Positions 1 to 64,000 of a DNA stretch of 64,000 nucleotides are shown here, one piece after another. Origin of the DNA: Lentisphaerota bacterium. GTDB lineage: Bacteria; Verrucomicrobiota; Lentisphaeria; Victivallales; Victivallaceae. The notes under the pieces were generated by a model, which was given only the letters and a program-made list of their open reading frames with translations, was not told the origin of the DNA and did no database searches. Each line of letters begins with the position of its first letter. The first letter of the stretch is position 1. The stretch lies in assembly GCA_015061775.1 (NCBI GenBank), contig SUVY01000003.1, positions 1 through 64,000 on the forward strand. The letters are read 5' to 3'. The position numbers and the translations under genes are program-made.

Positions 1-2423
1 AGGCGACAGTAAAAATCCTCGGAGGTCTCGTCACCGGTAAAGCCGGAATATCCATAGATTGGAAGACCGATTGTCTTGAAGGACACGGAAATCTCTCCGT
101 AGCCAATCTCGCCACCATCAGCGCGGGATTCAAGATCAACTCAAGCGGCTCCTTCATGGTGCAGGGAACTCAGAGCGTCGATCTTACCAAGTACGGTCTC
201 GGTGTAGCATACAACTCAAATATCATGGTGCAGTATATCAAAGACAATACCAGCACCAATGATTACTACGCCGTATGGACAACTCAGGAGTTCTTCGGTA
301 AGACTTTTTCCGTCGGAGTAAAATTCGACTACAACGGCAACTGGACTATTGTGAACGGTTCCGAAATAAATAGCGAATTAAAGGACCATGCTTCCGAAAG
401 ATCAGCCGCTTCTCAATGCAGCTGGCAGATTAATGGTAACGGCGAAACAGTTCTTCTTACCGTCAACACCACCTCTCCCGACTTATGCGTACTTACCGAC
501 GGAAACGGAAAGGTTTATTATGGCATTGACAGTATTTCCGCCAATGCCGGCAAAGAGTTTGAACTGGTCTCTTCCACCGACAGCGGAGTTACCATTGCCG
601 TAAAAGCCTCCAAAGCCGGAACATGGAGCTTGGAAAGTTTCGATGCGAGCGCAACATATACCGGAATCGTGCTCGGCGGCAGCGAGTCACTTGCCGCCAA
701 AAATGCGGCAGCAACGCTTTCAAACGACCGCACCGTAGTCATCGACTGCGGAGTTCCCGAGAGCGGAACCGAGGTGAGCATCTACTGCGACAATGACGCT
801 TCCGGCTACAATGGAGAGTATCTCGGCAACGTTGACAGTACAGGAAAATTGACTTGGAAGATAACCAACCCGGACGCGGCAACATACAGCTTCTATGCTG
901 TTTCTTCCTCCGACAATGCTCTTCCTGTTATGGGCAAGTACTCAAACGCAATTACCGTTGACGCCATTGAGACACAGGTCGAAGCTTCCGACGGCTGGAC
1001 TTATGTCGGAGAAAATCAGTACATCTCAGGAGCAAGCATATCCGGCGTTCTCGAGGTCGAAGGCGGTTCAGTACGCAACGGACTTACCCTTGAGCACGGA
1101 GCAGAATTTATCGGTTCCGATGCCACTCTCTCAGGCAAGCTGATTTTTGGCGGAGACGTTACCTTGCGTACACTCTGTGAAACCAATAACGCCGATGTTG
1201 TTTTCGACCTTACCGAACGTAGCTTCAAAGACGACTTCATCATCAACAACAAGCAATATTTAAATGGAATAAAAGGCTGCTCTATTACAGTATCCTCCGA
1301 CCAGAAGTGCGGAACATACAAACTTATGAGCAATGCTGCCGATGTCAGCGGCACTATGTCTCTCAACAATGAAAGCGGCACTCTTCTGCGTACACTTACT
1401 GTTAATGGCAAACCGCAGGAAATCAACGGAAGACTGTATGAGCTTACTCAAGTCAACGGTGAATTGACGCTCTCTGTGCAGGAAAAAGCTGTGGTAAAAG
1501 TCGCCGATACCAACTTGCTCTCGAATGGAGTATCTCAGATACTTGCATGGGATAGCGAGCAGGGAAAAGTGGGGTATATGGCGACCAACGGAAGCGTCCG
1601 TCCGGCTTGGAAGGGTGTCTGGGAGTGGAGCGGCGCAGAAGCCGACCTCTGGCGCGTCGCTGGAGTCGGACACTTCAAAGGTTCCGAAGTCGATTATGAC
1701 GGAGTATTGCTCTACAACGGAGTCGGAAACCGTTTCGCCGCATGGACAGACCTTCGCAAAGGCAGTTACGGCTACGTCAACCTCTGCAAAGTTGACGGCT
1801 CATTCAACACCCAATGTCTCGCCAACCTCGACGGAGACCAATACGATGATATCCTGATCTACGACACCAACGGAAGCATCGGAGTCGTCCTCGGAGGAAC
1901 CACCTACAAGGACATCTTCCACGTCAACGAGGGAGACTTCGCCACCTGGACTATCGAGGGCGCGGGCTCTTTCGATGATGGAATGGATAAACTTGTGATG
2001 GTCAACAACTATAACCACCAAGTTTACCTCTGGACAAATCAGGACACCTCCTTTGCCACTTGGAACTGGAAAACCCAGAGTGTCGGCAAGCTCGAAAGCG
2101 GCTGGGAAGTCGCCGCCGTAGGAGACTTTGAAGGAGACGGTATCGACGATATCATGGTGCTCGACCGCAACACCAACAACGTCTGGATATGGGATGACGG
2201 AAACAGCCAAACCAAACGCTGGCGCGGAACCCTCGGAGAAGGCTTCGAGATAGAAGCCTCCGGAGATTACAACGGAGACGGCTGCGCCGACCTCCTTCTC
2301 CGCGAGCACAACACCGGCTGGGGAGGAATGGGTTACTGGGGCAACGGCTACGCGGGCAACTGGGTAGATCTCAAAGCCCGCATCGAAACCGACCTGAAAA
2401 GCAGTTTCGACATCATCGCGTAA
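1..2423 (+). CDS. Large surface/secreted protein with FG-GAP/VCBS-like repeats (3' part; gene continues left of the window)
   Basis: The ORF at 156..2423 is open in frame back to position 3 (ATVKILGGLVTGKAGISIDW...), so the 156 ATG is not the start. C-terminal repeats such as GDFEGDGIDDIMVLDRNTNNVWIW and GDYNGDGCADLLLREHNTGWGGMGYW are typical of FG-GAP proteins. Confidence 0.75.
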   Translation, partial: ATVKILGGLVTGKAGISIDWKTDCLEGHGNLSVANLATISAGFKINSSGSFMVQGTQSVDLTKYGLGVAYNSNIMVQYIKDNTSTNDYYAVWTTQEFFGKTFSVGVKFDYNGNWTIVNGSEINSELKDHASERSAASQCSWQINGNGETVLLTVNTTSPDLCVLTDGNGKVYYGIDSISANAGKEFELVSSTDSGVTIAVKASKAGTWSLESFDASATYTGIVLGGSESLAAKNAAATLSNDRTVVIDCGVPESGTEVSIYCDNDASGYNGEYLGNVDSTGKLTWKITNPDAATYSFYAVSSSDNALPVMGKYSNAITVDAIETQVEASDGWTYVGENQYISGASISGVLEVEGGSVRNGLTLEHGAEFIGSDATLSGKLIFGGDVTLRTLCETNNADVVFDLTERSFKDDFIINNKQYLNGIKGCSITVSSDQKCGTYKLMSNAADVSGTMSLNNESGTLLRTLTVNGKPQEINGRLYELTQVNGELTLSVQEKAVVKVADTNLLSNGVSQILAWDSEQGKVGYMATNGSVRPAWKGVWEWSGAEADLWRVAGVGHFKGSEVDYDGVLLYNGVGNRFAAWTDLRKGSYGYVNLCKVDGSFNTQCLANLDGDQYDDILIYDTNGSIGVVLGGTTYKDIFHVNEGDFATWTIEGAGSFDDGMDKLVMVNNYNHQVYLWTNQDTSFATWNWKTQSVGKLESGWEVAAVGDFEGDGIDDIMVLDRNTNNVWIWDDGNSQTKRWRGTLGEGFEIEASGDYNGDGCADLLLREHNTGWGGMGYWGNGYAGNWVDLKARIETDLKSSFDIIA

Positions 2424-2475
2424 AAAAAGGCATGGGGAGATAATAAAACCACGTTGTAAGTAAAAATTATATAAG

Positions 2476-2565
2476 AACTCCGCTTTTCTTGAAGTGGGTT
2501 AGGGGGTGAGGGGGAAGGGCGAAACCTCTTTTCTCGTGAAAAGAAGTTTCGCCCATCCCCCGCAT
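2476..2565. repeat. Dispersed palindromic element, copy 1 (stem-loop ~2510-2561)
   Basis: Lead ACTCCGCTTTTCTTGAA, then GGGGGAAGGGCGAAACCTCTTTTCtcgtGAAAAGAAGTTTCGCCCATCCCCC. Near-perfect inverted repeat, related to copies at 6311 and 19848. Confidence 0.85.
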
Positions 2566-2651
2566 ATTCTACCCATATCAGGAGCAACGCAAAGAAAACG
2601 TGTTTTAAAACGTTATTTTCCTTGCATTTTGCGACTTTTGGGACTACATTA

Positions 2652-2690
2652 AGACGTTTACGTACCGTTTGTGTGCGAAACGTCTGTTTT
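2652..2690 (+). terminator. Hairpin with T-run upstream of purA (terminator or insulator)
   Basis: AGACGTTT (2652-2659) / AAACGTCT (2678-2685) inverted repeat followed by GTTTTTT. Confidence 0.45.
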
Positions 2691-2738
2691 TTAGTTTTTG
2701 CAATTGGTTTTTATAACATTATATAAGGAACTTTTATT

Positions 2739-4004
2739 ATGGCAGTAGATGTGCTTGTCGGTACCCAATGGGGCGATGAAGGCAAAGGTAAACTCATTGA
2801 CGTTCTGACTAAGGATGTCGATATGGTCGTCCGTTTCCAGGGCGGAAACAATGCCGGTCACACCGTTGAGATCGGTGACAAACGTTACGTTCTCCACCTC
2901 ATTCCTTCCGGAATTTTCCGTTCCGGAGTCAAATGCGTCATCGGCAACGGTGTCGTGGTCGATCCCATCGCTCTCGATGACGAGATGCAGAACATCAAAC
3001 AGCAGGGATTTGATATCAGCCAGATCGAGCTGTCTGACCGTGCGCACCTGATTTTCGAGTACCACAAACGCGCCGACTCCCTCAACGAGAAGGGCGCAAA
3101 GCGCAAGATCGGAACCACCGGACGCGGAATCGGTCCCGCCTACACCGACAAGATGCGCCGTTCCGGAATCCGTGCCATCGACCTCACCAACAGCGAGCGT
3201 CTTTCAGAGCAGTTCCGCTCCGAGTGCGCGCGTTACAATAAGATTTTTGCCGAGTACGGAGTTGACCAGATCGACGTTGAAGCCGAGCTCGCCAAAGTTC
3301 TCGATGCTGCAAGCCGCCTTGCTCCGCACGTTGCGAACTCCACCTACACCGTGAACAAAGCCATCCGCGCCAACAAGACCGTGCTTTTCGAGGGCGCGCA
3401 GGGCGGACTGCTGGATATCGACCACGGAACCTATCCCTTTGTCACCAGCAGCAACACCATTTCAGGCGGAGCCTGCACCGGCAGCGGAGTTGCTCCCCAG
3501 CACATCCGCAACGTCTGGGGCGTCATCAAGACCTACACCACCCGTGTCGGAGAGGGACCCTTCCCGAGCGAGCTCTTTGATGCTGACGGAGAGGAACTCC
3601 GCAGAGTCGGCAACGAGTTCGGAGCCACTACCGGACGTCCCCGCCGCTGCGGCTGGTTCGATGCTGTCGCCAGCCACTACTCCTGCATGATCAACGGAGT
3701 GAACCTGCTCGCCATGACCAAGCTCGACGTCATGGACGGCTTCGACAAAGTCGCCATCTGCGTCGGATATGAGATCGACGGAAAAATCACCGATGAGTTT
3801 CCGGCGGCGGTCTCCGATCTTGAGAAAGCCAAACCGGTGCTCGAGTGGCATCCGGGCTGGAAGTGTTCTCTCTCCGGGGTGCGCAGCTATGATGAGCTTC
3901 CTGAGAACGCCAAGCGTTACCTCGAGCGCGTCGCTGAGCTGGTCGATGCCAAGATCGGAATCGTTTCAGTCGGACCGCGCCGCGACCAGACTTTCGAGGT
4001 CTGA
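2739..4004 (+). CDS. purA: Adenylosuccinate synthetase
   Basis: 421 aa; QWGDEGKGKLID, NNAGHT, GTTGRGIGPAYTDK, FEGAQGGLLDIDHGTYPFVTSSN, TTGRPRRCGW. Confidence 0.97.
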   Translation: MAVDVLVGTQWGDEGKGKLIDVLTKDVDMVVRFQGGNNAGHTVEIGDKRYVLHLIPSGIFRSGVKCVIGNGVVVDPIALDDEMQNIKQQGFDISQIELSDRAHLIFEYHKRADSLNEKGAKRKIGTTGRGIGPAYTDKMRRSGIRAIDLTNSERLSEQFRSECARYNKIFAEYGVDQIDVEAELAKVLDAASRLAPHVANSTYTVNKAIRANKTVLFEGAQGGLLDIDHGTYPFVTSSNTISGGACTGSGVAPQHIRNVWGVIKTYTTRVGEGPFPSELFDADGEELRRVGNEFGATTGRPRRCGWFDAVASHYSCMINGVNLLAMTKLDVMDGFDKVAICVGYEIDGKITDEFPAAVSDLEKAKPVLEWHPGWKCSLSGVRSYDELPENAKRYLERVAELVDAKIGIVSVGPRRDQTFEV

Positions 4005-4032
4005 GCAAAAGAGTTCTGCTTGAGGTTGAAAG

Positions 4033-5223
4033 ATGGAGTTCCTGCCTTCCACATTTCGCCGCAGGGAGGGCGGGTTTCTCTATAATCTCTTCAACTGGGA
4101 TTATCTGCAAATAATATCGCTCGTCTTCCTTGCGGGAGCCGGGCTTATTTTTATCCGTTCGATCGGCGAACAGATAGGCTCAGCGGCAGCCGAACTGTTT
4201 TTCGTCAAGCAGACGCAATGGCTGTGCGCCGGAGCACTTCTGTGGCTGGCAGCGGCATTTGTCAATGTGAAAAGCAGACTGTTTTTCATTGGCTCTATAC
4301 TCTTTTATATAGTGACCGTCGTGCTGCTTGCCGCCGTGCTGTTTGTCGGATTGCGGATCTACGGAGCCACCCGCTGGCTGAGTTTTGCGGGGTTCCGGCT
4401 GCAGCCTTCGGAGCTCGCCAAGCCCGCGCTTGCGCTGATGCTCGGAGTAGTGTTTTCCAAGGTCTCAGTCAACTCCTGGAAGGGTTTTTTTGCCGGAGTT
4501 GCTGCATTAGCGGTTCCGTTTCTGCTCATATTGAAAGAGCCCGATCTCGGAAGCGCATCAATACTCATTCCGCTGTACGTGGCGATCGTATTTGTCTCCA
4601 AACTGCGTTGGAAATATCTCCTGGTATCGCTCTTTGCCGTTCTGCTTATCGGAGGAGCAGCCATCGCCAACGAAGCCATGAAAATAAAGCCCGTTTTGAA
4701 AGATTACCAGCGCGACCGCATACTGGTTTTTCTCAATCCCGAGCGTGACCGCCTCCACCGCGGATACAACGCCCACCAGGCGCTGCTCGCTGTGGGGTCC
4801 GGAGGTTTCAACGGTAAAGGAATAGGCGAGGGCACCCAGAACCGTCTGGGGTTTCTTCCGCACACGGTATCCAACAACGACTTTATTTTTTCGGTGATCG
4901 CCGAGGAGACAGGTTTTGTCGGCAGCATGTTTCTGCTGACGGGATATCTGCTGCTGCTGGTGAGCGTCCTGAGGACAGCATTTCTGACCGACGACCAGCT
5001 CAGCCGCTCCTTTGCGGTGGGAACGGCGACGGTGCTCTTCTGCCACGTGTTCATCAATGTCGGAATGAGTATCGGAATAACTCCGGTCACCGGACTTCCG
5101 CTTCCGATGGTAAGTTACGGAGGCAGCTCGCTGCTTGCGGTCATGGCGTCGCTCGGACTTGTTCAGTCGATATATCGCAACCGTCCACTGGAAAAGCGTA
5201 CTTTTAATGCAAATATAAGATGA
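4033..5223 (+). CDS. rodA: RodA/FtsW/SpoVE family cell-shape protein
   Basis: Multi-TM SEDS protein; YGATRWL, PSELAKPALALMLG, LKEPDLGSA, GxGFNGKGIGEGTQNRLGFLPH, FIFSVIAEETGFVG, GLPLPMVSYGGSSLL. Confidence 0.93.
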   Translation: MEFLPSTFRRREGGFLYNLFNWDYLQIISLVFLAGAGLIFIRSIGEQIGSAAAELFFVKQTQWLCAGALLWLAAAFVNVKSRLFFIGSILFYIVTVVLLAAVLFVGLRIYGATRWLSFAGFRLQPSELAKPALALMLGVVFSKVSVNSWKGFFAGVAALAVPFLLILKEPDLGSASILIPLYVAIVFVSKLRWKYLLVSLFAVLLIGGAAIANEAMKIKPVLKDYQRDRILVFLNPERDRLHRGYNAHQALLAVGSGGFNGKGIGEGTQNRLGFLPHTVSNNDFIFSVIAEETGFVGSMFLLTGYLLLLVSVLRTAFLTDDQLSRSFAVGTATVLFCHVFINVGMSIGITPVTGLPLPMVSYGGSSLLAVMASLGLVQSIYRNRPLEKRTFNANIR

Positions 5224-5240
5224 TTTTTCTTGTCCGGGGG

Positions 5241-5268
5241 TTGACAAGAGTAAATAAAAGGATATATT
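5241..5268 (+). promoter_or_regulatory. Sigma70-like promoter for panD
   Basis: TTGACA (5241-5246), 16-bp spacer, TATATT (5263-5268); first ATG at 5278. Confidence 0.5.
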
Positions 5269-5277
5269 ATTGTTATT

Positions 5278-5646
5278 ATGAAAAGAGAGATGTTAAGCGG
5301 TAAGATCCACACCGCGCGTATAACCAGATGCGAAGTGGACTATGAAGGAAGCCTTGAGATAGACCCCGAGCTGCTTGCTGAGGCAGGAATACTTCCGTAC
5401 GAGAAGATACTTGTCGCCAACAAGAGCAACGGATCGCGTCTTGAGACTTATGCGATTCCGGGCAAGGCGGGAAGCCGTGAGTTCTGCCTCAACGGTCCGG
5501 CCGCCAAGTGCGGAAATGTGGGAGATATCGTGACGATCATGGCGTTTTCACTCTTCGAGAATGAAGAGGCGAAGTGCTGTACTCCGCGAGTCATCGTCCT
5601 TGACGAGAACAACCGGATAATCATGCGCCGCGGAGTTGCGCTGTAA
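5278..5646 (+). CDS. panD: Aspartate 1-decarboxylase
   Basis: MLSGKIHTARIT...VDYEGSLEIDPELL...YAIPGKAGSREFCLNGPAAKCGNVGDIVTIM. The start could also be the second Met at 5290. Confidence 0.9.
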   Translation: MKREMLSGKIHTARITRCEVDYEGSLEIDPELLAEAGILPYEKILVANKSNGSRLETYAIPGKAGSREFCLNGPAAKCGNVGDIVTIMAFSLFENEEAKCCTPRVIVLDENNRIIMRRGVAL

Positions 5647-5654
5647 GCGTCAGG

Positions 5655-5822
5655 ATGATAAGAATGACACGTCGGGCAGGAGAATCCGGACAGGTATTGA
5701 CCGAGTATGTCATGATGCTGATAATAGCCGTTCTGGTCGGCTGGGGAATCCTCAGTCTGTGCAGGACGATTTATAATGAAAGTAATGATACAGTAGAACT
5801 TGTGAGCGGCGACGTGCCGTAA
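5655..5822 (+). CDS. Small Flp-type pilin-like protein (55 aa; not in the supplied ORF track)
   Basis: Translated by hand: MIRMTRRAGESGQVLTEYVMMLIIAVLVGWGILSLCRTIYNESNDTVELVSGDVP*. GxxGQxLxEYVMML followed by a hydrophobic stretch. Confidence 0.65.
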   Translation: MIRMTRRAGESGQVLTEYVMMLIIAVLVGWGILSLCRTIYNESNDTVELVSGDVP

Positions 5823-5848
5823 ACCGATTTTACAGGAGAGAGAGTACG

Positions 5849-6088
5849 ATGAAAGCGAAAGTCAGAAGACGTTTCCGTAAGGCAGAGCGCGGTCAGGCGC
5901 TCGTCGAGTATGTTATCCTCATTGCAGTCGTTGCCCTTGCAGCCCTTTTCGTTCTCGGAGCATTCAGCGACCGTCTGCGCGAGATGATCGCCGGAGTCAC
6001 TAATACGCTCGGAGGAGAAGCCGAAGCTGATAAAAGCAGCGTCTCCATCGTAAAAGAGCTCAAAGCCGAAGGCGTTGACGAAGAGTAA
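5849..6088 (+). CDS. Flp family type IVb pilin-like protein
   Basis: RRFRKAERGQALVEYVILIAVVALAALFVLGAF: short basic leader, GQALVEY motif, hydrophobic helix. RBS AGGAGAGAG upstream. Confidence 0.75.
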   Translation: MKAKVRRRFRKAERGQALVEYVILIAVVALAALFVLGAFSDRLREMIAGVTNTLGGEAEADKSSVSIVKELKAEGVDEE

Positions 6089-6116
6089 ATTCTTGCAGTA
6101 AAAGCAGAAAAAACAC

Positions 6117-6155
6117 AAAAGCCGAAGATACCAAAAGGTGTCTCCGGCTTTTTTT
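6117..6155 (+). terminator. Rho-independent terminator after the pilin genes
   Basis: GCCGaAGAtACC aaaa GGTgTCTcCGGC TTTTTTT (6121-6155). Confidence 0.85.
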
Positions 6156-6175
6156 GCGGCATGAATCCAGCCTAC

Positions 6176-6330
6176 TTCAGGAAAAGCGGAGTACTTTTGC
6201 AAAAGAAGTCGTATAAGTCGTATAAGTCGTATAAGTCCTATTGGAAGGCTGGCAGTCTTTCTCGCGCGGGCATAGCAAACCAACGGCAAAAAAATAGCGA
6301 AGCACCCAAAAGTACTCCGCTTTTCTTGAA
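6176..6330. repeat. 24-bp inverted repeat pair (6176-6199 / 6307-6330)
   Basis: TTCAGGAAAAGCGGAGTACTTTTG versus CAAAAGTACTCCGCTTTTCTTGAA: one mismatch in 24. Confidence 0.85.
6206..6241. repeat. 9-bp tandem repeat (AAGTCGTAT)x3 plus AAGTCCTAT
   Basis: Four consecutive 9-bp units read directly, the last with one change. Confidence 0.95.
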
Positions 6331-6411
6331 AAGGGATGGGGTTTGGGGAAGGGAAAAACTTCTTTTCCTGTGAAAAGAAGTTTTTCCCTTCCCCAAGAAC
6401 ACACTCCCCTT
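6311..6411. repeat. Dispersed palindromic element, copy 2 (perfect 23-bp stem, 6345-6394)
   Basis: AGTACTCCGCTTTTCTTGAAAAGG lead, then GGGGAAGGGAAAAACTTCTTTTC ctgt GAAAAGAAGTTTTTCCCTTCCCC. Lies between convergent pilin and lysS genes. Confidence 0.9.
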
Positions 6412-6416
6412 TACCG

Positions 6417-7925
6417 TCAGATGCGTCGCATCTGGGGGAAGAGGATGACGTCGCGGATGGATTCGGCTCCGGTGAGGGCCATGACGAGGCGGTCGATACC
6501 GACGCCCATACCTCCGGCGGGAGGCATTCCGTATTCGAGGGCGGTGAGGAAGTCTTCGTCGATTTTGTTGGAGACTTCGTCGCCTTCTTCTTTATTTTTC
6601 TCGAACTGATCCATGAAGCGTTTGCGCTGGATGACGGGGTTGTTGAGTTCGCTGTAAGCGGGAGCGAGTTCCATACCGTTGACACCGAGTTCGAAGACAT
6701 CGACGAGGCTGGGATCGTCGGCGCAGGGGTTGGCGAGCGGAAGCAGTTCCGCGGGCAGTCTGGTGACGAATGTCGGCTGGATGTTGTTGGGTTCGACGAG
6801 TTTCTCATAGAGTTCATTGGTGACATCGAGATCGCTCATCTTGTCATTGACATCGAGACCGAGTTTTTTGCCGCGTTCGACGCGCTCGGCGAAGGAGATA
6901 TCGAACCAGTCGTCGCCGCCCTTTTCCTTGACGAGGTCGTGGTAGGTGGCGCGGCGGAACGGAGGAGTGAAGTCGAGGACTTTACCGTTGCTGTGCTCGA
7001 TTTTGAGTGTACCGCAGACCTTGAGGGCGACGGTGGAGATCATGCTTTCGATAAGCTCCATCATGGCTTCGCAGTTGCCGTAAGCCTGATAGATCTCGAG
7101 CATGGTGAATTCGGGATTGTGACGGCGGTCGAGACCTTCGTTGCGGAAACTTCTGTTGAGTTCAAAGACTCTTTCGAATCCTCCGACGAGGAGACGTTTG
7201 AGGTAGAGCTCAGGAGCGATACGCATGTAAACATCTGAGTCGAGCGCCTCATAGCGGGTGACGAAGGGGTTAGCGGAGGCACCTCCGGCGAGGGGTTGAA
7301 GCATGGGAGTTTCGACTTCCATAAAACCGCGTTCAGCGAGGAAGTTGCGAACTTCTCTGATGATGGCGCTGCGTTTTTTGAAGACTTCCATGACCTCAGG
7401 ATTTGCGATCATGTCGAGGTAACGCTGACGGTAACGCTGTTCGACGTCGGTGAGTCCGTGGAATTTTTCCGGAAGCGGACGCAGAGATTTTGAAAGGATG
7501 GTGGGTTTTTCGACACGGATGGTCAGTTCGCCCATTTTTGTAACAAAGAGACGTCCTTTGATGCCGACGATGTCGCCGATATCGAGACGTTTGAAAGTGG
7601 CGAAATCCTCTTCGGAGAGATCGCTTTTACCGGCGAAGAGCTGAATTCTTCCGCTGCTGTCGCGGACGTCAGCGAAGATGGATTTACCCATTCCGCGCTT
7701 GGCGACGAGACGGCCGGCGACGTTGACTTCGGGGCCGGCGTGAGGGTCGGCTTCGGGATCAGCCGGAGGCACAAAGGCGGCTCTGACGTCGGCAATCATC
7801 TGGACATCGGGATAACCTGCGCCGAAAGGATTGATACCTGCTTCTCTCCAGGTATCGATTTTAGCAATACGCTGAGCGACGATCTCGCTCTGGTTCGGAA
7901 TGAGCTGAGTGTTTTCTTCAGACAT
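6417..7925 (-). CDS. lysS: Lysyl-tRNA synthetase (class II)
   Basis: 502 aa; GRLVAKRGMGKSIFADVRDSSG, HNPEFTMLEIYQAYG, FELGVNGMELAPAYSELN, GMPPAGGMGVGIDRLVMALTG. Confidence 0.97.
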   Translation of the reverse strand: MSEENTQLIPNQSEIVAQRIAKIDTWREAGINPFGAGYPDVQMIADVRAAFVPPADPEADPHAGPEVNVAGRLVAKRGMGKSIFADVRDSSGRIQLFAGKSDLSEEDFATFKRLDIGDIVGIKGRLFVTKMGELTIRVEKPTILSKSLRPLPEKFHGLTDVEQRYRQRYLDMIANPEVMEVFKKRSAIIREVRNFLAERGFMEVETPMLQPLAGGASANPFVTRYEALDSDVYMRIAPELYLKRLLVGGFERVFELNRSFRNEGLDRRHNPEFTMLEIYQAYGNCEAMMELIESMISTVALKVCGTLKIEHSNGKVLDFTPPFRRATYHDLVKEKGGDDWFDISFAERVERGKKLGLDVNDKMSDLDVTNELYEKLVEPNNIQPTFVTRLPAELLPLANPCADDPSLVDVFELGVNGMELAPAYSELNNPVIQRKRFMDQFEKNKEEGDEVSNKIDEDFLTALEYGMPPAGGMGVGIDRLVMALTGAESIRDVILFPQMRRI

Positions 7926-8036
7926 TTTTTATACTCCGGAAAATAAATTGTTGACAAAAAAATACATTTATATAATATAACGCCAAAACTCCGAGCCTGC
8001 AACCGCCAACCCCTCAAAAAACAGTATTTTCTGAGT

Positions 8037-8459
8037 TTATTTTTTGAAAGAAAAGTATTTATGTCCGAAAAAGCTTACCGCAACGACTATTCCTGTGGCA
8101 ATTATGTTGGCAGCAACGGGATTTATGCAGCAGGTTTTAACGAGCAGCCACAGCAGAAACATTCCGGAAAGAGTTCCTGTTCCGTAAACGATATAACACT
8201 TGAAATACTCCTTGATCCAGTTGCCTTTTGTCCTGAATACAAAGAGCTTGTAGCACAAAAAGGCGTTGGTTATCGCAAGGATATTGGCTGGAACGGCAAG
8301 GATCATATAGTGGACACTTTTGCCGAACAGCTGATATAAAACGGAGTATATACCGATTCCGAAAAGGGTGTTCCAAGCTCCTGTGGCAAGATAAGCGAGA
8401 GCCTGATACTGAGTTTCGGACAGATTCCGCAGAACAGGAAATTTTGCCGGATCAATCAA
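8037..8459 (-). CDS. GtrA family membrane protein
   Basis: 140 aa, 4 TM; ATGAWNTLFGIGIYSVLY, NAFLCYKLFVFRTKG, FFGHKYFSFKK C-terminus. Confidence 0.85.
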   Translation of the reverse strand: MIDPAKFPVLRNLSETQYQALAYLATGAWNTLFGIGIYSVLYQLFGKSVHYMILAVPANILAITNAFLCYKLFVFRTKGNWIKEYFKCYIVYGTGTLSGMFLLWLLVKTCCINPVAANIIATGIVVAVSFFGHKYFSFKK

Positions 8460-9396
8460 AATTTATTCTCTCTTCTTCGATAACGAGCGGCTTGTTTTTG
8501 ACTTGAGTGTAAATAGCACCGATGTATTCACCGATGATTCCGATGAAAAAGAGCTGAACAGCACCGAGGAAAAACATACCGATAACCAGCGGAGCGAGAC
8601 CGAGGTTGAAGGTATCCCACCAGATGAGTTTGACGATAAGATATGCGATAGCGATAAGCACGCTGACCGCTCCGATAACAAATCCGGAAAAGATTGCCAG
8701 CCTCAACGGAAGTTTTGAGTGGTGCACAAAACCTGTCATCGCCATATCGTAAAGCGTGAAAAAGTTGTTTTTTGTGATGCCGTGTTTTCTTTCCGGCTGC
8801 TTGAAGGAGACTTCTGCTCTCCTGAAACCGATTTCAGAAATCAGTCCCCTGAGATAAGGATACGGCTCGTTGAATTTGCGTATGGCGTTCATAAAGTCGC
8901 GGTCATACAGTCCGTATCCGGTAAAACCGCTAATGATATCTTCGTTTGGAGAGGCTTTTTTGAGCATGTAATAATAGAGTTTTCTGATAGACTCCATTCC
9001 TTGACTGCATTCCGTTTTGTCTCTGACCGCGATAACGACCTTTGCGCCGTTTTCCCACTCCCTGATCAAATCAGCGATAAGTTCCGGAGGGTCTTGCAAA
9101 TCGGTACACATATTTATGACAGCATCGCCGTCGGCAGTTATAAAACCGTTGTACGGACTTCTGATATGTCCGAAGTTTGCCGCGTTGAAAATTGCTTTGA
9201 CCCTCTTGTCTTTTGCGGCGAGAGCGCGTATGACATCGCGTGTTCCATCGGTGGAACAGTTGTCTGAGAACAAAAATTCAAAGTCATATTGCGGAAAATT
9301 TTCCATAACTTTGCAGCAGCGCTCATAAAGTTCCGGAATATTATCCACTTCATTGTAGCAGCCGCCGGAAATAACTATGCGTTTTTTTTCATTCAT
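8452..9396 (-). CDS. GT2 glycosyltransferase with C-terminal TM helices (GtrB/DPM1-like)
   Basis: SGGCYNEVDNIPELYERC, MCTDLQDPPELI, SGFTGYGLYDRDFMNAIR, then two TM segments. Overlaps gtrA by 8 bp. Confidence 0.9.
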   Translation of the reverse strand: MNEKKRIVISGGCYNEVDNIPELYERCCKVMENFPQYDFEFLFSDNCSTDGTRDVIRALAAKDKRVKAIFNAANFGHIRSPYNGFITADGDAVINMCTDLQDPPELIADLIREWENGAKVVIAVRDKTECSQGMESIRKLYYYMLKKASPNEDIISGFTGYGLYDRDFMNAIRKFNEPYPYLRGLISEIGFRRAEVSFKQPERKHGITKNNFFTLYDMAMTGFVHHSKLPLRLAIFSGFVIGAVSVLIAIAYLIVKLIWWDTFNLGLAPLVIGMFFLGAVQLFFIGIIGEYIGAIYTQVKNKPLVIEEERINFD

Positions 9397-9399
9397 GAT

Positions 9400-10305
9400 T
9401 TATGCCTGTCCTGAGTTTTGTAAAATAGCCGCGGTTTCAGACAAAAGAGTCTCAATAGAGGTATATCGCGGAGTATAATCTATAATGTTTTGCAGTTTAT
9501 CCGATGCGGAATAATACACATCGGCATTTCCGTTTGGTGAGCAGCAAATATCCGGCGTGTACTCAACTTTCAAGCCGAATTTTTCGGTAAAGTGGCTTAT
9601 GATTTGACTTTTCCTGACCATTTCCGCGCTGCGGACGTCTGCTGCTGTATTTATATCTGATTCTGACGAGCGCAAAATTATCTGAGCCAAATCTTCCGGT
9701 GCCGGGAAATCTCTTGCGATATCGTGCGGAGAGGTCACAAAAGTCGTATCATTTTTTATCGCCGATACCATATCGGTCATAAAGTAACCGGAGTCAAGTT
9801 TTATGTGGCGCGAAAAGAAGGAAAATATCCTTAAATCGAGAATCCTGAGGGAACTCATACTGCGGTGTTTAGCTTCGGCATATATTTTTGAAACAGAGTA
9901 ATAATCTTTGACCTGTATGTTATTGGGATATATTACTCTCGAACTGTTCTCTGTGGACGGATAACCGCTGTCGCGATCGAATACAGCTCCGCTCGAAAAA
10001 TGGATATACCTTGCCTCAGGAGAGCATCGCTTTATGGACTCTAAGGCAAGGTTGTCGAATTCTTCAAGCACAGAAAACCAAAGAGACGGATCATTCCTCA
10101 CAATATTGGGAGTGCCCGCGCCGATGCAGTTTATCAGTATATCACAAGGCGTCCGTGACAGTTGAGAAAAATCGCTTTCGATGCGGGCGTCCAATCCCTT
10201 GAGTTTTTCTGTATTTCTTGCAAACAAAGTCAAATCATGTTCCGAAAAGAACGGAATGATCGCGCTTGCTATATGCGAAGTTGCACCGCAGATAACAATT
10301 CTCAT
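9400..10305 (-). CDS. NAD(P)-dependent sugar epimerase/reductase (SDR)
   Basis: MRIVICGATSHIASAIIPFF Rossmann start, HFSSGAVF, YSVSKIYAEAKH (YxxxK). Confidence 0.75.
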   Translation of the reverse strand: MRIVICGATSHIASAIIPFFSEHDLTLFARNTEKLKGLDARIESDFSQLSRTPCDILINCIGAGTPNIVRNDPSLWFSVLEEFDNLALESIKRCSPEARYIHFSSGAVFDRDSGYPSTENSSRVIYPNNIQVKDYYSVSKIYAEAKHRSMSSLRILDLRIFSFFSRHIKLDSGYFMTDMVSAIKNDTTFVTSPHDIARDFPAPEDLAQIILRSSESDINTAADVRSAEMVRKSQIISHFTEKFGLKVEYTPDICCSPNGNADVYYSASDKLQNIIDYTPRYTSIETLLSETAAILQNSGQA

Positions 10306-10309
10306 AAAG

Positions 10310-11374
10310 TTACTTTCTGATCATGTCATTCTCGGTGAAAATTTCGTCCATCGGTACCGGAAGTTCCTTTGAATATGTGGGAACGATGTATTTGTCGATG
10401 AACGGACGGCTCTCAGCGATAAGACATGTGTTGACGTGTTTTCCGAACCACTTGATGTTCATTCCTCGATCGATGATGTCCTTGAGAGGCTCTTCAAAAA
10501 CATTTCCGATAGAGACATGGATGTAGGGACACGGCATAACGTCTCCATATTTGGTGACGGAGATCATACGTTTCATTGCGATACATCCGAGGTCGAGACC
10601 GTAAGACGGAGTGAGGTGAGTGAACACATCATACTTTTTCTCGAGCACGTTCCGCATATAATCCATATCCTCTTTTGTGACGAGCATATCAAATTTGCCT
10701 TCCCATGAACCGACCGGTTTGGCGTAGGTGACAAATGTTCCGACTCCTTTTGATTTTGCGAATTCGAGGTATTCGATGAATTCTTCTGAGTGGATTCTCT
10801 GATGGGTGACGACAGTTGAGAGGATGATGTTCAATCCGGCTTTCTGGCAGGCGTCAATGGCGCGCATAGCTCTTTCGTGACTTCCGGCGCGGCGGCGGAA
10901 TTCATCATGTTCCTGCGCATCAAGGCTGTCGAGACTCAACTGGATTTTGTCAACGCCGATGCTCTTGAGGTGGCGTGCTTTCTCATCATCGAGAAGCCAT
11001 CCGTTGGAGTCGCTTACAATGTAGAAACGGCTGGGGTCGATTGCTTCGACAAGTTTGTCGAAATCAGGGAAAACCAGCGGCTCACCTCCGGTGATGACGA
11101 AGTTGGCGAGTCCCAGCTCATCTGCCTGACGGCAGAAATCGCGCACATCGTCAAGGGTGAATGTACGTCCTTCCTTTTTTCCCTGGAAACGTTTTACCGA
11201 GCAGTGCTGGCAGCGGAGATTGCAGGTATAGTCGTATTGAAACTGGATGATGGCTATGCTTTCACCGCGTTTGACTTTTTCCTCAAAGTTCATGACCTTT
11301 TCATAAACGCGGGGTTTCTGCTCTTTGAGATAGTTGCGTCTTGATTGTTCGACGCTATTGAGTTCGTTGCTCAT
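10310..11374 (-). CDS. Radical SAM protein
   Basis: YDYTCNLRCQHCSVKRF (CxxxCxxC), FVITGGEPLVFPDF, IQLSLDSLDAQEHDEFRRRAGS. Downstream Cys segment LDLGCIAMKRMISVTKYGDVMPCPYIHVSIGNV. Confidence 0.9.
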   Translation of the reverse strand: MSNELNSVEQSRRNYLKEQKPRVYEKVMNFEEKVKRGESIAIIQFQYDYTCNLRCQHCSVKRFQGKKEGRTFTLDDVRDFCRQADELGLANFVITGGEPLVFPDFDKLVEAIDPSRFYIVSDSNGWLLDDEKARHLKSIGVDKIQLSLDSLDAQEHDEFRRRAGSHERAMRAIDACQKAGLNIILSTVVTHQRIHSEEFIEYLEFAKSKGVGTFVTYAKPVGSWEGKFDMLVTKEDMDYMRNVLEKKYDVFTHLTPSYGLDLGCIAMKRMISVTKYGDVMPCPYIHVSIGNVFEEPLKDIIDRGMNIKWFGKHVNTCLIAESRPFIDKYIVPTYSKELPVPMDEIFTENDMIRK

Positions 11375-11376
11375 GA

Positions 11377-11874
11377 TTAGAGTCCTTTCTTGAAATATTT
11401 TCTGTAATAATTATGATATATCAGTAAATCATCCGGAGCTTGAGCGAACCAACGGAATTGCCCGGCTGAGGGCTTTCCCTGTTTTGAGTGCAGCTCATTT
11501 GGCGGAAGTGATGTCAATGTTGTTTCATACAGGAAAGAGATGAAGTGAGATCGTTCTTTGAGTTCCGGAAAAATAAACTCTTTTACTTCAATGGGAGTAT
11601 CAGAAAAAACAGCGGTACATGATAACTCTTTTTCTACCGTTTTTTGTAATCTCTGCTGGATGGTTTCCTGTACCCGGATAATGCTTCCCGGGATGTGCCA
11701 TCCTCCTCCGAGATCATCTCTCCAAGTGAGCAGAATATTTTCCGAATCATCTTTTATAAGCAGATCGACATTGACCATTGGAGTCAGGGTCGTGACAAAA
11801 CTGAAAACCTCTTCCGGCAGTCCTTTTCGCGGATCGGAGATATGCTTTTTTATGGAAGATATCGCTGATTTCAT
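11377..11874 (-). CDS. NUDIX hydrolase (GDP-mannose mannosyl hydrolase-like)
   Basis: LLTWRDDLGGGWHIPGSIIRVQETIQQRLQKTVEKEL, a Nudix-box-like region in the Gmm style; partly divergent from the consensus. Confidence 0.7.
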   Translation of the reverse strand: MKSAISSIKKHISDPRKGLPEEVFSFVTTLTPMVNVDLLIKDDSENILLTWRDDLGGGWHIPGSIIRVQETIQQRLQKTVEKELSCTAVFSDTPIEVKEFIFPELKERSHFISFLYETTLTSLPPNELHSKQGKPSAGQFRWFAQAPDDLLIYHNYYRKYFKKGL

Positions 11875-13001
11875 AATAACTCAACCCCATCTTCCCGCAG
11901 TATTGCGACGTCAAATTTGTTTTTGAATTTTTCTTTTACGGTGTTTGCCACTTCGTCAGAGTATCCCCCGCAGGAGATGATCACAGCGTCAGCGTCAGTC
12001 TTTGAGAGTTCTTCAGGGGATACAATAGGAATATGTGTAACGAAGGTGAAATGTCCCTGTTTGTCCGGAGACGAATCAACAACAAAACAAATTTCCTTTT
12101 CTGACAGATTTGCTAAAGCGAGAGTCGTTAAAGCCTGATGACCTGCTCCCCACCAGATGGTTTTACGGTGGCGTGATATAAAATGTTTGAGATCTGCAGT
12201 TATTTTTTCTCCGCGTCCAGCAAAGCCTCTGAGGTTGGGATTGGGTCTTTTGATGACTTCTGCTGAAATGATATAGTTGTGCCAAACACAGCAAATGTTT
12301 TTTACATCGAATCCGTTGAGTTCAAGGGTGTTTTTCAGAGACTGTTCTGTGAAATAACAGATGTGTTCGGTACTGAATTCTGTTATAAGGCAGTTTTTCT
12401 GTATCATATCAAAGTTGGGAACTTCGACGATACCGGCTGCCCCCTCTTTAAGGTTGTTTCTGACGCCTCTGAGGAAAGCGGGAATATCCGGAATATGCTC
12501 AAGATAATTCAAGATGAAAAATCCGTCATATAGTTTGTTTGAAATTTTTTCATCACCGTTTTCAAAATATCCGCGGACAGCACTTAGCTTTTTGGCATGA
12601 CAGGCTTGCACATTGGTATCGCTGTATTCATAACCTGTGACGCTTGCTCCGGCATGCTGCATTATTTCGAGATACTCACCTTTTCCGCACCCGGCCTCGA
12701 AGATATCTTTGCCTGCAAGACCGTATTTTGCCAGGAACGAAGAGAATTGTTCAAGGCGGAATTTTCTCATTTCCGCCGACACGCCGGATGCTCTGATGAC
12801 CTCTTTGAAGTAATTTACCGGGGCAAGATCGTGCTGAACAACTCCGCATCCTGAGCAGCAGTACAGCGCAAGGTCAACGGGTTTGTCTGCAGCGAGCTCC
12901 TTCTGAGTTGAAGGCATAAACTGCGCCGCTGCTGGAACATTTTTCAATTCCAGCAGTTTTTCACTCAGGGGTGCTTTACAAATCCGGCAAACTTTTTTCA
13001 T
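11871..13001 (-). CDS. SAM-dependent sugar C-methyltransferase (Methyltransf_13/14-type architecture)
   Basis: N-terminal Cys-rich CRICKAPLSEKLLELKNVPAAAQFMPS, KDIFEAGCGKGEYLEIMQHAGASVTGYEYS, C-terminal IWWGAGHQALTTLALANLSEKEI. Confidence 0.82.
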   Translation of the reverse strand: MKKVCRICKAPLSEKLLELKNVPAAAQFMPSTQKELAADKPVDLALYCCSGCGVVQHDLAPVNYFKEVIRASGVSAEMRKFRLEQFSSFLAKYGLAGKDIFEAGCGKGEYLEIMQHAGASVTGYEYSDTNVQACHAKKLSAVRGYFENGDEKISNKLYDGFFILNYLEHIPDIPAFLRGVRNNLKEGAAGIVEVPNFDMIQKNCLITEFSTEHICYFTEQSLKNTLELNGFDVKNICCVWHNYIISAEVIKRPNPNLRGFAGRGEKITADLKHFISRHRKTIWWGAGHQALTTLALANLSEKEICFVVDSSPDKQGHFTFVTHIPIVSPEELSKTDADAVIISCGGYSDEVANTVKEKFKNKFDVAILREDGVELL

Positions 13002-13005
13002 AGTA

Positions 13006-14790
13006 TCAAAATTTCATGTTTTGGGCAAATTCATCTTCCGGAAGGAACGGCGCAAGGTTTTCCATCGGCAGGGAAACCATACTTCCGTCAGGAAGAGCTT
13101 TTGAACTCAGATGCGGAGCAGTTCCTACATTCTGATCGAGGATAACTTCGCAAAGTACCGTTCCCGGAGTATCAAGTACACTCTGTATCTGCTCCGCCAG
13201 ATTTTGGGGAGATGATATTTTTTTATATCTCAAGTCAAATCCATAACAGAGTCTTTCAAAATCCGGAATAGACATTCCGCTGTCCGGATCACAGGCAACA
13301 AAATTGCCGTTGAACCGACCTCTCTGCATATTGCGGATCGATCCGTATCCGTTGTTGTTGAGAACAAATAGTTTTATCGGAAGATCGAGGCGTTTAAGCG
13401 TTTGCAGTTCCTGTATGTTGTGCATCATTCCACCGTCGCCGATAATTCCGATTGTGCGTTTTTTGCCGTGGGCGATACATCCTCCGATGAGAGCAGGCAG
13501 ACCAAAACCCATTGAACCGAGTCCGGGAGTGTTATGTATCCTTACACCTTTTTTCACCGGAACCGCCTGCATGGTGACTTCGGCGCAAGCTCCGGAACTT
13601 CCGGGGATCAGCAGGTCGCCATTTTCGAGACACCTGCCGACCGTATCAACCAGCTGATACAAGTTGACCATCTCTCTTTTTGAATCGAGCAGCTCTGCCG
13701 ACACGGGCGGATAACGTTTTATCCACTCTTTGCAGCGGTCAAGGAACTCTTTGCTGTTCAGCGGACAAGATGCCTTTTCGAGCATCGCGTCAATGAATTT
13801 TCCGGCGTCGAGGGCAAAACCCTTCAGGCACGGAGTATCGAGTTTTTCAAATTCACTCCGGTCGATATCGACCATGAATTTTTTAGCGTTGGGAGCGAAA
13901 TGAGGAGCGTTGAAGCCAGTTTGACAGAGGTCAAGTCTGGTTCCAAGTATAAGCAGCACATCGCAGGTCTGCTGGGCGAAATTTGCTCCGCGTTGGCCAA
14001 TGATGCCGGGGCGTCCGATGTAGAGCGGATGGTCTTCTTCCATAAAATCGGCAGCTTTCCAGCTGAGTGCGGTAGGAAGTTGCAGTTTTTCAACGAGAGC
14101 AAGGAATTTTTCGATGGCATTACATGCCCTGATACCGTTTCCCGCATAGACCAGCGGACGTTTGGCGTTTTTCAGAGCTTCCAGCACTTCACCTGCCGCC
14201 GCAGAGCAGTCCGGCTCATCCTGTATTTCCGGAACAAATCCATCAAGCAGTTCGGGATCGATAGTCGCGCCCTGAACATCGAGCGGGATGTCCAGCCATA
14301 CCGGACCGCGTCTGCCGTTGGTTGCGATCCATAGAGCCTTTTCCAGTTCGTAACGCACTTTTTCCGGAGAGGTTATGCAAACAGAATACTTTGTCACCGG
14401 TTTGGCGATAGAGGCAGTATCGACTTCCTGAATACCCATCTGCCGCACGTGAAAGTCGTGCATAAGTTCAGTTGTTTTAGCCTGACCTGACAGAACGAGC
14501 ATCGGAGTTGAGTCGATCCATGCTCCTGCGACGCCGGTAACAGCATTTGTACTGCCGGGACCTGCGGTTACGAGAGTTACTCCGAGACTGTTTCGGTTCT
14601 GGGCGTAAGCTTCTGCTGCGATTGCCGCAGCTTGTTCATGCAGACAGCAGACATAGTCGATCTTCTCAGATTTTCCGAGAGAGTCAACGAGGTGCATACA
14701 TCCTCCGCCGGGGAGCATGAATACTGTATCGACGGCGTATTTATCCGCAAGAACTTCAAATATATAGTCTGAAACTTTTATCTGACTCAT
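13006..14790 (-). CDS. ThDP-dependent, acetolactate-synthase-like enzyme
   Basis: 594 aa; MLPGGGCMHLVDSLGK, GPGSTNAVTGVAGAW, GSMGFGLPALIGGCIAHGKKRTIGIIGDGGMMHNIQELQTLKR...LNNNGYGSIRNMQ (ThDP-binding GDG...NN motif). Confidence 0.9.
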   Translation of the reverse strand: MSQIKVSDYIFEVLADKYAVDTVFMLPGGGCMHLVDSLGKSEKIDYVCCLHEQAAAIAAEAYAQNRNSLGVTLVTAGPGSTNAVTGVAGAWIDSTPMLVLSGQAKTTELMHDFHVRQMGIQEVDTASIAKPVTKYSVCITSPEKVRYELEKALWIATNGRRGPVWLDIPLDVQGATIDPELLDGFVPEIQDEPDCSAAAGEVLEALKNAKRPLVYAGNGIRACNAIEKFLALVEKLQLPTALSWKAADFMEEDHPLYIGRPGIIGQRGANFAQQTCDVLLILGTRLDLCQTGFNAPHFAPNAKKFMVDIDRSEFEKLDTPCLKGFALDAGKFIDAMLEKASCPLNSKEFLDRCKEWIKRYPPVSAELLDSKREMVNLYQLVDTVGRCLENGDLLIPGSSGACAEVTMQAVPVKKGVRIHNTPGLGSMGFGLPALIGGCIAHGKKRTIGIIGDGGMMHNIQELQTLKRLDLPIKLFVLNNNGYGSIRNMQRGRFNGNFVACDPDSGMSIPDFERLCYGFDLRYKKISSPQNLAEQIQSVLDTPGTVLCEVILDQNVGTAPHLSSKALPDGSMVSLPMENLAPFLPEDEFAQNMKF

Positions 14791-14802
14791 TTTCTGTGTC
14801 CT

Positions 14803-16377
14803 TCACTTTATAGCTTTTCCGCCGTCTTTCAGCCATTCGGAGTAAAAAGTCATATAGGTTTTCCGCTGTTCGACAGGCTGGATATTTTCGTCTGCATAGA
14901 AGGAGTCGTTTTTGTAGTGAGTTGTCGAAATCTCTTCCATCACAGCGCCCGTGGAACTGCTGAATGAGTGAGCAACTCCTCTTTCGACGACGATGAGGTC
15001 GCCGGTGTTGCATGTTTTCTTTACTCCGTCAAGCTCAATATCGAGAGTTCCGTAGAGCACATGGAAAGTCTCTTCTTTCTGCTTGTGAGTATGGCATGGA
15101 TTATACTGCCCCGGAAGCAGAGCGATGATTTTTTTGCAGTACTCTCTGTTTACGCAAGTGATTATCGCGCATCCGCACTCGTGGAATTTGTCAATTCCGT
15201 AGTGGTGAGAGAGTTCAAGGTTCATCCGGTTCATCAGAGGAACGGCGGACTTGGTCAGCAAATCACCGAGTTCGCGGATGATTTCCAGAACGGCAGAACG
15301 GCAGTTTGTGGTTATGGTGTTGCTCCATTTGACCGGAGCTCCGGGAGCCATATCCTCATTTGCGGTAATCGAGAGATATTTGGATAGATCATTTGCCCTG
15401 AGCTGACCATCTGTTCCCGGAATAGCGAAGAACAGATTGTCTGCAGAGATTTTTTCGCCTTTTTTGACGGCATTTTTTACGAAAACACCGCGTTTAAGTC
15501 CCTGGAGATCACTTTTTTCTTTGTCGGATATTCCGCGTCTGCAACCAGATACTCCACACATGACTTTTGCTTTTGCGGCAGCTGAAAGCCACTTCTCGGT
15601 CTGATCCGGAGTTGAACTGTATGCGTTGATTTTATATTCTTCTGTCGGCAGCGCGACATGGCGTTCAAGTATGGCTGCACCTTTGGCTACTGCGATGGTA
15701 ACGGCGGTAAGATTATCGGGATCTTCGTGGGTGGAAAAACCGACAGTTATTCCGGGATATGCGGATTTGAAATAATCTATCTGGTTCATTTCCAGAGTTT
15801 CGTCTGCAGTTGGATATTCTCCGACGCAGTGCATAAGAGCAAACGGGATTTGCCGGTGTTCAAAGAATGAGACAACATTGCAGATATCGTCGAGTTCAGC
15901 ACCCGCTGTGGAAATTATTACCGGAAGTCCTGCCGCTGCGGCTTTTTCCAACAGCGGCCAATCGGTAAAGGAGCAGCTGGCGATTTTAAGGAAATCGAAT
16001 TTGTGTTTCACCACTCGGTCAACCGATACCTCATCAAACGGAGTGCAGGCAGTAAGCAATCCGCACTCATCAGCATACTCTTTCATCGCAACGAAAGCCT
16101 CTTCGGGGAGGGCTGTTTCGGAAAAACGCTTGATGTATTTTAGATCAAACCGCTCTTTGTACTCAGGATGGATGAACGTCGGAATATCCCGGTATTGAAA
16201 TTTTATGGCGCATTTGAATTGCGGAAATTTTTTTGCTATTTCAGCATACGCCCGGATAAGTTTTTTCCCGTGTTCGACATCTCCGAAATGGTTGTTAGCC
16301 ATTTCAAAAATGATCAGATTTTCAAATATATCGTTAAAGTTGCTCATAACAGTTCCTCCTGCATAAACGACAAGCAA
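14803..16377 (-). CDS. NeuB-family sugar acid synthase with SAF domain and C-terminal cupin
   Basis: NeuB motifs IFEMANNHFGDVEHGKKLI, KFQYRD, TACTPFDEVSVDRV, VGFSTHEDPDNL; SAF-like KRGVFVKNAVKKGEKISADNLFFAIPG; cupin PCHTHKQKEETFHVLYGTLDIELDG. Confidence 0.87.
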   Translation of the reverse strand: MLVVYAGGTVMSNFNDIFENLIIFEMANNHFGDVEHGKKLIRAYAEIAKKFPQFKCAIKFQYRDIPTFIHPEYKERFDLKYIKRFSETALPEEAFVAMKEYADECGLLTACTPFDEVSVDRVVKHKFDFLKIASCSFTDWPLLEKAAAAGLPVIISTAGAELDDICNVVSFFEHRQIPFALMHCVGEYPTADETLEMNQIDYFKSAYPGITVGFSTHEDPDNLTAVTIAVAKGAAILERHVALPTEEYKINAYSSTPDQTEKWLSAAAKAKVMCGVSGCRRGISDKEKSDLQGLKRGVFVKNAVKKGEKISADNLFFAIPGTDGQLRANDLSKYLSITANEDMAPGAPVKWSNTITTNCRSAVLEIIRELGDLLTKSAVPLMNRMNLELSHHYGIDKFHECGCAIITCVNREYCKKIIALLPGQYNPCHTHKQKEETFHVLYGTLDIELDGVKKTCNTGDLIVVERGVAHSFSSSTGAVMEEISTTHYKNDSFYADENIQPVEQRKTYMTFYSEWLKDGGKAIK

Positions 16378-16454
16378 TAATCTTACCGATGATAATATAG
16401 CTCAGAGTAGGACGTATTGCAAATTTTAACGGCTATTTTAATGTGTTTTTGTAT

Positions 16455-17786
16455 TCAGGAACAGAACTCTCTTATTTTTGATATCATGTAGTTGATTTTT
16501 TCTTTGCTCATTCCGGGATAGAGACCTATCCACAGGGAGTCGTTCATGATTTTGTCGGTGTTGGTCAATTCTCCGTAAACACGGTAATCGACTCCTTCGG
16601 TGAGGTGGTCGAAACAGGGGTGTTTCAAAATGTTTCCGGCGAAGAGGTTGCGGGTCTGGATGAGGTTGTTTTCCAGATACTCCGCGAGATCGTTGCGGCT
16701 GAATTTTGCATTGCCGCTCAGCGTTATCAGAAAGCCGAACCAGGAGGGATCGCTCTCAGGATACTTTTCAAACAGCGTTATGCTCTTCAGGTCTTTCAAG
16801 CCGTCGTAAAGGTATTGGAAGTTCTCTTTGCGCTTTTCCACAAAGCCCGGAAACTTTTCCAGCTGGGCACAGCCGATCGCCGCCTGCATATCGCTGATTT
16901 TGAGGTTGTATCCGAAGTGGCTGTAAACGTACTTATGGTCATAGCCCACCGGAAGTTTTCCGAACTGCCGCGTGAAACGGCATCCGCAGGTGTTATCGAC
17001 TCCGGACTCGCACCAGCAGTCCCGTCCCCAGTCGCGGATTGAGAGCGCGATTTTTTTCAGCAGCGGGTCATCGGTGTAAACCGCTCCTCCTTCGCCCATG
17101 GTCATGTGGTGCGGAGGATAGAAACTTGACGTGCCGATATCTCCCCAGGTTCCGGTGAATTTGCCATCATATTTCGAGCCGAGCGCATCGCAGTTGTCTT
17201 CGATGAGCCAGAGATTGTGACGGGAGCAGAACTCCTTGACTTTTTTGATATTGAAGGGGTTTCCGAGTGTGTGCGCGATCATCACGGCTTTGGTTTTTTC
17301 CGAGTAAGCTTCTTCGAGCATCGAGCAGTCGATGTTTGCTGTTCCAAGTTCGACATCGACAAATACCGGAACCGCTCCGTACTGCACTACCGGAGCAATC
17401 GTAGTCGGAAATCCGCATGCGACGGTGATAACTTCGTCTCCCCGTTTGATTTGCCGCTCTTTGAGCAGAGGAGAGGTGAGTGTCGCAAAGGCGAGCAGGT
17501 TAGCCGAACTTCCGGAGTTGACCAGCAGCGCGAACCGCACTCCGAGATAGGCGGCGAGTTTGGTTTCAAACTCTTTGGAGTATCTTCCGTAAGTGAGCCA
17601 GAATTCAAGACTTGAGTCTATGAGGTTGACCAGCTCTTTTTCATCGAAAACCCTTCCGGCGTAGTTGACGCGGGATTTGCCCGGAACGAATGGCTGTTCC
17701 TGCTGGGTACGGTGCACCAGATCGTAATATTCCACGACTTTGCTGATGATTTCGTCGCGGAGAGCATCTTTTTTCATATTGTCCAT
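16455..17786 (-). CDS. rfbH: DegT/DnrJ/EryC1 family, CDP-4-keto-6-deoxyglucose 3-dehydrase
   Basis: MDNMKKDALRDEIISKVVEYYDLVH start; FALLVNSGSSANLLAFATL, GDEVITVACGFPTTIAPVVQYGAVPVFVDVEL, DNCDALGSKYDGKFTGTWGDIGTSSFYPPHHMTMGEGGAVYT. H replaces the PLP Lys, as in this family. Track ORF starts at 17876; 17786 is the likelier start. Confidence 0.92.
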   Translation of the reverse strand: MDNMKKDALRDEIISKVVEYYDLVHRTQQEQPFVPGKSRVNYAGRVFDEKELVNLIDSSLEFWLTYGRYSKEFETKLAAYLGVRFALLVNSGSSANLLAFATLTSPLLKERQIKRGDEVITVACGFPTTIAPVVQYGAVPVFVDVELGTANIDCSMLEEAYSEKTKAVMIAHTLGNPFNIKKVKEFCSRHNLWLIEDNCDALGSKYDGKFTGTWGDIGTSSFYPPHHMTMGEGGAVYTDDPLLKKIALSIRDWGRDCWCESGVDNTCGCRFTRQFGKLPVGYDHKYVYSHFGYNLKISDMQAAIGCAQLEKFPGFVEKRKENFQYLYDGLKDLKSITLFEKYPESDPSWFGFLITLSGNAKFSRNDLAEYLENNLIQTRNLFAGNILKHPCFDHLTEGVDYRVYGELTNTDKIMNDSLWIGLYPGMSKEKINYMISKIREFCS

Positions 17787-18889
17787 GATAAGCCACGCTG
17801 TTTTGCTATGGATATATACTTTTCTATTTGTTCTGAGGTCAAGACAGAGCCGCCGCAGTAAAAGTTTCTGTACCACTCTGAAGTCATTTCAAATGTCTGC
17901 TCCGGAGAGAGTGCTCCGTGCCATCCGAGCCTGGAGCGAGCCTTCGAGCAGTCGAGCCTGAGCAGTTTCGCTTCGTGGGGCTGATCTTTCGGAGGGTCGA
18001 TCGTGACCGATATCGCGTCCCAGTATTTTTTGAGTGCGTTTGCGGCGTCTTCGACACAGATAACTCCGTCGTCATCGGGACCGAAGTTCCAGGCTTCTGC
18101 GGCGGAAACATCTCCATTCAGGAGTTTTTCCCCAAGCAGCAGATATCCGCTGAGAGGCTCAAGGACGTGCTGCCACGGACGGACGGATTTGGGGCTGCGG
18201 ATGACCGCCGGTCTCTTTTCGGCAGCCGCCCGCATTATGTCCGGAACCAGTCTGTCTTCAGCCCAGTCTCCTCCGCCAATGACGTTGCCCGCCCTGCCGC
18301 TGGCAAGGAGAGTGGAGTGTTTTTTTCCATACTCTTCCGGAGCAAAGAAGCTTCTGCGGTAAGAGGAAATGACAAGTTCGGTGCACCCCTTTGATGCGCT
18401 GTAAGGGTCGAAGCCTCCCATCGGGTCATCTTCGCGGTATCCCGTGAGCTGCTCTCGGTTTTCATAACACTTGTCGGAGCTGATTGCTACGATGGCTTTT
18501 ACTGAGTCTGTTTTGCGGCAGGCTTCCAAAACATTGACTGTACCCATGACGTTTGAACTGAAGGTCTCCACGGGTTCGCGGTATGAGAGCCGCACGATAG
18601 GCTGGGCTGCGAGGTGGAACACCGCTTCCGGACGGAAATCATTGAATATATCCAAAACGGCTTTGGCGTCGCGGATGTCGCAAATTTCCGAGCGGAAATC
18701 CTGTGCGAGCAAGCCGAAATGGTTAGGAACAGTGTTTATCTCAAGGGATACTCCGCAGACCTCCGCGCCGAGAGAGCGCAGCCAGGCGCAGAGCCAGGAA
18801 CCTTTGAACCCGGTGTGTCCGGTGACCAGGATTTTTCTGTTTTTGTAGGAGTTATTGAACATGGATGTTATTTCCAGTATTTGGTCCAC
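17774..18889 (-). CDS. rfbG: CDP-glucose 4,6-dehydratase
   Basis: ILVTGHTGFKGSWLCAWLRSLGAEVCGVSL, VFHLAAQPIVRLSYREPVETFSSNVMGTVNVLEA, GFDPYSASKGCTELVISSYRRSFF, ARAGNVIGGGDWAEDRLVPDIMRA. Confidence 0.95.
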   Translation of the reverse strand: MDQILEITSMFNNSYKNRKILVTGHTGFKGSWLCAWLRSLGAEVCGVSLEINTVPNHFGLLAQDFRSEICDIRDAKAVLDIFNDFRPEAVFHLAAQPIVRLSYREPVETFSSNVMGTVNVLEACRKTDSVKAIVAISSDKCYENREQLTGYREDDPMGGFDPYSASKGCTELVISSYRRSFFAPEEYGKKHSTLLASGRAGNVIGGGDWAEDRLVPDIMRAAAEKRPAVIRSPKSVRPWQHVLEPLSGYLLLGEKLLNGDVSAAEAWNFGPDDDGVICVEDAANALKKYWDAISVTIDPPKDQPHEAKLLRLDCSKARSRLGWHGALSPEQTFEMTSEWYRNFYCGGSVLTSEQIEKYISIAKQRGLSWTI

Positions 18890-19680
18890 GGAGCGTTTCC
18901 GTTCTCCCAGAGCGAGTTGAGCAGAGTGTATTCCCGCGGATTATCCATGCACTGCCAGAAACCGTCGTGACGGTACACTTGAACATTTCCGTCGGCTACT
19001 GCGTTTTGCATGGGAGCGCGCTCGAAGAAGTCATCGGGGCGTCCGGCGAGATATTTGGAAACGAAATCTTTTTTGATGACCATGAAGCCGCCGTTGATGT
19101 ATCCGTCGGACTGGGCGGGTTTTTCATCGAATTTGCGGAGGGTATCTCCGTCGATGATGAGCTCTCCGAAGCGGGCTTCGGGGTGGGTCGCGGTGAGGGT
19201 GACGAGTTTATCCTGCTCTTTGTGCTGCTGATAGAGGGCGTCGATATTGATATCGGCGACACCGTCTCCGTAGGTGAGGAAGAACTCATCGTCATCAGGA
19301 GCAAGATATTTTGAAGCGGCGAGGATGCGTCCTCCGGTCATAGTTTCGACACCGGTACCGGCGAGAGTGACCTGCCAGTTAGCCTCTTCGAGTTCGCCGT
19401 GAAAGGCTATCTGCGGAGACGTTCCGAGCTTTATGGTTGCATCGCAGGTGTGGAGATGATAATTGACAAAATAGTCAATAAAACACTCTTTTTTATAACC
19501 GAGACAGAGAATGAAGCGATCAACTCCGAAAGCGGAGTATGATTTCATGATATGCCACAAAATCGGCTGGTCACCGATAGGGACCATCGGTTTGGGAAGC
19601 AGTTCCGTGACTTCACGCAGACGGGTACCTTTTCCGCCGCACAGTATCATCGCCGGAGGCATTTTTTTATTCATGTTCAC
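18868..19680 (-). CDS. rfbF: Glucose-1-phosphate cytidylyltransferase
   Basis: AMILCGGKGTRLREVTELLPKPMVPIGDQPILWHIMKSYSAFGVDRFILCLGYKKECFIDYF, TYGDGVADINIDAL. Confidence 0.95.
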   Translation of the reverse strand: MNMNKKMPPAMILCGGKGTRLREVTELLPKPMVPIGDQPILWHIMKSYSAFGVDRFILCLGYKKECFIDYFVNYHLHTCDATIKLGTSPQIAFHGELEEANWQVTLAGTGVETMTGGRILAASKYLAPDDDEFFLTYGDGVADINIDALYQQHKEQDKLVTLTATHPEARFGELIIDGDTLRKFDEKPAQSDGYINGGFMVIKKDFVSKYLAGRPDDFFERAPMQNAVADGNVQVYRHDGFWQCMDNPREYTLLNSLWENGNAPWTKYWK

Positions 19681-19847
19681 CTCTCAATAAAAACAGTTTA
19701 TACAACTCCGGCATAATTTAACATCAAAAGTCAGTCATTTCAAGCTGGAAACGCGCTATTTAAGCAATAAAAAAGCAAAACAATAAACAAAACCAAAACA
19801 CAAAAAAACAAAAAAACGATACTCCTGCACTAATTCCGCAAGAATAC

Positions 19848-19947
19848 CGTTTTTCTTGAAAGGAGAGAGGGGGCCCGGGGGAGAGAGGGGAACTTCTTTT
19901 TCCGCAAAAAGAAGTTCCCCTCTCTCCCCCGGCACCTTATCCCCTTA
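19848..19947. repeat. Dispersed palindromic element, copy 3 (perfect 27-bp stem, 19875-19932)
   Basis: ATACCGTTTTTCTTGAAAGG lead; CCGGGGGAGAGAGGGGAACTTCTTTTT ccgc AAAAAGAAGTTCCCCTCTCTCCCCCGG. Confidence 0.92.
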
Positions 19948-20769
19948 TAAGAGAACGGCAGAAATATTTTCTATTTCTTTGCTGATGACGGACTCTTTGA
20001 GGGCGGAGGGGAGGTTTCCTGCGTCGCATTTAGCCATGAACACGGGGTCGATGGGGAGTTGGGCGAGGAGGGGCAGGCTGTAACGCTCTGAGAGTTCTTT
20101 ACCGCCGCCTGAGGCGAAGAGCTGGTGTTGTTTGCCGCAGTCGGGGCAGACGAAGCCTGCGAAGTTTTCGACGATGCCGGCGATGGGAACGTCGAGTTTG
20201 CCGCAGAAGTCGATGCATTTACGGCAGTCGGCGAGGCTCATTTCCTGGGGAGTGGTGACGACGACGGCGCATTTTTCTCCGGTGATGAGCTGGCATGCGG
20301 AGAGACTTTCGTCTCCGGTTCCCGGAGGGAAGTCGATGATGAGGTCATCGAGTTCTCCCCAGTTGGTCTCTTCGATGAGCTGTTTGAGGACAGCCATCTT
20401 AGCGGGACCTCTCCAGACGACAGCCTGGTCGGTGTCTTCGATGAGCAGACCGACAGAGACGAGTTTTACTCCGCACTCGAGTTCGAGCGGAAGGATGCTG
20501 CCGTTTTCGTCGCCTTCAAGTCTCAGGTGATTGACTCCGAAGAGGGTGGGCTGGCTGGGACCGTGGAAATCGGCATCGAGCAGACCGACCTTTCTTCCCT
20601 TTGCAGCGAGGGCGGCGGCGAGGGAGGCACTCACGGTGCTTTTGCCGACTCCGCCTTTTCCGGAAAGGACAAGGATGCAGCGTTTGATGTGGTCAAGTGC
20701 GGTCGGTTTTTTTTCGCATCCGGCGCAGCTTGAGCAGCTGGAACAGTTTCCTGAACATGATTCACTCAT
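19945..20769 (-). CDS. Mrp/NBP35-family P-loop ATPase
   Basis: CSGNCSSCSSCAGC N-terminal Cys cluster, ILVLSGKGGVGKSTVSASLA, DADFHGPSQPTLFG, IIDFPPGTGDESLS, VENFAGFVCPDCG. Confidence 0.93.
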   Translation of the reverse strand: MSESCSGNCSSCSSCAGCEKKPTALDHIKRCILVLSGKGGVGKSTVSASLAAALAAKGRKVGLLDADFHGPSQPTLFGVNHLRLEGDENGSILPLELECGVKLVSVGLLIEDTDQAVVWRGPAKMAVLKQLIEETNWGELDDLIIDFPPGTGDESLSACQLITGEKCAVVVTTPQEMSLADCRKCIDFCGKLDVPIAGIVENFAGFVCPDCGKQHQLFASGGGKELSERYSLPLLAQLPIDPVFMAKCDAGNLPSALKESVISKEIENISAVLL

Positions 20770-21575
20770 TTTGAAATCCTCTCAATAATTTTCTTTGCAA
20801 CCTGTCTGTTGCAGATGTTAAGTTTTAAATCATCCGCCATGGAGACGGCTTTTTTTACATTTTCATCGTAAAGGTGCTCCGGCTTGTGGGCGTCGGCGTT
20901 GATGACGGTCATCAGGGATGGGTACTCGGCAGCGATCTCCCAGAAACGGCGGCAGGGATAAGTCCTGCGTGTCCTTATTCCGGTGGAGTTGAGTTCGAGC
21001 GGAACCTTGTATTCAACGGCGGCGCAGACGATATCGCGGAATATCGCTTCGTGCTCCGGAGTAACTTCAGAGTAGGGAACCATGAAGGCATCGGGGTGGG
21101 CGATGATATCGAAGAGCCCGCACTCAATGAGCTTCAGGGTGACAGCGGCAAAATCCCTGAGGGTCCTGCTGTCCGGAGAGTAGTAATAAAAATGCTCCTG
21201 ATGCCCGATATCGAATCCGGAGTAGTGGGCTGAGCCGATGAGATAATCCATTTTGTACTCACCGAGCAGAACGTCGGTATAGAATGCTTCTCCGAGGTCG
21301 GAGCACCATTCGACTTCTGCACTTTTGAGGACATTCATCTGCGGAAACTGCGCTTTAGCTTCGTCAACAAGCTTGCAGTAGAGCGGAAGCTCGCTGAAAA
21401 GCATCCGCTCAGCGTGGTAGCGGTCGTCAGGAAACGGACAATGGTCTGAAAAACCGATAGTGTCCGATATCTTCTGAGCCGCGCGGCAAAAGTCTGCTGG
21501 AATTCCGGAGGCGTGTTTGCACAGCTCTGTGTGAGTGTGCAGGTTTGGAATATCTTCAAAGGCAATCATCGGCAA
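20766..21575 (-). CDS. PHP-domain phosphatase (histidinol-phosphatase-like)
   Basis: PNLHTHTELCKHASG, GFSDHCPFPD, YLIGSAHYSGFDIGHQEHFYYYSPD, IIAHPDAFM, NADAHKPEHL. Confidence 0.85.
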   Translation of the reverse strand: MPMIAFEDIPNLHTHTELCKHASGIPADFCRAAQKISDTIGFSDHCPFPDDRYHAERMLFSELPLYCKLVDEAKAQFPQMNVLKSAEVEWCSDLGEAFYTDVLLGEYKMDYLIGSAHYSGFDIGHQEHFYYYSPDSRTLRDFAAVTLKLIECGLFDIIAHPDAFMVPYSEVTPEHEAIFRDIVCAAVEYKVPLELNSTGIRTRRTYPCRRFWEIAAEYPSLMTVINADAHKPEHLYDENVKKAVSMADDLKLNICNRQVAKKIIERISK

Positions 21576-21578
21576 AAC

Positions 21579-22928
21579 TTACGGCTCGCGTGCCGCCTCA
21601 TCAAACGCTTTGATAAGCGGGTAGATCAGATATTCGATAACTCTGCGGCGTCCGGTTTTGATTTCGGCGGTGACCTCCATACCGGGGATGAGCCTGAAGT
21701 TGTCCTTGACACCGCGGAGTTTTCCGGTAGCGGTTATGCGTGCGCGGTAGTAGCTTGCGCTGGATATTTCCGGATCCTGCGGAGCTGCGCCCTGCTGACG
21801 CTGAAGGGTGTCCTCCGAGATGTTGCGGACGGTACCGTCGAGCGTTCCGTGCTTCTGGAAGGGGAACGCATTGAGTTTGATCCTGGTGGACGCTCCGAGC
21901 TCGACTTTTCCGATATCCTGCGGACGCACTTCAGCTTCGACTTCGACCTTGCCTCCGAGCGGAATGAGGGTGATGAGAGCTTCAGCTTCGCGCACGGCTG
22001 AACCGGGAGAGAAGCTCGCCACTTCATGCACGACAGCATCGCAAGGAGCCTTCAGATAGAGGTAATCCGCGAGCTGTTTGACTTTATCATACTCTTTTGC
22101 CGCTGAGATCATGTTGCGGTCGGTGGTGACCATCTCAGAGGATATACTGTTGCGCCACTCCTGGATGAAGGAGTTTTTGCTGGCGAGCGTACTGCCCCTC
22201 TGGTGCTTGAGCTCGTCGATCTCGTTGCGGAGCTGATCGACAGCGGCTTCCATTTCCATACGGGTAATGGACATCTGCAGGAGCTCTTTGAGACTTGCGG
22301 CGTTCTTTTCGTGCAGGGATTTGAACATCAGCTCCAACCGTTTGACGGCGGCGAGACGCTCTTCCTGCTTCTTGAGGGTGTCCTCTTTGGTTTTCTTGGA
22401 TGCGGCGATCTGCTCAAGGCTTTCGTCAAAGTACTTGATGCGCTCACGGTAGTAGTCCATGCGGTGTTTGTGGATGGCTTTCTGCCACTTTTCAAACTGG
22501 TTGCCGTTGTCGGTGTATTCGACTCCGAGGAACTCAGATTTGAGACGGTTGAATTGAGCGGTCAAGGTTGCAAGTTCGTTGGCTATACGGGCTGACTCTG
22601 CGCGGTTGAGCGCGGGGTCAAAGGTGATGAGGACCTGATCTTTTTTGACCACCTCTCCGATCTTGACGTTGATTTTCTGGATCATTGATCTTTCGAGGGG
22701 CTTCATGACGATGGTCGGAGTATCGGTGACGATCTTTCCGTTGGCGGTGACGATGACATCGACCTTGGAAAAAATCGACCAGATCAACCCAGCAAAGAGT
22801 ATCACCACCGGAGCCCATACCGTCAGACGGACGGCCAAGGGCAGCTTGGCGTGTTCGATTTCAAGAGCATCGGGCAGAAATTCGATGGTCTCTCCGGGAA
22901 GTTTCTTTTTGTTCAGCATATCAGGCAT
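21579..22928 (-). CDS. HlyD-family type I secretion periplasmic adaptor
   Basis: Single N-terminal TM, VIVTANGKIVTDTPTIVMKPLERSMIQKINVKIGEVVKKDQVLITFDP, central coiled coil, C-terminal RITATGKLRGVKDNFRLIPGMEVTAEIKTGRRRVIEYLIYPL. Confidence 0.92.
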   Translation of the reverse strand: MPDMLNKKKLPGETIEFLPDALEIEHAKLPLAVRLTVWAPVVILFAGLIWSIFSKVDVIVTANGKIVTDTPTIVMKPLERSMIQKINVKIGEVVKKDQVLITFDPALNRAESARIANELATLTAQFNRLKSEFLGVEYTDNGNQFEKWQKAIHKHRMDYYRERIKYFDESLEQIAASKKTKEDTLKKQEERLAAVKRLELMFKSLHEKNAASLKELLQMSITRMEMEAAVDQLRNEIDELKHQRGSTLASKNSFIQEWRNSISSEMVTTDRNMISAAKEYDKVKQLADYLYLKAPCDAVVHEVASFSPGSAVREAEALITLIPLGGKVEVEAEVRPQDIGKVELGASTRIKLNAFPFQKHGTLDGTVRNISEDTLQRQQGAAPQDPEISSASYYRARITATGKLRGVKDNFRLIPGMEVTAEIKTGRRRVIEYLIYPLIKAFDEAAREP

Positions 22929-25473
22929 CTCCTCTCATTTGTTGTGTCCAGAACTCCTTGTAAATTCCGTCGCGGGAGAGCAGTTCTTTGTGATTTCCTG
23001 CATCCGAGAGGGTTCCGGAGTCGATGACCACGATCTTGTCTGCGTGGCTGACGATCGAAAGACGGTGGCTGATGATCAGCACGGTGCGTCCGCGGGAAAT
23101 AGCCTTGAGGTTTTTCTGGATGACACATTCGCTTTCGGGGTCGAGTGCGCTTGTCGCCTCGTCGAAAATAAGGATCGGAGGATTGGTGAGCAGGGCTCTG
23201 GCAATAGCCAGACGCTGTTTCTGACCTCCGGAGAGGTTTGAAGCGTTCTCTTCAAGAACGGTATCGTAACCGCGCGGAAGTTTCTGGACGAACTCATCGG
23301 CTCCCGCGAGTTTTGCTGCGTAAATGACCTCTTCGAGACTTGCGTTCTGCTTGGTGAGGGCGATGTTTTCGCGCACAGTACCGCTGAAGAAATAGTTTTC
23401 CTGAAGCACGACACCGATGCTGCTGCGGAGATGGGATTTTTCGATCTCCTTGATGTCGATGCCGTCGATTTTGATAAGTCCCTGAGTCACGGGATAGAGA
23501 CCCTGGAGCAGTTTGGTAAGAGTGGTTTTTCCGGAGCCTGAACGTCCGACGATACCGAGCGAGCTGCCGGTGGGAACGTCGAGGGTGAAGTTTTTCAGCA
23601 CCTGCGGAAGATCAGGACGGTACTGGAAGGTGATGTTTTCAAAAGAGATAGCTCCTTTGACCGGATTGCGTACTCCGCCGCCGGCGGGTTCTGCCGGATA
23701 GTTCATGACGACTCCGAGCATTTTGACCGAGAGGGCGATCTGCTGGTATTCGTGGATGAGGCCGACGGTCTTCACCAGAGGTCCTGTGACGCGGTTGGCG
23801 AGCATCTGGAACGCGATGAGTGCACCGATAGTGATCTCAAAATCGAAGACCATGTGAGCTCCGAGCCAGATGACGCAAATACCCATGAGCAGTTCGAGCA
23901 CCTGACTGGCGCTGCGGGCGGTCATGGATATTTTGCCGACTCTGAAATAAGATTTGATAGCGTAGGCGGTGGAGTCGTTCCAGGCTTTTTTCTGTACCGG
24001 TTCGAGGGCGAGGCTTTTCACGGTGCGGATACCGTGGATGGCTTCGACGAGCATACTCTGGCGGCGTCCTTCAGCCTGATAGAGTTCGTCAAGACGTCTC
24101 TGGAAGGGCTTTATCAAACTTGCGATCACGAGAGCCATGAGCGCGGAAAAACCGACCACGACGAGCGTGAGTTTGACGCTGTAACAGAGAAGCAGCGGAA
24201 CGAAGAGGACGAGCGAGAGCAGATCGAGGATGGTGAAGAAGAGGTTTCCGGAAAGGAAACCGCGTATCTTTTCGGTCTGCTGCATGTGCTTGAGCAGGAC
24301 TCCTGACGGAATACGCTCAAAGAAGTCGATCGGCAGCTTCATCAGATGCAGGAAGGTCTTGGTGGCGGTGGATATATCGATTTTGTTGGTGGCAAAGAGC
24401 AGCAGATAGCTTTTTGCGAATTCGAGCGTTCCGTTGAAGATGATGGCGAGGACGACACCGGCTCCGATGACGTTGAGGGTGTCATAACCGCGGTTGACCA
24501 GCACCTTGTCCACGACGATCTGGAAGAAGAGCGGAACGGCAAGACTCAGGACGGTGAGGGTCGCCACGAGGACGGCGATCTGCCAGAATATGCCGCGCAT
24601 ACGGATAAATTCAGGAATGAACCATGCCAGACTGAACGGGCGGTTTTCGTCGGCGAGGTGATAGGTCTTTTTGAAACAGTTTATATCGTAGGTGCAGAGC
24701 TCCTCAAACTGCTCCTGATCGAGGAACAGAAAGGGATTTGGAGAGGTCGCCGCGTCGCTTTCGGGGTCGATGATGACAACGGAAACACTCTCTTCGCTCT
24801 TTTTGACACCGCAGAGGATGGCGGCTTTGCCGTTTTTCTTCCAGACGATGGCGGGAAAGATATCGCTTGCGTCCGAGAGTTTTTTCCAGTTGAGGGAGAT
24901 TTTTTTGGTTTTGAACTCAAAGTCAGATGCTATTTTTTTGAGCAGAGAGTCCTTGATCTCCTCCTCGCCGACGGCGTATTCATGCATGACCGACTGGAGA
25001 TTGAATCTCACGTTGTGGTGGCTTGCGATACGTGAAAAAGCGTAAAGCTTAGTGTGCCGTTTGATATCGACTTCGGCGAGATTGTAGAAGATGATGAGCG
25101 CGCTGTCGAGTTTGCTTTTCAGCTGCTCTTTGGGAACGACTACGGTGTTGCGTCCCTGCGGAAGCATCGGGTCGAAGATAGCGACTTTGTCCTGGGTCTG
25201 ATACTGGACAGAGTTGAGCAGAACGATCCAGTTGTAGGTGCTGAGGCGGATCAGGGCAGGGCCGCGATAAGTATCGAGCAGTTCATACGAGGTGGATGCT
25301 TCAGGTCTCAAATCCTGAGCTTCAGAGAGCGAAAGCAGAACTTCGATCTCATCACCTTCGAGTTTTTTCATTACGTCATCGGTGATGAGGGCAGCAAAAT
25401 TCACTCCGGGTCTGAAACGGGAAAACAGCAGTTCGAGACATTGAAGTCCCGTCTTTTTCATGTCGTCAGCCAT
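22921..25473 (-). CDS. Type I secretion ABC transporter with N-terminal C39-like region(s)
   Basis: 850 aa; GIVGRSGSGKTTLTKLLQGLYP, LSGGQKQRLAIARALLTNPPILIFDEATSALD. N-terminal ~270 residues resemble peptidase-C39-like domains. Confidence 0.93.
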   Translation of the reverse strand: MADDMKKTGLQCLELLFSRFRPGVNFAALITDDVMKKLEGDEIEVLLSLSEAQDLRPEASTSYELLDTYRGPALIRLSTYNWIVLLNSVQYQTQDKVAIFDPMLPQGRNTVVVPKEQLKSKLDSALIIFYNLAEVDIKRHTKLYAFSRIASHHNVRFNLQSVMHEYAVGEEEIKDSLLKKIASDFEFKTKKISLNWKKLSDASDIFPAIVWKKNGKAAILCGVKKSEESVSVVIIDPESDAATSPNPFLFLDQEQFEELCTYDINCFKKTYHLADENRPFSLAWFIPEFIRMRGIFWQIAVLVATLTVLSLAVPLFFQIVVDKVLVNRGYDTLNVIGAGVVLAIIFNGTLEFAKSYLLLFATNKIDISTATKTFLHLMKLPIDFFERIPSGVLLKHMQQTEKIRGFLSGNLFFTILDLLSLVLFVPLLLCYSVKLTLVVVGFSALMALVIASLIKPFQRRLDELYQAEGRRQSMLVEAIHGIRTVKSLALEPVQKKAWNDSTAYAIKSYFRVGKISMTARSASQVLELLMGICVIWLGAHMVFDFEITIGALIAFQMLANRVTGPLVKTVGLIHEYQQIALSVKMLGVVMNYPAEPAGGGVRNPVKGAISFENITFQYRPDLPQVLKNFTLDVPTGSSLGIVGRSGSGKTTLTKLLQGLYPVTQGLIKIDGIDIKEIEKSHLRSSIGVVLQENYFFSGTVRENIALTKQNASLEEVIYAAKLAGADEFVQKLPRGYDTVLEENASNLSGGQKQRLAIARALLTNPPILIFDEATSALDPESECVIQKNLKAISRGRTVLIISHRLSIVSHADKIVVIDSGTLSDAGNHKELLSRDGIYKEFWTQQMRGDA

Positions 25474-25629
25474 ATATAACTCCGGTTGGTATAAATTACA
25501 AATATATAAAACAACTTATAAATATACCATCACTTTAGAGATACGTCAAGTTGATTATCTCCAAAATAACATTAAAACAGCGCAGTTTACAGCAAATCAG
25601 AGCCCGGAAAACCCGTTTGGAGCCTGTGC

Positions 25630-25673
25630 AAAAAAACACCCGCCATCGATACTGATCGGTACCGGGCGGGTGT
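25630..25673 (-). terminator. Terminator downstream of the esterase array
   Basis: ACACCCGCC (25636-25644) / GGCGGGTGT (25665-25673), with a minus-strand T-run (plus AAAAAA). Confidence 0.85.
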
Positions 25674-25696
25674 CTGTAAAGCAAGAGGTTATCGGA

Positions 25697-27046
25697 TCAT
25701 CTCTTTTGGAGAATGGATTTGAGATATGCTTCACGGCGTGCCATTCCGGGCTTGTGATGGGCTCCGTGAGCTCCGTCAGGAACGATGGTGAGCCACTTTT
25801 GGGTGGTTTGCGGAATATTGTTGTAAGCCGCCAGCACGCTGGTGGGAACGCAGGTGCGGTCGAAGAGACCGGTGTTCACGTTGATCGGGCACTTGATGCG
25901 TTTGGCAAAATAGACGTTGTCGTAGTAGGCGGCAGCCGCGGCGACAGCGGGGTCGGCGGGTTTTCCATCTTTTCCAGCTCTGTAAAGACGGGGCCATCCG
26001 CTGTCGCGTTTGGCGAGGCAGCCGGCATGGTCGCTCATAGCGGGAACTCCGGCGACGGCGTAGGTGATATCCTTATCGAGAGCGCAGGCGGCGAAAACCT
26101 GAGCTCCGCCCTGACTTCCGCCCTGGACGATGATGTGTTTTCCGTCCCACTCAGGAAGGGTCTTGACGTAATCAAGAGAGCGCATCACGCGCATATACAT
26201 ACCTTTGAAGTAGAAGGAGTTGCGGTCTTCTTTTCCCCAATGCGGATATCCAACCTTTCCTTTGGGCAGGTAGTATTCTTTTTTCAGCTTGTCGTAATAC
26301 GCCCTGGTTTTTCCGTTTTCGATACCGTGGGCATTGACGTTGAAGGTGATGCATCCGAAAGATGCTCTTGCAAGATCTTTTCCGGCAGTTCTGACTCCGG
26401 CACCGTCGTAGTAGAGGATGGCGGGGCAGCTTTTGGGCTTGGCGTTTTTGGGCATCGAGAGATATCCGGAAACGGGTTTTCCTCCGGCACAATCGACTTT
26501 GACATCGTAGCAGACGACCTTGTCTGCGAGGCTGCCGGTGAGTTTGACGGGAACTCTTTTGGCTTTTACCGGAACGGCATCAAGCTCTTTGCGGACGCCT
26601 GCCCAGAACTGGTCGAAATCTGCGGGTTCGGGATAGACGGACACAAGTTTTTCCGGAGAGAACAACGCACCGACTCCGACGGCATCGGTGAGGACTTTTC
26701 TTCTCCAGCTTGAGGTGGTGATCTTCATCATTTTTCCGTCTTTGCCGTGGATGGAAAATCCGAGTCTGACCCAACCGGGATAGTTGAGAGAGACCTCTTT
26801 GGTCCAGAGTTTTCCGGAGACAAATTTTCCGCGGGTGGTCTTCTGGTTGTCGGCGGAGCAGAAGTAGCGCACTTCTATACCTTCGGCAGGTTTGCCGTCA
26901 GCGAGCACCTGACAGGTGAATACGGCGGTCTCTCCGGCTTTGAAAACGCCGTCCGGACGGTTGACTTTGAGTTCAAGGGTGTATTCGGCAGCGGCGAGTA
27001 TCGCGGCGCAGAATATGAGAGCGAGTGAGAAAATAAGTTTTTTCAT
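25697..27046 (-). CDS. Acetylxylan esterase (AXE1)-like secreted hydrolase, paralog 1
   Basis: Signal peptide, Ig-like N-terminal part, AXE1 domain with VQGGSQGGAQVFAACALD, TGLFDRTCVPTSVLAAYNNIP, VPDGAHGAHHKPG. Confidence 0.9.
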   Translation of the reverse strand: MKKLIFSLALIFCAAILAAAEYTLELKVNRPDGVFKAGETAVFTCQVLADGKPAEGIEVRYFCSADNQKTTRGKFVSGKLWTKEVSLNYPGWVRLGFSIHGKDGKMMKITTSSWRRKVLTDAVGVGALFSPEKLVSVYPEPADFDQFWAGVRKELDAVPVKAKRVPVKLTGSLADKVVCYDVKVDCAGGKPVSGYLSMPKNAKPKSCPAILYYDGAGVRTAGKDLARASFGCITFNVNAHGIENGKTRAYYDKLKKEYYLPKGKVGYPHWGKEDRNSFYFKGMYMRVMRSLDYVKTLPEWDGKHIIVQGGSQGGAQVFAACALDKDITYAVAGVPAMSDHAGCLAKRDSGWPRLYRAGKDGKPADPAVAAAAAYYDNVYFAKRIKCPINVNTGLFDRTCVPTSVLAAYNNIPQTTQKWLTIVPDGAHGAHHKPGMARREAYLKSILQKR

Positions 27047-27052
27047 TTCAGA

Positions 27053-28387
27053 TTATTCCTTTCTGTGTTTGTTGAGCGCAGGAACAAACAGATTTGTTTT
27101 TGAACCGCCGTGATTTCCGCCCGGAGTAAATACGATCGACTTGAAGACTCCGTCGGGAATATTGTTGTACGCGCGGTAAACGCTGGTCGGAGGACAGGTG
27201 AAATCCCAGCCTCCGGTGCTGAGATAGATCGGGCACTTGATGCGTTTGGCGAAGAAAACTCCGTCATAGTATGAGCCGCACTTCTGGGCTTTGGGGTTGT
27301 TGACTTTGCCTTTTTTGCAGTTGTAGAGCTTGGGCCAGCCGCTGACGTGACCGGCAATGCAGCCGGAGTGGTCGCACATGGCGGGAACTTCGCATCTTGC
27401 AAGCGTGATATCCTTGTCCATTGCGCAGGCGACGAGCACCTGAGCTCCGCCCTGACTTGAACCGCTTACGATGAGGTGTTTTCCGTCCCACTCCGGAAGT
27501 GATTTGACGTACTCAAGAGCACGCATTACACGCATGAACATACCTTTGAAGTAGAAGGAGTTGCGGTCTTCTTTGCCCCAATGCGGATATCCTGCCTTTC
27601 CTTTGGGCAGGTAGTATTCGTTTTTCAGCTTGTCGTAATACGCCCTGGGTTTTCCGTTTTCGATACCGTGGGCGTTGATGTCAAATGTGATGACCCCGCT
27701 GGCTGCCAGGGAATGGGCAGTGTATGCCGAGCCGACGCCTGCTCCGTGGAAAGAGACATAGGCAGGGCAGCTTTTGGGTTTGGCGTTTTTGGGCATTGCG
27801 AGGTATCCGGAAACCGGTTTGTCTCCGGCGCAGTCTACTTTGATATCGTAAATCTGCAGCTTTGCGTGCTTGAGGCTCTTTTTCTCGAGCACTTTCACCG
27901 GAGTCTTGGCGAGTTCGGCTTTGACGCCGTTCCAGAACTCATCGAAGTCGGCAGGCTCATCCATGGTCGGAGCAAGTTTTTCCGGCTCGACCATCACACC
28001 GTATCCGGCAGAGATGAACTTGGAGGAAGTCCTTCCGTTTCTGACGATCTTCCGGGAGCGTATTGCGCCTTTTTCATCGACAGCGTAAAGGCACAGAGAG
28101 ACCCAGCCCGGAGCAGTCGGAGTGTATTCAAATTTGAAAGTCTGTGCCGCATCAGCTTTTTTTATCCACTTGACAGTCTTGCTGTTGAAGGTGAATGAGG
28201 CTCTGACCAGAGTGCCTGCGGCAGGTTTTCCGTCTTTTTTGATGTCCGCGGTGAATACGACTTTTTCTCCGACTTTGCAGAAGGGTTCTTTCAAATTGCT
28301 TGTGATGTTGAAGGTGATATTTTCCGCAAACACGGCACAGCAGAGAGCTGCGCAGAAAATCACGGCGAATAATTTTTTGATACTCAT
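27053..28387 (-). CDS. AXE1-like secreted hydrolase, paralog 2
   Basis: VSGSSQGGAQVLVACAMD, STGGWDFTCPPTSVYRAYNNIPDG, TPGGNHGGSKTN. Confidence 0.9.
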   Translation of the reverse strand: MSIKKLFAVIFCAALCCAVFAENITFNITSNLKEPFCKVGEKVVFTADIKKDGKPAAGTLVRASFTFNSKTVKWIKKADAAQTFKFEYTPTAPGWVSLCLYAVDEKGAIRSRKIVRNGRTSSKFISAGYGVMVEPEKLAPTMDEPADFDEFWNGVKAELAKTPVKVLEKKSLKHAKLQIYDIKVDCAGDKPVSGYLAMPKNAKPKSCPAYVSFHGAGVGSAYTAHSLAASGVITFDINAHGIENGKPRAYYDKLKNEYYLPKGKAGYPHWGKEDRNSFYFKGMFMRVMRALEYVKSLPEWDGKHLIVSGSSQGGAQVLVACAMDKDITLARCEVPAMCDHSGCIAGHVSGWPKLYNCKKGKVNNPKAQKCGSYYDGVFFAKRIKCPIYLSTGGWDFTCPPTSVYRAYNNIPDGVFKSIVFTPGGNHGGSKTNLFVPALNKHRKE

Positions 28388-28388
28388 T

Positions 28389-29765
28389 TTATTTTTTTCC
28401 TTTTATGTGGTCGAGAAAAATCGGAGTGAACTGGTTTTCCGGAACGCTGTGGGCGGCGGTCGGAACACAGTAAATACTCTTTTTGACTCCGTCCGGAATA
28501 TTGTTGTACGCCGCAAAAACGCTGGTGGGGGCGCATGTGGTATCGACAAATCCGGTGTAGAGGTAGATCGGACACTTGATGCGTTTTGCGAAATAAACTC
28601 CGTCGAAGTAGGAGGCGCATTTTGCGACCTTTTCCGGCTCAGGTTTTTCCGTGGGCAGCTTGTGGCTGAGCAGACGCGGCCAGCCGGGCTGTCTGCCGGA
28701 GGCTTCCGCGAAGTGGTCGCACATGGCGGGAACTTTGCAGCGGGCGAGGGTGATATCGTGATCGAGCGCACAGGCGACGAGGACTTGAGCACCTCCCTGA
28801 CTTCCTCCGGAAACGACGAGGGTTTTGCCGTCCCACTCAGGAAGAGACTTCACGAACTCAAGTGAACGCAGAACGCGCATATACATACCCTTCATGTAGT
28901 AGGAGTCGCGGTCAGTCTTGTTGTGATACTGATAGGAGCCCTTGTCTTTCGGACGGAGTGTTTCATTGCTGAGTTTGGTGTAATATTCCTCCGGGTGTCC
29001 GTTTTCGATACCGTGGGCATTGACATCGAAGACAATGGTGTTGTTTGATATATCATAACGGGACAGTCTCGCCGAGCGGACACCTGCTCCGTGATAGGTG
29101 ATGAGGGCAGGAAGCGATTTCGGTTTGGCTCCTTTGGGCATTGAGAGGTATCCGGAAACAGGCATTCCGCCTGCACAAGCTACTTTGACATCGCAGATAT
29201 CGTACTTTTCCGGATTCTGCACTTTGGCTGCCGCGATGACGGATGCGGGAACGGGCTTTTTCTCAATCAGTTTTACGGGAACTGCGGCGAGCTCTTTTTT
29301 GACTCCGTTCCAAAAAGCGTCGAAGTCGGCAGGTTCCTCTTTTGAGTGGCGGAGTTTATCCGGTTCGACCATAGCTCCGATGCCGCCGGATTTAGCTGCT
29401 TTGATGCTTTTGGTGTTGTTGGGATCAAGTACGCGCCTGATGTAATATTTGTCAGATTTGGTTCCGGCAAAAGCGAAGAGACGCAGATATATCCATCCGG
29501 GTTTGTCCGCTTTTACTGAAAAAGTGAGGGTCTCAGCTCCATCGACGACACCGCATTTGATGGTTTTGGTATCATATATCAGACGGTATCCGAATTTTTT
29601 TGAGGCTGCGGGTTTCTTGTCTTCAAGCATTTGGGCTGTGAAGGTCACCGTCTCTCCGGTCTTGAAGATGGCATCTTTTTTGTTGACGGTGCATTTAAAG
29701 CTGAATTTTCCGGCAAAAACGGAAAAGACAGCCGCCGCCAGCAGCAGAGTCAAATACTTTTTCAT
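28389..29765 (-). CDS. AXE1-like secreted hydrolase, paralog 3
   Basis: VSGGSQGGAQVLVACALD, YTGFVDTTCAPTSVFAAYNNIPDG, VPTAAHSVPENQ. Confidence 0.9.
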   Translation of the reverse strand: MKKYLTLLLAAAVFSVFAGKFSFKCTVNKKDAIFKTGETVTFTAQMLEDKKPAASKKFGYRLIYDTKTIKCGVVDGAETLTFSVKADKPGWIYLRLFAFAGTKSDKYYIRRVLDPNNTKSIKAAKSGGIGAMVEPDKLRHSKEEPADFDAFWNGVKKELAAVPVKLIEKKPVPASVIAAAKVQNPEKYDICDVKVACAGGMPVSGYLSMPKGAKPKSLPALITYHGAGVRSARLSRYDISNNTIVFDVNAHGIENGHPEEYYTKLSNETLRPKDKGSYQYHNKTDRDSYYMKGMYMRVLRSLEFVKSLPEWDGKTLVVSGGSQGGAQVLVACALDHDITLARCKVPAMCDHFAEASGRQPGWPRLLSHKLPTEKPEPEKVAKCASYFDGVYFAKRIKCPIYLYTGFVDTTCAPTSVFAAYNNIPDGVKKSIYCVPTAAHSVPENQFTPIFLDHIKGKK

Positions 29766-31111
29766 TTTGCTTTTCCTTTGGAAGTTACTTTTTTGATATA
29801 CTCTTTGAGAGCCTTGTGACCTTTGGCGTGGAAAGCGCTATGCCCACCCTTGGGACTTACCTGTATATACTTCTTTGTAGCAGCAGGAATCTGATTGTAT
29901 GCGGCAAAGACTCCGGACGGATAGCATCTGACATCGATGAGACCTGTGTTGATGTACGTCGGGCACTTGATACGTCTTGCAAAAAACATACAGTCAAAGT
30001 AGCTCAGGTTCTTCACCAGCGCTGGAGTTTCTTCTGCCTCCTTTTTCGTATAGACGTCACCGCCTCCGCCCATGCGGTCGGTGAGGACTCCGGATATATC
30101 GCACCGTCCGGGGACTCCGGCGCGGAGGAATGTCACATCTTTGTCGAGAGCCGCTGCGACGATGGATTGAGTGCCGCCCTGACTGGTTCCGGATATGGCG
30201 AGGTGTTTGCCATCCCATTCCGGAAGGGTTTTGACGTATTCCAGAGCTCTCAGCACTCTGAGAAACATTCCGCGCATATAATATTTTTGCGGGTCATGTT
30301 TGTACCATGTATAGTAGTCGTTTTGGCGGTGTTTGTCATGAGTTTTGTAATAGTAGTTTTTGCGCAGGTCGGCGTAAAACTTTTTCGGTTTTCCGTTTTC
30401 GATACCGTGGGCGTTGACGTCGAAAGTGATTGCTCCGAGCATTGCGTGTTCGATAATGGCTTTTGCGCTCCGGACGCCTGCACCGTGAAAGTTTACCAGA
30501 GCAGGAACACTTTTTGGGGCGATCCCTTCGGGAATACAGAGGATTCCGGAAACCGGTTTTTCTCCGGCACAGGATATTTTGACGTCAAATATCCTGATAC
30601 CTTTTCTGCCCGGAAGAGCTTTCATTTCAAGCACCTTCAGCGGAACTGCAGCCAGCTCTTTTTTTGCATCCAGCCAGAACTGGTCAAAATCTGCGGGCTC
30701 TTCGGTGAAAGGCTTGATTTCACGCGGAGATACTATCGCTCCTGCCAGCCCGGTGAATACAGCATTTATTCCTTTGCGGTTTTTCTGACAGATGAATTTT
30801 CCATCGGCACCGGCAGCTCTGACTTCGAGACGTGCCCAGTCCGGACGCTCGACGGAGGTCTCTATTTTCAGACCGTCTTTTGCGGGGACTTTGCCCGCTT
30901 TTATCTTTTTGCTTCCGTGAAAAAGGGTGTAATGAATGTCCTTGTCCTCCGGAGTTTTTCCATCCTCTTTGAGGGTTGCGGTAAAGATGATCTTCTCATT
31001 TACCTTATAGACACCACTTTTTTTGTCTGTGGAGCACTCAAAGGTCAGAGTTCCGGCAAGGAGGCACTGAGCTGCTGCCAGGGTGATCAATGAAACAAGA
31101 GATTTTTTCAT
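29762..31111 (-). CDS. AXE1-like secreted hydrolase, paralog 4
   Basis: ISGTSQGGTQSIVAAALD, NTGLIDVRCYPSGVFAAYNQIP, SPKGGHSAFHAKGHK. Overlaps paralog 3 by 4 nt. Confidence 0.9.
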   Translation of the reverse strand: MKKSLVSLITLAAAQCLLAGTLTFECSTDKKSGVYKVNEKIIFTATLKEDGKTPEDKDIHYTLFHGSKKIKAGKVPAKDGLKIETSVERPDWARLEVRAAGADGKFICQKNRKGINAVFTGLAGAIVSPREIKPFTEEPADFDQFWLDAKKELAAVPLKVLEMKALPGRKGIRIFDVKISCAGEKPVSGILCIPEGIAPKSVPALVNFHGAGVRSAKAIIEHAMLGAITFDVNAHGIENGKPKKFYADLRKNYYYKTHDKHRQNDYYTWYKHDPQKYYMRGMFLRVLRALEYVKTLPEWDGKHLAISGTSQGGTQSIVAAALDKDVTFLRAGVPGRCDISGVLTDRMGGGGDVYTKKEAEETPALVKNLSYFDCMFFARRIKCPTYINTGLIDVRCYPSGVFAAYNQIPAATKKYIQVSPKGGHSAFHAKGHKALKEYIKKVTSKGKAK

Positions 31112-31120
31112 GGAGCAGTC

Positions 31121-32452
31121 TTATTTTTTAAAGATTGATTTGATGTAGGCGTTCAAGGCTTTCTGACCGTCGGTGTGCGGAGTGCCGTGTCCTCCGGTGG
31201 GAGAGGTCTGCATCGCCTTTTTTACTCCGGCGGGAACGCTGTTGTAGGCTGCAAAGACGCTCGACGGAGGACAGACGCTATCCATGAATCCGGTGTTGAA
31301 ATAGATGGGGCACTTGATGCGTTTGGCAAAATAAGCTCCGTCGAAGTATGCGGCGCACTTGGCGTATTCGGGGTTGGTCTTGTACTCAGAAGCCTTGTAG
31401 AGGCCGGGCCATCCGCTGTGACGGTTTGCGAGACATCCGGAGTGATCGCACTGGGCGGGAACTCCGGCTCTGGCGAAGGTGATATCCTTGTCGAGACCGC
31501 AGGCGGCGAGCACCTGGGCACCGCCTTGGCTTCCTCCGACGACGATCAGGTGTTTGCCGTCCCACTCAGGAAGGCTCTTGATGTATTCCAGAGCGCGGAT
31601 GACGCGGGTGTACATGCCTTTGAAGTAGTATTTGTCGCGGTCGTGTTTGTTCCAGAGGGCATAACGGGTCTTGCGGAATTCATCTTGAGTGGTATAATAG
31701 TAGTTTTTGCGCAGATCTTCATAGAATGCTTTGGGTTTGCCGTTTTCGATACCGTGGGCGTTGATGTCGAGCGCGATAAAGCCGCGGGCAGCCATTGAGA
31801 CGGGAGCGTGTGCGCTGCGGACGCCTGCTCCGTGGAAAGAGACGTAAGCAGGGCAGCTTTTGGGCTTGGCGTTTTGGGGGACGCAGAGGTAACCTGAGAC
31901 GGGTTTGTCTCCGGCGCATGCGACTTTGACGTCATAGACCTTCGCGTTTTTGTTGGAAATTTCCACCTTCTCAAGCTCTTTGACCGGAATAGCTGCGAGC
32001 TCTTTTTTGACACCGTCCCAGAAGGCATCGAAGTCGGCGGGTTCCGGAAGCGGAGGCAGAAGTTTTTCCGGCTCGACCATAGCTCCGGTACCGCCATGGA
32101 CGGCGGCAATGGCTCCGCTCTTGGCCTTCTGTTTGATGAATTTACCGTCGGCACCGATTGCCCAGACCTCGATACGCACCCACGCCGGGCGGTCGATGGA
32201 AGTCTCTATTTTAAGACCGTTTTTCGCGGAGACGTTTCCGCGTTTGACCACCTTGTTGGCGTGATAGAGTCTGTAACGGATCTTTTTGTTCGCGGGAACA
32301 GCTCCGTCCTCTTTGAGCGCGGCGGTAAAGACGATCTTTTCGTTTACCTTGTAGATTGCATCTTTTTTGTTGGTTGAGAACTCAAATTTGAGCTCTCCGG
32401 CGGCGAGACTCAGGATGCTGAGCAACAGCAGTGCGGTGAAAATTCTTTTCAT
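31121..32452 (-). CDS. AXE1-like secreted hydrolase, paralog 5
   Basis: VVGGSQGGAQVLAACGLD, NTGFMDSVCPPSSVFAAYNSVPAG, SPTGGHGTPHTDGQK. Confidence 0.9.
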   Translation of the reverse strand: MKRIFTALLLLSILSLAAGELKFEFSTNKKDAIYKVNEKIVFTAALKEDGAVPANKKIRYRLYHANKVVKRGNVSAKNGLKIETSIDRPAWVRIEVWAIGADGKFIKQKAKSGAIAAVHGGTGAMVEPEKLLPPLPEPADFDAFWDGVKKELAAIPVKELEKVEISNKNAKVYDVKVACAGDKPVSGYLCVPQNAKPKSCPAYVSFHGAGVRSAHAPVSMAARGFIALDINAHGIENGKPKAFYEDLRKNYYYTTQDEFRKTRYALWNKHDRDKYYFKGMYTRVIRALEYIKSLPEWDGKHLIVVGGSQGGAQVLAACGLDKDITFARAGVPAQCDHSGCLANRHSGWPGLYKASEYKTNPEYAKCAAYFDGAYFAKRIKCPIYFNTGFMDSVCPPSSVFAAYNSVPAGVKKAMQTSPTGGHGTPHTDGQKALNAYIKSIFKK

Positions 32453-32534
32453 GATGATCCTTTTTTTTTAGTTGTTAGAAAGATTTTTGTTTGATATCAT
32501 TCAAAAAAACACATGAACTAAAATACACCTTGCA

Positions 32535-32586
32535 GCGGAATTTTTCCAGTAGAAAAGGCGTGAAAACTGAAAAATTACTCTTCCGC
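32535..32586. repeat. Imperfect inverted repeat in the divergent intergenic region
   Basis: GCGGAATTTTTCCAGT ... ACTGAAAAATTactcTTCCGC. Confidence 0.55.
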
Positions 32587-32756
32587 GGACCGTAGTTTGT
32601 ATTCAAAATAGCTCCAAAAACGCTAAATCGACTTGATTTGAACTGAAAACGGTAATATCTTATAACTATGGTATAAGAGGGCAGGGCTGGATGCTTTTCA
32701 TTGAAGTTTCCGCAGAACTGCCGCAACATTGCAAAATAAATTCAGGAGACGTAAAA

Positions 32757-33395
32757 ATGTATATTGGCAGAATCGTTGCTGTCGGAATGACCAAAGCCGG
32801 AAAAACAGCGGCAATGTACCGTGTTTCATCCCGTTCTTTCCCCAACCGTATGGCGGTCGAAAATGATGGCAAGATCGCAGTTGTTCCCCGTCCGGGAGCC
32901 GAGGGCGATCTCGCAAAGAACCCCTACATCAGCTATAACTGCCTGCGCATAGCCGGAGAGTGGGCGATCGCAACCAACGGTTCCCAGACCGACCCCATCA
33001 CCGAAAAGATCGCTTCCGGAATGCCTGTCCGCGACGCTATCACCCTCGGACTGCTTGCTCTTGATTACGAGCACGACAGCCTGGATACTCCGCGTATCGT
33101 CGCGGTCGTCCACCGCACCGAGCCCGTGGGATATCTCGGAATCATCCGCAAGGATGCGGTTCTGGTTCGTGAGATCAAACTTACTCCCGGAGTCTGCTAC
33201 TACCTTTCGACCTACGAGAAAAATGCTCCCTGCGACGCCAACATCGACAACGCGTTTGACGGAGCCTGTTCTCATTGCGCCGCCCAGTACATCGTTGACG
33301 GCGGAGTCTTTGCCGGATTCGAGTGTGCCGTGACCAGCGCGGCAGCAATGGCAGATGACGAGGGATTCAACCTCGCAACCACCATCGTCGAGTAA
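32757..33395 (+). CDS. IMP cyclohydrolase-like protein
   Basis: MYIGRIVAVGMTKAGKTAAMYRVSSRSFPNR, YNCLRI, GSQTDPI, ALDYEHDSLDTPRI. Start moved from the track's 32691 to 32757, after AGGAG. Confidence 0.75.
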   Translation: MYIGRIVAVGMTKAGKTAAMYRVSSRSFPNRMAVENDGKIAVVPRPGAEGDLAKNPYISYNCLRIAGEWAIATNGSQTDPITEKIASGMPVRDAITLGLLALDYEHDSLDTPRIVAVVHRTEPVGYLGIIRKDAVLVREIKLTPGVCYYLSTYEKNAPCDANIDNAFDGACSHCAAQYIVDGGVFAGFECAVTSAAAMADDEGFNLATTIVE

Positions 33396-33410
33396 GAGAG
33401 AGCTTACTTT

Positions 33411-35417
33411 ATGACCGATCCGAGGGATACTCAATTTATCACGGCACTTGCCTGTGAGCAGGGAAAACTGATACTTTTCCGCCGTCTCGGCAGCGTGACC
33501 GACCAGGTTTCCCTCAACATAGAGCCTTTTCTGCTCGCGGATTTTTTTGACGTTCCGGGAGCAGAGACGGTGCATAAGTTATCCGGAAACAATCCGCTCT
33601 GCTGCAAGGCGGTATTTCCGGATAGCGCATCATACGAGGCAGCATATCCTGAGTTGAAAAAGACTCCGGGAGTGCGCCTGTTCAAAGACTGTACCCAGAT
33701 GGCATATCTGGATATGGGGCTGCGTCTTTTCGGAGGCATGGAGTTTTCCGACCTCCGCCGTATGCAAATATCCGTTGAGAGCGATGAAAAAGGCGTTGCC
33801 TGCAAGGTGACTGTCTCAGGTTCCGGAGGTGAAGAGCGTTCATTATCAGGAACGCCGCAGGAGGTTACAGATTTTTTCCTTATTGAGACCTCCCTTCGTG
33901 ATCCCGATGTGATAGAGGGGCATGATCTTAATTCAAAGATACTTCCTGCCCTCGAGAAGGCGGCGAAGAAAGCAAAGATACCCCTTGTGTTCGGAAGGAC
34001 GGATACTCCAGCTGTATTCCGCACATCGCGTTTCACTTCAGCCGAAAAGGTGGTGTCCTACCGCCGCTGCGATGTTCCGGGGCGACATCTGGTCGATACG
34101 GGACATCTGGCGATATTCTGTGACTCAAGAACGAGGAGTTTCGACTCATTTGAGCTGGATTATCTCGCTGACTTTTACGGTTTTTCCGGAAGCATCAATG
34201 ATATCACCCGCCAGCTTGCCGATATGTGGGAGCCCAGTTACTTTTACTGTACCAAAATGCTTCCGCAAAGCTTTCAGGACTCCATTTTGCGCGGGACCGG
34301 CAGCAGCCTTGAACTTCTGCTGATATCCGAGTACCTCAAACGCGGAGCATCGATTCCTTACCCGCAGGAGGGGCGCAGTTATCCCGGAGCCCTGACCAGA
34401 GCCGAGAAATACGGAGTATATAAAAATATCCGCCATTGTGACGTAAGATCACTCTATCCATCGATAATTTCCGCGTGGGATTTAGCTCCTGACAGCGACA
34501 GCCAGCGGATTTTTCCTGAGCTGCTGAGAAGTTTTCTTGAATTCAGGATACAGGCGAAAGAGCGCAGCCGTACTGCGGAAACAGCTCTTGAGAGAGAGCA
34601 CGCCTCCCAGCTGCAACAGGCGTACAAGATACTTATTAACTCATTTTACGGATATCTGGGTTTTGCTCAGGGATCGTTCAATGACTACGACATGGCGGAG
34701 AAAGTAACTTCCATAGGCAGAGATATACTTACCGGAATGTTTGAGCGTCTCAATGCGCTTGGAGCTGCGGTGATCGAGATGGACACCGACGGAATATACT
34801 TTGTCTCCCCGGTGGATATATCTGCTGATGAATTGGAAAAAGAGGTGAAAAAAGGACTTCCCGAAGGGATCTGTCTTGAGTTTGATGCAGATTATCCGGC
34901 GATGTTTTCCTATAAGAGCAAAAACTACGCGCTGCTGACGCGTGATGGAAAAGTTGAGCTCACCGGGAGTGCCTTGCGTTCACGCTCGCTTGAACCGTTC
35001 CAGAGAAGGTATATCGAGACGGTCTGCCGCGAACTTCTGCATGGAACAGCTCATAATATCCGGGCGGTCTATGACAGGATGTATGAATCGATATCAGAGG
35101 GAACAATTCCATTGAGGGAGCTCGTCAAGAGCGAGGTGCTGAGCGATTCGACAGACACATACCGCAAAAAACTCTCCTCCGGAAGCGGAAGGCGCAGCGC
35201 GGCATACGAAGTTGCGCTCGCAGCCGGATTGAAGCTCAAGTCCGGAGAGACTGTGCGTTATTACGTCACCGGAGACAAAAAGCGCGTCACCGTAGCAGAA
35301 AACAGCCGTCTTTACATTGGCGAAGACGGTGAGCGCGATGAAAATCGGGCATATTACTGTGCCAAACTTGAAGAACTTGCGGAAAACTTCCGCGTATTTG
35401 AAGAGAGTGTGCAATAG
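33411..35417 (+). CDS. Family B DNA polymerase (exonuclease motifs appear degenerate)
   Basis: DVRSLYPSIISAW (Pol region II), QAYKILINSFYGYLGF (III), VIEMDTDGIYF (I), LTGSALRSRSLEPFQRRYI; upstream exonuclease-like remnant. Confidence 0.88.
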   Translation: MTDPRDTQFITALACEQGKLILFRRLGSVTDQVSLNIEPFLLADFFDVPGAETVHKLSGNNPLCCKAVFPDSASYEAAYPELKKTPGVRLFKDCTQMAYLDMGLRLFGGMEFSDLRRMQISVESDEKGVACKVTVSGSGGEERSLSGTPQEVTDFFLIETSLRDPDVIEGHDLNSKILPALEKAAKKAKIPLVFGRTDTPAVFRTSRFTSAEKVVSYRRCDVPGRHLVDTGHLAIFCDSRTRSFDSFELDYLADFYGFSGSINDITRQLADMWEPSYFYCTKMLPQSFQDSILRGTGSSLELLLISEYLKRGASIPYPQEGRSYPGALTRAEKYGVYKNIRHCDVRSLYPSIISAWDLAPDSDSQRIFPELLRSFLEFRIQAKERSRTAETALEREHASQLQQAYKILINSFYGYLGFAQGSFNDYDMAEKVTSIGRDILTGMFERLNALGAAVIEMDTDGIYFVSPVDISADELEKEVKKGLPEGICLEFDADYPAMFSYKSKNYALLTRDGKVELTGSALRSRSLEPFQRRYIETVCRELLHGTAHNIRAVYDRMYESISEGTIPLRELVKSEVLSDSTDTYRKKLSSGSGRRSAAYEVALAAGLKLKSGETVRYYVTGDKKRVTVAENSRLYIGEDGERDENRAYYCAKLEELAENFRVFEESVQ

Positions 35418-35421
35418 AGAT

Positions 35422-37455
35422 ATGACATGTGAAGAGATACTCAAACAGCTCAATCCAGAACAGGGCGAGGCTGTATCGACGACCGAGGGACCTGTGCTGG
35501 TGCTGGCAGGAGCCGGAACCGGCAAAACCAGAGTGATAACGTTCCGCATAGCCTATATGTTGAGCCGGGGGATACCGGCTGAGTCTATCCTCGGAATGAC
35601 TTTTACCAACAAAGCCGCGCGTGAGATGAAAGAGCGTCTGGCGCAGCTGGTCGATCCCAAACTGGCAGAGCGGGTGACGCTGGGAACGTTCCACAGCTTT
35701 TGCGGAAAGCTTCTGCGCCGCGAGATAAAGAAGCTCGGCTACATGCCCAACTTCACCATCGCCGATGAGTCCGACCAGCTCGGAATATTCAAACAGGCGG
35801 CAGGAGAGGCGGGCTGCGGAAGTGATTTTCCGTTTTCCACCGCGTTCAACATCATGAGCGGCTGGAAGAACCGTCTTGTGACTCCGCGCGAGGCGCGCAA
35901 GACCGCCGACAGCCAGCTGGAAGTTCTGACGGCGGCAGCATACGAAAAGTATCAGGAGCTGCTCGAATTGCAGAACCTGGTTGACTTCGACGATATGCTG
36001 ATGCTGACCTGGAGAGTCTTCAAAGAGTTTCCCGAGGTGCTTGAAAAGTACCGTGAACGCTACCGTTACCTTATGGTCGATGAGTACCAGGACACCAACG
36101 GAGCGCAGTTTACGCTCGTGAAAATGCTTGCAGGAGTTACCTGCAACCTCTGTGTTGTGGGCGATGATGACCAGAGCATATACTCCTGGCGCGGAGCTGA
36201 TGTCGGCAACATCCTTGATTTCCCTGAGCTTTTTCCGGGAACAAAAGTGGTGAAGCTTGAGCAGAATTACCGCTCCTGCAGCGCGATATTGAATGCAGCC
36301 AACGCGGTCATTTCAAGCGGAGGGGACAGCCGCCGCCATACCAAAAAACTCTGGAGCGCGCTCGGAGAGGGCAGGACTCCGGAGATAGTCACCCTCGACA
36401 ATGGAGAGCTTGAAGCGGATTTTATCGCGCGTCTTATCGAGCAGCGGAGACGTGAGCGCAACTCATCTTACAATGACTTTGCTATCCTCTACCGCTCCAA
36501 CCAGCTGTCGCGTCAGCTCGAGCAGACTCTGCGCGGAGCCCAAATCCCGTACCGTATGGTCGGAGGACAGCAGTTTTTCCAGCGTCGTGAGATCAAGGAT
36601 GCGCTGGCATATCTGCGTCTTATGAGCAATCCGCAGGATGACCAGAGCCTTCTGCGTCTGCTCACTGCGCCTCCGCGCGGAATAGGAGCCAAAGCCGTTT
36701 CCGCGATGAAGCAGTACCGTCTTGAAGGAAAGGGTTCGATGTTCGACGCGCTCTGCGATGAAGATTTCCGCAAGACGCTGTCAGGACCGGCCTCACGCGG
36801 AGCCGAGGAGCTTATCGGCATCTACCGCAAATTCCGGATGCTCTTTGAGACTCCGGGAGGACTTGCCGGAAAATGTGCAGAATTTCTGAAAGAGACCGGA
36901 TATATTTCCGGATTGCAGAAGATATATAAAGATATAGACGATACAGTAAAACGGCGGGATAATATAGATGAGTTTATCTCAGCGATCTCGCAGTTTGAGA
37001 GCAAACGCCAGGAGCCTCCAACGCTCTCGGACTACCTTGAGGCGTGTTCACTTCTCGAAGAGAGCGAGCGTGAGGAGGATCAGGAAACTGCTCCTGACGC
37101 CGTGACGCTCACCACCGTTCACGCCGCCAAAGGCCTTGAGTATCCGATAGTCTTTCTGATAGCTATGGAAAACGGAATATTTCCCCATGAGCGGGCACTC
37201 AACGAGGGCGGAGCTGATGAGGAAAAGCGTCTCTTTTACGTCGCCGTGACCAGAGCGAAAGAGGAGCTCTATCTGCTGCGTACCCGCTCGCGTCTGGTGC
37301 GCGGAGTGATGCACCCGTCGCGTCCGTCACCATTCCTGACAATGATCGATGGGAAATATGCGGAAACGCGGGAGCAGAGTGAGCTGCTGAAAACGGTTGA
37401 TGCCGACCGTCTTGCCGCAAAATTTGCAGAGTTGTATGAATTTCTTAACTCCTGA
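35422..37455 (+). CDS. pcrA: UvrD/PcrA/Rep-type superfamily 1 DNA helicase
   Basis: LNPEQGEAVSTTEGPVLVLAGAGTGKTRVITFRIAYML, MTFTNKAAREMKER, VDEYQDTNGAQF, VVGDDDQSIYSWRGAD, LEQNYRS, TVHAAKGLEYPIVFLIAMENGIFPHERA, RLFYVAVTRAKEELYL. Likely start is Met36 of the track ORF, with GAGATATG just after the polymerase stop. Confidence 0.95.
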   Translation: MTCEEILKQLNPEQGEAVSTTEGPVLVLAGAGTGKTRVITFRIAYMLSRGIPAESILGMTFTNKAAREMKERLAQLVDPKLAERVTLGTFHSFCGKLLRREIKKLGYMPNFTIADESDQLGIFKQAAGEAGCGSDFPFSTAFNIMSGWKNRLVTPREARKTADSQLEVLTAAAYEKYQELLELQNLVDFDDMLMLTWRVFKEFPEVLEKYRERYRYLMVDEYQDTNGAQFTLVKMLAGVTCNLCVVGDDDQSIYSWRGADVGNILDFPELFPGTKVVKLEQNYRSCSAILNAANAVISSGGDSRRHTKKLWSALGEGRTPEIVTLDNGELEADFIARLIEQRRRERNSSYNDFAILYRSNQLSRQLEQTLRGAQIPYRMVGGQQFFQRREIKDALAYLRLMSNPQDDQSLLRLLTAPPRGIGAKAVSAMKQYRLEGKGSMFDALCDEDFRKTLSGPASRGAEELIGIYRKFRMLFETPGGLAGKCAEFLKETGYISGLQKIYKDIDDTVKRRDNIDEFISAISQFESKRQEPPTLSDYLEACSLLEESEREEDQETAPDAVTLTTVHAAKGLEYPIVFLIAMENGIFPHERALNEGGADEEKRLFYVAVTRAKEELYLLRTRSRLVRGVMHPSRPSPFLTMIDGKYAETREQSELLKTVDADRLAAKFAELYEFLNS

Positions 37456-37467
37456 GGGGTATTAAAA

Positions 37468-38346
37468 ATGTCAGTTGTCTATAATCTCGGTTCACTCAAT
37501 CTTGATCAGATATACCAGGTTCCGCACCACGTGGAAAGCGGAGAAACGCTCTCGGCGACCGCTTTCCGGGTAGGAGCCGGAGGCAAAGGCTGCAATCAGT
37601 CGATAGCCTGCGCTCTTGCCGGAGCAAAAGTATTCCATGCTGGCTGTATCGGCAAAGACGGCGTGATGCTCAAAGAGCTGCTCGAAAAGAGCGGAGCTGA
37701 CACGTCTTTTCTGGAGGTTCTCGAAGAGCCGACCGGCAGAGCCGTGGTGATGGTGAATTCAGAAGGAAACAACTCCATCGTCCTCTTTGGAGGAGCAAAC
37801 CAAATGGTATCCTCTTCTCTTATCGAAAGAGTGGTCTCTTCTGCCTCATTTGGAGACATCCTGCTTCTTCAAAATGAGACAAATATGCTTGCCGAAGCGA
37901 TGAGTGCAGCAAAAGAGAAGGGTATGAAAATAGTGTTCAACTTTGCTCCGTTCGACGGCAAAAAGGCTGAGACGCTTCCGCTGGAACTGGTAGATTATCT
38001 TATCGTCAACGAGATCGAGGGGGCAGGGCTTGCCGGAGTGCAGGAGCCGCAGAAGATACTTGAAGTGCTGTGCGCCAAATACCCGGAAACACAAATCCTC
38101 CTGACGCTGGGAGCAGACGGAGTAGTCTGGGCTGGACCGCAGGGCAGCGGAGAGCTTCCGGCATTTCCCGCCGAGGTGGTGGACACCACCGCAGCCGGAG
38201 ACACATTTATCGGATATTTTCTTGCCGGAATAATAGAAAACATGAGTATCGGAGAAGCCGCGACGCTCGCCTCAAAGGCAAGTGCGATCTGCTGCTCCCG
38301 CCCCGGAGCCGGAACCGCCATCCCCGCCCGCCGCGAGATCGGTTGA
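37468..38346 (+). CDS. rbsK: Ribokinase (PfkB family)
   Basis: GSLNLDQIYQVPHHVESGETLSA, GGKGCNQSIACALAGAKVFHAGCIGKDG, VVDTTAAGDTFIGYFLAGI. Confidence 0.9.
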   Translation: MSVVYNLGSLNLDQIYQVPHHVESGETLSATAFRVGAGGKGCNQSIACALAGAKVFHAGCIGKDGVMLKELLEKSGADTSFLEVLEEPTGRAVVMVNSEGNNSIVLFGGANQMVSSSLIERVVSSASFGDILLLQNETNMLAEAMSAAKEKGMKIVFNFAPFDGKKAETLPLELVDYLIVNEIEGAGLAGVQEPQKILEVLCAKYPETQILLTLGADGVVWAGPQGSGELPAFPAEVVDTTAAGDTFIGYFLAGIIENMSIGEAATLASKASAICCSRPGAGTAIPARREIG

Positions 38347-38371
38347 AAAAACAAGCACAGATAATAGCGTT

Positions 38372-38617
38372 GGTTACCTGTTCAGATCCCGTCCGTCTTC
38401 GGTTGCTTCGCAACTCTACGCCGCGACAAGCCAAGCACGTTCATAGCCAGCGCACGCAGTAGTATGCAGAGTATTGCACGGCAAAGGTGCGACACATACA
38501 ATGGCGGGCTGAATACTTCACCACATACGTAAATACTCCGTTCAATTCCGTTCACTCCGTTCCTCTCCGTTCATGAGCCTGCAGTCTTCTCGCGCCGAAC
38601 CGGCGTGGCTTGGCAGA
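38372..38617. repeat. MITE-like palindromic repeat, copy A (partial left arm)
   Basis: 38465-38617 matches 40550-40702 over 153 bp with about 6 differences by eye. Ends GCCAAGC...GCTTGGC. Confidence 0.85.
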
Positions 38618-38685
38618 CTCTTCTCGCCAACAAACCAGTTGGTACCAGGTCAAAGAGTCGCCACGGCTTGTTTTCTCTGGCGGCA

Positions 38686-39168
38686 TTACCGGGAGCGGTT
38701 TTGCTCTTTGTCATCAGTTGAGAAAACAAGACACCACGCTTTGCGCAAGTAGTTGTTTTTTTCGTAATACATCGGACCCGCGTCCGGAGTTTGCGGGTAA
38801 AACAAAATCAGTCTTGCAACGAAAAGTGCAAGGCTTGCTGCGATAAGCAGAGTCAGCCATTTGCGGTTTGCCTTGATTTGGTCCGCAATTTTGCACAGAT
38901 TGTGGGGAAGGCATCCGGCGGCAAGTGTGATTATCAGGGGCAGAAAAAGAGGATGCCAGAAAAAGCTCTCTTTGAAGTTTCCGCGTAAAAAATAGAGTCC
39001 GGCATGTGTGAGACCACATCCCGGACACGGGAAACCGCTCAAAGCTCTCCAGAAACAGAGTTGAAAATCTCCAAGGAGAAGCTTGTTGGTTGCGCCGTAT
39101 ATCAAAAACATAGCCAGCGCGACCAGAACGATTTGAATATCTATATTACTGTTGTTGGGCAAGCGCAT
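38686..39168 (-). CDS. DUF2752-like membrane protein
   Basis: 160 aa, FPCPGCGLTHAGLYFLRGNFKESFFWHPLFLPL, the DUF2752-type PCPGCGxTR/H signature. Confidence 0.8.
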   Translation of the reverse strand: MRLPNNSNIDIQIVLVALAMFLIYGATNKLLLGDFQLCFWRALSGFPCPGCGLTHAGLYFLRGNFKESFFWHPLFLPLIITLAAGCLPHNLCKIADQIKANRKWLTLLIAASLALFVARLILFYPQTPDAGPMYYEKNNYLRKAWCLVFSTDDKEQNRSR

Positions 39169-39502
39169 TGAGACGTTTCATCTGGTCAGCTACTGCAATC
39201 GGCCACAGTATCGGAACAAACAGAGTAAGGAACCACGGCATAGAGCTTGCAGGAGTGATTCCTTTCTGAGCTTCAAGTATGGTGAGCTGCTCGTTACTGA
39301 GGTACAATCCGTAAAAGCCGATAATAACAGCAATCCAGTGCGCAGAGTCATCGACTCCAAAGGCTTTTGCAAATTCTCTTCTGAACGCGTGCATTTGAAA
39401 TATCAGCGGAAAACCGCAGCAGCAACAGTAGCCGATAAACAGCATCAAAATATTTGGAGTCTGTCCGATTTTCCAATCCAAAAATCCACCCGCTTCGTTC
39501 AT
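39146..39502 (-). CDS. Small membrane protein of unknown function
   Basis: 118 aa; FIGYCCCCGFPLIFQ and two further hydrophobic segments. Overlaps the DUF2752 gene by 23 bp. Confidence 0.6.
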   Translation of the reverse strand: MNEAGGFLDWKIGQTPNILMLFIGYCCCCGFPLIFQMHAFRREFAKAFGVDDSAHWIAVIIGFYGLYLSNEQLTILEAQKGITPASSMPWFLTLFVPILWPIAVADQMKRLNALAQQQ

Positions 39503-39549
39503 AATTTTTACCTTTCTTTTATATTGTTATTATTTACCTTTGTCAGGTG

Positions 39550-39630
39550 TTGAAGTTTAATATAATGTAACATTTTTTTTTTTCAAGCGTTTATGACTTT
39601 TGTTGCCCGTTTTTGTTTGAAAAAAAGTTG
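39550..39630. repeat. Direct repeat, likely promoter segment, copy 1
   Basis: TTTAATATAATGTAACATTTTTTTTTTTCAAGCGTTTATGACTTTTGTTGCCCGTTTTTGTTTGAAAAAAAGT; matches 40303-40372. Confidence 0.85.
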
Positions 39631-39651
39631 TTTGAATGTTTTTTCGTTATA

Positions 39652-40200
39652 TCAACCGATTTCGTCTTCGGCAAGAATTATGGCAGCAGCAGCGATCTTC
39701 AAGGCATTTTCTTGATTATTGACAGTAACTGTTTTGCCATTGGATAATGTGAAGATAGCACCGGAAACTATTCCGCAGCACTCTTCTCCTCTGGTTATTG
39801 AGTACTTTGTCGGAATGAACCAGCTTATACGCGGGAGCCACATTACCAGAGAACGCACTATGTTTTGGGACATAACAAGGTCTTCACATTGCCACTTGCA
39901 TCCAGTAAACAGTTCACCGAATCCGTTGGATAATCTCTGCCAGGTAAAAAGAGTCTGGTTTGTTTCAGTATCTATGCAGGAGAATGTTTTTTCGCTCCGT
40001 ATGAATTGATATGCTGGAGAACTGTTTTCTGATTTGGCAAGGTTATAGGTTTTTATATCCTTTTCTTCATCATGTGAAACAGAAATAACAGCTATAGTTG
40101 CTTTTCCCCGGCAAACTTCAAAGCTGGAATTTTCTTTGCTCCTTATTCCATATCCGCCCTTTTGAATAAAGGACAACCATGACTGGTCTTTGTTATCCAT
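39652..40200 (-). CDS. Hypothetical protein (182 aa)
   Basis: MDNKDQSWLSFIQKGGYGIRSKENSSFEVCRGKATIAVISVSHDEEK...; RBS TGGAGGGAAA. The track's upstream start at 40320 lies in the promoter repeat and is unlikely. Confidence 0.6.
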   Translation of the reverse strand: MDNKDQSWLSFIQKGGYGIRSKENSSFEVCRGKATIAVISVSHDEEKDIKTYNLAKSENSSPAYQFIRSEKTFSCIDTETNQTLFTWQRLSNGFGELFTGCKWQCEDLVMSQNIVRSLVMWLPRISWFIPTKYSITRGEECCGIVSGAIFTLSNGKTVTVNNQENALKIAAAAIILAEDEIG

Positions 40201-40288
40201 TTTCCCTCCATAGTTTGCAGCTTGAAAACTTATATGGTCAGAACCCGCGTGCTGCAATCTTTTTACGGTGCATCCTGACTGAACTACA

Positions 40289-40372
40289 TTGAAGTATATC
40301 AACTTAATATAGTGTAACATTTTTTTTTCAAGCGTTTATGACTTTTGTTGCCCGTTTTTTTTGAAAAAATAG
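40289..40372. repeat. Direct repeat, likely promoter segment, copy 2
   Basis: CTTAATATAGTGTAACATTTTTTTTTCAAGCGTTTATGACTTTTGTTGCCCGTTTTTTTTGAAAAAATAGT. Confidence 0.85.
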
Positions 40373-40413
40373 TGTTTGTGTGTTTTGCCAAGAGATGGGG
40401 GCAAATAACCGAG

Positions 40414-40702
40414 GGTTACCTACTCAAAGCCCGCCAAGCACGTTCAGAACCGGCGCGAGAAAAAACGCCCGCCTTTAGAACGGAGTTGAACGGAATTGAA
40501 CGGAGTGAACGGATAGCCGGGGCGGAGAAGTATGCCGCACGCATTTGTTTGCAGAGTATTGCACGGCAAAGGTGCGACAAATACAATGGTGTGCTGAATA
40601 CTTCACCACATACGTAAATACTCCGTTCAATTCCGTTCACTCCGTTCCTCTCCGTTCAGGAGCCTGCTGTCTTCTCGCGCCGAACCAGCGTGGCTTGGCA
40701 GA
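40414..40702. repeat. MITE-like palindromic repeat, copy B (~270 bp, long imperfect terminal inverted repeats)
   Basis: Left arm GCCAAGCACG...CGGCGCGAGAA...GAACGGAGTTGAACGGAATTGAACGGAGTGAACGGA; right arm CTCCGTTCAATTCCGTTCACTCCGTTC...TTCTCGCGCCG...CGTGGCTTGGC. Confidence 0.85.
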
Positions 40703-40742
40703 TATGCGCGCCAACCGACGGCGGTTTCCAAATTATCCAGCA

Positions 40743-40784
40743 CAAAAAACACCGCATACCTTTTGTTCAAAGTGTATGCGGTGT
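40743..40784 (-). terminator. Terminator of the alpha-galactosidase/transporter operon
   Basis: ACACCGCATAC (40749-40759) / GTATGCGGTGT (40774-40784), followed on the minus strand by TTTTTT. Confidence 0.88.
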
Positions 40785-40807
40785 CAAAAAGCAAACTGTA
40801 TCTGTGT

Positions 40808-42211
40808 TCAGTTTATGAGAGCTTTCATTTTGTTTACCAGGTCGAACTGCTGGATGTATCCTGCGATGAAGATCGCGGCTATCAGGACGGGCAGAATGTA
40901 CTTGATATAGAAAAAGCTCTTTTGCGGAAATTTTATTCCCTGACCTGTATCGGACTCCGCGATAAAGTTTTTCCATCCCCACGCGTATTTGGTGACGCAG
41001 AAGAACCAGATGAAAAAAGCTCCGAGCGGAAGCAGATTCTGGCTGACGATGAAGTCCTCGAAATCAAGGATCGTACTGCCTTTGCCCAGCGGAGAGATGT
41101 GTTTGAGAACTCCGAATCCCAGCGAGCAGGGGACCGACAATACCATTACCGCCAATCCGGAAACGACCGCGGCTTTTTTACGTCCGAAGGCAAATTCGTC
41201 GATAAGGAATGCCGCGATGTTCTCTATAACTGCGATAAGCGTGGTCAATGCCGCGAGCAGCAGGAAGAGGAAAAACGCTCCTCCGATAAGCCACGGATAT
41301 TTCATGCTGTTGAAAATATTTGGCAGACTGACAAACACGAGACCGGGACCTTGTGCCACATCGACTCCGTAAGAGAAGCAGATGGGGAAGATCATCGTTC
41401 CGGCGAGCAGGGCAACGAGCGTATCGAGCAAAATGATGACGATACCTTCACCGCCGAGCGTGCGTTTTTTATCGATGTAGCTGCCGAAAATCGCCATGCT
41501 TCCTATTCCGATACTGAGGGTGAAGAATGCCTGTCCCATTGCCGCATAAAGCGTTGAGCAGACTCCTTTGGCTGCGACTCTGGAGAAATCCGGAAGCAGA
41601 TAAAAGCGCATAGCTTTTCCCGCTTCGCTCAGGAAACAGCTTCTGACTGCAAGAATTATCAGCATGACAAAGAGCAGCGACATCATGAATTTGACACATT
41701 TTTCCACCCCCTTCTGCAAACCTATCGCGCAGATAGCCGTTGACAGCAGCGTTACAACCGCCATTCCGGCAGTGGAGCGGACCGGGTCGCTGATGAGCTT
41801 TGAAAAATATGCTCCGGTGGCATCTGCGCTTTTGCATGAGGCAAGCGAGCCGTCGAGATATCCGGCAAGATACGAGCCGAGCCATCCTGTGACGGTGGAG
41901 TAATACATGAGCAGTATCAGATTTCCTGCAAAAAAGAGGACACCGATTTTGCTGTATATTCCGCCGTGTTTTCCGCCGAGTTTGCGGTATCCGCCCACGA
42001 GGTTGCTGCCTCCGGCTCTGCCGACGGCAAGCTCCATGGTGAGGATGGGGTATCCGAGCACGGCGAGGAATATCAGATAGATGAGGACGAACGCACCTCC
42101 GCCGTATTCACCGGTAATGAAGGGGAAACGCCAAACGTTTCCGAGTCCGATGGTGCATCCTGCGGCAAGGGCGAGAAAGCCGAGTCTGGAACCTAAAGTT
42201 TCTCTTGCCAT
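40808..42211 (-). CDS. Sodium-dependent transporter, SNF/NSS family
   Basis: LGSRLGFLALAAGCTIGLGNVWRFPFITGEYGGGAFVLIYLIF, PILTMELAVGRAGGSN, QAFFTLSIGIGSMAIFGSY. Confidence 0.95.
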   Translation of the reverse strand: MARETLGSRLGFLALAAGCTIGLGNVWRFPFITGEYGGGAFVLIYLIFLAVLGYPILTMELAVGRAGGSNLVGGYRKLGGKHGGIYSKIGVLFFAGNLILLMYYSTVTGWLGSYLAGYLDGSLASCKSADATGAYFSKLISDPVRSTAGMAVVTLLSTAICAIGLQKGVEKCVKFMMSLLFVMLIILAVRSCFLSEAGKAMRFYLLPDFSRVAAKGVCSTLYAAMGQAFFTLSIGIGSMAIFGSYIDKKRTLGGEGIVIILLDTLVALLAGTMIFPICFSYGVDVAQGPGLVFVSLPNIFNSMKYPWLIGGAFFLFLLLAALTTLIAVIENIAAFLIDEFAFGRKKAAVVSGLAVMVLSVPCSLGFGVLKHISPLGKGSTILDFEDFIVSQNLLPLGAFFIWFFCVTKYAWGWKNFIAESDTGQGIKFPQKSFFYIKYILPVLIAAIFIAGYIQQFDLVNKMKALIN

Positions 42212-42216
42212 TTCGC

Positions 42217-44076
42217 TTAAAATACCTCATTGAAGACGCGGCAGCAATGCGGGGGAAGCGTTATCCTGCCCGGCAGATCGCTGCCGTCAGTATCGCTGCA
42301 GAAACGCGGAAGCTCATACTGTTCAAGTTCAAAAGTAACCTCTTCATTCTCAAAGTTGAAGAGAGTCAGCCTCAACTCTCCGCTCTTGCGGTTGATTGCA
42401 AGCCATACTCCGGGAACCGACCGCTCCCACACATCGAGCGCGCGCACCTCGTAGGCATCTGGATTGGAAAACAACTCTATAGTCCATGCAAGACGCTCCG
42501 GCTCAAGGGTATCGAGCCGGTCTCCGGACAGCAGCAGACCTCCGGCGAGCCTCAACGCTTCAAACCAGAGTTTTGACTCCTCTTCTGTGAAAGTCGTTCC
42601 CTCTTTTCTGATGAGCAGGGTATCCGGGTCGCTGAGCCACAATCTGCGGTGCATGTAACTGCGGTTGATTATATTGCGGCAGACGTTGGGCATGGTGAGT
42701 CCTTCATCGTATGAGCCGGGACGGCTCTCCCAGCCTTTTGCGATATCAGTACCGATACGCTCTCCGTCAACGAGACCGACCACGGGGCCGAGCGGAGTTG
42801 TGCATCCGAGGATGAAACCGTCCTCTCCGAAGCCCTCTCTGATGGCGGCAAGACCGCGTCTGAGAGCCTGAGCGCGGGTGGCTTTGGGGTCAAAATAGAC
42901 GCTTTCACCCGGAATTCCTGCGCTGAGCATCATAAAGTCGAGTTTGACGTAATCAAAACCCATTGCCCGGATTTTCCTGAAGAGGTCTTTCAGAAACTCA
43001 CAAGTGGCGGGATTGGTTCCGTCGAGAGCGGAAGTCATACCTCCGCGCCATCCCATAGCCTTGATGATATTGCCGTCTTTGTCGTGTATGAAGTACTCCG
43101 GGTGCTCCTGAATGAGCCTGGAGTTTTCAAATCCCATAAAGGGGCCGACCCAGAGCGCAGGAGTAAAGCCCTCTTTGCGGATGTTTTCCGCGAGTTTTGC
43201 CAGACCGTTCGGAAACTTCGGATCGTAGTCCAGCCAGTCTCCGAGAGCTGGCTCGTATCCATCGTCGAGCTGGATGTATTTGACCGGGAACTTGTCGCGG
43301 TTAGCGGCAAGAAATTTCGCATTGGTCATCACATCCTCTTCTGTGACTTGTGAGAAATAGTAGTACCATGAGCACCATCCGAGCGGAAGTTCTGCCTCAG
43401 TACGTGCCTTCATGCGTTTTCCCCAGATGTCGGCGAAATTGCACTGCATGTGATAGAGGTCAAATCCTTCAAAAACCGCGAGGACTTCCGAGGAAACGAC
43501 CTCATCTTTATCGACGACGATACCGTCGCATGAGCTTATGGCATTCCACTCTTTGATACCGTTTTCGGAAAACTCAACGGTGAATCTTCCATACTGATCC
43601 GCCGAGGTGACGAATCCTGCGAGGATGATTTTGTTCATCGACGCATCGCGGACGGCGGTCACGATATCAGAGCGGAATTTATTGGGTTCTCCCGGGTGAT
43701 ACTCATCGGGGTTTGAAACGCAGAACTTGGTGTATCCGGGATCGCTGTTGAAGTCGCAATCTCCGAACCGCTTGGTTCCGCAGAAGCTCGCCATCGTCCA
43801 TCCTTCGAGATAAACGGCAAGGTCTTTGCCGCATTTTCCGAAGCTGTCATCGCATCCGGAGTACACCCAGCGGAATCCATCGAGGCGGAAACTCTCTTCT
43901 CCGCGGTTGATGCATCCCATCTGATACTCCATGTGGTCGCCGTTTTTGCGCGACGCCGCAACGAGTTCGATATTGATTTTTTTGCACTCTTCAATACTCA
44001 GCCAGACGCCGTTGACGCCCAGTTCTGCATTCCATTGAGGAAGTCCCATTTGTATTCCCCCCGAAAATTTATTCAC
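42217..44076 (-). CDS. Alpha-galactosidase-like glycoside hydrolase (GH36/GH27 clan)
   Basis: LPLGWCSWYYYFSQVTEEDVMTNAKFLA, VKYIQLDDGYEPALGDWLDYDPKFPNGLAKLAENIRKEGFTPALWVGPF, FDYVKLDFMM, WLSDPDTLLIR. Confidence 0.88.
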   Translation of the reverse strand: MNKFSGGIQMGLPQWNAELGVNGVWLSIEECKKINIELVAASRKNGDHMEYQMGCINRGEESFRLDGFRWVYSGCDDSFGKCGKDLAVYLEGWTMASFCGTKRFGDCDFNSDPGYTKFCVSNPDEYHPGEPNKFRSDIVTAVRDASMNKIILAGFVTSADQYGRFTVEFSENGIKEWNAISSCDGIVVDKDEVVSSEVLAVFEGFDLYHMQCNFADIWGKRMKARTEAELPLGWCSWYYYFSQVTEEDVMTNAKFLAANRDKFPVKYIQLDDGYEPALGDWLDYDPKFPNGLAKLAENIRKEGFTPALWVGPFMGFENSRLIQEHPEYFIHDKDGNIIKAMGWRGGMTSALDGTNPATCEFLKDLFRKIRAMGFDYVKLDFMMLSAGIPGESVYFDPKATRAQALRRGLAAIREGFGEDGFILGCTTPLGPVVGLVDGERIGTDIAKGWESRPGSYDEGLTMPNVCRNIINRSYMHRRLWLSDPDTLLIRKEGTTFTEEESKLWFEALRLAGGLLLSGDRLDTLEPERLAWTIELFSNPDAYEVRALDVWERSVPGVWLAINRKSGELRLTLFNFENEEVTFELEQYELPRFCSDTDGSDLPGRITLPPHCCRVFNEVF

Positions 44077-45445
44077 CGAAATATTTCTGTTCCATGAGGA
44101 TATTTTCGATGAGTTTGATCTGTGTTTCCATCAGTGATGCGGAGTAGATCGCGCGTTTTGCACCGATGCCTGATTTTTCCATGGCAAGACCGACGAGTTT
44201 GTTGGCGGCAAAGAGGTCGTCGAGACTCTCTCTCACATTGAATCTGCCCGGAGTGGTCGGCAGCGGAGGCCATCTCGAGTCAGAGACGTACGCACTGGTG
44301 ACCGCCTTCAGCGCGGCGTCGAGTTCCGGAGTCATTCCGGTAACTTTTCTCACGGCGCAGATTCCGTCATAGACCATGCGGCAGACGGGGTCGAAGATAA
44401 GCGAGTAGCTGGTGTTTGCCCAGGCTTTGTAGGTTCCGCCGTGCCATGCGGCACCGTTCTCGATGTTGTCGATAAGGTCGTTGGGAATGATCTCCTTGGC
44501 GGAAGCTATCACCTGAGACGGAGTTGAGAGTTCATAACCGATCTCTTTAGCCATATCCAGCAATGCCTTGAAGCGGACGATCGAGTCGGGCTCAGGCTCA
44601 AAGAAGCGCGCCTGATTGAACTGTTTGACGTAGAAGTATGCGCTTGAACCGATGTATTCAGCGTCTTCAGCATAAGGCATGATGAACTGTCCGGTCTGAG
44701 CCACGCGGGGCTGCCACTTGAGGAACATCTCTTTGAGTTCTTCGATGGCGACCGGAGTTTCACGGTATCCCTCGGTAGCACCCATGAGATACCAGAGCAT
44801 CGGGTTTGCCATGCAGTCGCTTCTGAAGACCATTTTGAGACCGTTGGGAGCGACGCTGGGATTGGTGAGATACTTGAGGTATTCGGGTTTGTCTTTGATG
44901 TACTCTTCGATTTTGAAGAGGTGGTTTTTGTTGCTGTGTCCCTGAACGTCATATTTGAGACCGGTAGCTTCGCGTATCTCGGGGAATGAGAGGAAGAAGC
45001 TGTCGGCATCCATAACAAGGTTTTTGTAACCGGCTTCTTTGTAGATCTCCGGAAGATAAGCTGCCCATCCGCATTCGGGGTTCCATCCGGTTTCGGGACG
45101 GACTCCGGTGTATTTCTCCCACGCGTCGAGACCGTGTTTCAGAGTATCGAGACCGATTTCCGGAGGAACGTTGGCGAGCATGACATGGATAAACGGAGAT
45201 GCGACCGCCTCGATTTTTCCCTGCTGAACGAGCGTTTTGAGCAGAGCGAGAACTTCCGGAGCCTCTTCCGCCATGACTTCAAGGGTTCTTCCGGACGCCT
45301 CGAACGCGACTTTATATTCTCCGTCGCGCACCATCTCGAAGAGGGGGCGGTAGCAGTTTTCGCATACCCATGCGCGGCGTTTGGGGTCGAGCTGCGAATA
45401 CTGGATATTCGCGTGCGGCATGAAAATAACTTGAGGTTTTGACAT
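44069..45445 (-). CDS. GH57-like / polysaccharide-deacetylase-fold protein
   Basis: VIFMPHANIQYSQL, VASPFIHVMLANVPPEIGLDTLKHGLDAWEKYTGVRPETGWNPECGWAAYLPEIYKEAGYKNLVMDADSFF. Confidence 0.7.
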   Translation of the reverse strand: MSKPQVIFMPHANIQYSQLDPKRRAWVCENCYRPLFEMVRDGEYKVAFEASGRTLEVMAEEAPEVLALLKTLVQQGKIEAVASPFIHVMLANVPPEIGLDTLKHGLDAWEKYTGVRPETGWNPECGWAAYLPEIYKEAGYKNLVMDADSFFLSFPEIREATGLKYDVQGHSNKNHLFKIEEYIKDKPEYLKYLTNPSVAPNGLKMVFRSDCMANPMLWYLMGATEGYRETPVAIEELKEMFLKWQPRVAQTGQFIMPYAEDAEYIGSSAYFYVKQFNQARFFEPEPDSIVRFKALLDMAKEIGYELSTPSQVIASAKEIIPNDLIDNIENGAAWHGGTYKAWANTSYSLIFDPVCRMVYDGICAVRKVTGMTPELDAALKAVTSAYVSDSRWPPLPTTPGRFNVRESLDDLFAANKLVGLAMEKSGIGAKRAIYSASLMETQIKLIENILMEQKYFGE

Positions 45446-45476
45446 ATTGTTCTCCTTATATATTGCAATAATTTTG

Positions 45477-45514
45477 AAAACCGGAACCGGAAAATCTATC
45501 CGGAACCGGTTTGT
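45477..45514. terminator. Hairpin between co-directional genes
   Basis: AAACCGGAACCGG aaaatctat CCGGAACCGGTTT; two CCGG/CCGG pairings separated by an internal AA/AA loop. Confidence 0.45.
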
Positions 45515-45540
45515 TTTATTTCTTGAAAATCAAGCGGATC

Positions 45541-46356
45541 TCAGAAACCGTATTTTTTCAGGAAAGCAAGACTGCGTTCCATTCCGTCTTTGACATCGCC
45601 TGTGAGCTCATATTCTATGAGCGCGGGGCCGTCATATTTCTTGACCGCGGCGGCGAGCAGATGCCAGTCGAGCCTTCCTTCTCCGCAGGCGGCGGGAGTG
45701 ACACCTCCGGGAACATCTCTGAAGTCTTTGAGGTGCATATACTTTACATCCTCAGCGAAGTCGGAATAGAATTTGACCGGGCATACCGCACCGACAGCAG
45801 CGAGGTTTGCCGGATCGTAACAGATAGCGACTCCTGTTTTGAGTATCTCCTGCCAGGTATCGACTCTGGTTGTCGGACTGCTGAAATGGACGAGCGCGCC
45901 GTTTTTGAGTTGGGCAACGCCTCCGTGAGTTTCGCAGCAGAGCAGGACGTTTTTGGTTTTTGCGTAATCGCAGACCTCTTTGAGAGCCTTCATCATGGTC
46001 TCGAATTTCTCTTCGATGACCACGCTGTCCGAGCTGAAACCGGCGAATATGCGCAGATATTTGACGCCGAGTTTGGAGCAGATGTTGATGACGGATTTAA
46101 CTCTTCCAACTTGAGCCGGAACATCATCAAGGGTGAAATCGTTTCCGGTACAGGCGCATTCAAGACGCACATTGTACTTGGCAAAGAGGGCTTTGACCTT
46201 ATCGATATCTTCGTCGGTGGACCACACCTGGAGGCGGTCACGTTCGTAACCGGCAATGGACAATTCGAGCAGATCGACACCGAGAGATGATGTGATTTCC
46301 AGCTGGCTTTCGAGAGTTTCTTCTCTGAGACCCCATGCAGCAAGACCAAGATCCAT
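45541..46356 (-). CDS. Sugar phosphate isomerase/epimerase (AP endonuclease 2 / TIM barrel family)
   Basis: MDLGLAAWGLREETLESQLEITSSLGVDLLELSI, CYDPANLAAVGA, YMHLKDFRDVPGGVTPAACGEGRLDWHLLAAAVKKYDGPALIEYEL. Likely internal start. Confidence 0.85.
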   Translation of the reverse strand: MDLGLAAWGLREETLESQLEITSSLGVDLLELSIAGYERDRLQVWSTDEDIDKVKALFAKYNVRLECACTGNDFTLDDVPAQVGRVKSVINICSKLGVKYLRIFAGFSSDSVVIEEKFETMMKALKEVCDYAKTKNVLLCCETHGGVAQLKNGALVHFSSPTTRVDTWQEILKTGVAICYDPANLAAVGAVCPVKFYSDFAEDVKYMHLKDFRDVPGGVTPAACGEGRLDWHLLAAAVKKYDGPALIEYELTGDVKDGMERSLAFLKKYGF

Positions 46357-46358
46357 AA

Positions 46359-47402
46359 TTACAGACTCCTCCAATCGAAGAGGATTTTGAAACACTCCAT
46401 CCCCTTCTTGTGTTGATATTCAAAAGCCTCTTTGGCTTTTCCGGCTTCCCAGACTTCAAAAGGCAGGTGACTGGTGTCGAATTTGCCTTCGCTGATCCAC
46501 TGAAGGATCTGCGGTTTGCAGCGCCATTTGAGGGCGCAGGTCATGGTGATGTAGGGGTTGCGGCAGAACCAATGATGGTAGTTGTCGAAGATGAGTTTTT
46601 CGGGATAATCGCCCTGGAGATGGATGTGACCGGGCTCATCGTCATCGCTCCAGCCTCCCTCTTTGAGCCACTCCCACAAAATTCCGGGAACGGCGGGATT
46701 TCCTGAGCACTCGATGATTTTGTCGGCTCTTTTTCCATTGGTTATCTCGAGCATCTTTTTCATTCCGGCGGCATCAGGAGTGATGACGTGATCGGCATAG
46801 AATTTTGCGATCGACTGGCGATAGGGGTGGGGTTCAACTGCGATGACGGTGGCGGAGGGGCACTTGATCTTCAATATCTGCATTGCGCTGATACCGACCA
46901 TTCCGGCGCCGAAGACCAGGATGTTGTCATTTTCGTGCAGGTCGAAACGTTCGATTCCTTTGAGCGGAACGCAGGCGAGATAGGCGAGCACTGCCTGCTC
47001 ATCGGTGACGTTGTCCGGAACTTTGCACAGGGGATCACCTGCGCCTCCGGCATTTTTTGCATCTTTATGACAGATGAGAGTGCCACCGCCCCAGGCGGCA
47101 CAGACGTCCATATAAGTACGGCACTCATTGATCATGACGCGGTCGCCTTTTTTGAATCCCTGAGCGTAGCTGCCCTCTTCGAGAACGATACCCATATTTT
47201 CATAACCGGGGACGAGAGGATACCAGCACTGTTCGGGGTGTTGAAGTCCGTGATAGGTCTTCATATCGGTTCCGGTACTGATCGCGCTCATAAAAGTCTT
47301 GCAGACGACGGTGTCGTCATTTCTCGGAGTCAGGGTGACTTCTCTGAAACTTGCTTCGTTTGGTCTTTCGATGACCGTTGCCAGAGTTTTGGTGAGTGAC
47401 AT
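46359..47402 (-). CDS. Zinc-binding alcohol/sorbitol-type dehydrogenase (MDR)
   Basis: AISTGTDMKTYHG, GYENMGIVLEEG, GDRVMINECRTYMDVCAAWGG, ILVFGAGMVGISAMQILKIK. Confidence 0.85.
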   Translation of the reverse strand: MSLTKTLATVIERPNEASFREVTLTPRNDDTVVCKTFMSAISTGTDMKTYHGLQHPEQCWYPLVPGYENMGIVLEEGSYAQGFKKGDRVMINECRTYMDVCAAWGGGTLICHKDAKNAGGAGDPLCKVPDNVTDEQAVLAYLACVPLKGIERFDLHENDNILVFGAGMVGISAMQILKIKCPSATVIAVEPHPYRQSIAKFYADHVITPDAAGMKKMLEITNGKRADKIIECSGNPAVPGILWEWLKEGGWSDDDEPGHIHLQGDYPEKLIFDNYHHWFCRNPYITMTCALKWRCKPQILQWISEGKFDTSHLPFEVWEAGKAKEAFEYQHKKGMECFKILFDWRSL

Positions 47403-47500
47403 TTTCTGATCCTCTTTTTGGGTTAAGGTATTATGGTTTTGATGTTACTATACAGCCTCAGACAGCTTTTTCAAGTCTTTTTGCAAAAATATATCGTTCT

Positions 47501-47543
47501 TGGTATGGTTTTATTTGACTTTTTTGCTATATGTGGTATGGTT
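47501..47543. promoter_or_regulatory. Two TGGTATGGTT direct repeats, 33 bp apart, in the divergent regulator/operon intergenic region
   Basis: TGGTATGGTT at 47501-47510 and 47534-47543. The second overlaps a plausible -10 (TTGACT at 47515, 16 bp, TATGGT). Confidence 0.5.
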
Positions 47544-47574
47544 ATATTGATGACAAACAGGAAAACTGGCTTTT

Positions 47575-48627
47575 ATGGAAAACAAACAGAGCGACATAAT
47601 ATCGGTTATCAGTCAGCGTATTGCCGATGGAACATATACAGGAAAGCTTCCGAAGAGCTCGGAACTTGCCGCTGAGTTCAGCGTGAATATAAAGACGGTG
47701 AACAAAGCACTTTTGCGTATGGCGAAACGCGGAGTGGTCGTCCGCAAGCGTCATGTCGGAACGATCGTGGTAAAGCAGGAGGCAAGTGAGAATAGCGTTC
47801 CCCGCATGATCGAGGTTCTCTATGAGGGATTTACCGCGATATTTTCGCATCCGTTCTGGGGAGATATCTGGGACGGAATGGTGATTGAGCTTGCCAGACT
47901 GAACTGCCGCCCTGTGCTGAATATGCTCAATTCTGATCCGGAAACAGGTCTGCTCAACACCGACGACATCCACCTGATGCCTGATACGGCAAAGATAATT
48001 TTGGGAATAAGCGAGCAGCGTCTTTTCAATAAACTCAAAGAGATGGAAGTTCCTTATATAGTATGCGAGCAGGTCGATGATCCGGAAACTCCGCAAATCG
48101 TCTTTGATATGCAGCAGGCGATAGCCGACGCAGTGAATTACCTTTTTGACTGCGGCTGCCGCAGGATAGCTTTTGTCGGACTTACCGGAAGTCTGGTCGA
48201 TCCGGGGCATGTCCAGAAATACCGCCACTTTATCCGCGCGCTGCAGCGTTACTGTAAAATAGATCCTGCCCTTATCGCCGACACCCGTCCGCTTGCCGGA
48301 GCGGGCGCAGGAGCGATGCGTAAAATCCTTGATCGCACAACTTGTGATGCGGTATTTGCGGCATACGACCACCAGCTTCCTGATATATACGCGGTGCTTG
48401 ACGAGTACGGTTTGGCGGATATTCCGGTGATCGGATGCGACGGTCTTGCGATATCAGGAGTGCCTGAGACGCGTTACGCAGTAGTTTCTCCCCGCCGCAG
48501 ATGCGGAGTCATGCTTGCTTCCGGAATAGTCGATATGCTCGACGGGAAATATATTCCGCGCCAACAGGTGCTAACTTCGCGTTTTGCGCGTATGCCTGTC
48601 AGTTTTTCGGATCAAGAATATCTCTGA
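47575..48627 (+). CDS. GntR-type HTH regulator with LacI/periplasmic-binding-like sensor domain
   Basis: ISQRIADGTYTGKLPKSSELAAEFSVNIKTVNKALLRMAKRGVVVRKRHVGTIV, then LacI-like effector domain (CDAVFAAYDHQLPDIYAVLDEYGLADIPVIGCDG). Confidence 0.88.
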   Translation: MENKQSDIISVISQRIADGTYTGKLPKSSELAAEFSVNIKTVNKALLRMAKRGVVVRKRHVGTIVVKQEASENSVPRMIEVLYEGFTAIFSHPFWGDIWDGMVIELARLNCRPVLNMLNSDPETGLLNTDDIHLMPDTAKIILGISEQRLFNKLKEMEVPYIVCEQVDDPETPQIVFDMQQAIADAVNYLFDCGCRRIAFVGLTGSLVDPGHVQKYRHFIRALQRYCKIDPALIADTRPLAGAGAGAMRKILDRTTCDAVFAAYDHQLPDIYAVLDEYGLADIPVIGCDGLAISGVPETRYAVVSPRRRCGVMLASGIVDMLDGKYIPRQQVLTSRFARMPVSFSDQEYL

Positions 48628-49516
48628 GCGCATCTCCGAGGATATTGAGAGCGAGCACGAGTATAAAGAGGAATCCTGTTGCTGCGGCAAGTTCCCACCA
48701 GATGCCGCGCCAGAGCTGCTCCTGCCCGTCAGAGATCATGACGCCCCAGCTCGGAGCGTTCTGGACTCCGAATCCGAGATAACTGACAATGACTTCGAGC
48801 ATAACCGCTCCTGCGAAAGTCAAAGTAAAGTAAATGATAACGAGGTGCATTACGTTGGGCAGGATGTGTCTTTTTATGATGGTAAAGGAGTTTGTTCCGG
48901 CTACCTTTGCTGCTTCGACGTAAGGCATTTTTTTGAGTTTCATGGTTTCAGCTCTTACTGTTCGGCAGAGCGTGACCCAACCGGTCAAGCCGATGGCGCA
49001 GTAAACGGCGAGAGTACCCGGTTCGACCCGGAGGATAAAGGCTGCAGTTTTGACCGCTCCGAGCAGGGCAGGGGAGAGGAAATCCCTCGAGACAAGAAGA
49101 GCGAGCGCAAGGATGAAGAGCAGACTTGGCATCGAAGCGAAAGTGCTGTATATCCAGACGACTATATCGTCGGTTTTACCTCCGAAAAAACCTGCGGCTG
49201 CACCGAGCGATACGCCGATAAAGACGGATATGATTCCCGAGACCAGCCCGACTTTAAGCGCGGTCGAACTTGCCGCGGCGGCTCTGAGGAGGACATCTCT
49301 GCCCTGATAATCCGTTCCGAGCAAGTGTGAGGACGATGGAGCCTGATACACCGCATCAGATACGGCGAGGTGAGGCGCGATCGTATGGTTTGCTTCAGCT
49401 GCAGCCGTCCATATTTCAAAGCCGACGGCACAAATGAAATACAGCAGGATGACGCAGCCGGATATGACCGCCTGTTTGTTTGAAAAGAAACGCTTTGCGA
49501 CCCCGGCGTAAGCCAT
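48599..49516 (-). CDS. ABC transporter permease, OppC/DppC type
   Basis: HLLGTDYQGRDVLLRAAAASSTALKVGLVSGIISVFIGVSLGAAAGFFGG, ARAET-like TVRAETMKLKKMPYVEAAKVAGTNSFTIIKRHILPNVMH. Confidence 0.9.
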   Translation of the reverse strand: MAYAGVAKRFFSNKQAVISGCVILLYFICAVGFEIWTAAAEANHTIAPHLAVSDAVYQAPSSSHLLGTDYQGRDVLLRAAAASSTALKVGLVSGIISVFIGVSLGAAAGFFGGKTDDIVVWIYSTFASMPSLLFILALALLVSRDFLSPALLGAVKTAAFILRVEPGTLAVYCAIGLTGWVTLCRTVRAETMKLKKMPYVEAAKVAGTNSFTIIKRHILPNVMHLVIIYFTLTFAGAVMLEVIVSYLGFGVQNAPSWGVMISDGQEQLWRGIWWELAAATGFLFILVLALNILGDALRDILDPKN

Positions 49517-51372
49517 TACTTAGCTCCGTTGTGTTTTTTGAGCAGGACTTGCAGGAGCGCGATGTCGGACGGAGTCACTCCGTCTATCCTTGAAGCTGCT
49601 CCAAGTGTGGCAGGACGCCGTTTGATAAGCTTCTGTTTGGACTCATTGCTCAGACCGGATATATCTGTGTAATCAAAATCTTCCGGAATAACGGTGTTTT
49701 CAAGTTTTGCAAGGCGGGATATCTGCAGGGTTTCGCGCTGTAAATATCCGTCGTAGTGAGCCTGTATGAGCAGTTCTGCTTTGACAGGCTCCGCGGCAGC
49801 GGCAAATTCCGGAAGCAGCTCTTCCGGAAACGGAAGTTTGATATCATCCAGATCGTCCGGAGTAAGCTGATTTAACCAGGTCATAAGCGGTTTGCCCTGA
49901 TGTTTTCTGGTGCGGCAGAAGTCGAGCAGTTCATCGAGAGACTGCTTCTTTTTGCAGAACGCCTGATATTTGTTTTCCGGAAGTATTCCGGCATCATACC
50001 CCCATTGACAGAGTCTGAGGTCGGCGTTGTCCTGGCGCAGCGAGAGGCGGTATTCAGCTCTGCTGGTGAAGAGACGGTAAGGTTCAACGATCTCTTTTGC
50101 GGCAAGATCATCGAGCATGACTCCGATATAGCAAGAGTCTCTTCCGGGATACACGGGGTCTTTCCCTGCGGCGAATCTGGCAGCGTTCAAGCCGGCGATA
50201 AGTCCCTGACCTGCGGCCTCTTCGTAACCGCTGGTGCCGTTTATCTGACCTGCGGTAAAGAGGTTTGCATAATACTTGTTCTGCATGGTGACGCTGATTT
50301 GCTCCGGAGGAATAAAATCATATTCGATCGCATAAGCGTAGCGGGTGATGACCGCATTTTCGAGTCCGGGCAGGGAGTGCACCATTTTTTTCTGGACTTC
50401 GACCGGAAGGCTTGAAGAGAAACCGTTGATGTAATACTCTCCGGTTTGAGCTCCTTCTGGTTCGAGAAAGAGCAGGTGATAAGGATGCTGCGGAAAGCGG
50501 ATGATCTTATCCTCAAAGCTGGGACAATATCTTGTTCCTGTTCCTTTGATGACACCGCTGTACATGGGCGAGAGATGGATGTTTTCTTTCACCACATCGC
50601 GTGTTTTGTCTGTGCTGTGGATCATAAAGCACGGAAGATCATGCCTGACCGCTTCGACCAGATTGGGACGCATTGATTTATCCCAGAAGGAAAACTCTTC
50701 GACTCCGGGTTCGGAGTCCTGAAGCCGCATGACCGAGAAATCCATGCTTTTGGCGAGGACTCTCGGAGGAGTTCCTGTTTTGAGTCTGCCGAGTTTGAGG
50801 CCGAGCTGACCGCTGAGAGCATCTGACAGATGGGATGCAGGCAGGTCTCCAGCTCTGCCTCCCGGAAAGTTCAACATTCCGTAGTGGAGCAGACCGTTGA
50901 GAAAAGTTCCGGTGGTGAGAACGACGGTGCGTCCAAACAGCTGGTCTCCGAACTGATTGGTGACCCCCTTTATCACCTTGTTTTCGACGATAAAAGAGGT
51001 TACTTCACATTGGAGAATGTCGATATTTTCGCTCTCTTCGAGCAGCAGTTTCATGCTTTTCTGATAAGCGACCTTATCGCATTGGGCTCTCGGAGACCAC
51101 ACCGCCGGACCTTTGGTACGGTTGAGCAGTCTGAACTGTATGGAGGCAGCTTCAGTAACCATTCCCTGAGCACCGCCGAGGGCATCGATTTCGCGGACGA
51201 CCTGACCTTTTGCAATACCTCCAATGGCGGGATTGCAGCTCATCTGGGCAATATGGTCGGCGTTGATGGTGGTGAGAAGGACGCTTGCACCGTACCTTGC
51301 GGCGGCGAGAGCGGCTTCACAGCCAGCATGACCGGCACCGACCACGATCACATCGTAAACTTTCTGGGACAT
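49516..51372 (-). CDS. mnmG: tRNA uridine-5-carboxymethylaminomethyl modification enzyme
   Basis: DVIVVGAGHAGCEAALAAARYG, MSCNPAIGGIAKGQVVREIDALGG, GRLKTGTPPR, AGQINGTSGYEEAAGQGLIAGLNAA. Confidence 0.97.
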   Translation of the reverse strand: MSQKVYDVIVVGAGHAGCEAALAAARYGASVLLTTINADHIAQMSCNPAIGGIAKGQVVREIDALGGAQGMVTEAASIQFRLLNRTKGPAVWSPRAQCDKVAYQKSMKLLLEESENIDILQCEVTSFIVENKVIKGVTNQFGDQLFGRTVVLTTGTFLNGLLHYGMLNFPGGRAGDLPASHLSDALSGQLGLKLGRLKTGTPPRVLAKSMDFSVMRLQDSEPGVEEFSFWDKSMRPNLVEAVRHDLPCFMIHSTDKTRDVVKENIHLSPMYSGVIKGTGTRYCPSFEDKIIRFPQHPYHLLFLEPEGAQTGEYYINGFSSSLPVEVQKKMVHSLPGLENAVITRYAYAIEYDFIPPEQISVTMQNKYYANLFTAGQINGTSGYEEAAGQGLIAGLNAARFAAGKDPVYPGRDSCYIGVMLDDLAAKEIVEPYRLFTSRAEYRLSLRQDNADLRLCQWGYDAGILPENKYQAFCKKKQSLDELLDFCRTRKHQGKPLMTWLNQLTPDDLDDIKLPFPEELLPEFAAAAEPVKAELLIQAHYDGYLQRETLQISRLAKLENTVIPEDFDYTDISGLSNESKQKLIKRRPATLGAASRIDGVTPSDIALLQVLLKKHNGAK

Positions 51373-51399
51373 CAGGGATACTCCAAACCGTAAGAGCGG

Positions 51400-52494
51400 T
51401 TATTTTTCCATTTTGAGGAAAGCTTCGATAAAGTCGTCGAGATCACCGTCGAGGACACCGGCAGTATCGCTGGTTTCGATTTCAGTGCGCAGGTCTTTCA
51501 CCATCTGATAGGGATGCAGAACGTAGCTGCGGATCTGACTTCCCCAGCCGTTTTCAGCCTGCTCTCCGCGGATGGCATCGGCGGCATCCTTGCGTTTTGC
51601 CATTTCGAGCTCATAGAGTTTAGCTTTCAGCATTTTCATTGCGGTTTCGCGGTTCTTGTGCTGGGAGCGTTCATTCTGACAGCAGACAACGATTCCGGTT
51701 GGCAGGTGGGTGATGCGGACTGCGCTGTCGGTGGTGTTGACGTGCTGACCGCCTGCGCCGCTTGAGCGATAGGTATCGATGCGCAGAGTGCTCTCATCGA
51801 TTTCGATATCGATATCGTCATCGAGCTCCGGGAAGACTTCGACTGAGCAGAAGCTGGTGTGGCGTCTTGCGTTGCTGTCAAAGGGAGAGATACGGACGAG
51901 ACGATGAACTCCGCGCTCAGCTTTGAAGTAGCCGTAGGCGAAGTCTCCGGTGACGTGGAGCGTAGCACTTTTGATACCTGCTTCTTCACCTGACTGCAGG
52001 TCGATGATCTCATCTTTCCAGCCTCTGCGCTCGAAGAAACGGCGGTACATACGGAAGAGCATACTTGCCCAGTCGCATGACTCCGTTCCGCCCGCGCCTG
52101 CGTGGATGGAAAAATAGAAGTTGTTCTTGTCAAATTTTCCGGACAGGAAGCTCATGATTTCGAGCTTATCCATTGCTTTTTTCAGGCGGCGGAAATCGAT
52201 TTCACATTCGGCGACGAATTCTTCGTCTTCCGCAGCGAGTTCGAGAGCGGCGTCATAGTCATCGATGTTCTTTTCGAGCTGGCGGAAAGGTTCGATGATA
52301 TTGCGGACACTTGACATCTCAGCAACTGTTGCCTGAGCAGACTCTTTGTCGTTCCAGAAGTCAGGAGCGGACATGGTGGTCTCTATTTCGGCGCGTTTAG
52401 CTTCGAGTTCTTCTATTTTAAGAAAACCGTAAAGGTGGGCGATTTTCTGTCGCAATTCGCCTTTGCCCTGCTGAAGTTCGTCGAGAGTCATCAT
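51400..52494 (-). CDS. prfB: Peptide chain release factor 2
   Basis: VRISPFDSNARRHTSF (SPF anticodon-like motif of RF2), YRSSGAGGQHVNTTDSAVRITHLPTGIVV (GGQ). Confidence 0.96.
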   Translation of the reverse strand: MMTLDELQQGKGELRQKIAHLYGFLKIEELEAKRAEIETTMSAPDFWNDKESAQATVAEMSSVRNIIEPFRQLEKNIDDYDAALELAAEDEEFVAECEIDFRRLKKAMDKLEIMSFLSGKFDKNNFYFSIHAGAGGTESCDWASMLFRMYRRFFERRGWKDEIIDLQSGEEAGIKSATLHVTGDFAYGYFKAERGVHRLVRISPFDSNARRHTSFCSVEVFPELDDDIDIEIDESTLRIDTYRSSGAGGQHVNTTDSAVRITHLPTGIVVCCQNERSQHKNRETAMKMLKAKLYELEMAKRKDAADAIRGEQAENGWGSQIRSYVLHPYQMVKDLRTEIETSDTAGVLDGDLDDFIEAFLKMEK

Positions 52495-52498
52495 GATA

Positions 52499-53077
52499 TT
52501 ACCTCAGCTTCCACATATCGTCCAGGAGGTGCTGGATATCGCCGAGACAGCTTCCGCAGGCGCCTCCGGCTTTGCAGTATGAGGTGACTTCTTCAGCTTT
52601 ACGGAGATTGTTTTCGCGTGCGACCTTGAGGATCTTGATATCAGTTATACCGAAGCAGCGGCAGACGATCCTGCCTTCGTGTTCATCTTCGTTTTCAAAC
52701 GGATTGGGCTCGCCTTTGTAGTTGGCGATAGCGGCTGCGAGGGCCTCCATTCCCATAACCGAGCAGTGCATTTTTGCTTCAGGAAGGGTTCCGAGAACGT
52801 CAACGATATCCTGATTGGTGACTTTAGCAGCCTCTTCGAGAGTCATGCCTTTGATGAGTTCGGTGAGCGCGGAACTTGAAGCGATCGCGCTGGCGCATCC
52901 GAAGGTACGGAATTTCGCATCAGAGATCCTGCCGTTTTCATCGAGTTTGAAAGTAAGTTTCAACGCATCTCCGCAGGCGGCGTTGCCGACTTCTGCGACG
53001 CCGTCGGGATTGGCGATTTCACCCACGTTGCGCGGGTTCATAAAGTGATCCATCACTTTATCGGTGTAATTCCACAT
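52499..53077 (-). CDS. NifU-like Fe-S scaffold with C-terminal BFD-like [2Fe-2S] domain
   Basis: MDHFMNPRNVGEIANPDGVAEVGNAACGDALKLTFKLDENGRISDAKFRTFGCASAIASSS; IVCRCFGITDIKILKVARENN...SYCKAGGACGSC. Confidence 0.9.
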   Translation of the reverse strand: MWNYTDKVMDHFMNPRNVGEIANPDGVAEVGNAACGDALKLTFKLDENGRISDAKFRTFGCASAIASSSALTELIKGMTLEEAAKVTNQDIVDVLGTLPEAKMHCSVMGMEALAAAIANYKGEPNPFENEDEHEGRIVCRCFGITDIKILKVARENNLRKAEEVTSYCKAGGACGSCLGDIQHLLDDMWKLR

Positions 53078-53099
53078 ATACAGCTCCTTGATTGAAAGG

Positions 53100-54326
53100 T
53101 TATTTTATCAAAACAGTGTTTCCTGCGGCATCAGCGGCAGTCTGGACGAGTATTTTCTGAACTTTAGCGGCGGCAGCGGCATCAGCGAAACTGCCCCGTT
53201 CAAGCATATTTTCCAAATAGTAAAAGGCGAGATTGTGCTGCGGAACATGACTTCTCAGGCTCCATGCGGCACATGAAGCGGAAAAGTAGTTCCTGAGTTT
53301 TCTTGCTTCGGCAGGAGAGAGACCGCCTTTCTTCTTTCTTGCTTCCGCTGAGGTGAGGATGGGACGGTTTCTCAGCTGATTTGCGATTTTGAGCAGGGGT
53401 TCAGGTTTTCCTGTGAAGAAGAACTCCATCCAGAAGGCGTTGACAGCCTCTTCGAGATATGGTTCATTGAATTGCCATGGGTTGTTTTCGCGCATCTTTT
53501 TCAGATAACCTGCTGTTTCCCGGTCAACATCGCCGATGATGCGGTCGATGGCATTGTTTCCGATGGCGGCAAAGAGAAGCGCGAGGTATTTTTTGTGATC
53601 GGTTTTGTAGTCCGTTGCCTGTTCGGAGAACTGCTTCCACAGCCCGGGGTGATGCTCGAGCGCCCGCGCGAGACCGTAGAGAAACGGAAGCGGAGAGTAG
53701 TTTTTCTGCTTGCGCGCAGCATCATCCTGAGCAAGGAAGATATTGAACAACTCCGGAAGTCTTTCCGGCTGCGGAGCCTTGTAGTAGCTCGAAATAAACC
53801 CTCTTATCTCATTTGTTCTTATTTTAAGCGGCTCAAGCGGAGTCGTTACCAACTCTATTTTCAATACTTTGGAACACTTCTGTTTGTTGTTTTCATCAAC
53901 TGCATCGAGCAGGAAAGAGTAAACTCCGGATTGAGCATTTTCCGGAAAATCCCACGTTACCACCAGATTTGAGAGGTGGGTGGTTCCGGGAGTGAAGTTG
54001 TCATCAAAGATCAAGTCCTGATTTTTGAAAACTTTGACGATTTTTCCGTCGGGATCGCGCATGGACATGGAACCCGTGACATGCGCTTTCCCGGCTTTAG
54101 TCTGAACTTTTGACAGCAATATATATATATTAAAGCTGTGCAGCGGACGCACCCGGCTTATTTCCGGCACGGCAGGAGCTCTGCGGGCGGATAATCCGGT
54201 GAACTGCTCATACACATTTACCGCATTTGAGGCAGCCAAGACCGCTTCAACAGCAGAAAGCTGCCCCGCGAATACGGCGGAGAGCAGAAATACGGCAATA
54301 GCCGGGAGTGTCCTTGATATTATCAT
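53100..54326 (-). CDS. Secreted hypothetical protein
   Basis: Signal peptide MIISRTLPAIAVFLLSAVFAGQLSAVEA; beta-rich N-terminal half and helical C-terminal half; no family recognised. Confidence 0.6.
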   Translation of the reverse strand: MIISRTLPAIAVFLLSAVFAGQLSAVEAVLAASNAVNVYEQFTGLSARRAPAVPEISRVRPLHSFNIYILLSKVQTKAGKAHVTGSMSMRDPDGKIVKVFKNQDLIFDDNFTPGTTHLSNLVVTWDFPENAQSGVYSFLLDAVDENNKQKCSKVLKIELVTTPLEPLKIRTNEIRGFISSYYKAPQPERLPELFNIFLAQDDAARKQKNYSPLPFLYGLARALEHHPGLWKQFSEQATDYKTDHKKYLALLFAAIGNNAIDRIIGDVDRETAGYLKKMRENNPWQFNEPYLEEAVNAFWMEFFFTGKPEPLLKIANQLRNRPILTSAEARKKKGGLSPAEARKLRNYFSASCAAWSLRSHVPQHNLAFYYLENMLERGSFADAAAAAKVQKILVQTAADAAGNTVLIK

Positions 54327-56059
54327 ATCTGGTATTTTGCAAGTTCAGATTTAACGGCGTCGGCGACGATTTTTGCAGCATCAGCGACTGCGATGCGCTC
54401 AGCGTCACGGCTGCCGCGTTTTTTGAATTCGACCTGAGACTCAGCGAGAGTCTTGGGAGATATGACCACTCTGAGCGGAATACCGATAAGGTCGGCATCG
54501 CTGAAGATGAATCCGGCTTTCTCTCCGCGGTCGTCGTACAATACTTCGATTCCGGCGGCTTCGAGATCAGCGACAAGCTTTTCGGCGGCATCAGCGACTC
54601 CGGGCTTGTTGAGATCGAGCGCGCAGACCTGCACCTGATAAGGAGCAATAGACATCGGCCAGATGGGACCGTAGGAGTCATTGGAGTATTCGATGACCGA
54701 CGCCATGGCGCGTCCGACACCGATACCGTAGCAGCCCATGACCATCGGATGGCTTTTGCCGTCGCGGTCGAGGTAGTTGCAGTTCATTGACTCGGAGTAT
54801 TTGGTTCCGAGCTGGAAGATGTTTCCTACTTCGATACCGCGGAGCATTTCAAGCGGCTCACCAGAGAGCGGGCAGGGGTCGCCGGCTCTGACAGTAGCGA
54901 TGTCACCGGTGATGAATTCGACTCCGGCGAGATCGCGGTCGGCGTTGAAGTTTTTGTAGTGGGTGTCGGCGGCGTTTGCTCCCACCACGAGGTTTGATGA
55001 CTCGATGATGGAGCGGTCGAGGACGACTTTGACCTTTTTACCGTCGATGCCGATGGGGCTGGCGTAGCCGGGAACGGCACCTGCGGCGAGGATCGCGTCG
55101 TCATCCGCGAATTTAAGTTCAGGAACGAGTGCGAGGTTGGCAAGTTTGCTCTCGTTGACTTCAAAATCTCCGCGGATCATGGCGAAGATGAGTTCTCCGG
55201 TGCGGGCGTTCTGATAGAAGACTGCCTTACCGGTGTTTTCGGCTTTGACTCCGAGGAACTCAGCGACCTCTTCGATGGTCTTTTTGCCGGGGGTGGAGAC
55301 CTCTTCGAGCGGAAGCGGAGCAGATTTTTCAAACTTCCACGCCGCAGTGGCGATTTCGCGGTTGGCGCGGTATTTTTTATCCGGAGAGACGAAGATAGTA
55401 TCCTCGCCGCACTCACAGACAGCCATGAATTCGTGGGATACTTTTCCTCCCATCATTCCGGAGTTCGACTCAATGCTCAGCACATTGTCGAGACCGATTC
55501 GTTTGAAGATGCGCTCGTAGGCTTCATGGGCGCGTTTGTAGTATTCCTCGAGGTCAGCCTGATCGGTGTGGAAGCTGTAAGCGTCCTTCATGGTGAACTC
55601 TCTGGTTCTGATAAGACCGGCTCTGGGACGGGCTTCGTCACGGTATTTGGTCTGAAGCTGATAAACCATGACGGGAAGCTGTTTGTAGCTGTTGATCTCA
55701 GTTCTTATGAGAGCAGTTACACACTCTTCGTGAGTCATCGCCAGCAGCATGGGTTTGTCATTGCGGTCGGAGAAACGCAGAAGTTCTGCACCGACAGCCT
55801 CATAACGTCCTGACTCCTGCCAGAGTTCTGCGGGCAGCACGACAGGCATAAGGATCTCCTGACCGTCGATGCGGTCCATCTCTTCGCGGATGATTTTTTC
55901 GATTTTGTCGGTGATCCGTTTTCCCATGGGAAGCAGGCTGTAAATACCGGCAGAGACGGGACGGATATATCCTCCGCGGATCAGGAACTGGTGACTGACG
56001 GTTTTAGCATCCTTCGGCAGCTCTTTGAGTCTGCGTCCGGCAAGTTTGCTCATTTTCAT
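54323..56059 (-). CDS. proS: Prolyl-tRNA synthetase (bacterial type)
   Basis: HQFLIRGGYIRPVSAGIYSLLPMGKRI, MPVVLPAELWQESGRYEAVGAELLRFSDRND, YRDEARPRAGLIRTREFTMKDAYSFH, YLDRDGKSHPMVMGCYGIGVGRAMASVIEYSND. Confidence 0.97.
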   Translation of the reverse strand: MKMSKLAGRRLKELPKDAKTVSHQFLIRGGYIRPVSAGIYSLLPMGKRITDKIEKIIREEMDRIDGQEILMPVVLPAELWQESGRYEAVGAELLRFSDRNDKPMLLAMTHEECVTALIRTEINSYKQLPVMVYQLQTKYRDEARPRAGLIRTREFTMKDAYSFHTDQADLEEYYKRAHEAYERIFKRIGLDNVLSIESNSGMMGGKVSHEFMAVCECGEDTIFVSPDKKYRANREIATAAWKFEKSAPLPLEEVSTPGKKTIEEVAEFLGVKAENTGKAVFYQNARTGELIFAMIRGDFEVNESKLANLALVPELKFADDDAILAAGAVPGYASPIGIDGKKVKVVLDRSIIESSNLVVGANAADTHYKNFNADRDLAGVEFITGDIATVRAGDPCPLSGEPLEMLRGIEVGNIFQLGTKYSESMNCNYLDRDGKSHPMVMGCYGIGVGRAMASVIEYSNDSYGPIWPMSIAPYQVQVCALDLNKPGVADAAEKLVADLEAAGIEVLYDDRGEKAGFIFSDADLIGIPLRVVISPKTLAESQVEFKKRGSRDAERIAVADAAKIVADAVKSELAKYQI

Positions 56060-56072
56060 AATATATTGTTCC

Positions 56073-57488
56073 TCAAAACTCTTTAGCGTTTTCTACGAAT
56101 TCGTGGTGCAGCGCGATCTGAGCCGCCTCAAAGTGACGCCGCTCGATGATGAACTGCATATTGACCTGACGCATGCACTGGTCGAGGGCGAGGATGTTGA
56201 TCTCGCTTCCGGCGAGAGCCTTTGCCGCTCTGGAAAGGAAGCCCGGAAGCTTCATGTTTGAGCCCAGCACCGAGACGATCGCCACCGCAGCCGTGTTGAT
56301 ATCGGCATTGGGGAACATTTTTCTGAGTTCAGCAAGACACGCCTTCACTCCGGGCTGCTTTTCGCTGACATAGTGGGTGATGGTGTTTGCGTTGGTGTTG
56401 GTTGCGATGTAGCTCACGTTGTTGCTGGCGAACGCACTGAGAAGCTTGTAGTCATAACCGGGAACACCGACCATTTCGGGGTCGAAGATCTCGATGGCGA
56501 TGATATCGCGTCTTCCGCAGATCATATCGACTCTGGGAACGGGTGAGACATATTCACCGCTGATGAGGGTTCCGGGGCTCTTGGGGTCGAAAGCGTTGGT
56601 GACCCGGATCGGAATACCGTGCAGCTCCATAGCTTTGCTGGCTTTGGGATGGATGGCTTCCATCGCCATATCGGAGAGCTGGTCGGCGATATCGAAGTTG
56701 GTGTGTCCGATGGTGCGGACTTTGTCGATGCCGATAAGTTTGGGGTCACCGGTGGAGAGGTGGAATTCCTTATGGATGACACCCTCTCTTGCCTGAGTGA
56801 CCACGGCGATCTTGCTGAAAGTGATTTCGCTGTAGCCGCGGTCGAATTTAGCCATGACGCCTTCGGCGCACTTGGCATATCCGGTGACGATGGGCATGCA
56901 GGTTCCGAAATCCATACCGGTCAGGTGCTGTTCGATGGTCTGCTCCATGGAGCCGGTCTCCTGATCTTTCCAACCTGAAAGATCGACGAACACGGCGTTT
57001 ACTCCGCGTTTCTGGAGGATGAGAGCAGAGTTGAATGCGCTGTGCGCTTCTCCGATGGAGCTGAGCATCTCTCTTGCGGCAGGAAGATAATTGGCTCCGC
57101 TGAAGTGACCGAAGCTTCTCAGCTGCATAAGGTGGACGAGACACGCTTTAGCTCCGTCCATGCGTTCATTGACGAAAGCGTCAGCTTTTTCGACATCGAG
57201 CCCGATTTTTTCGAAATCGTGGTTGATATCGATCATCATCTGCCGGGTATCTTCGAGTTTTTTCTGCCAGGCTTTGTTGTCGCCTGCGGCAAAACTACCG
57301 TAAATTCCGGGCTCTGCGGTTTTCTTGTTTTCGAGCAGGGCGTTGGTGATTCCGCCGTAAGCGGAAACGACGAAGATGCGGTTGTAAAGTTTGGCGCCGG
57401 AGCGGTCTGCGATAAGAATGTTATCCATCAGCTCGCCGAAGCGGCTCATACTGGTTCCGCCGATTTTTTCAACGGTATGCTGTCCCAT
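56073..57488 (-). CDS. Aspartate kinase
   Basis: HTVEKIGGTSMSRFGELMDNIL, VVTQAREGVIHKEFHLSTGDPKLIGIDKVRTIGHTNFDIADQLSDMAMEAIHPKA, C-terminal ACT-like region. The HTVEKIGGTSMS start resembles ectoine-type Ask. Confidence 0.85.
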   Translation of the reverse strand: MGQHTVEKIGGTSMSRFGELMDNILIADRSGAKLYNRIFVVSAYGGITNALLENKKTAEPGIYGSFAAGDNKAWQKKLEDTRQMMIDINHDFEKIGLDVEKADAFVNERMDGAKACLVHLMQLRSFGHFSGANYLPAAREMLSSIGEAHSAFNSALILQKRGVNAVFVDLSGWKDQETGSMEQTIEQHLTGMDFGTCMPIVTGYAKCAEGVMAKFDRGYSEITFSKIAVVTQAREGVIHKEFHLSTGDPKLIGIDKVRTIGHTNFDIADQLSDMAMEAIHPKASKAMELHGIPIRVTNAFDPKSPGTLISGEYVSPVPRVDMICGRRDIIAIEIFDPEMVGVPGYDYKLLSAFASNNVSYIATNTNANTITHYVSEKQPGVKACLAELRKMFPNADINTAAVAIVSVLGSNMKLPGFLSRAAKALAGSEINILALDQCMRQVNMQFIIERRHFEAAQIALHHEFVENAKEF

Positions 57489-57509
57489 AAAAATAAACTC
57501 CCAAGTGAA

Positions 57510-58802
57510 TTAGAGGTCTTCGATGCGGAGCACCTTGACCGGAGACTGATTGATTGAAAGGATGCCGATTTCAGAGAGTGCGCTGCGCATATCTTTTTCG
57601 GTTGCGGGGTGGGTCAGGATGACGAGGTTCACACCGCCGTCATCGCGGCGGGTCTCATGCTGGATGAGACTTGAGATGCTGATGGAGCGGTCGGCGAGGA
57701 TCTGAGTGATCGAGGCGATGACTCCGGGGCAGTCGCGGACGAGCAGACGCAGATAGAAGCGGCTGGAGATTTCTTCCGGAGAGAGAACTTCCTCGAACTG
57801 CACTCCTTTGCGGAAAGCGGGGATGCGTCTCACTGAGTTGCTCGCAAGGTTGCGTGCGGCGTCGATGATATCGGCAACGACTGCGCTTGCGGTAGCGCGG
57901 CGTCCTGCGCCTCTGCCGTAGAAGAGGGTCTGATCGACGAAGTCACCGTCAACCATGACGCCGTTGAACACGTCGGAAATGTTTGCCAGAAGCGAGTTCT
58001 GGGGAATGAGTGTGGGATGGACTCTCATCTGAACTTTTCCATCATTATCCTTGATGATACCGAGCAGTTTGATACGGTATCCGAGCTCTGCGGCGCAGCG
58101 GATATCTTCGATCTCAAGATCGCGGATACCTTCGACATGGACGGGGTCGAGACCGAACCACTCTCCGTAAGCGAGGCTTGCGAGGATGGAGGTCTTGTGA
58201 GCGGTATCAAATCCGTCGATATCCAAACTGGGGTTAGCCTCAGCGTAACCGAGTTTCTGGGCATCGGCGAGGACGGTGGCGAAATCGGCGCCTTCTCTCT
58301 CCATGCGGGTCAGGATGTAGTTGCAGGTGCCGTTCATGATTCCGTAAATGCGGCGGATGCGGTTTGAGGAAAGACCTTCGCGCAGGGCCTTGATGATCGG
58401 AATTCCGCCTGCGACGCTTGCCTCATAAAAGAGGTCGGTTCCCGCCTCTTCGGCAGCTGCGAAAAGCTCTTTGCCGTGCAGAGAGAGCAGGGCTTTGTTT
58501 GCTGTGACGACCGCTTTTCCTGCCTTGATGGCATCGAGGATAAATTTCTTGGCGATGGTGGTTCCTCCGACGGTCTCGACGATGATATCGCACTCTTTGA
58601 TCGCGGCTGCGGCATCGGTGGTGAGTACCTCTTTGGGAACGTTGACGCCTCTGTCGGTGGTTATGTCGAGGTCAGCGATACGGGTGACAGTGAGTTTGAC
58701 ACCGTTTCTCTGAGCGATCATATCGCCGTTGAGGATGATATTTTCTGCAACTCCTGCTCCGACAGTGCCGAAGCCGATGATTCCTACTTTGAACTCTTTC
58801 AT
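57510..58802 (-). CDS. hom: Homoserine dehydrogenase
   Basis: VGIIGFGTVGAGVAENI, VVTANKALLSLHGKELF, FYEASVAGGIPIIKALREGLSSNRIRRIYGIMNGTCNYILTRM, C-terminal ACT domain. Confidence 0.95.
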   Translation of the reverse strand: MKEFKVGIIGFGTVGAGVAENIILNGDMIAQRNGVKLTVTRIADLDITTDRGVNVPKEVLTTDAAAAIKECDIIVETVGGTTIAKKFILDAIKAGKAVVTANKALLSLHGKELFAAAEEAGTDLFYEASVAGGIPIIKALREGLSSNRIRRIYGIMNGTCNYILTRMEREGADFATVLADAQKLGYAEANPSLDIDGFDTAHKTSILASLAYGEWFGLDPVHVEGIRDLEIEDIRCAAELGYRIKLLGIIKDNDGKVQMRVHPTLIPQNSLLANISDVFNGVMVDGDFVDQTLFYGRGAGRRATASAVVADIIDAARNLASNSVRRIPAFRKGVQFEEVLSPEEISSRFYLRLLVRDCPGVIASITQILADRSISISSLIQHETRRDDGGVNLVILTHPATEKDMRSALSEIGILSINQSPVKVLRIEDL

Positions 58803-59139
58803 TAAAATCCCTCCGTTCTAAAGGAAATGTTGTTGATACATACATGCATTTAATAATATAGCACGTCGGGGCGTTTTTGTAAACATGTTTTTCTGTAAAA
58901 CTTACGTTTTTTTGCAGTAAAAAGCGATAAAAACGTGAAAAATCAGCCGTCAGCATGTCGCAGGCACATATGAGAACGCTCTTGTTGCGGGAGCATTTTT
59001 TGTCGAACGCATCCGGAATACCGGTGTGCCGGTGTATGTTTTATATGGAGAACCAAGATCGCATCATCAACTCTGTTGTGTGTTTTTGTCAGATTTTTAT
59101 CTGGCTGGAAATCAGGGCGTTTTCCTGTGTGGAATATAT

Positions 59140-59166
59140 AAAAAACTCCATGTTTTGTCATGGAGT
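59140..59166 (-). terminator. Terminator downstream of the Sel1-repeat gene
   Basis: ACTCCATG ttttgt CATGGAGT with a minus-strand T-run. Confidence 0.7.
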
Positions 59167-59294
59167 GTCAAAATGTCAAATAAATAATTGTTGTGATATG
59201 ATTTGGGACGCAGGCTCCGTGTGGTCGTTGAAGATGCAGATTCCGGTCTGCTTTTGCGGGCGGAATTGTTGCCTGCGGAAGGAGGGCAGGAGGA

Positions 59295-61448
59295 TTATTT
59301 TTTCTTGACGTCTTTTGAAGCCTTTACGGCTTTTTCAAAGAGGTCGGAATATTTTTTTGACTCCTTGTCATTCCGGCGTTTTTTGTATAAAACGGCGAGA
59401 TTGTAATAGGCTTCCGGACAACCATTCTTGGCAGCTTTGAGCAGAAGATCTGTCGTAATACTGTCAAAATCTCTTCCGTATGTGTCTTCGAGTTCAACGC
59501 AGATATTGTTGAGGGCGTGCGGATCTCTCATTGCAAATCCGTTAGCTGTCGCAGCGTTATCTATCGTCGGAAGAGTGCTGGTTCCAGGCAGAACTATCCA
59601 GATGTTGCCGATTTTTGTTGCGAAGTGATAGTAATGCATATTCCAGCGTCCTGAATAATCCACGATAAAGAGGAGGTGTAAATTGTCGTTGATTATCCAC
59701 GCCTTGCATTGGAGCTTATCTGTATTGTCATCTCCGAACACCTGCTGTACATATTTTTTGATCACTTCCGGAGAGCACTTTGCAAACTTTTTCGACTCCA
59801 TATAATTGGTCAATTCCTGAGCGGAAACGTGATTTATGTAGCGTATGGTGGGATTGGGCGCGGCTAAATTTTCTTCGACCGGATATTTGTCGAATTTTTC
59901 ATCTTTCAAAAGGTAGTCTCCGTCCCGTGACATGGCAAGCTGGGAGTCTATTTCCTTTACTGCTGCGTCGGCATCAAAATCCCATCCGGGGAGTTTACAT
60001 GATGCCGGAATCCTGACTTTTATCATTTTCAATTGTTCTGTTACCTCGGGGGTGCCATTAAGTTGCGCCAGCAGTTCCCGCGGGTTGACTCCGGTCACTT
60101 TCTCGATTTTTTCAGCGTGTCTGTCGATGGCATTTTCCAACGGGGGTTTTCCGGAGTTCTTTTTTTCAGTTTCCGGAGTCTCTTCCGGGTATTTGTCTCC
60201 AACGAACTTGCGCTCAAAAGGAATGTTGGTCGCAATGGCTTTTTTCAAATACTCATCGGCTTTTGCCAAGTCTTTTTTTACGACTATACCGCGCCGGTAC
60301 ATCTCGCTGAGCTGATACATGGCATCAGGAGAACCATCCTCCGCCGCTTTGAGAAAATTGTTGAAGGCATCTATCTTGTTCTGCGGCTCGGGAGCTGCTC
60401 CATAACCGTGAAAGTCCATAGAGCCGATAAGGTTGTAGATATGATGCTTCGGAGAGGCATTGTGTTTGATAGCCATGTTAAGGTAATGGCGGGCTTCCTG
60501 ATAATTTTGGTCCTCTTCGCAATACAATGCAGTGAAGTACATTGCTTCGGTGTGATTTGCGTTGGCTGCCATGCGGAAATATTTTTTTGCATCCTCGTGT
60601 TCTCCGAGTCTGCGGGATAATAGACCGATGTTGAATTCTGTCGAATTTCGCGGAGCGCATCTTTCCGCCGCAAGAAAACAGAGTTTTGAACGTTTGAGGT
60701 CGGGCTGCGGAATCCCCAATCCTTCCTCATAGCAAATTCCGAGAGCAAACCATGCGTCGCTGTAATCCTGCATCGCAGCGAGTTCAAAATAATAGTACAT
60801 CTGCTGATAGATTTTGGCTTTTCCGGTGGGTTCAAGGCTTTTCAGAAAATCATCCATGGATTTGAAGTTTTTTGTCTCAGTTTTCGGTTCTTCTTTGAAG
60901 TTTGCTGCCTTCTTCTTCATCATTTCACCGAGGATGAACTGGCTGAGGACGTGCCCCTTTTCATTGCCGTCCGGAGCTGCGGATTTTTTGTAAGCCTTTA
61001 TGGCGTATTCTTCGAAAGAGTCTCCGGCATAATTTGAAATCGTATTGGCTATCTCATAGAGCATCTGCCGGTCGATGATGACGGTCACCACTTCATCGAG
61101 CAGGGCAATTCCGCCTTTGAGATCTTTCGTAGTGTGTGTGCCGGAGAGCTTCATAAGTCCGAGCTGGTATTTGCCGTCATAGCTTCCGAGAGCAGAGGCT
61201 TGTTGGAAACACTCTACTGCCTGAGCGTGCTTGCCTGTGTTGTATCTGAGGACTCCGAGGTGGTAAAACGCTTCGGCGCATTTTTCGTCTGTGAGTTTTT
61301 TCAGAATGATTTCTGCCTCATTGTATTTGTCTGCAAGCATAAGTTTGACAGCCTTGTCGCATCGCTCTCTCTGAGACGGCTCTTTGGCTTGAGAAAGCAA
61401 TGCGATGCAGAAACAGGAGACAATTAGGGCAAAGATTTTTTTAGACAT
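59295..61448 (-). CDS. Secreted Sel1/TPR-repeat protein
   Basis: Signal peptide; repeats AEAFYHLGVLRYNTGKHAQAVECFQQASALGSYDGKYQLGLMKLSG, YSDAWFALGICYEEGLGIPQPDLKRSKLCFLAAE, SPDAMYQLSEMYRRGIVVKKDLAKADEYLKKAI. Confidence 0.85.
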   Translation of the reverse strand: MSKKIFALIVSCFCIALLSQAKEPSQRERCDKAVKLMLADKYNEAEIILKKLTDEKCAEAFYHLGVLRYNTGKHAQAVECFQQASALGSYDGKYQLGLMKLSGTHTTKDLKGGIALLDEVVTVIIDRQMLYEIANTISNYAGDSFEEYAIKAYKKSAAPDGNEKGHVLSQFILGEMMKKKAANFKEEPKTETKNFKSMDDFLKSLEPTGKAKIYQQMYYYFELAAMQDYSDAWFALGICYEEGLGIPQPDLKRSKLCFLAAERCAPRNSTEFNIGLLSRRLGEHEDAKKYFRMAANANHTEAMYFTALYCEEDQNYQEARHYLNMAIKHNASPKHHIYNLIGSMDFHGYGAAPEPQNKIDAFNNFLKAAEDGSPDAMYQLSEMYRRGIVVKKDLAKADEYLKKAIATNIPFERKFVGDKYPEETPETEKKNSGKPPLENAIDRHAEKIEKVTGVNPRELLAQLNGTPEVTEQLKMIKVRIPASCKLPGWDFDADAAVKEIDSQLAMSRDGDYLLKDEKFDKYPVEENLAAPNPTIRYINHVSAQELTNYMESKKFAKCSPEVIKKYVQQVFGDDNTDKLQCKAWIINDNLHLLFIVDYSGRWNMHYYHFATKIGNIWIVLPGTSTLPTIDNAATANGFAMRDPHALNNICVELEDTYGRDFDSITTDLLLKAAKNGCPEAYYNLAVLYKKRRNDKESKKYSDLFEKAVKASKDVKKK

Positions 61449-61547
61449 GGCAGATCAACTTTCGCAATATGGGGTGTTTGGGTTGCAGAGTGTCATAATA
61501 TATATTGGTACTTATGATATTGCAATGCCGATTATACAAAAAAGGCA

Positions 61548-61575
61548 ATAAAAAAGCGCGCCATACAACGCGCTT
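61548..61575 (-). terminator. Terminator of the acyl-CoA synthetase gene
   Basis: AAGCGCG ccatacaa CGCGCTT with minus-strand TTTTTT. Confidence 0.8.
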
Positions 61576-61601
61576 CAGGTGATTTGATTTGACCGTGATT
61601 T

Positions 61602-63239
61602 TTACGGAAGTTCGTTCTGCTGGGCGACCAGCATATCTGCTCCGTAAAGTTTGCGGAGACGGGGTTTTTCGATCTTTCCTGTGGGGTTTCTCGGAACTTC
61701 AGCAAAGATGATTTTTCTGGGGCGCTGATAACGCGGAAGGTCGAGACAGAAATCATTGACCTCCTCTTCTGAGAGGGTTGCGCCTTCTTTTATGTCGATT
61801 ACCGCTGCGGCGATCTCTCCGAGACGCGGGTCAGGGAGACCGATGACGGCGACATCTTTGATGGCGGAGTGTTTTCTCAGGAAATCCTCGATCTGGACGG
61901 GATAGAGATTTTCTCCGCCAGTGATGATGACATCTTTTTTGCGGTCAACGAGATAGATAAATCCGTCTTCGGACTCTTTTGCCATGTCTCCGGTGAAGAG
62001 CCATCCGTCTTTGAGGACTTCGGAAGTAGCCTTTTCATCTTTGTAGTACCTGAGCATGACGCCGTCGCCTTTGACTGCGAGTTCTCCGACTTCGCCGCGT
62101 TTGACCTCCTGCCGGTTCTCATCGACGATCATGGTCTGCCAGCCGAAACCAGCTTTGCCGATCGCGCCGACGTGGTCGGTGTTTTCGACTCCGAGGTGAA
62201 CTGCTCCGGGGCCGATGGACTCGCTGAGACCATAGTTGGTGTCGTACTGGTGATTCGGAAATACGGTCTGCCAGCGTTTGATGAGGCTGGGGGGGACGGG
62301 TTGAGCTCCGATGTGCATAAGTCTCCATTTGCTCAGATCGTAGTCTTCGAGTTTGACGTCTCCTCTTTCGATTGCGTCGAGGATGTCCTGAGCCCACGGA
62401 ACGAGCAGCCAGACGACGGAGCATTTCTCTTCAGAGACAGCCTGAAGTATCCATTCTGGTTTTATTCCGCGCAGCAGAACAGCTTTGCCTCCGACGAGGA
62501 AGCTGCCGAACCAATGCATTTTTGCTCCGGTGTGATACAGCGGAGGTATGCAGAGAAAGACATCATCTTTGGTCTGGCTGTGGTGGTTCTGCTCAACGTA
62601 GCAGGCGTGCATCAGGCTGCGGTGAGCGTGGATGATCGCCTTGGGAAAACCGGTCGTTCCGCTCGAGAAATAGATGGCGGCTTCATCGTCATCATTAAGC
62701 GGTATTGCCGGAGCCTTTGACGAACAATAAGAGACCATATTGTAGTAAGGTTCGGCAAAAGATGGGCAGTCATCGCCGACATAGAAGAAGTTTTTGACTT
62801 TTTTGAGACGGTCGCAGATATCTTCGATGCGTCCGATGAAAGCGGGTCCGAAGATGAGAGTTTCGATATCGGCGAGCTCGATGCAGTATTTGATTTCTTC
62901 AGCGGTGTAACGGAAATTGAGCGGAACAGCGATAGCTCCGCTTTTGAGGACTCCGAAGTAAATGGGCAGCCACTCAAGACAGTTCATGAGCAGGATGCCG
63001 ACCTTTTCTCCTTTGCGAACTCCGCGTGCGAGCAGCAGATTGGCGAGGCGGTTAGCCTTCTGGTCGAATTCGCCCCAGGTGATCTCGCTTCTGAAAGAGT
63101 CGATATTGCCGGGTTCGATAAGGGAAAACTCTCTCCACGAAGTGCGGCGTTTTTCCAGTTCCTGCGGATTTATTTCCACGAGGGCGCTGTCGTCGCGGTA
63201 GAGTTTTGCGTTTTTCTCAAGTATTTTGGTAATGGGCAT
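61602..63239 (-). CDS. AMP-binding acyl-CoA synthetase/ligase
   Basis: AAIYFSSGTTGFPKAIIHAHRSL, YGLSESIG, LFTGDMAKESEDGFIYLVDRKKDVIITGGENLYPVQIEDFL, NPTGKIEKPRLR. Confidence 0.93.
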   Translation of the reverse strand: MPITKILEKNAKLYRDDSALVEINPQELEKRRTSWREFSLIEPGNIDSFRSEITWGEFDQKANRLANLLLARGVRKGEKVGILLMNCLEWLPIYFGVLKSGAIAVPLNFRYTAEEIKYCIELADIETLIFGPAFIGRIEDICDRLKKVKNFFYVGDDCPSFAEPYYNMVSYCSSKAPAIPLNDDDEAAIYFSSGTTGFPKAIIHAHRSLMHACYVEQNHHSQTKDDVFLCIPPLYHTGAKMHWFGSFLVGGKAVLLRGIKPEWILQAVSEEKCSVVWLLVPWAQDILDAIERGDVKLEDYDLSKWRLMHIGAQPVPPSLIKRWQTVFPNHQYDTNYGLSESIGPGAVHLGVENTDHVGAIGKAGFGWQTMIVDENRQEVKRGEVGELAVKGDGVMLRYYKDEKATSEVLKDGWLFTGDMAKESEDGFIYLVDRKKDVIITGGENLYPVQIEDFLRKHSAIKDVAVIGLPDPRLGEIAAAVIDIKEGATLSEEEVNDFCLDLPRYQRPRKIIFAEVPRNPTGKIEKPRLRKLYGADMLVAQQNELP

Positions 63240-63425
63240 GAAAAGTTCCTCATTTTGTTGATTACTATAATACGTTTGCTAAATATACCCTCCGGGCATA
63301 TCAAATGCAAGTATTTATCTGCGAAAAGCGGTCAATTTGCCTGTTCTGCGGTTGAAAATTTTTTGAATGGTATTACATTATTGCATAACTCACTTATTAA
63401 AAACCAACGATCAGCGGGAGGAAAA

Positions 63426-64000
63426 ATGAAATCGCACCTGATAATCGCCTTTGCCGCAGCAGTATCCCTGCTGTTCGGAGCAACTGAAACAGCCGATGTG
63501 CGGAATTTACTGCTCAATTCAGAGTTTTCGTTCCATGCGTTCATGCAGCACAGGACGGGAAAGCGGGGCAGAACGACAGCAAAATATGTTCCGTTCTGGA
63601 ACGCTTGCTCAGGCAGCTCACTTGAGGTGAGACGCGACTCGGGAATTCTGCCGAAGTATCTGCCTCCGGTGCCTGTGTCATACGGAGTCGTCCTGAAACC
63701 GGGTAAAAGTTTCCATCAGTTTTTCACGCTTCCGGAAGCTGACCTTGTTCCGGGCAATGCAGTAAGCCTTTCATTCTGGGCGTATCAGGATGCTCCCCGT
63801 GCGGTAAAAGGCGAGATACGTGCGCTGAAGATCGAAAGTGCCGACGGCACCTGGTCTCCGAAAAAGGATTTCGGTCTGGCGGATAAGCGCACGTTCCAGA
63901 AGATGTCCCGTGGAGAGCTGGTGGTCGCAGCTTCGGCCGCTGCTGTCTCCGAAAAGATCGGAAGATGTGTGGAGTTCAAGGTGGAAAACTTTGTTATCCC
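63426..64000 (+). CDS. Secreted hypothetical protein, 5' part (runs off the right edge; not in the ORF track)
   Basis: Open frame with no stop to the window end: MKSHLIIAFAAAVSLLFGATETADVRNLLLNSEFSFHAFMQHRTGKRGRTTAKYVPFWNACSG...; signal peptide; RBS GGGAGG. Confidence 0.75.
   Translation, partial: MKSHLIIAFAAAVSLLFGATETADVRNLLLNSEFSFHAFMQHRTGKRGRTTAKYVPFWNACSGSSLEVRRDSGILPKYLPPVPVSYGVVLKPGKSFHQFFTLPEADLVPGNAVSLSFWAYQDAPRAVKGEIRALKIESADGTWSPKKDFGLADKRTFQKMSRGELVVAASAAAVSEKIGRCVEFKVENFVI

Follow-up and report, generated by a model that had tools for sequence, protein, structure and literature searches.

Two nearly identical repeats on either side of a small group of genes raise the question of whether the repeats brought the genes to their present place, or whether the pair came about in another way. 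Such a pair occurs in a 64,000-nt stretch of DNA (hereafter, the window) from an uncultured gut bacterium of the Lentisphaeria, whose genome comprises 2.70 Mb in 107 contigs, and the initial annotation saw in it a cassette carried or framed by MITE-like elements. Our analysis points elsewhere: we consider it reasonably likely that a REP/MITE-like palindrome array took in foreign genes, served as a recombination point, or did both, and the locus is probably a case of ordinary repeat-associated genome scrambling, not of a mobile cassette. It consists of the following features:

37468..38346, plus strand: rbsK-type sugar kinase gene, the left boundary
38363..38660, plus strand: repeat copy 1, whole unit, truncated
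about 38363-38429, plus strand: array linker of copy 1 with GGTTACC, followed by the GCCAAGCACG end
38686..39168, minus strand: DUF2752 membrane protein gene, 160 aa (Pfam PF10825, E 7e-14)
39146..39502, minus strand: small membrane protein gene, 118 aa, Cys-rich, with a CCCC motif and hydrophobic segments, overlapping the DUF2752 gene
39557..39636, minus strand: copy A of a promoter-like segment that precedes the small membrane protein gene (TTGAAA-16-TATATT)
39652..40320, minus strand: orphan gene, up to 222 aa, of no family
40304..40378, minus strand: copy B of the promoter-like segment, preceding the orphan gene
40398..40735, plus strand: repeat copy 2, a full nested palindrome (core element 40433-40702, linkers on both sides)
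40808..42211, minus strand: sodium:neurotransmitter symporter-family gene, the right boundary

The basic description of the locus stood up to recounting. Segments 38465-38617 and 40550-40702 differ at 6 of 153 nt, in keeping with the roughly 96% identity first noted, and enclose three minus-strand genes (DUF2752, small membrane protein, hypothetical) between rbsK and the transporter gene. Both copies have the same orientation, and their match, far above chance, widens to 167 nt at 95% identity (38451-38617 and 40536-40702, E = 1e-70); weaker similarity continues further left, with a GCCAAGCACGTTCA block at 38430 and 40433 and then the GGTTACC-containing linker. The term 'palindromic', however, applies to only one of the two. 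Copy 2 contains the full element of about 270 nt (40433-40702), which in arrays is accompanied by a linker of about 70 nt. Its ends are GCCAAGCACG...CGTGGCTTGGC, and its nested arms pair GCCAAGC with GCTTGGC, GCGCGAGAA with TTCTCGCGC, AACGGA units with TCCGTT units, and GGAGAAGTAT with ATACTTC; its fold lies 6.3 standard deviations below that of shuffled sequences (z = -6.3; DNA parameters). In copy 1 most of the left arm is gone; the core and the right arm persist until about 38613, followed by a degenerate linker remnant, and there is no folding in excess of shuffles (z = +0.5, computed with RNA parameters, unlike the value for copy 2), so that the pair does not consist of two intact palindromes. 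What the copies share over 153 nt is the loop and the right arm only.

The GCCAAGC...GCTTGGC pair constitutes terminal inverted repeats, present both in the single-copy fold and in a consensus of ten full copies. Of the 70 pairs shared in this consensus, just two display a double change, and with an unfavourable covariation term of +3.5 there is no support for selection on an RNA fold. An Rfam search of the window gave no match. In copies on contigs C29, C26 and C37 (L008, L009 and L010), the AACGGA decamers of the left arm are swapped for unrelated GAATACTATG decamers, which cannot pair with the right arm and therefore abolish pairing in the copies that carry them.

The repeat pair is not special to the islet. 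It belongs to a dispersed, intergenic and non-coding family of about 47 copies in this genome, counted as places where a third or more of the 167-nt query matches, with short fragments left out; the earlier likening to MITEs thus holds for a dispersed palindromic family of MITE-like or REP-like character, not for a structure peculiar to these three genes. A tree of the copies separates two subfamilies. Subfamily 1 includes the window copies and others on contigs C8, C18, C37, C50, C57, C79, C85 and elsewhere, while subfamily 2 is tight, with 21 tree rows, one of them from the related genome G002 (support 97/98). Members of subfamily 1 frequently stand head to tail in arrays of one orientation, the one on C57 having a period of 348 and 3.5 copies, those on C37, C29, C8 and C85 three, two to three, two and two copies, respectively. 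Array neighbours on C57, C37 and C8 cluster in the tree, and the window copies are likewise each other's closest kin (sisters with moderate support, 85/83), a pattern indicative of local duplication or conversion. The sampled copies are intergenic, mostly without cargo, and favour convergent gene ends: by simple ORF calls, made without a gene finder, 10 of the 19 two-sided cases are convergent pairs, compared to 41 of 296 background pairs. A search for other islets flanked by the repeat, as had been suggested, yielded no comparable one among the sampled copies. The only other short gene-holding interval between two copies in this sample lies on C85 (L209, 1-3472), where a subfamily-2 copy and a pair from subfamily 1 enclose a 755-aa ORF.

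With its palindromic structure and its dispersed and arrayed intergenic copies, the family resembles the REP/BIME elements associated with RAYT transposases, which are also multicopy, species-specific and mosaic (Nunvar et al. 2010, PMC2817692). REP units, however, are short, and BIMEs alternate in orientation (Nunvar et al. 2010, PMC2817692), whereas here the unit measures about 270 nt and is arrayed head to tail, in a family of about 47 copies, and a motif scan of about 319 kb around the copies plus the window found no RAYT (HUH-type) motif. Terminal inverted repeats, shortness, lack of coding capacity and intergenic multiplicity are features of MITEs. Bacterial examples such as MITEAba12 are likewise small, non-coding, multicopy and bounded by inverted ends (PMC6382973), but for our family neither a parent insertion sequence nor a target-site duplication was identified. 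The enterobacterial RU/IRU-ERIC-type units, of 103-168 bp (PMC2759123), are comparable as non-coding intergenic repeats of 100-300 nt that are regarded as MITE-like there; the present family differs in its tandem arrays and its two subfamilies. The repeat is a REP/MITE-like intergenic palindrome, and the literature search turned up no account of its family.

How the islet relates to its surroundings can be judged from one relative that is close enough for synteny comparison, G002 (about 75% nucleotide identity), whose syntenic contig is that of Lentisphaeria bacterium RGIG5525 (100% identity over 4466 nt). In this relative, a short toxin-antitoxin-like patch, which we read as AbrB-like and Fic/Doc-like ORFs, comes after rbsK and precedes a tRNA-like stretch (tRNA-Gln) and V-ATPase genes. 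The transporter gene directly adjoins the run of fpg, recX, phosphoglycerate mutase and ftsH; it converges on fpg, with their stop codons 5 bp apart and no repeat in between. In the genome studied here, the V-ATPase genes lie on contig C48; those from fpg to ftsH share one contig, C23 (77777-80747), and one orientation. Directly after fpg stands an array of the very repeat that flanks the islet, extending off the contig end, so that a junction free of repeats in G002 bears the repeat on both of its sides, between fpg and the array and between copy 2 and the transporter gene. The junction of rbsK and the transporter gene, in turn, is made up of copy 1, the islet and copy 2. As these two genes belong to unrelated neighbourhoods in G002, the islet is located at a gene-order breakpoint. 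The proposed check for an empty site in related genomes therefore led to a rearrangement junction, not to a simple insertion point: with rbsK and the transporter gene lying apart in G002, that genome offers no empty site for the islet, and a simple insertion is neither demonstrated nor required. Nothing in G002 corresponds to the islet, and the synteny of genes and repeats across all relatives that the initial annotation named as its refutation was not observed. The array on C8 likewise stands between genes with separate locations in G002, and neither this array (flanks mapping apart) nor the one on C57 (one flank placed) gave an empty site there. However, gene order between the two species is generally unstable, with about four breaks in the C23 region, and the breakpoints at 58.9 kb of C23 and 9.8 kb of C48 have no repeat; a causal role of the repeats is hence something we can only infer.

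One join of this arrangement, the one inside copy 2, is open to doubt. An identical stretch of 40 nt forms the end of C23, the beginning of C18 and positions 40501-40540 of the window, and copy 2 shares exactly 75 nt with the end of C23 and 58 nt with the start of C18, indicating that the assembly graph branches here. Conceivably, the join inside copy 2 is wrong and the true order is fpg, array and transporter gene, matching the adjacency of fpg and the transporter gene in G002, with the islet running into C18. We find this unlikely and favour the assembly as given, because under the other pairing about 40 kb of C23 would have to form a circle, carrying housekeeping genes such as ftsH. Moreover, no copy of the repeat occurs where C23 is joined at 58.9 and 66.5 kb, and an error at copy 2 would leave copy 1, the islet and the junction with rbsK unaltered. 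Metagenome-assembled contigs of such bacteria branch within repeats of this kind, which calls for caution in reading their assemblies.

The genes between the copies make up about 1.7 kb of low-GC DNA, with GC3 values of 0.52, 0.49 and 0.42 for the three genes, compared to 0.54-0.66 in nine of ten neighbouring genes measured; the tenth, a SEL1-repeat gene (0.52), belongs to a segment that the G002 contig lacks. The DUF2752 protein has remote relatives elsewhere, with up to about 38% identity over short stretches (best hit 32%). For the small membrane protein, the NCBIfam CCC-motif match falls below threshold (E 0.33), and none of 59 related genomes searched, 33 of them of the same genus, contains a close relative. 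The orphan protein, whose start is more likely at about 40200 (182 aa) than at the 222-aa position, matched nothing in family searches, in these 59 relatives, in any other genome of a 388-genome sample of the phylum or among solved structures (best E 0.47), and its structure model was unusable (mean pLDDT 43). Both islet transcription units start with the same promoter-like segment, of which copies A and B form a direct repeat with 91% identity and one copy passes a sigma-70 consensus scan; the islet thus has an internal duplication of its own. At a guess, the two units encode cell-envelope proteins. Defence-system models did not match the islet. Integron cassettes with attC arrays were considered and rejected, as the arrays here are mostly free of genes and the islet contains no integrase family.

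Low GC content and the lack of close relatives in the genus, together with multicopy palindromic repeats at both ends, are what a composite mobile cassette might look like, in which two MITE-like elements and three genes moved together by a transposase acting in trans from elsewhere. We nonetheless regard such a cassette as quite improbable. The repeats are non-coding, no transposase families were found among the islet ORFs or in the flanking elements, and the motif scan described above found no Y1/RAYT-type signature near the copies. Copy 1 is truncated, without excess folding, and the flanks form a rearrangement junction instead of a clean empty site in a relative. Nor was a target-site duplication found; array linkers and hairpin mosaics obscure where elements end, and the divergence of G002 is too great to place insertion points exactly. 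Neighbouring copies of one orientation, finally, are normal for the gene-free arrays of this genome, whose members are tree neighbours just as the window pair is.

That the islet and its repeats were always here and were lost or moved in G002 and other relatives gains some room from there being a single relative usable for synteny, for which reason polarity cannot be set, but is highly improbable given the low GC of the islet and the absence of the orphan and small membrane protein genes from all 59 relatives.

In the array reading that we prefer, the islet lies between two neighbours of a local, same-orientation array of hairpins (about 270 nt) and linkers (about 70 nt) at a breakpoint. The repeat spreads and amplifies locally, as its dispersed copies and clustered array members show; recombination or junction formation at the repeats may then have rearranged the neighbourhoods of rbsK, the transporter gene and fpg, and the low-GC DNA with the orphan gene and the operon of the small membrane protein and DUF2752 may have been inserted or trapped between array members. 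The repeats would accordingly be landing sites and recombination substrates, not vehicles for genes. A striking repeat pair around an islet can thus be a by-product of an abundant intergenic repeat family, and in this uncultured phylum such arrays of palindromes flag breakpoints of gene order that they may themselves cause.

Beyond this genome, a search of 60 related genomes (own included) with the repeat query hit only G002, at a single place on both strands, and, marginally, 43 nt of G007. The G002 copy (L151, C9:1-340) is 93-97% identical to most well-preserved subfamily-2 copies here, and 86-88% to more damaged ones, whereas orthologous regions of the two genomes show about 73-79% identity, a difference that could reflect recent transfer, concerted evolution or mis-binning. 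It also underlies a wider reading, which we hold to be doubtful, in which large palindromic repeats spread horizontally among gut Lentisphaeria, with their arrays as recurrent recombination points that scramble gene order and capture islets of orphan genes. Searches of phages and plasmids found neither the repeat nor the orphan protein, and viral contigs contained no exact repeat strings.

Subfamily-2 copies lie within intergenic hairpin mosaics of several hundred nt, as seen in the left flanks of L013, L014, L016, L017, L025 and L032. At one slot of these mosaics the shape of the hairpin is kept while its stem sequence varies by locus, for example CCCTGCACCGATTTTTCTATCGGTTCAGGG, CACAGAGCCAATTTTTATATTGGCTCTGTG or GTGAGCCGATTTTCCTATCGGCTCAC. 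Right ends of this subfamily (e.g. L013, L025 and L016) show an intrinsic-terminator-like hairpin, GGCTGTTGC...GCAACAGCC, with the T-run on the opposite strand, which belongs to the gene on that side. A separate palindromic intergenic repeat of about 90 nt occurs in the window at 6308-6394 and 2410-2562, and has dozens of copies in this genome and in G002.
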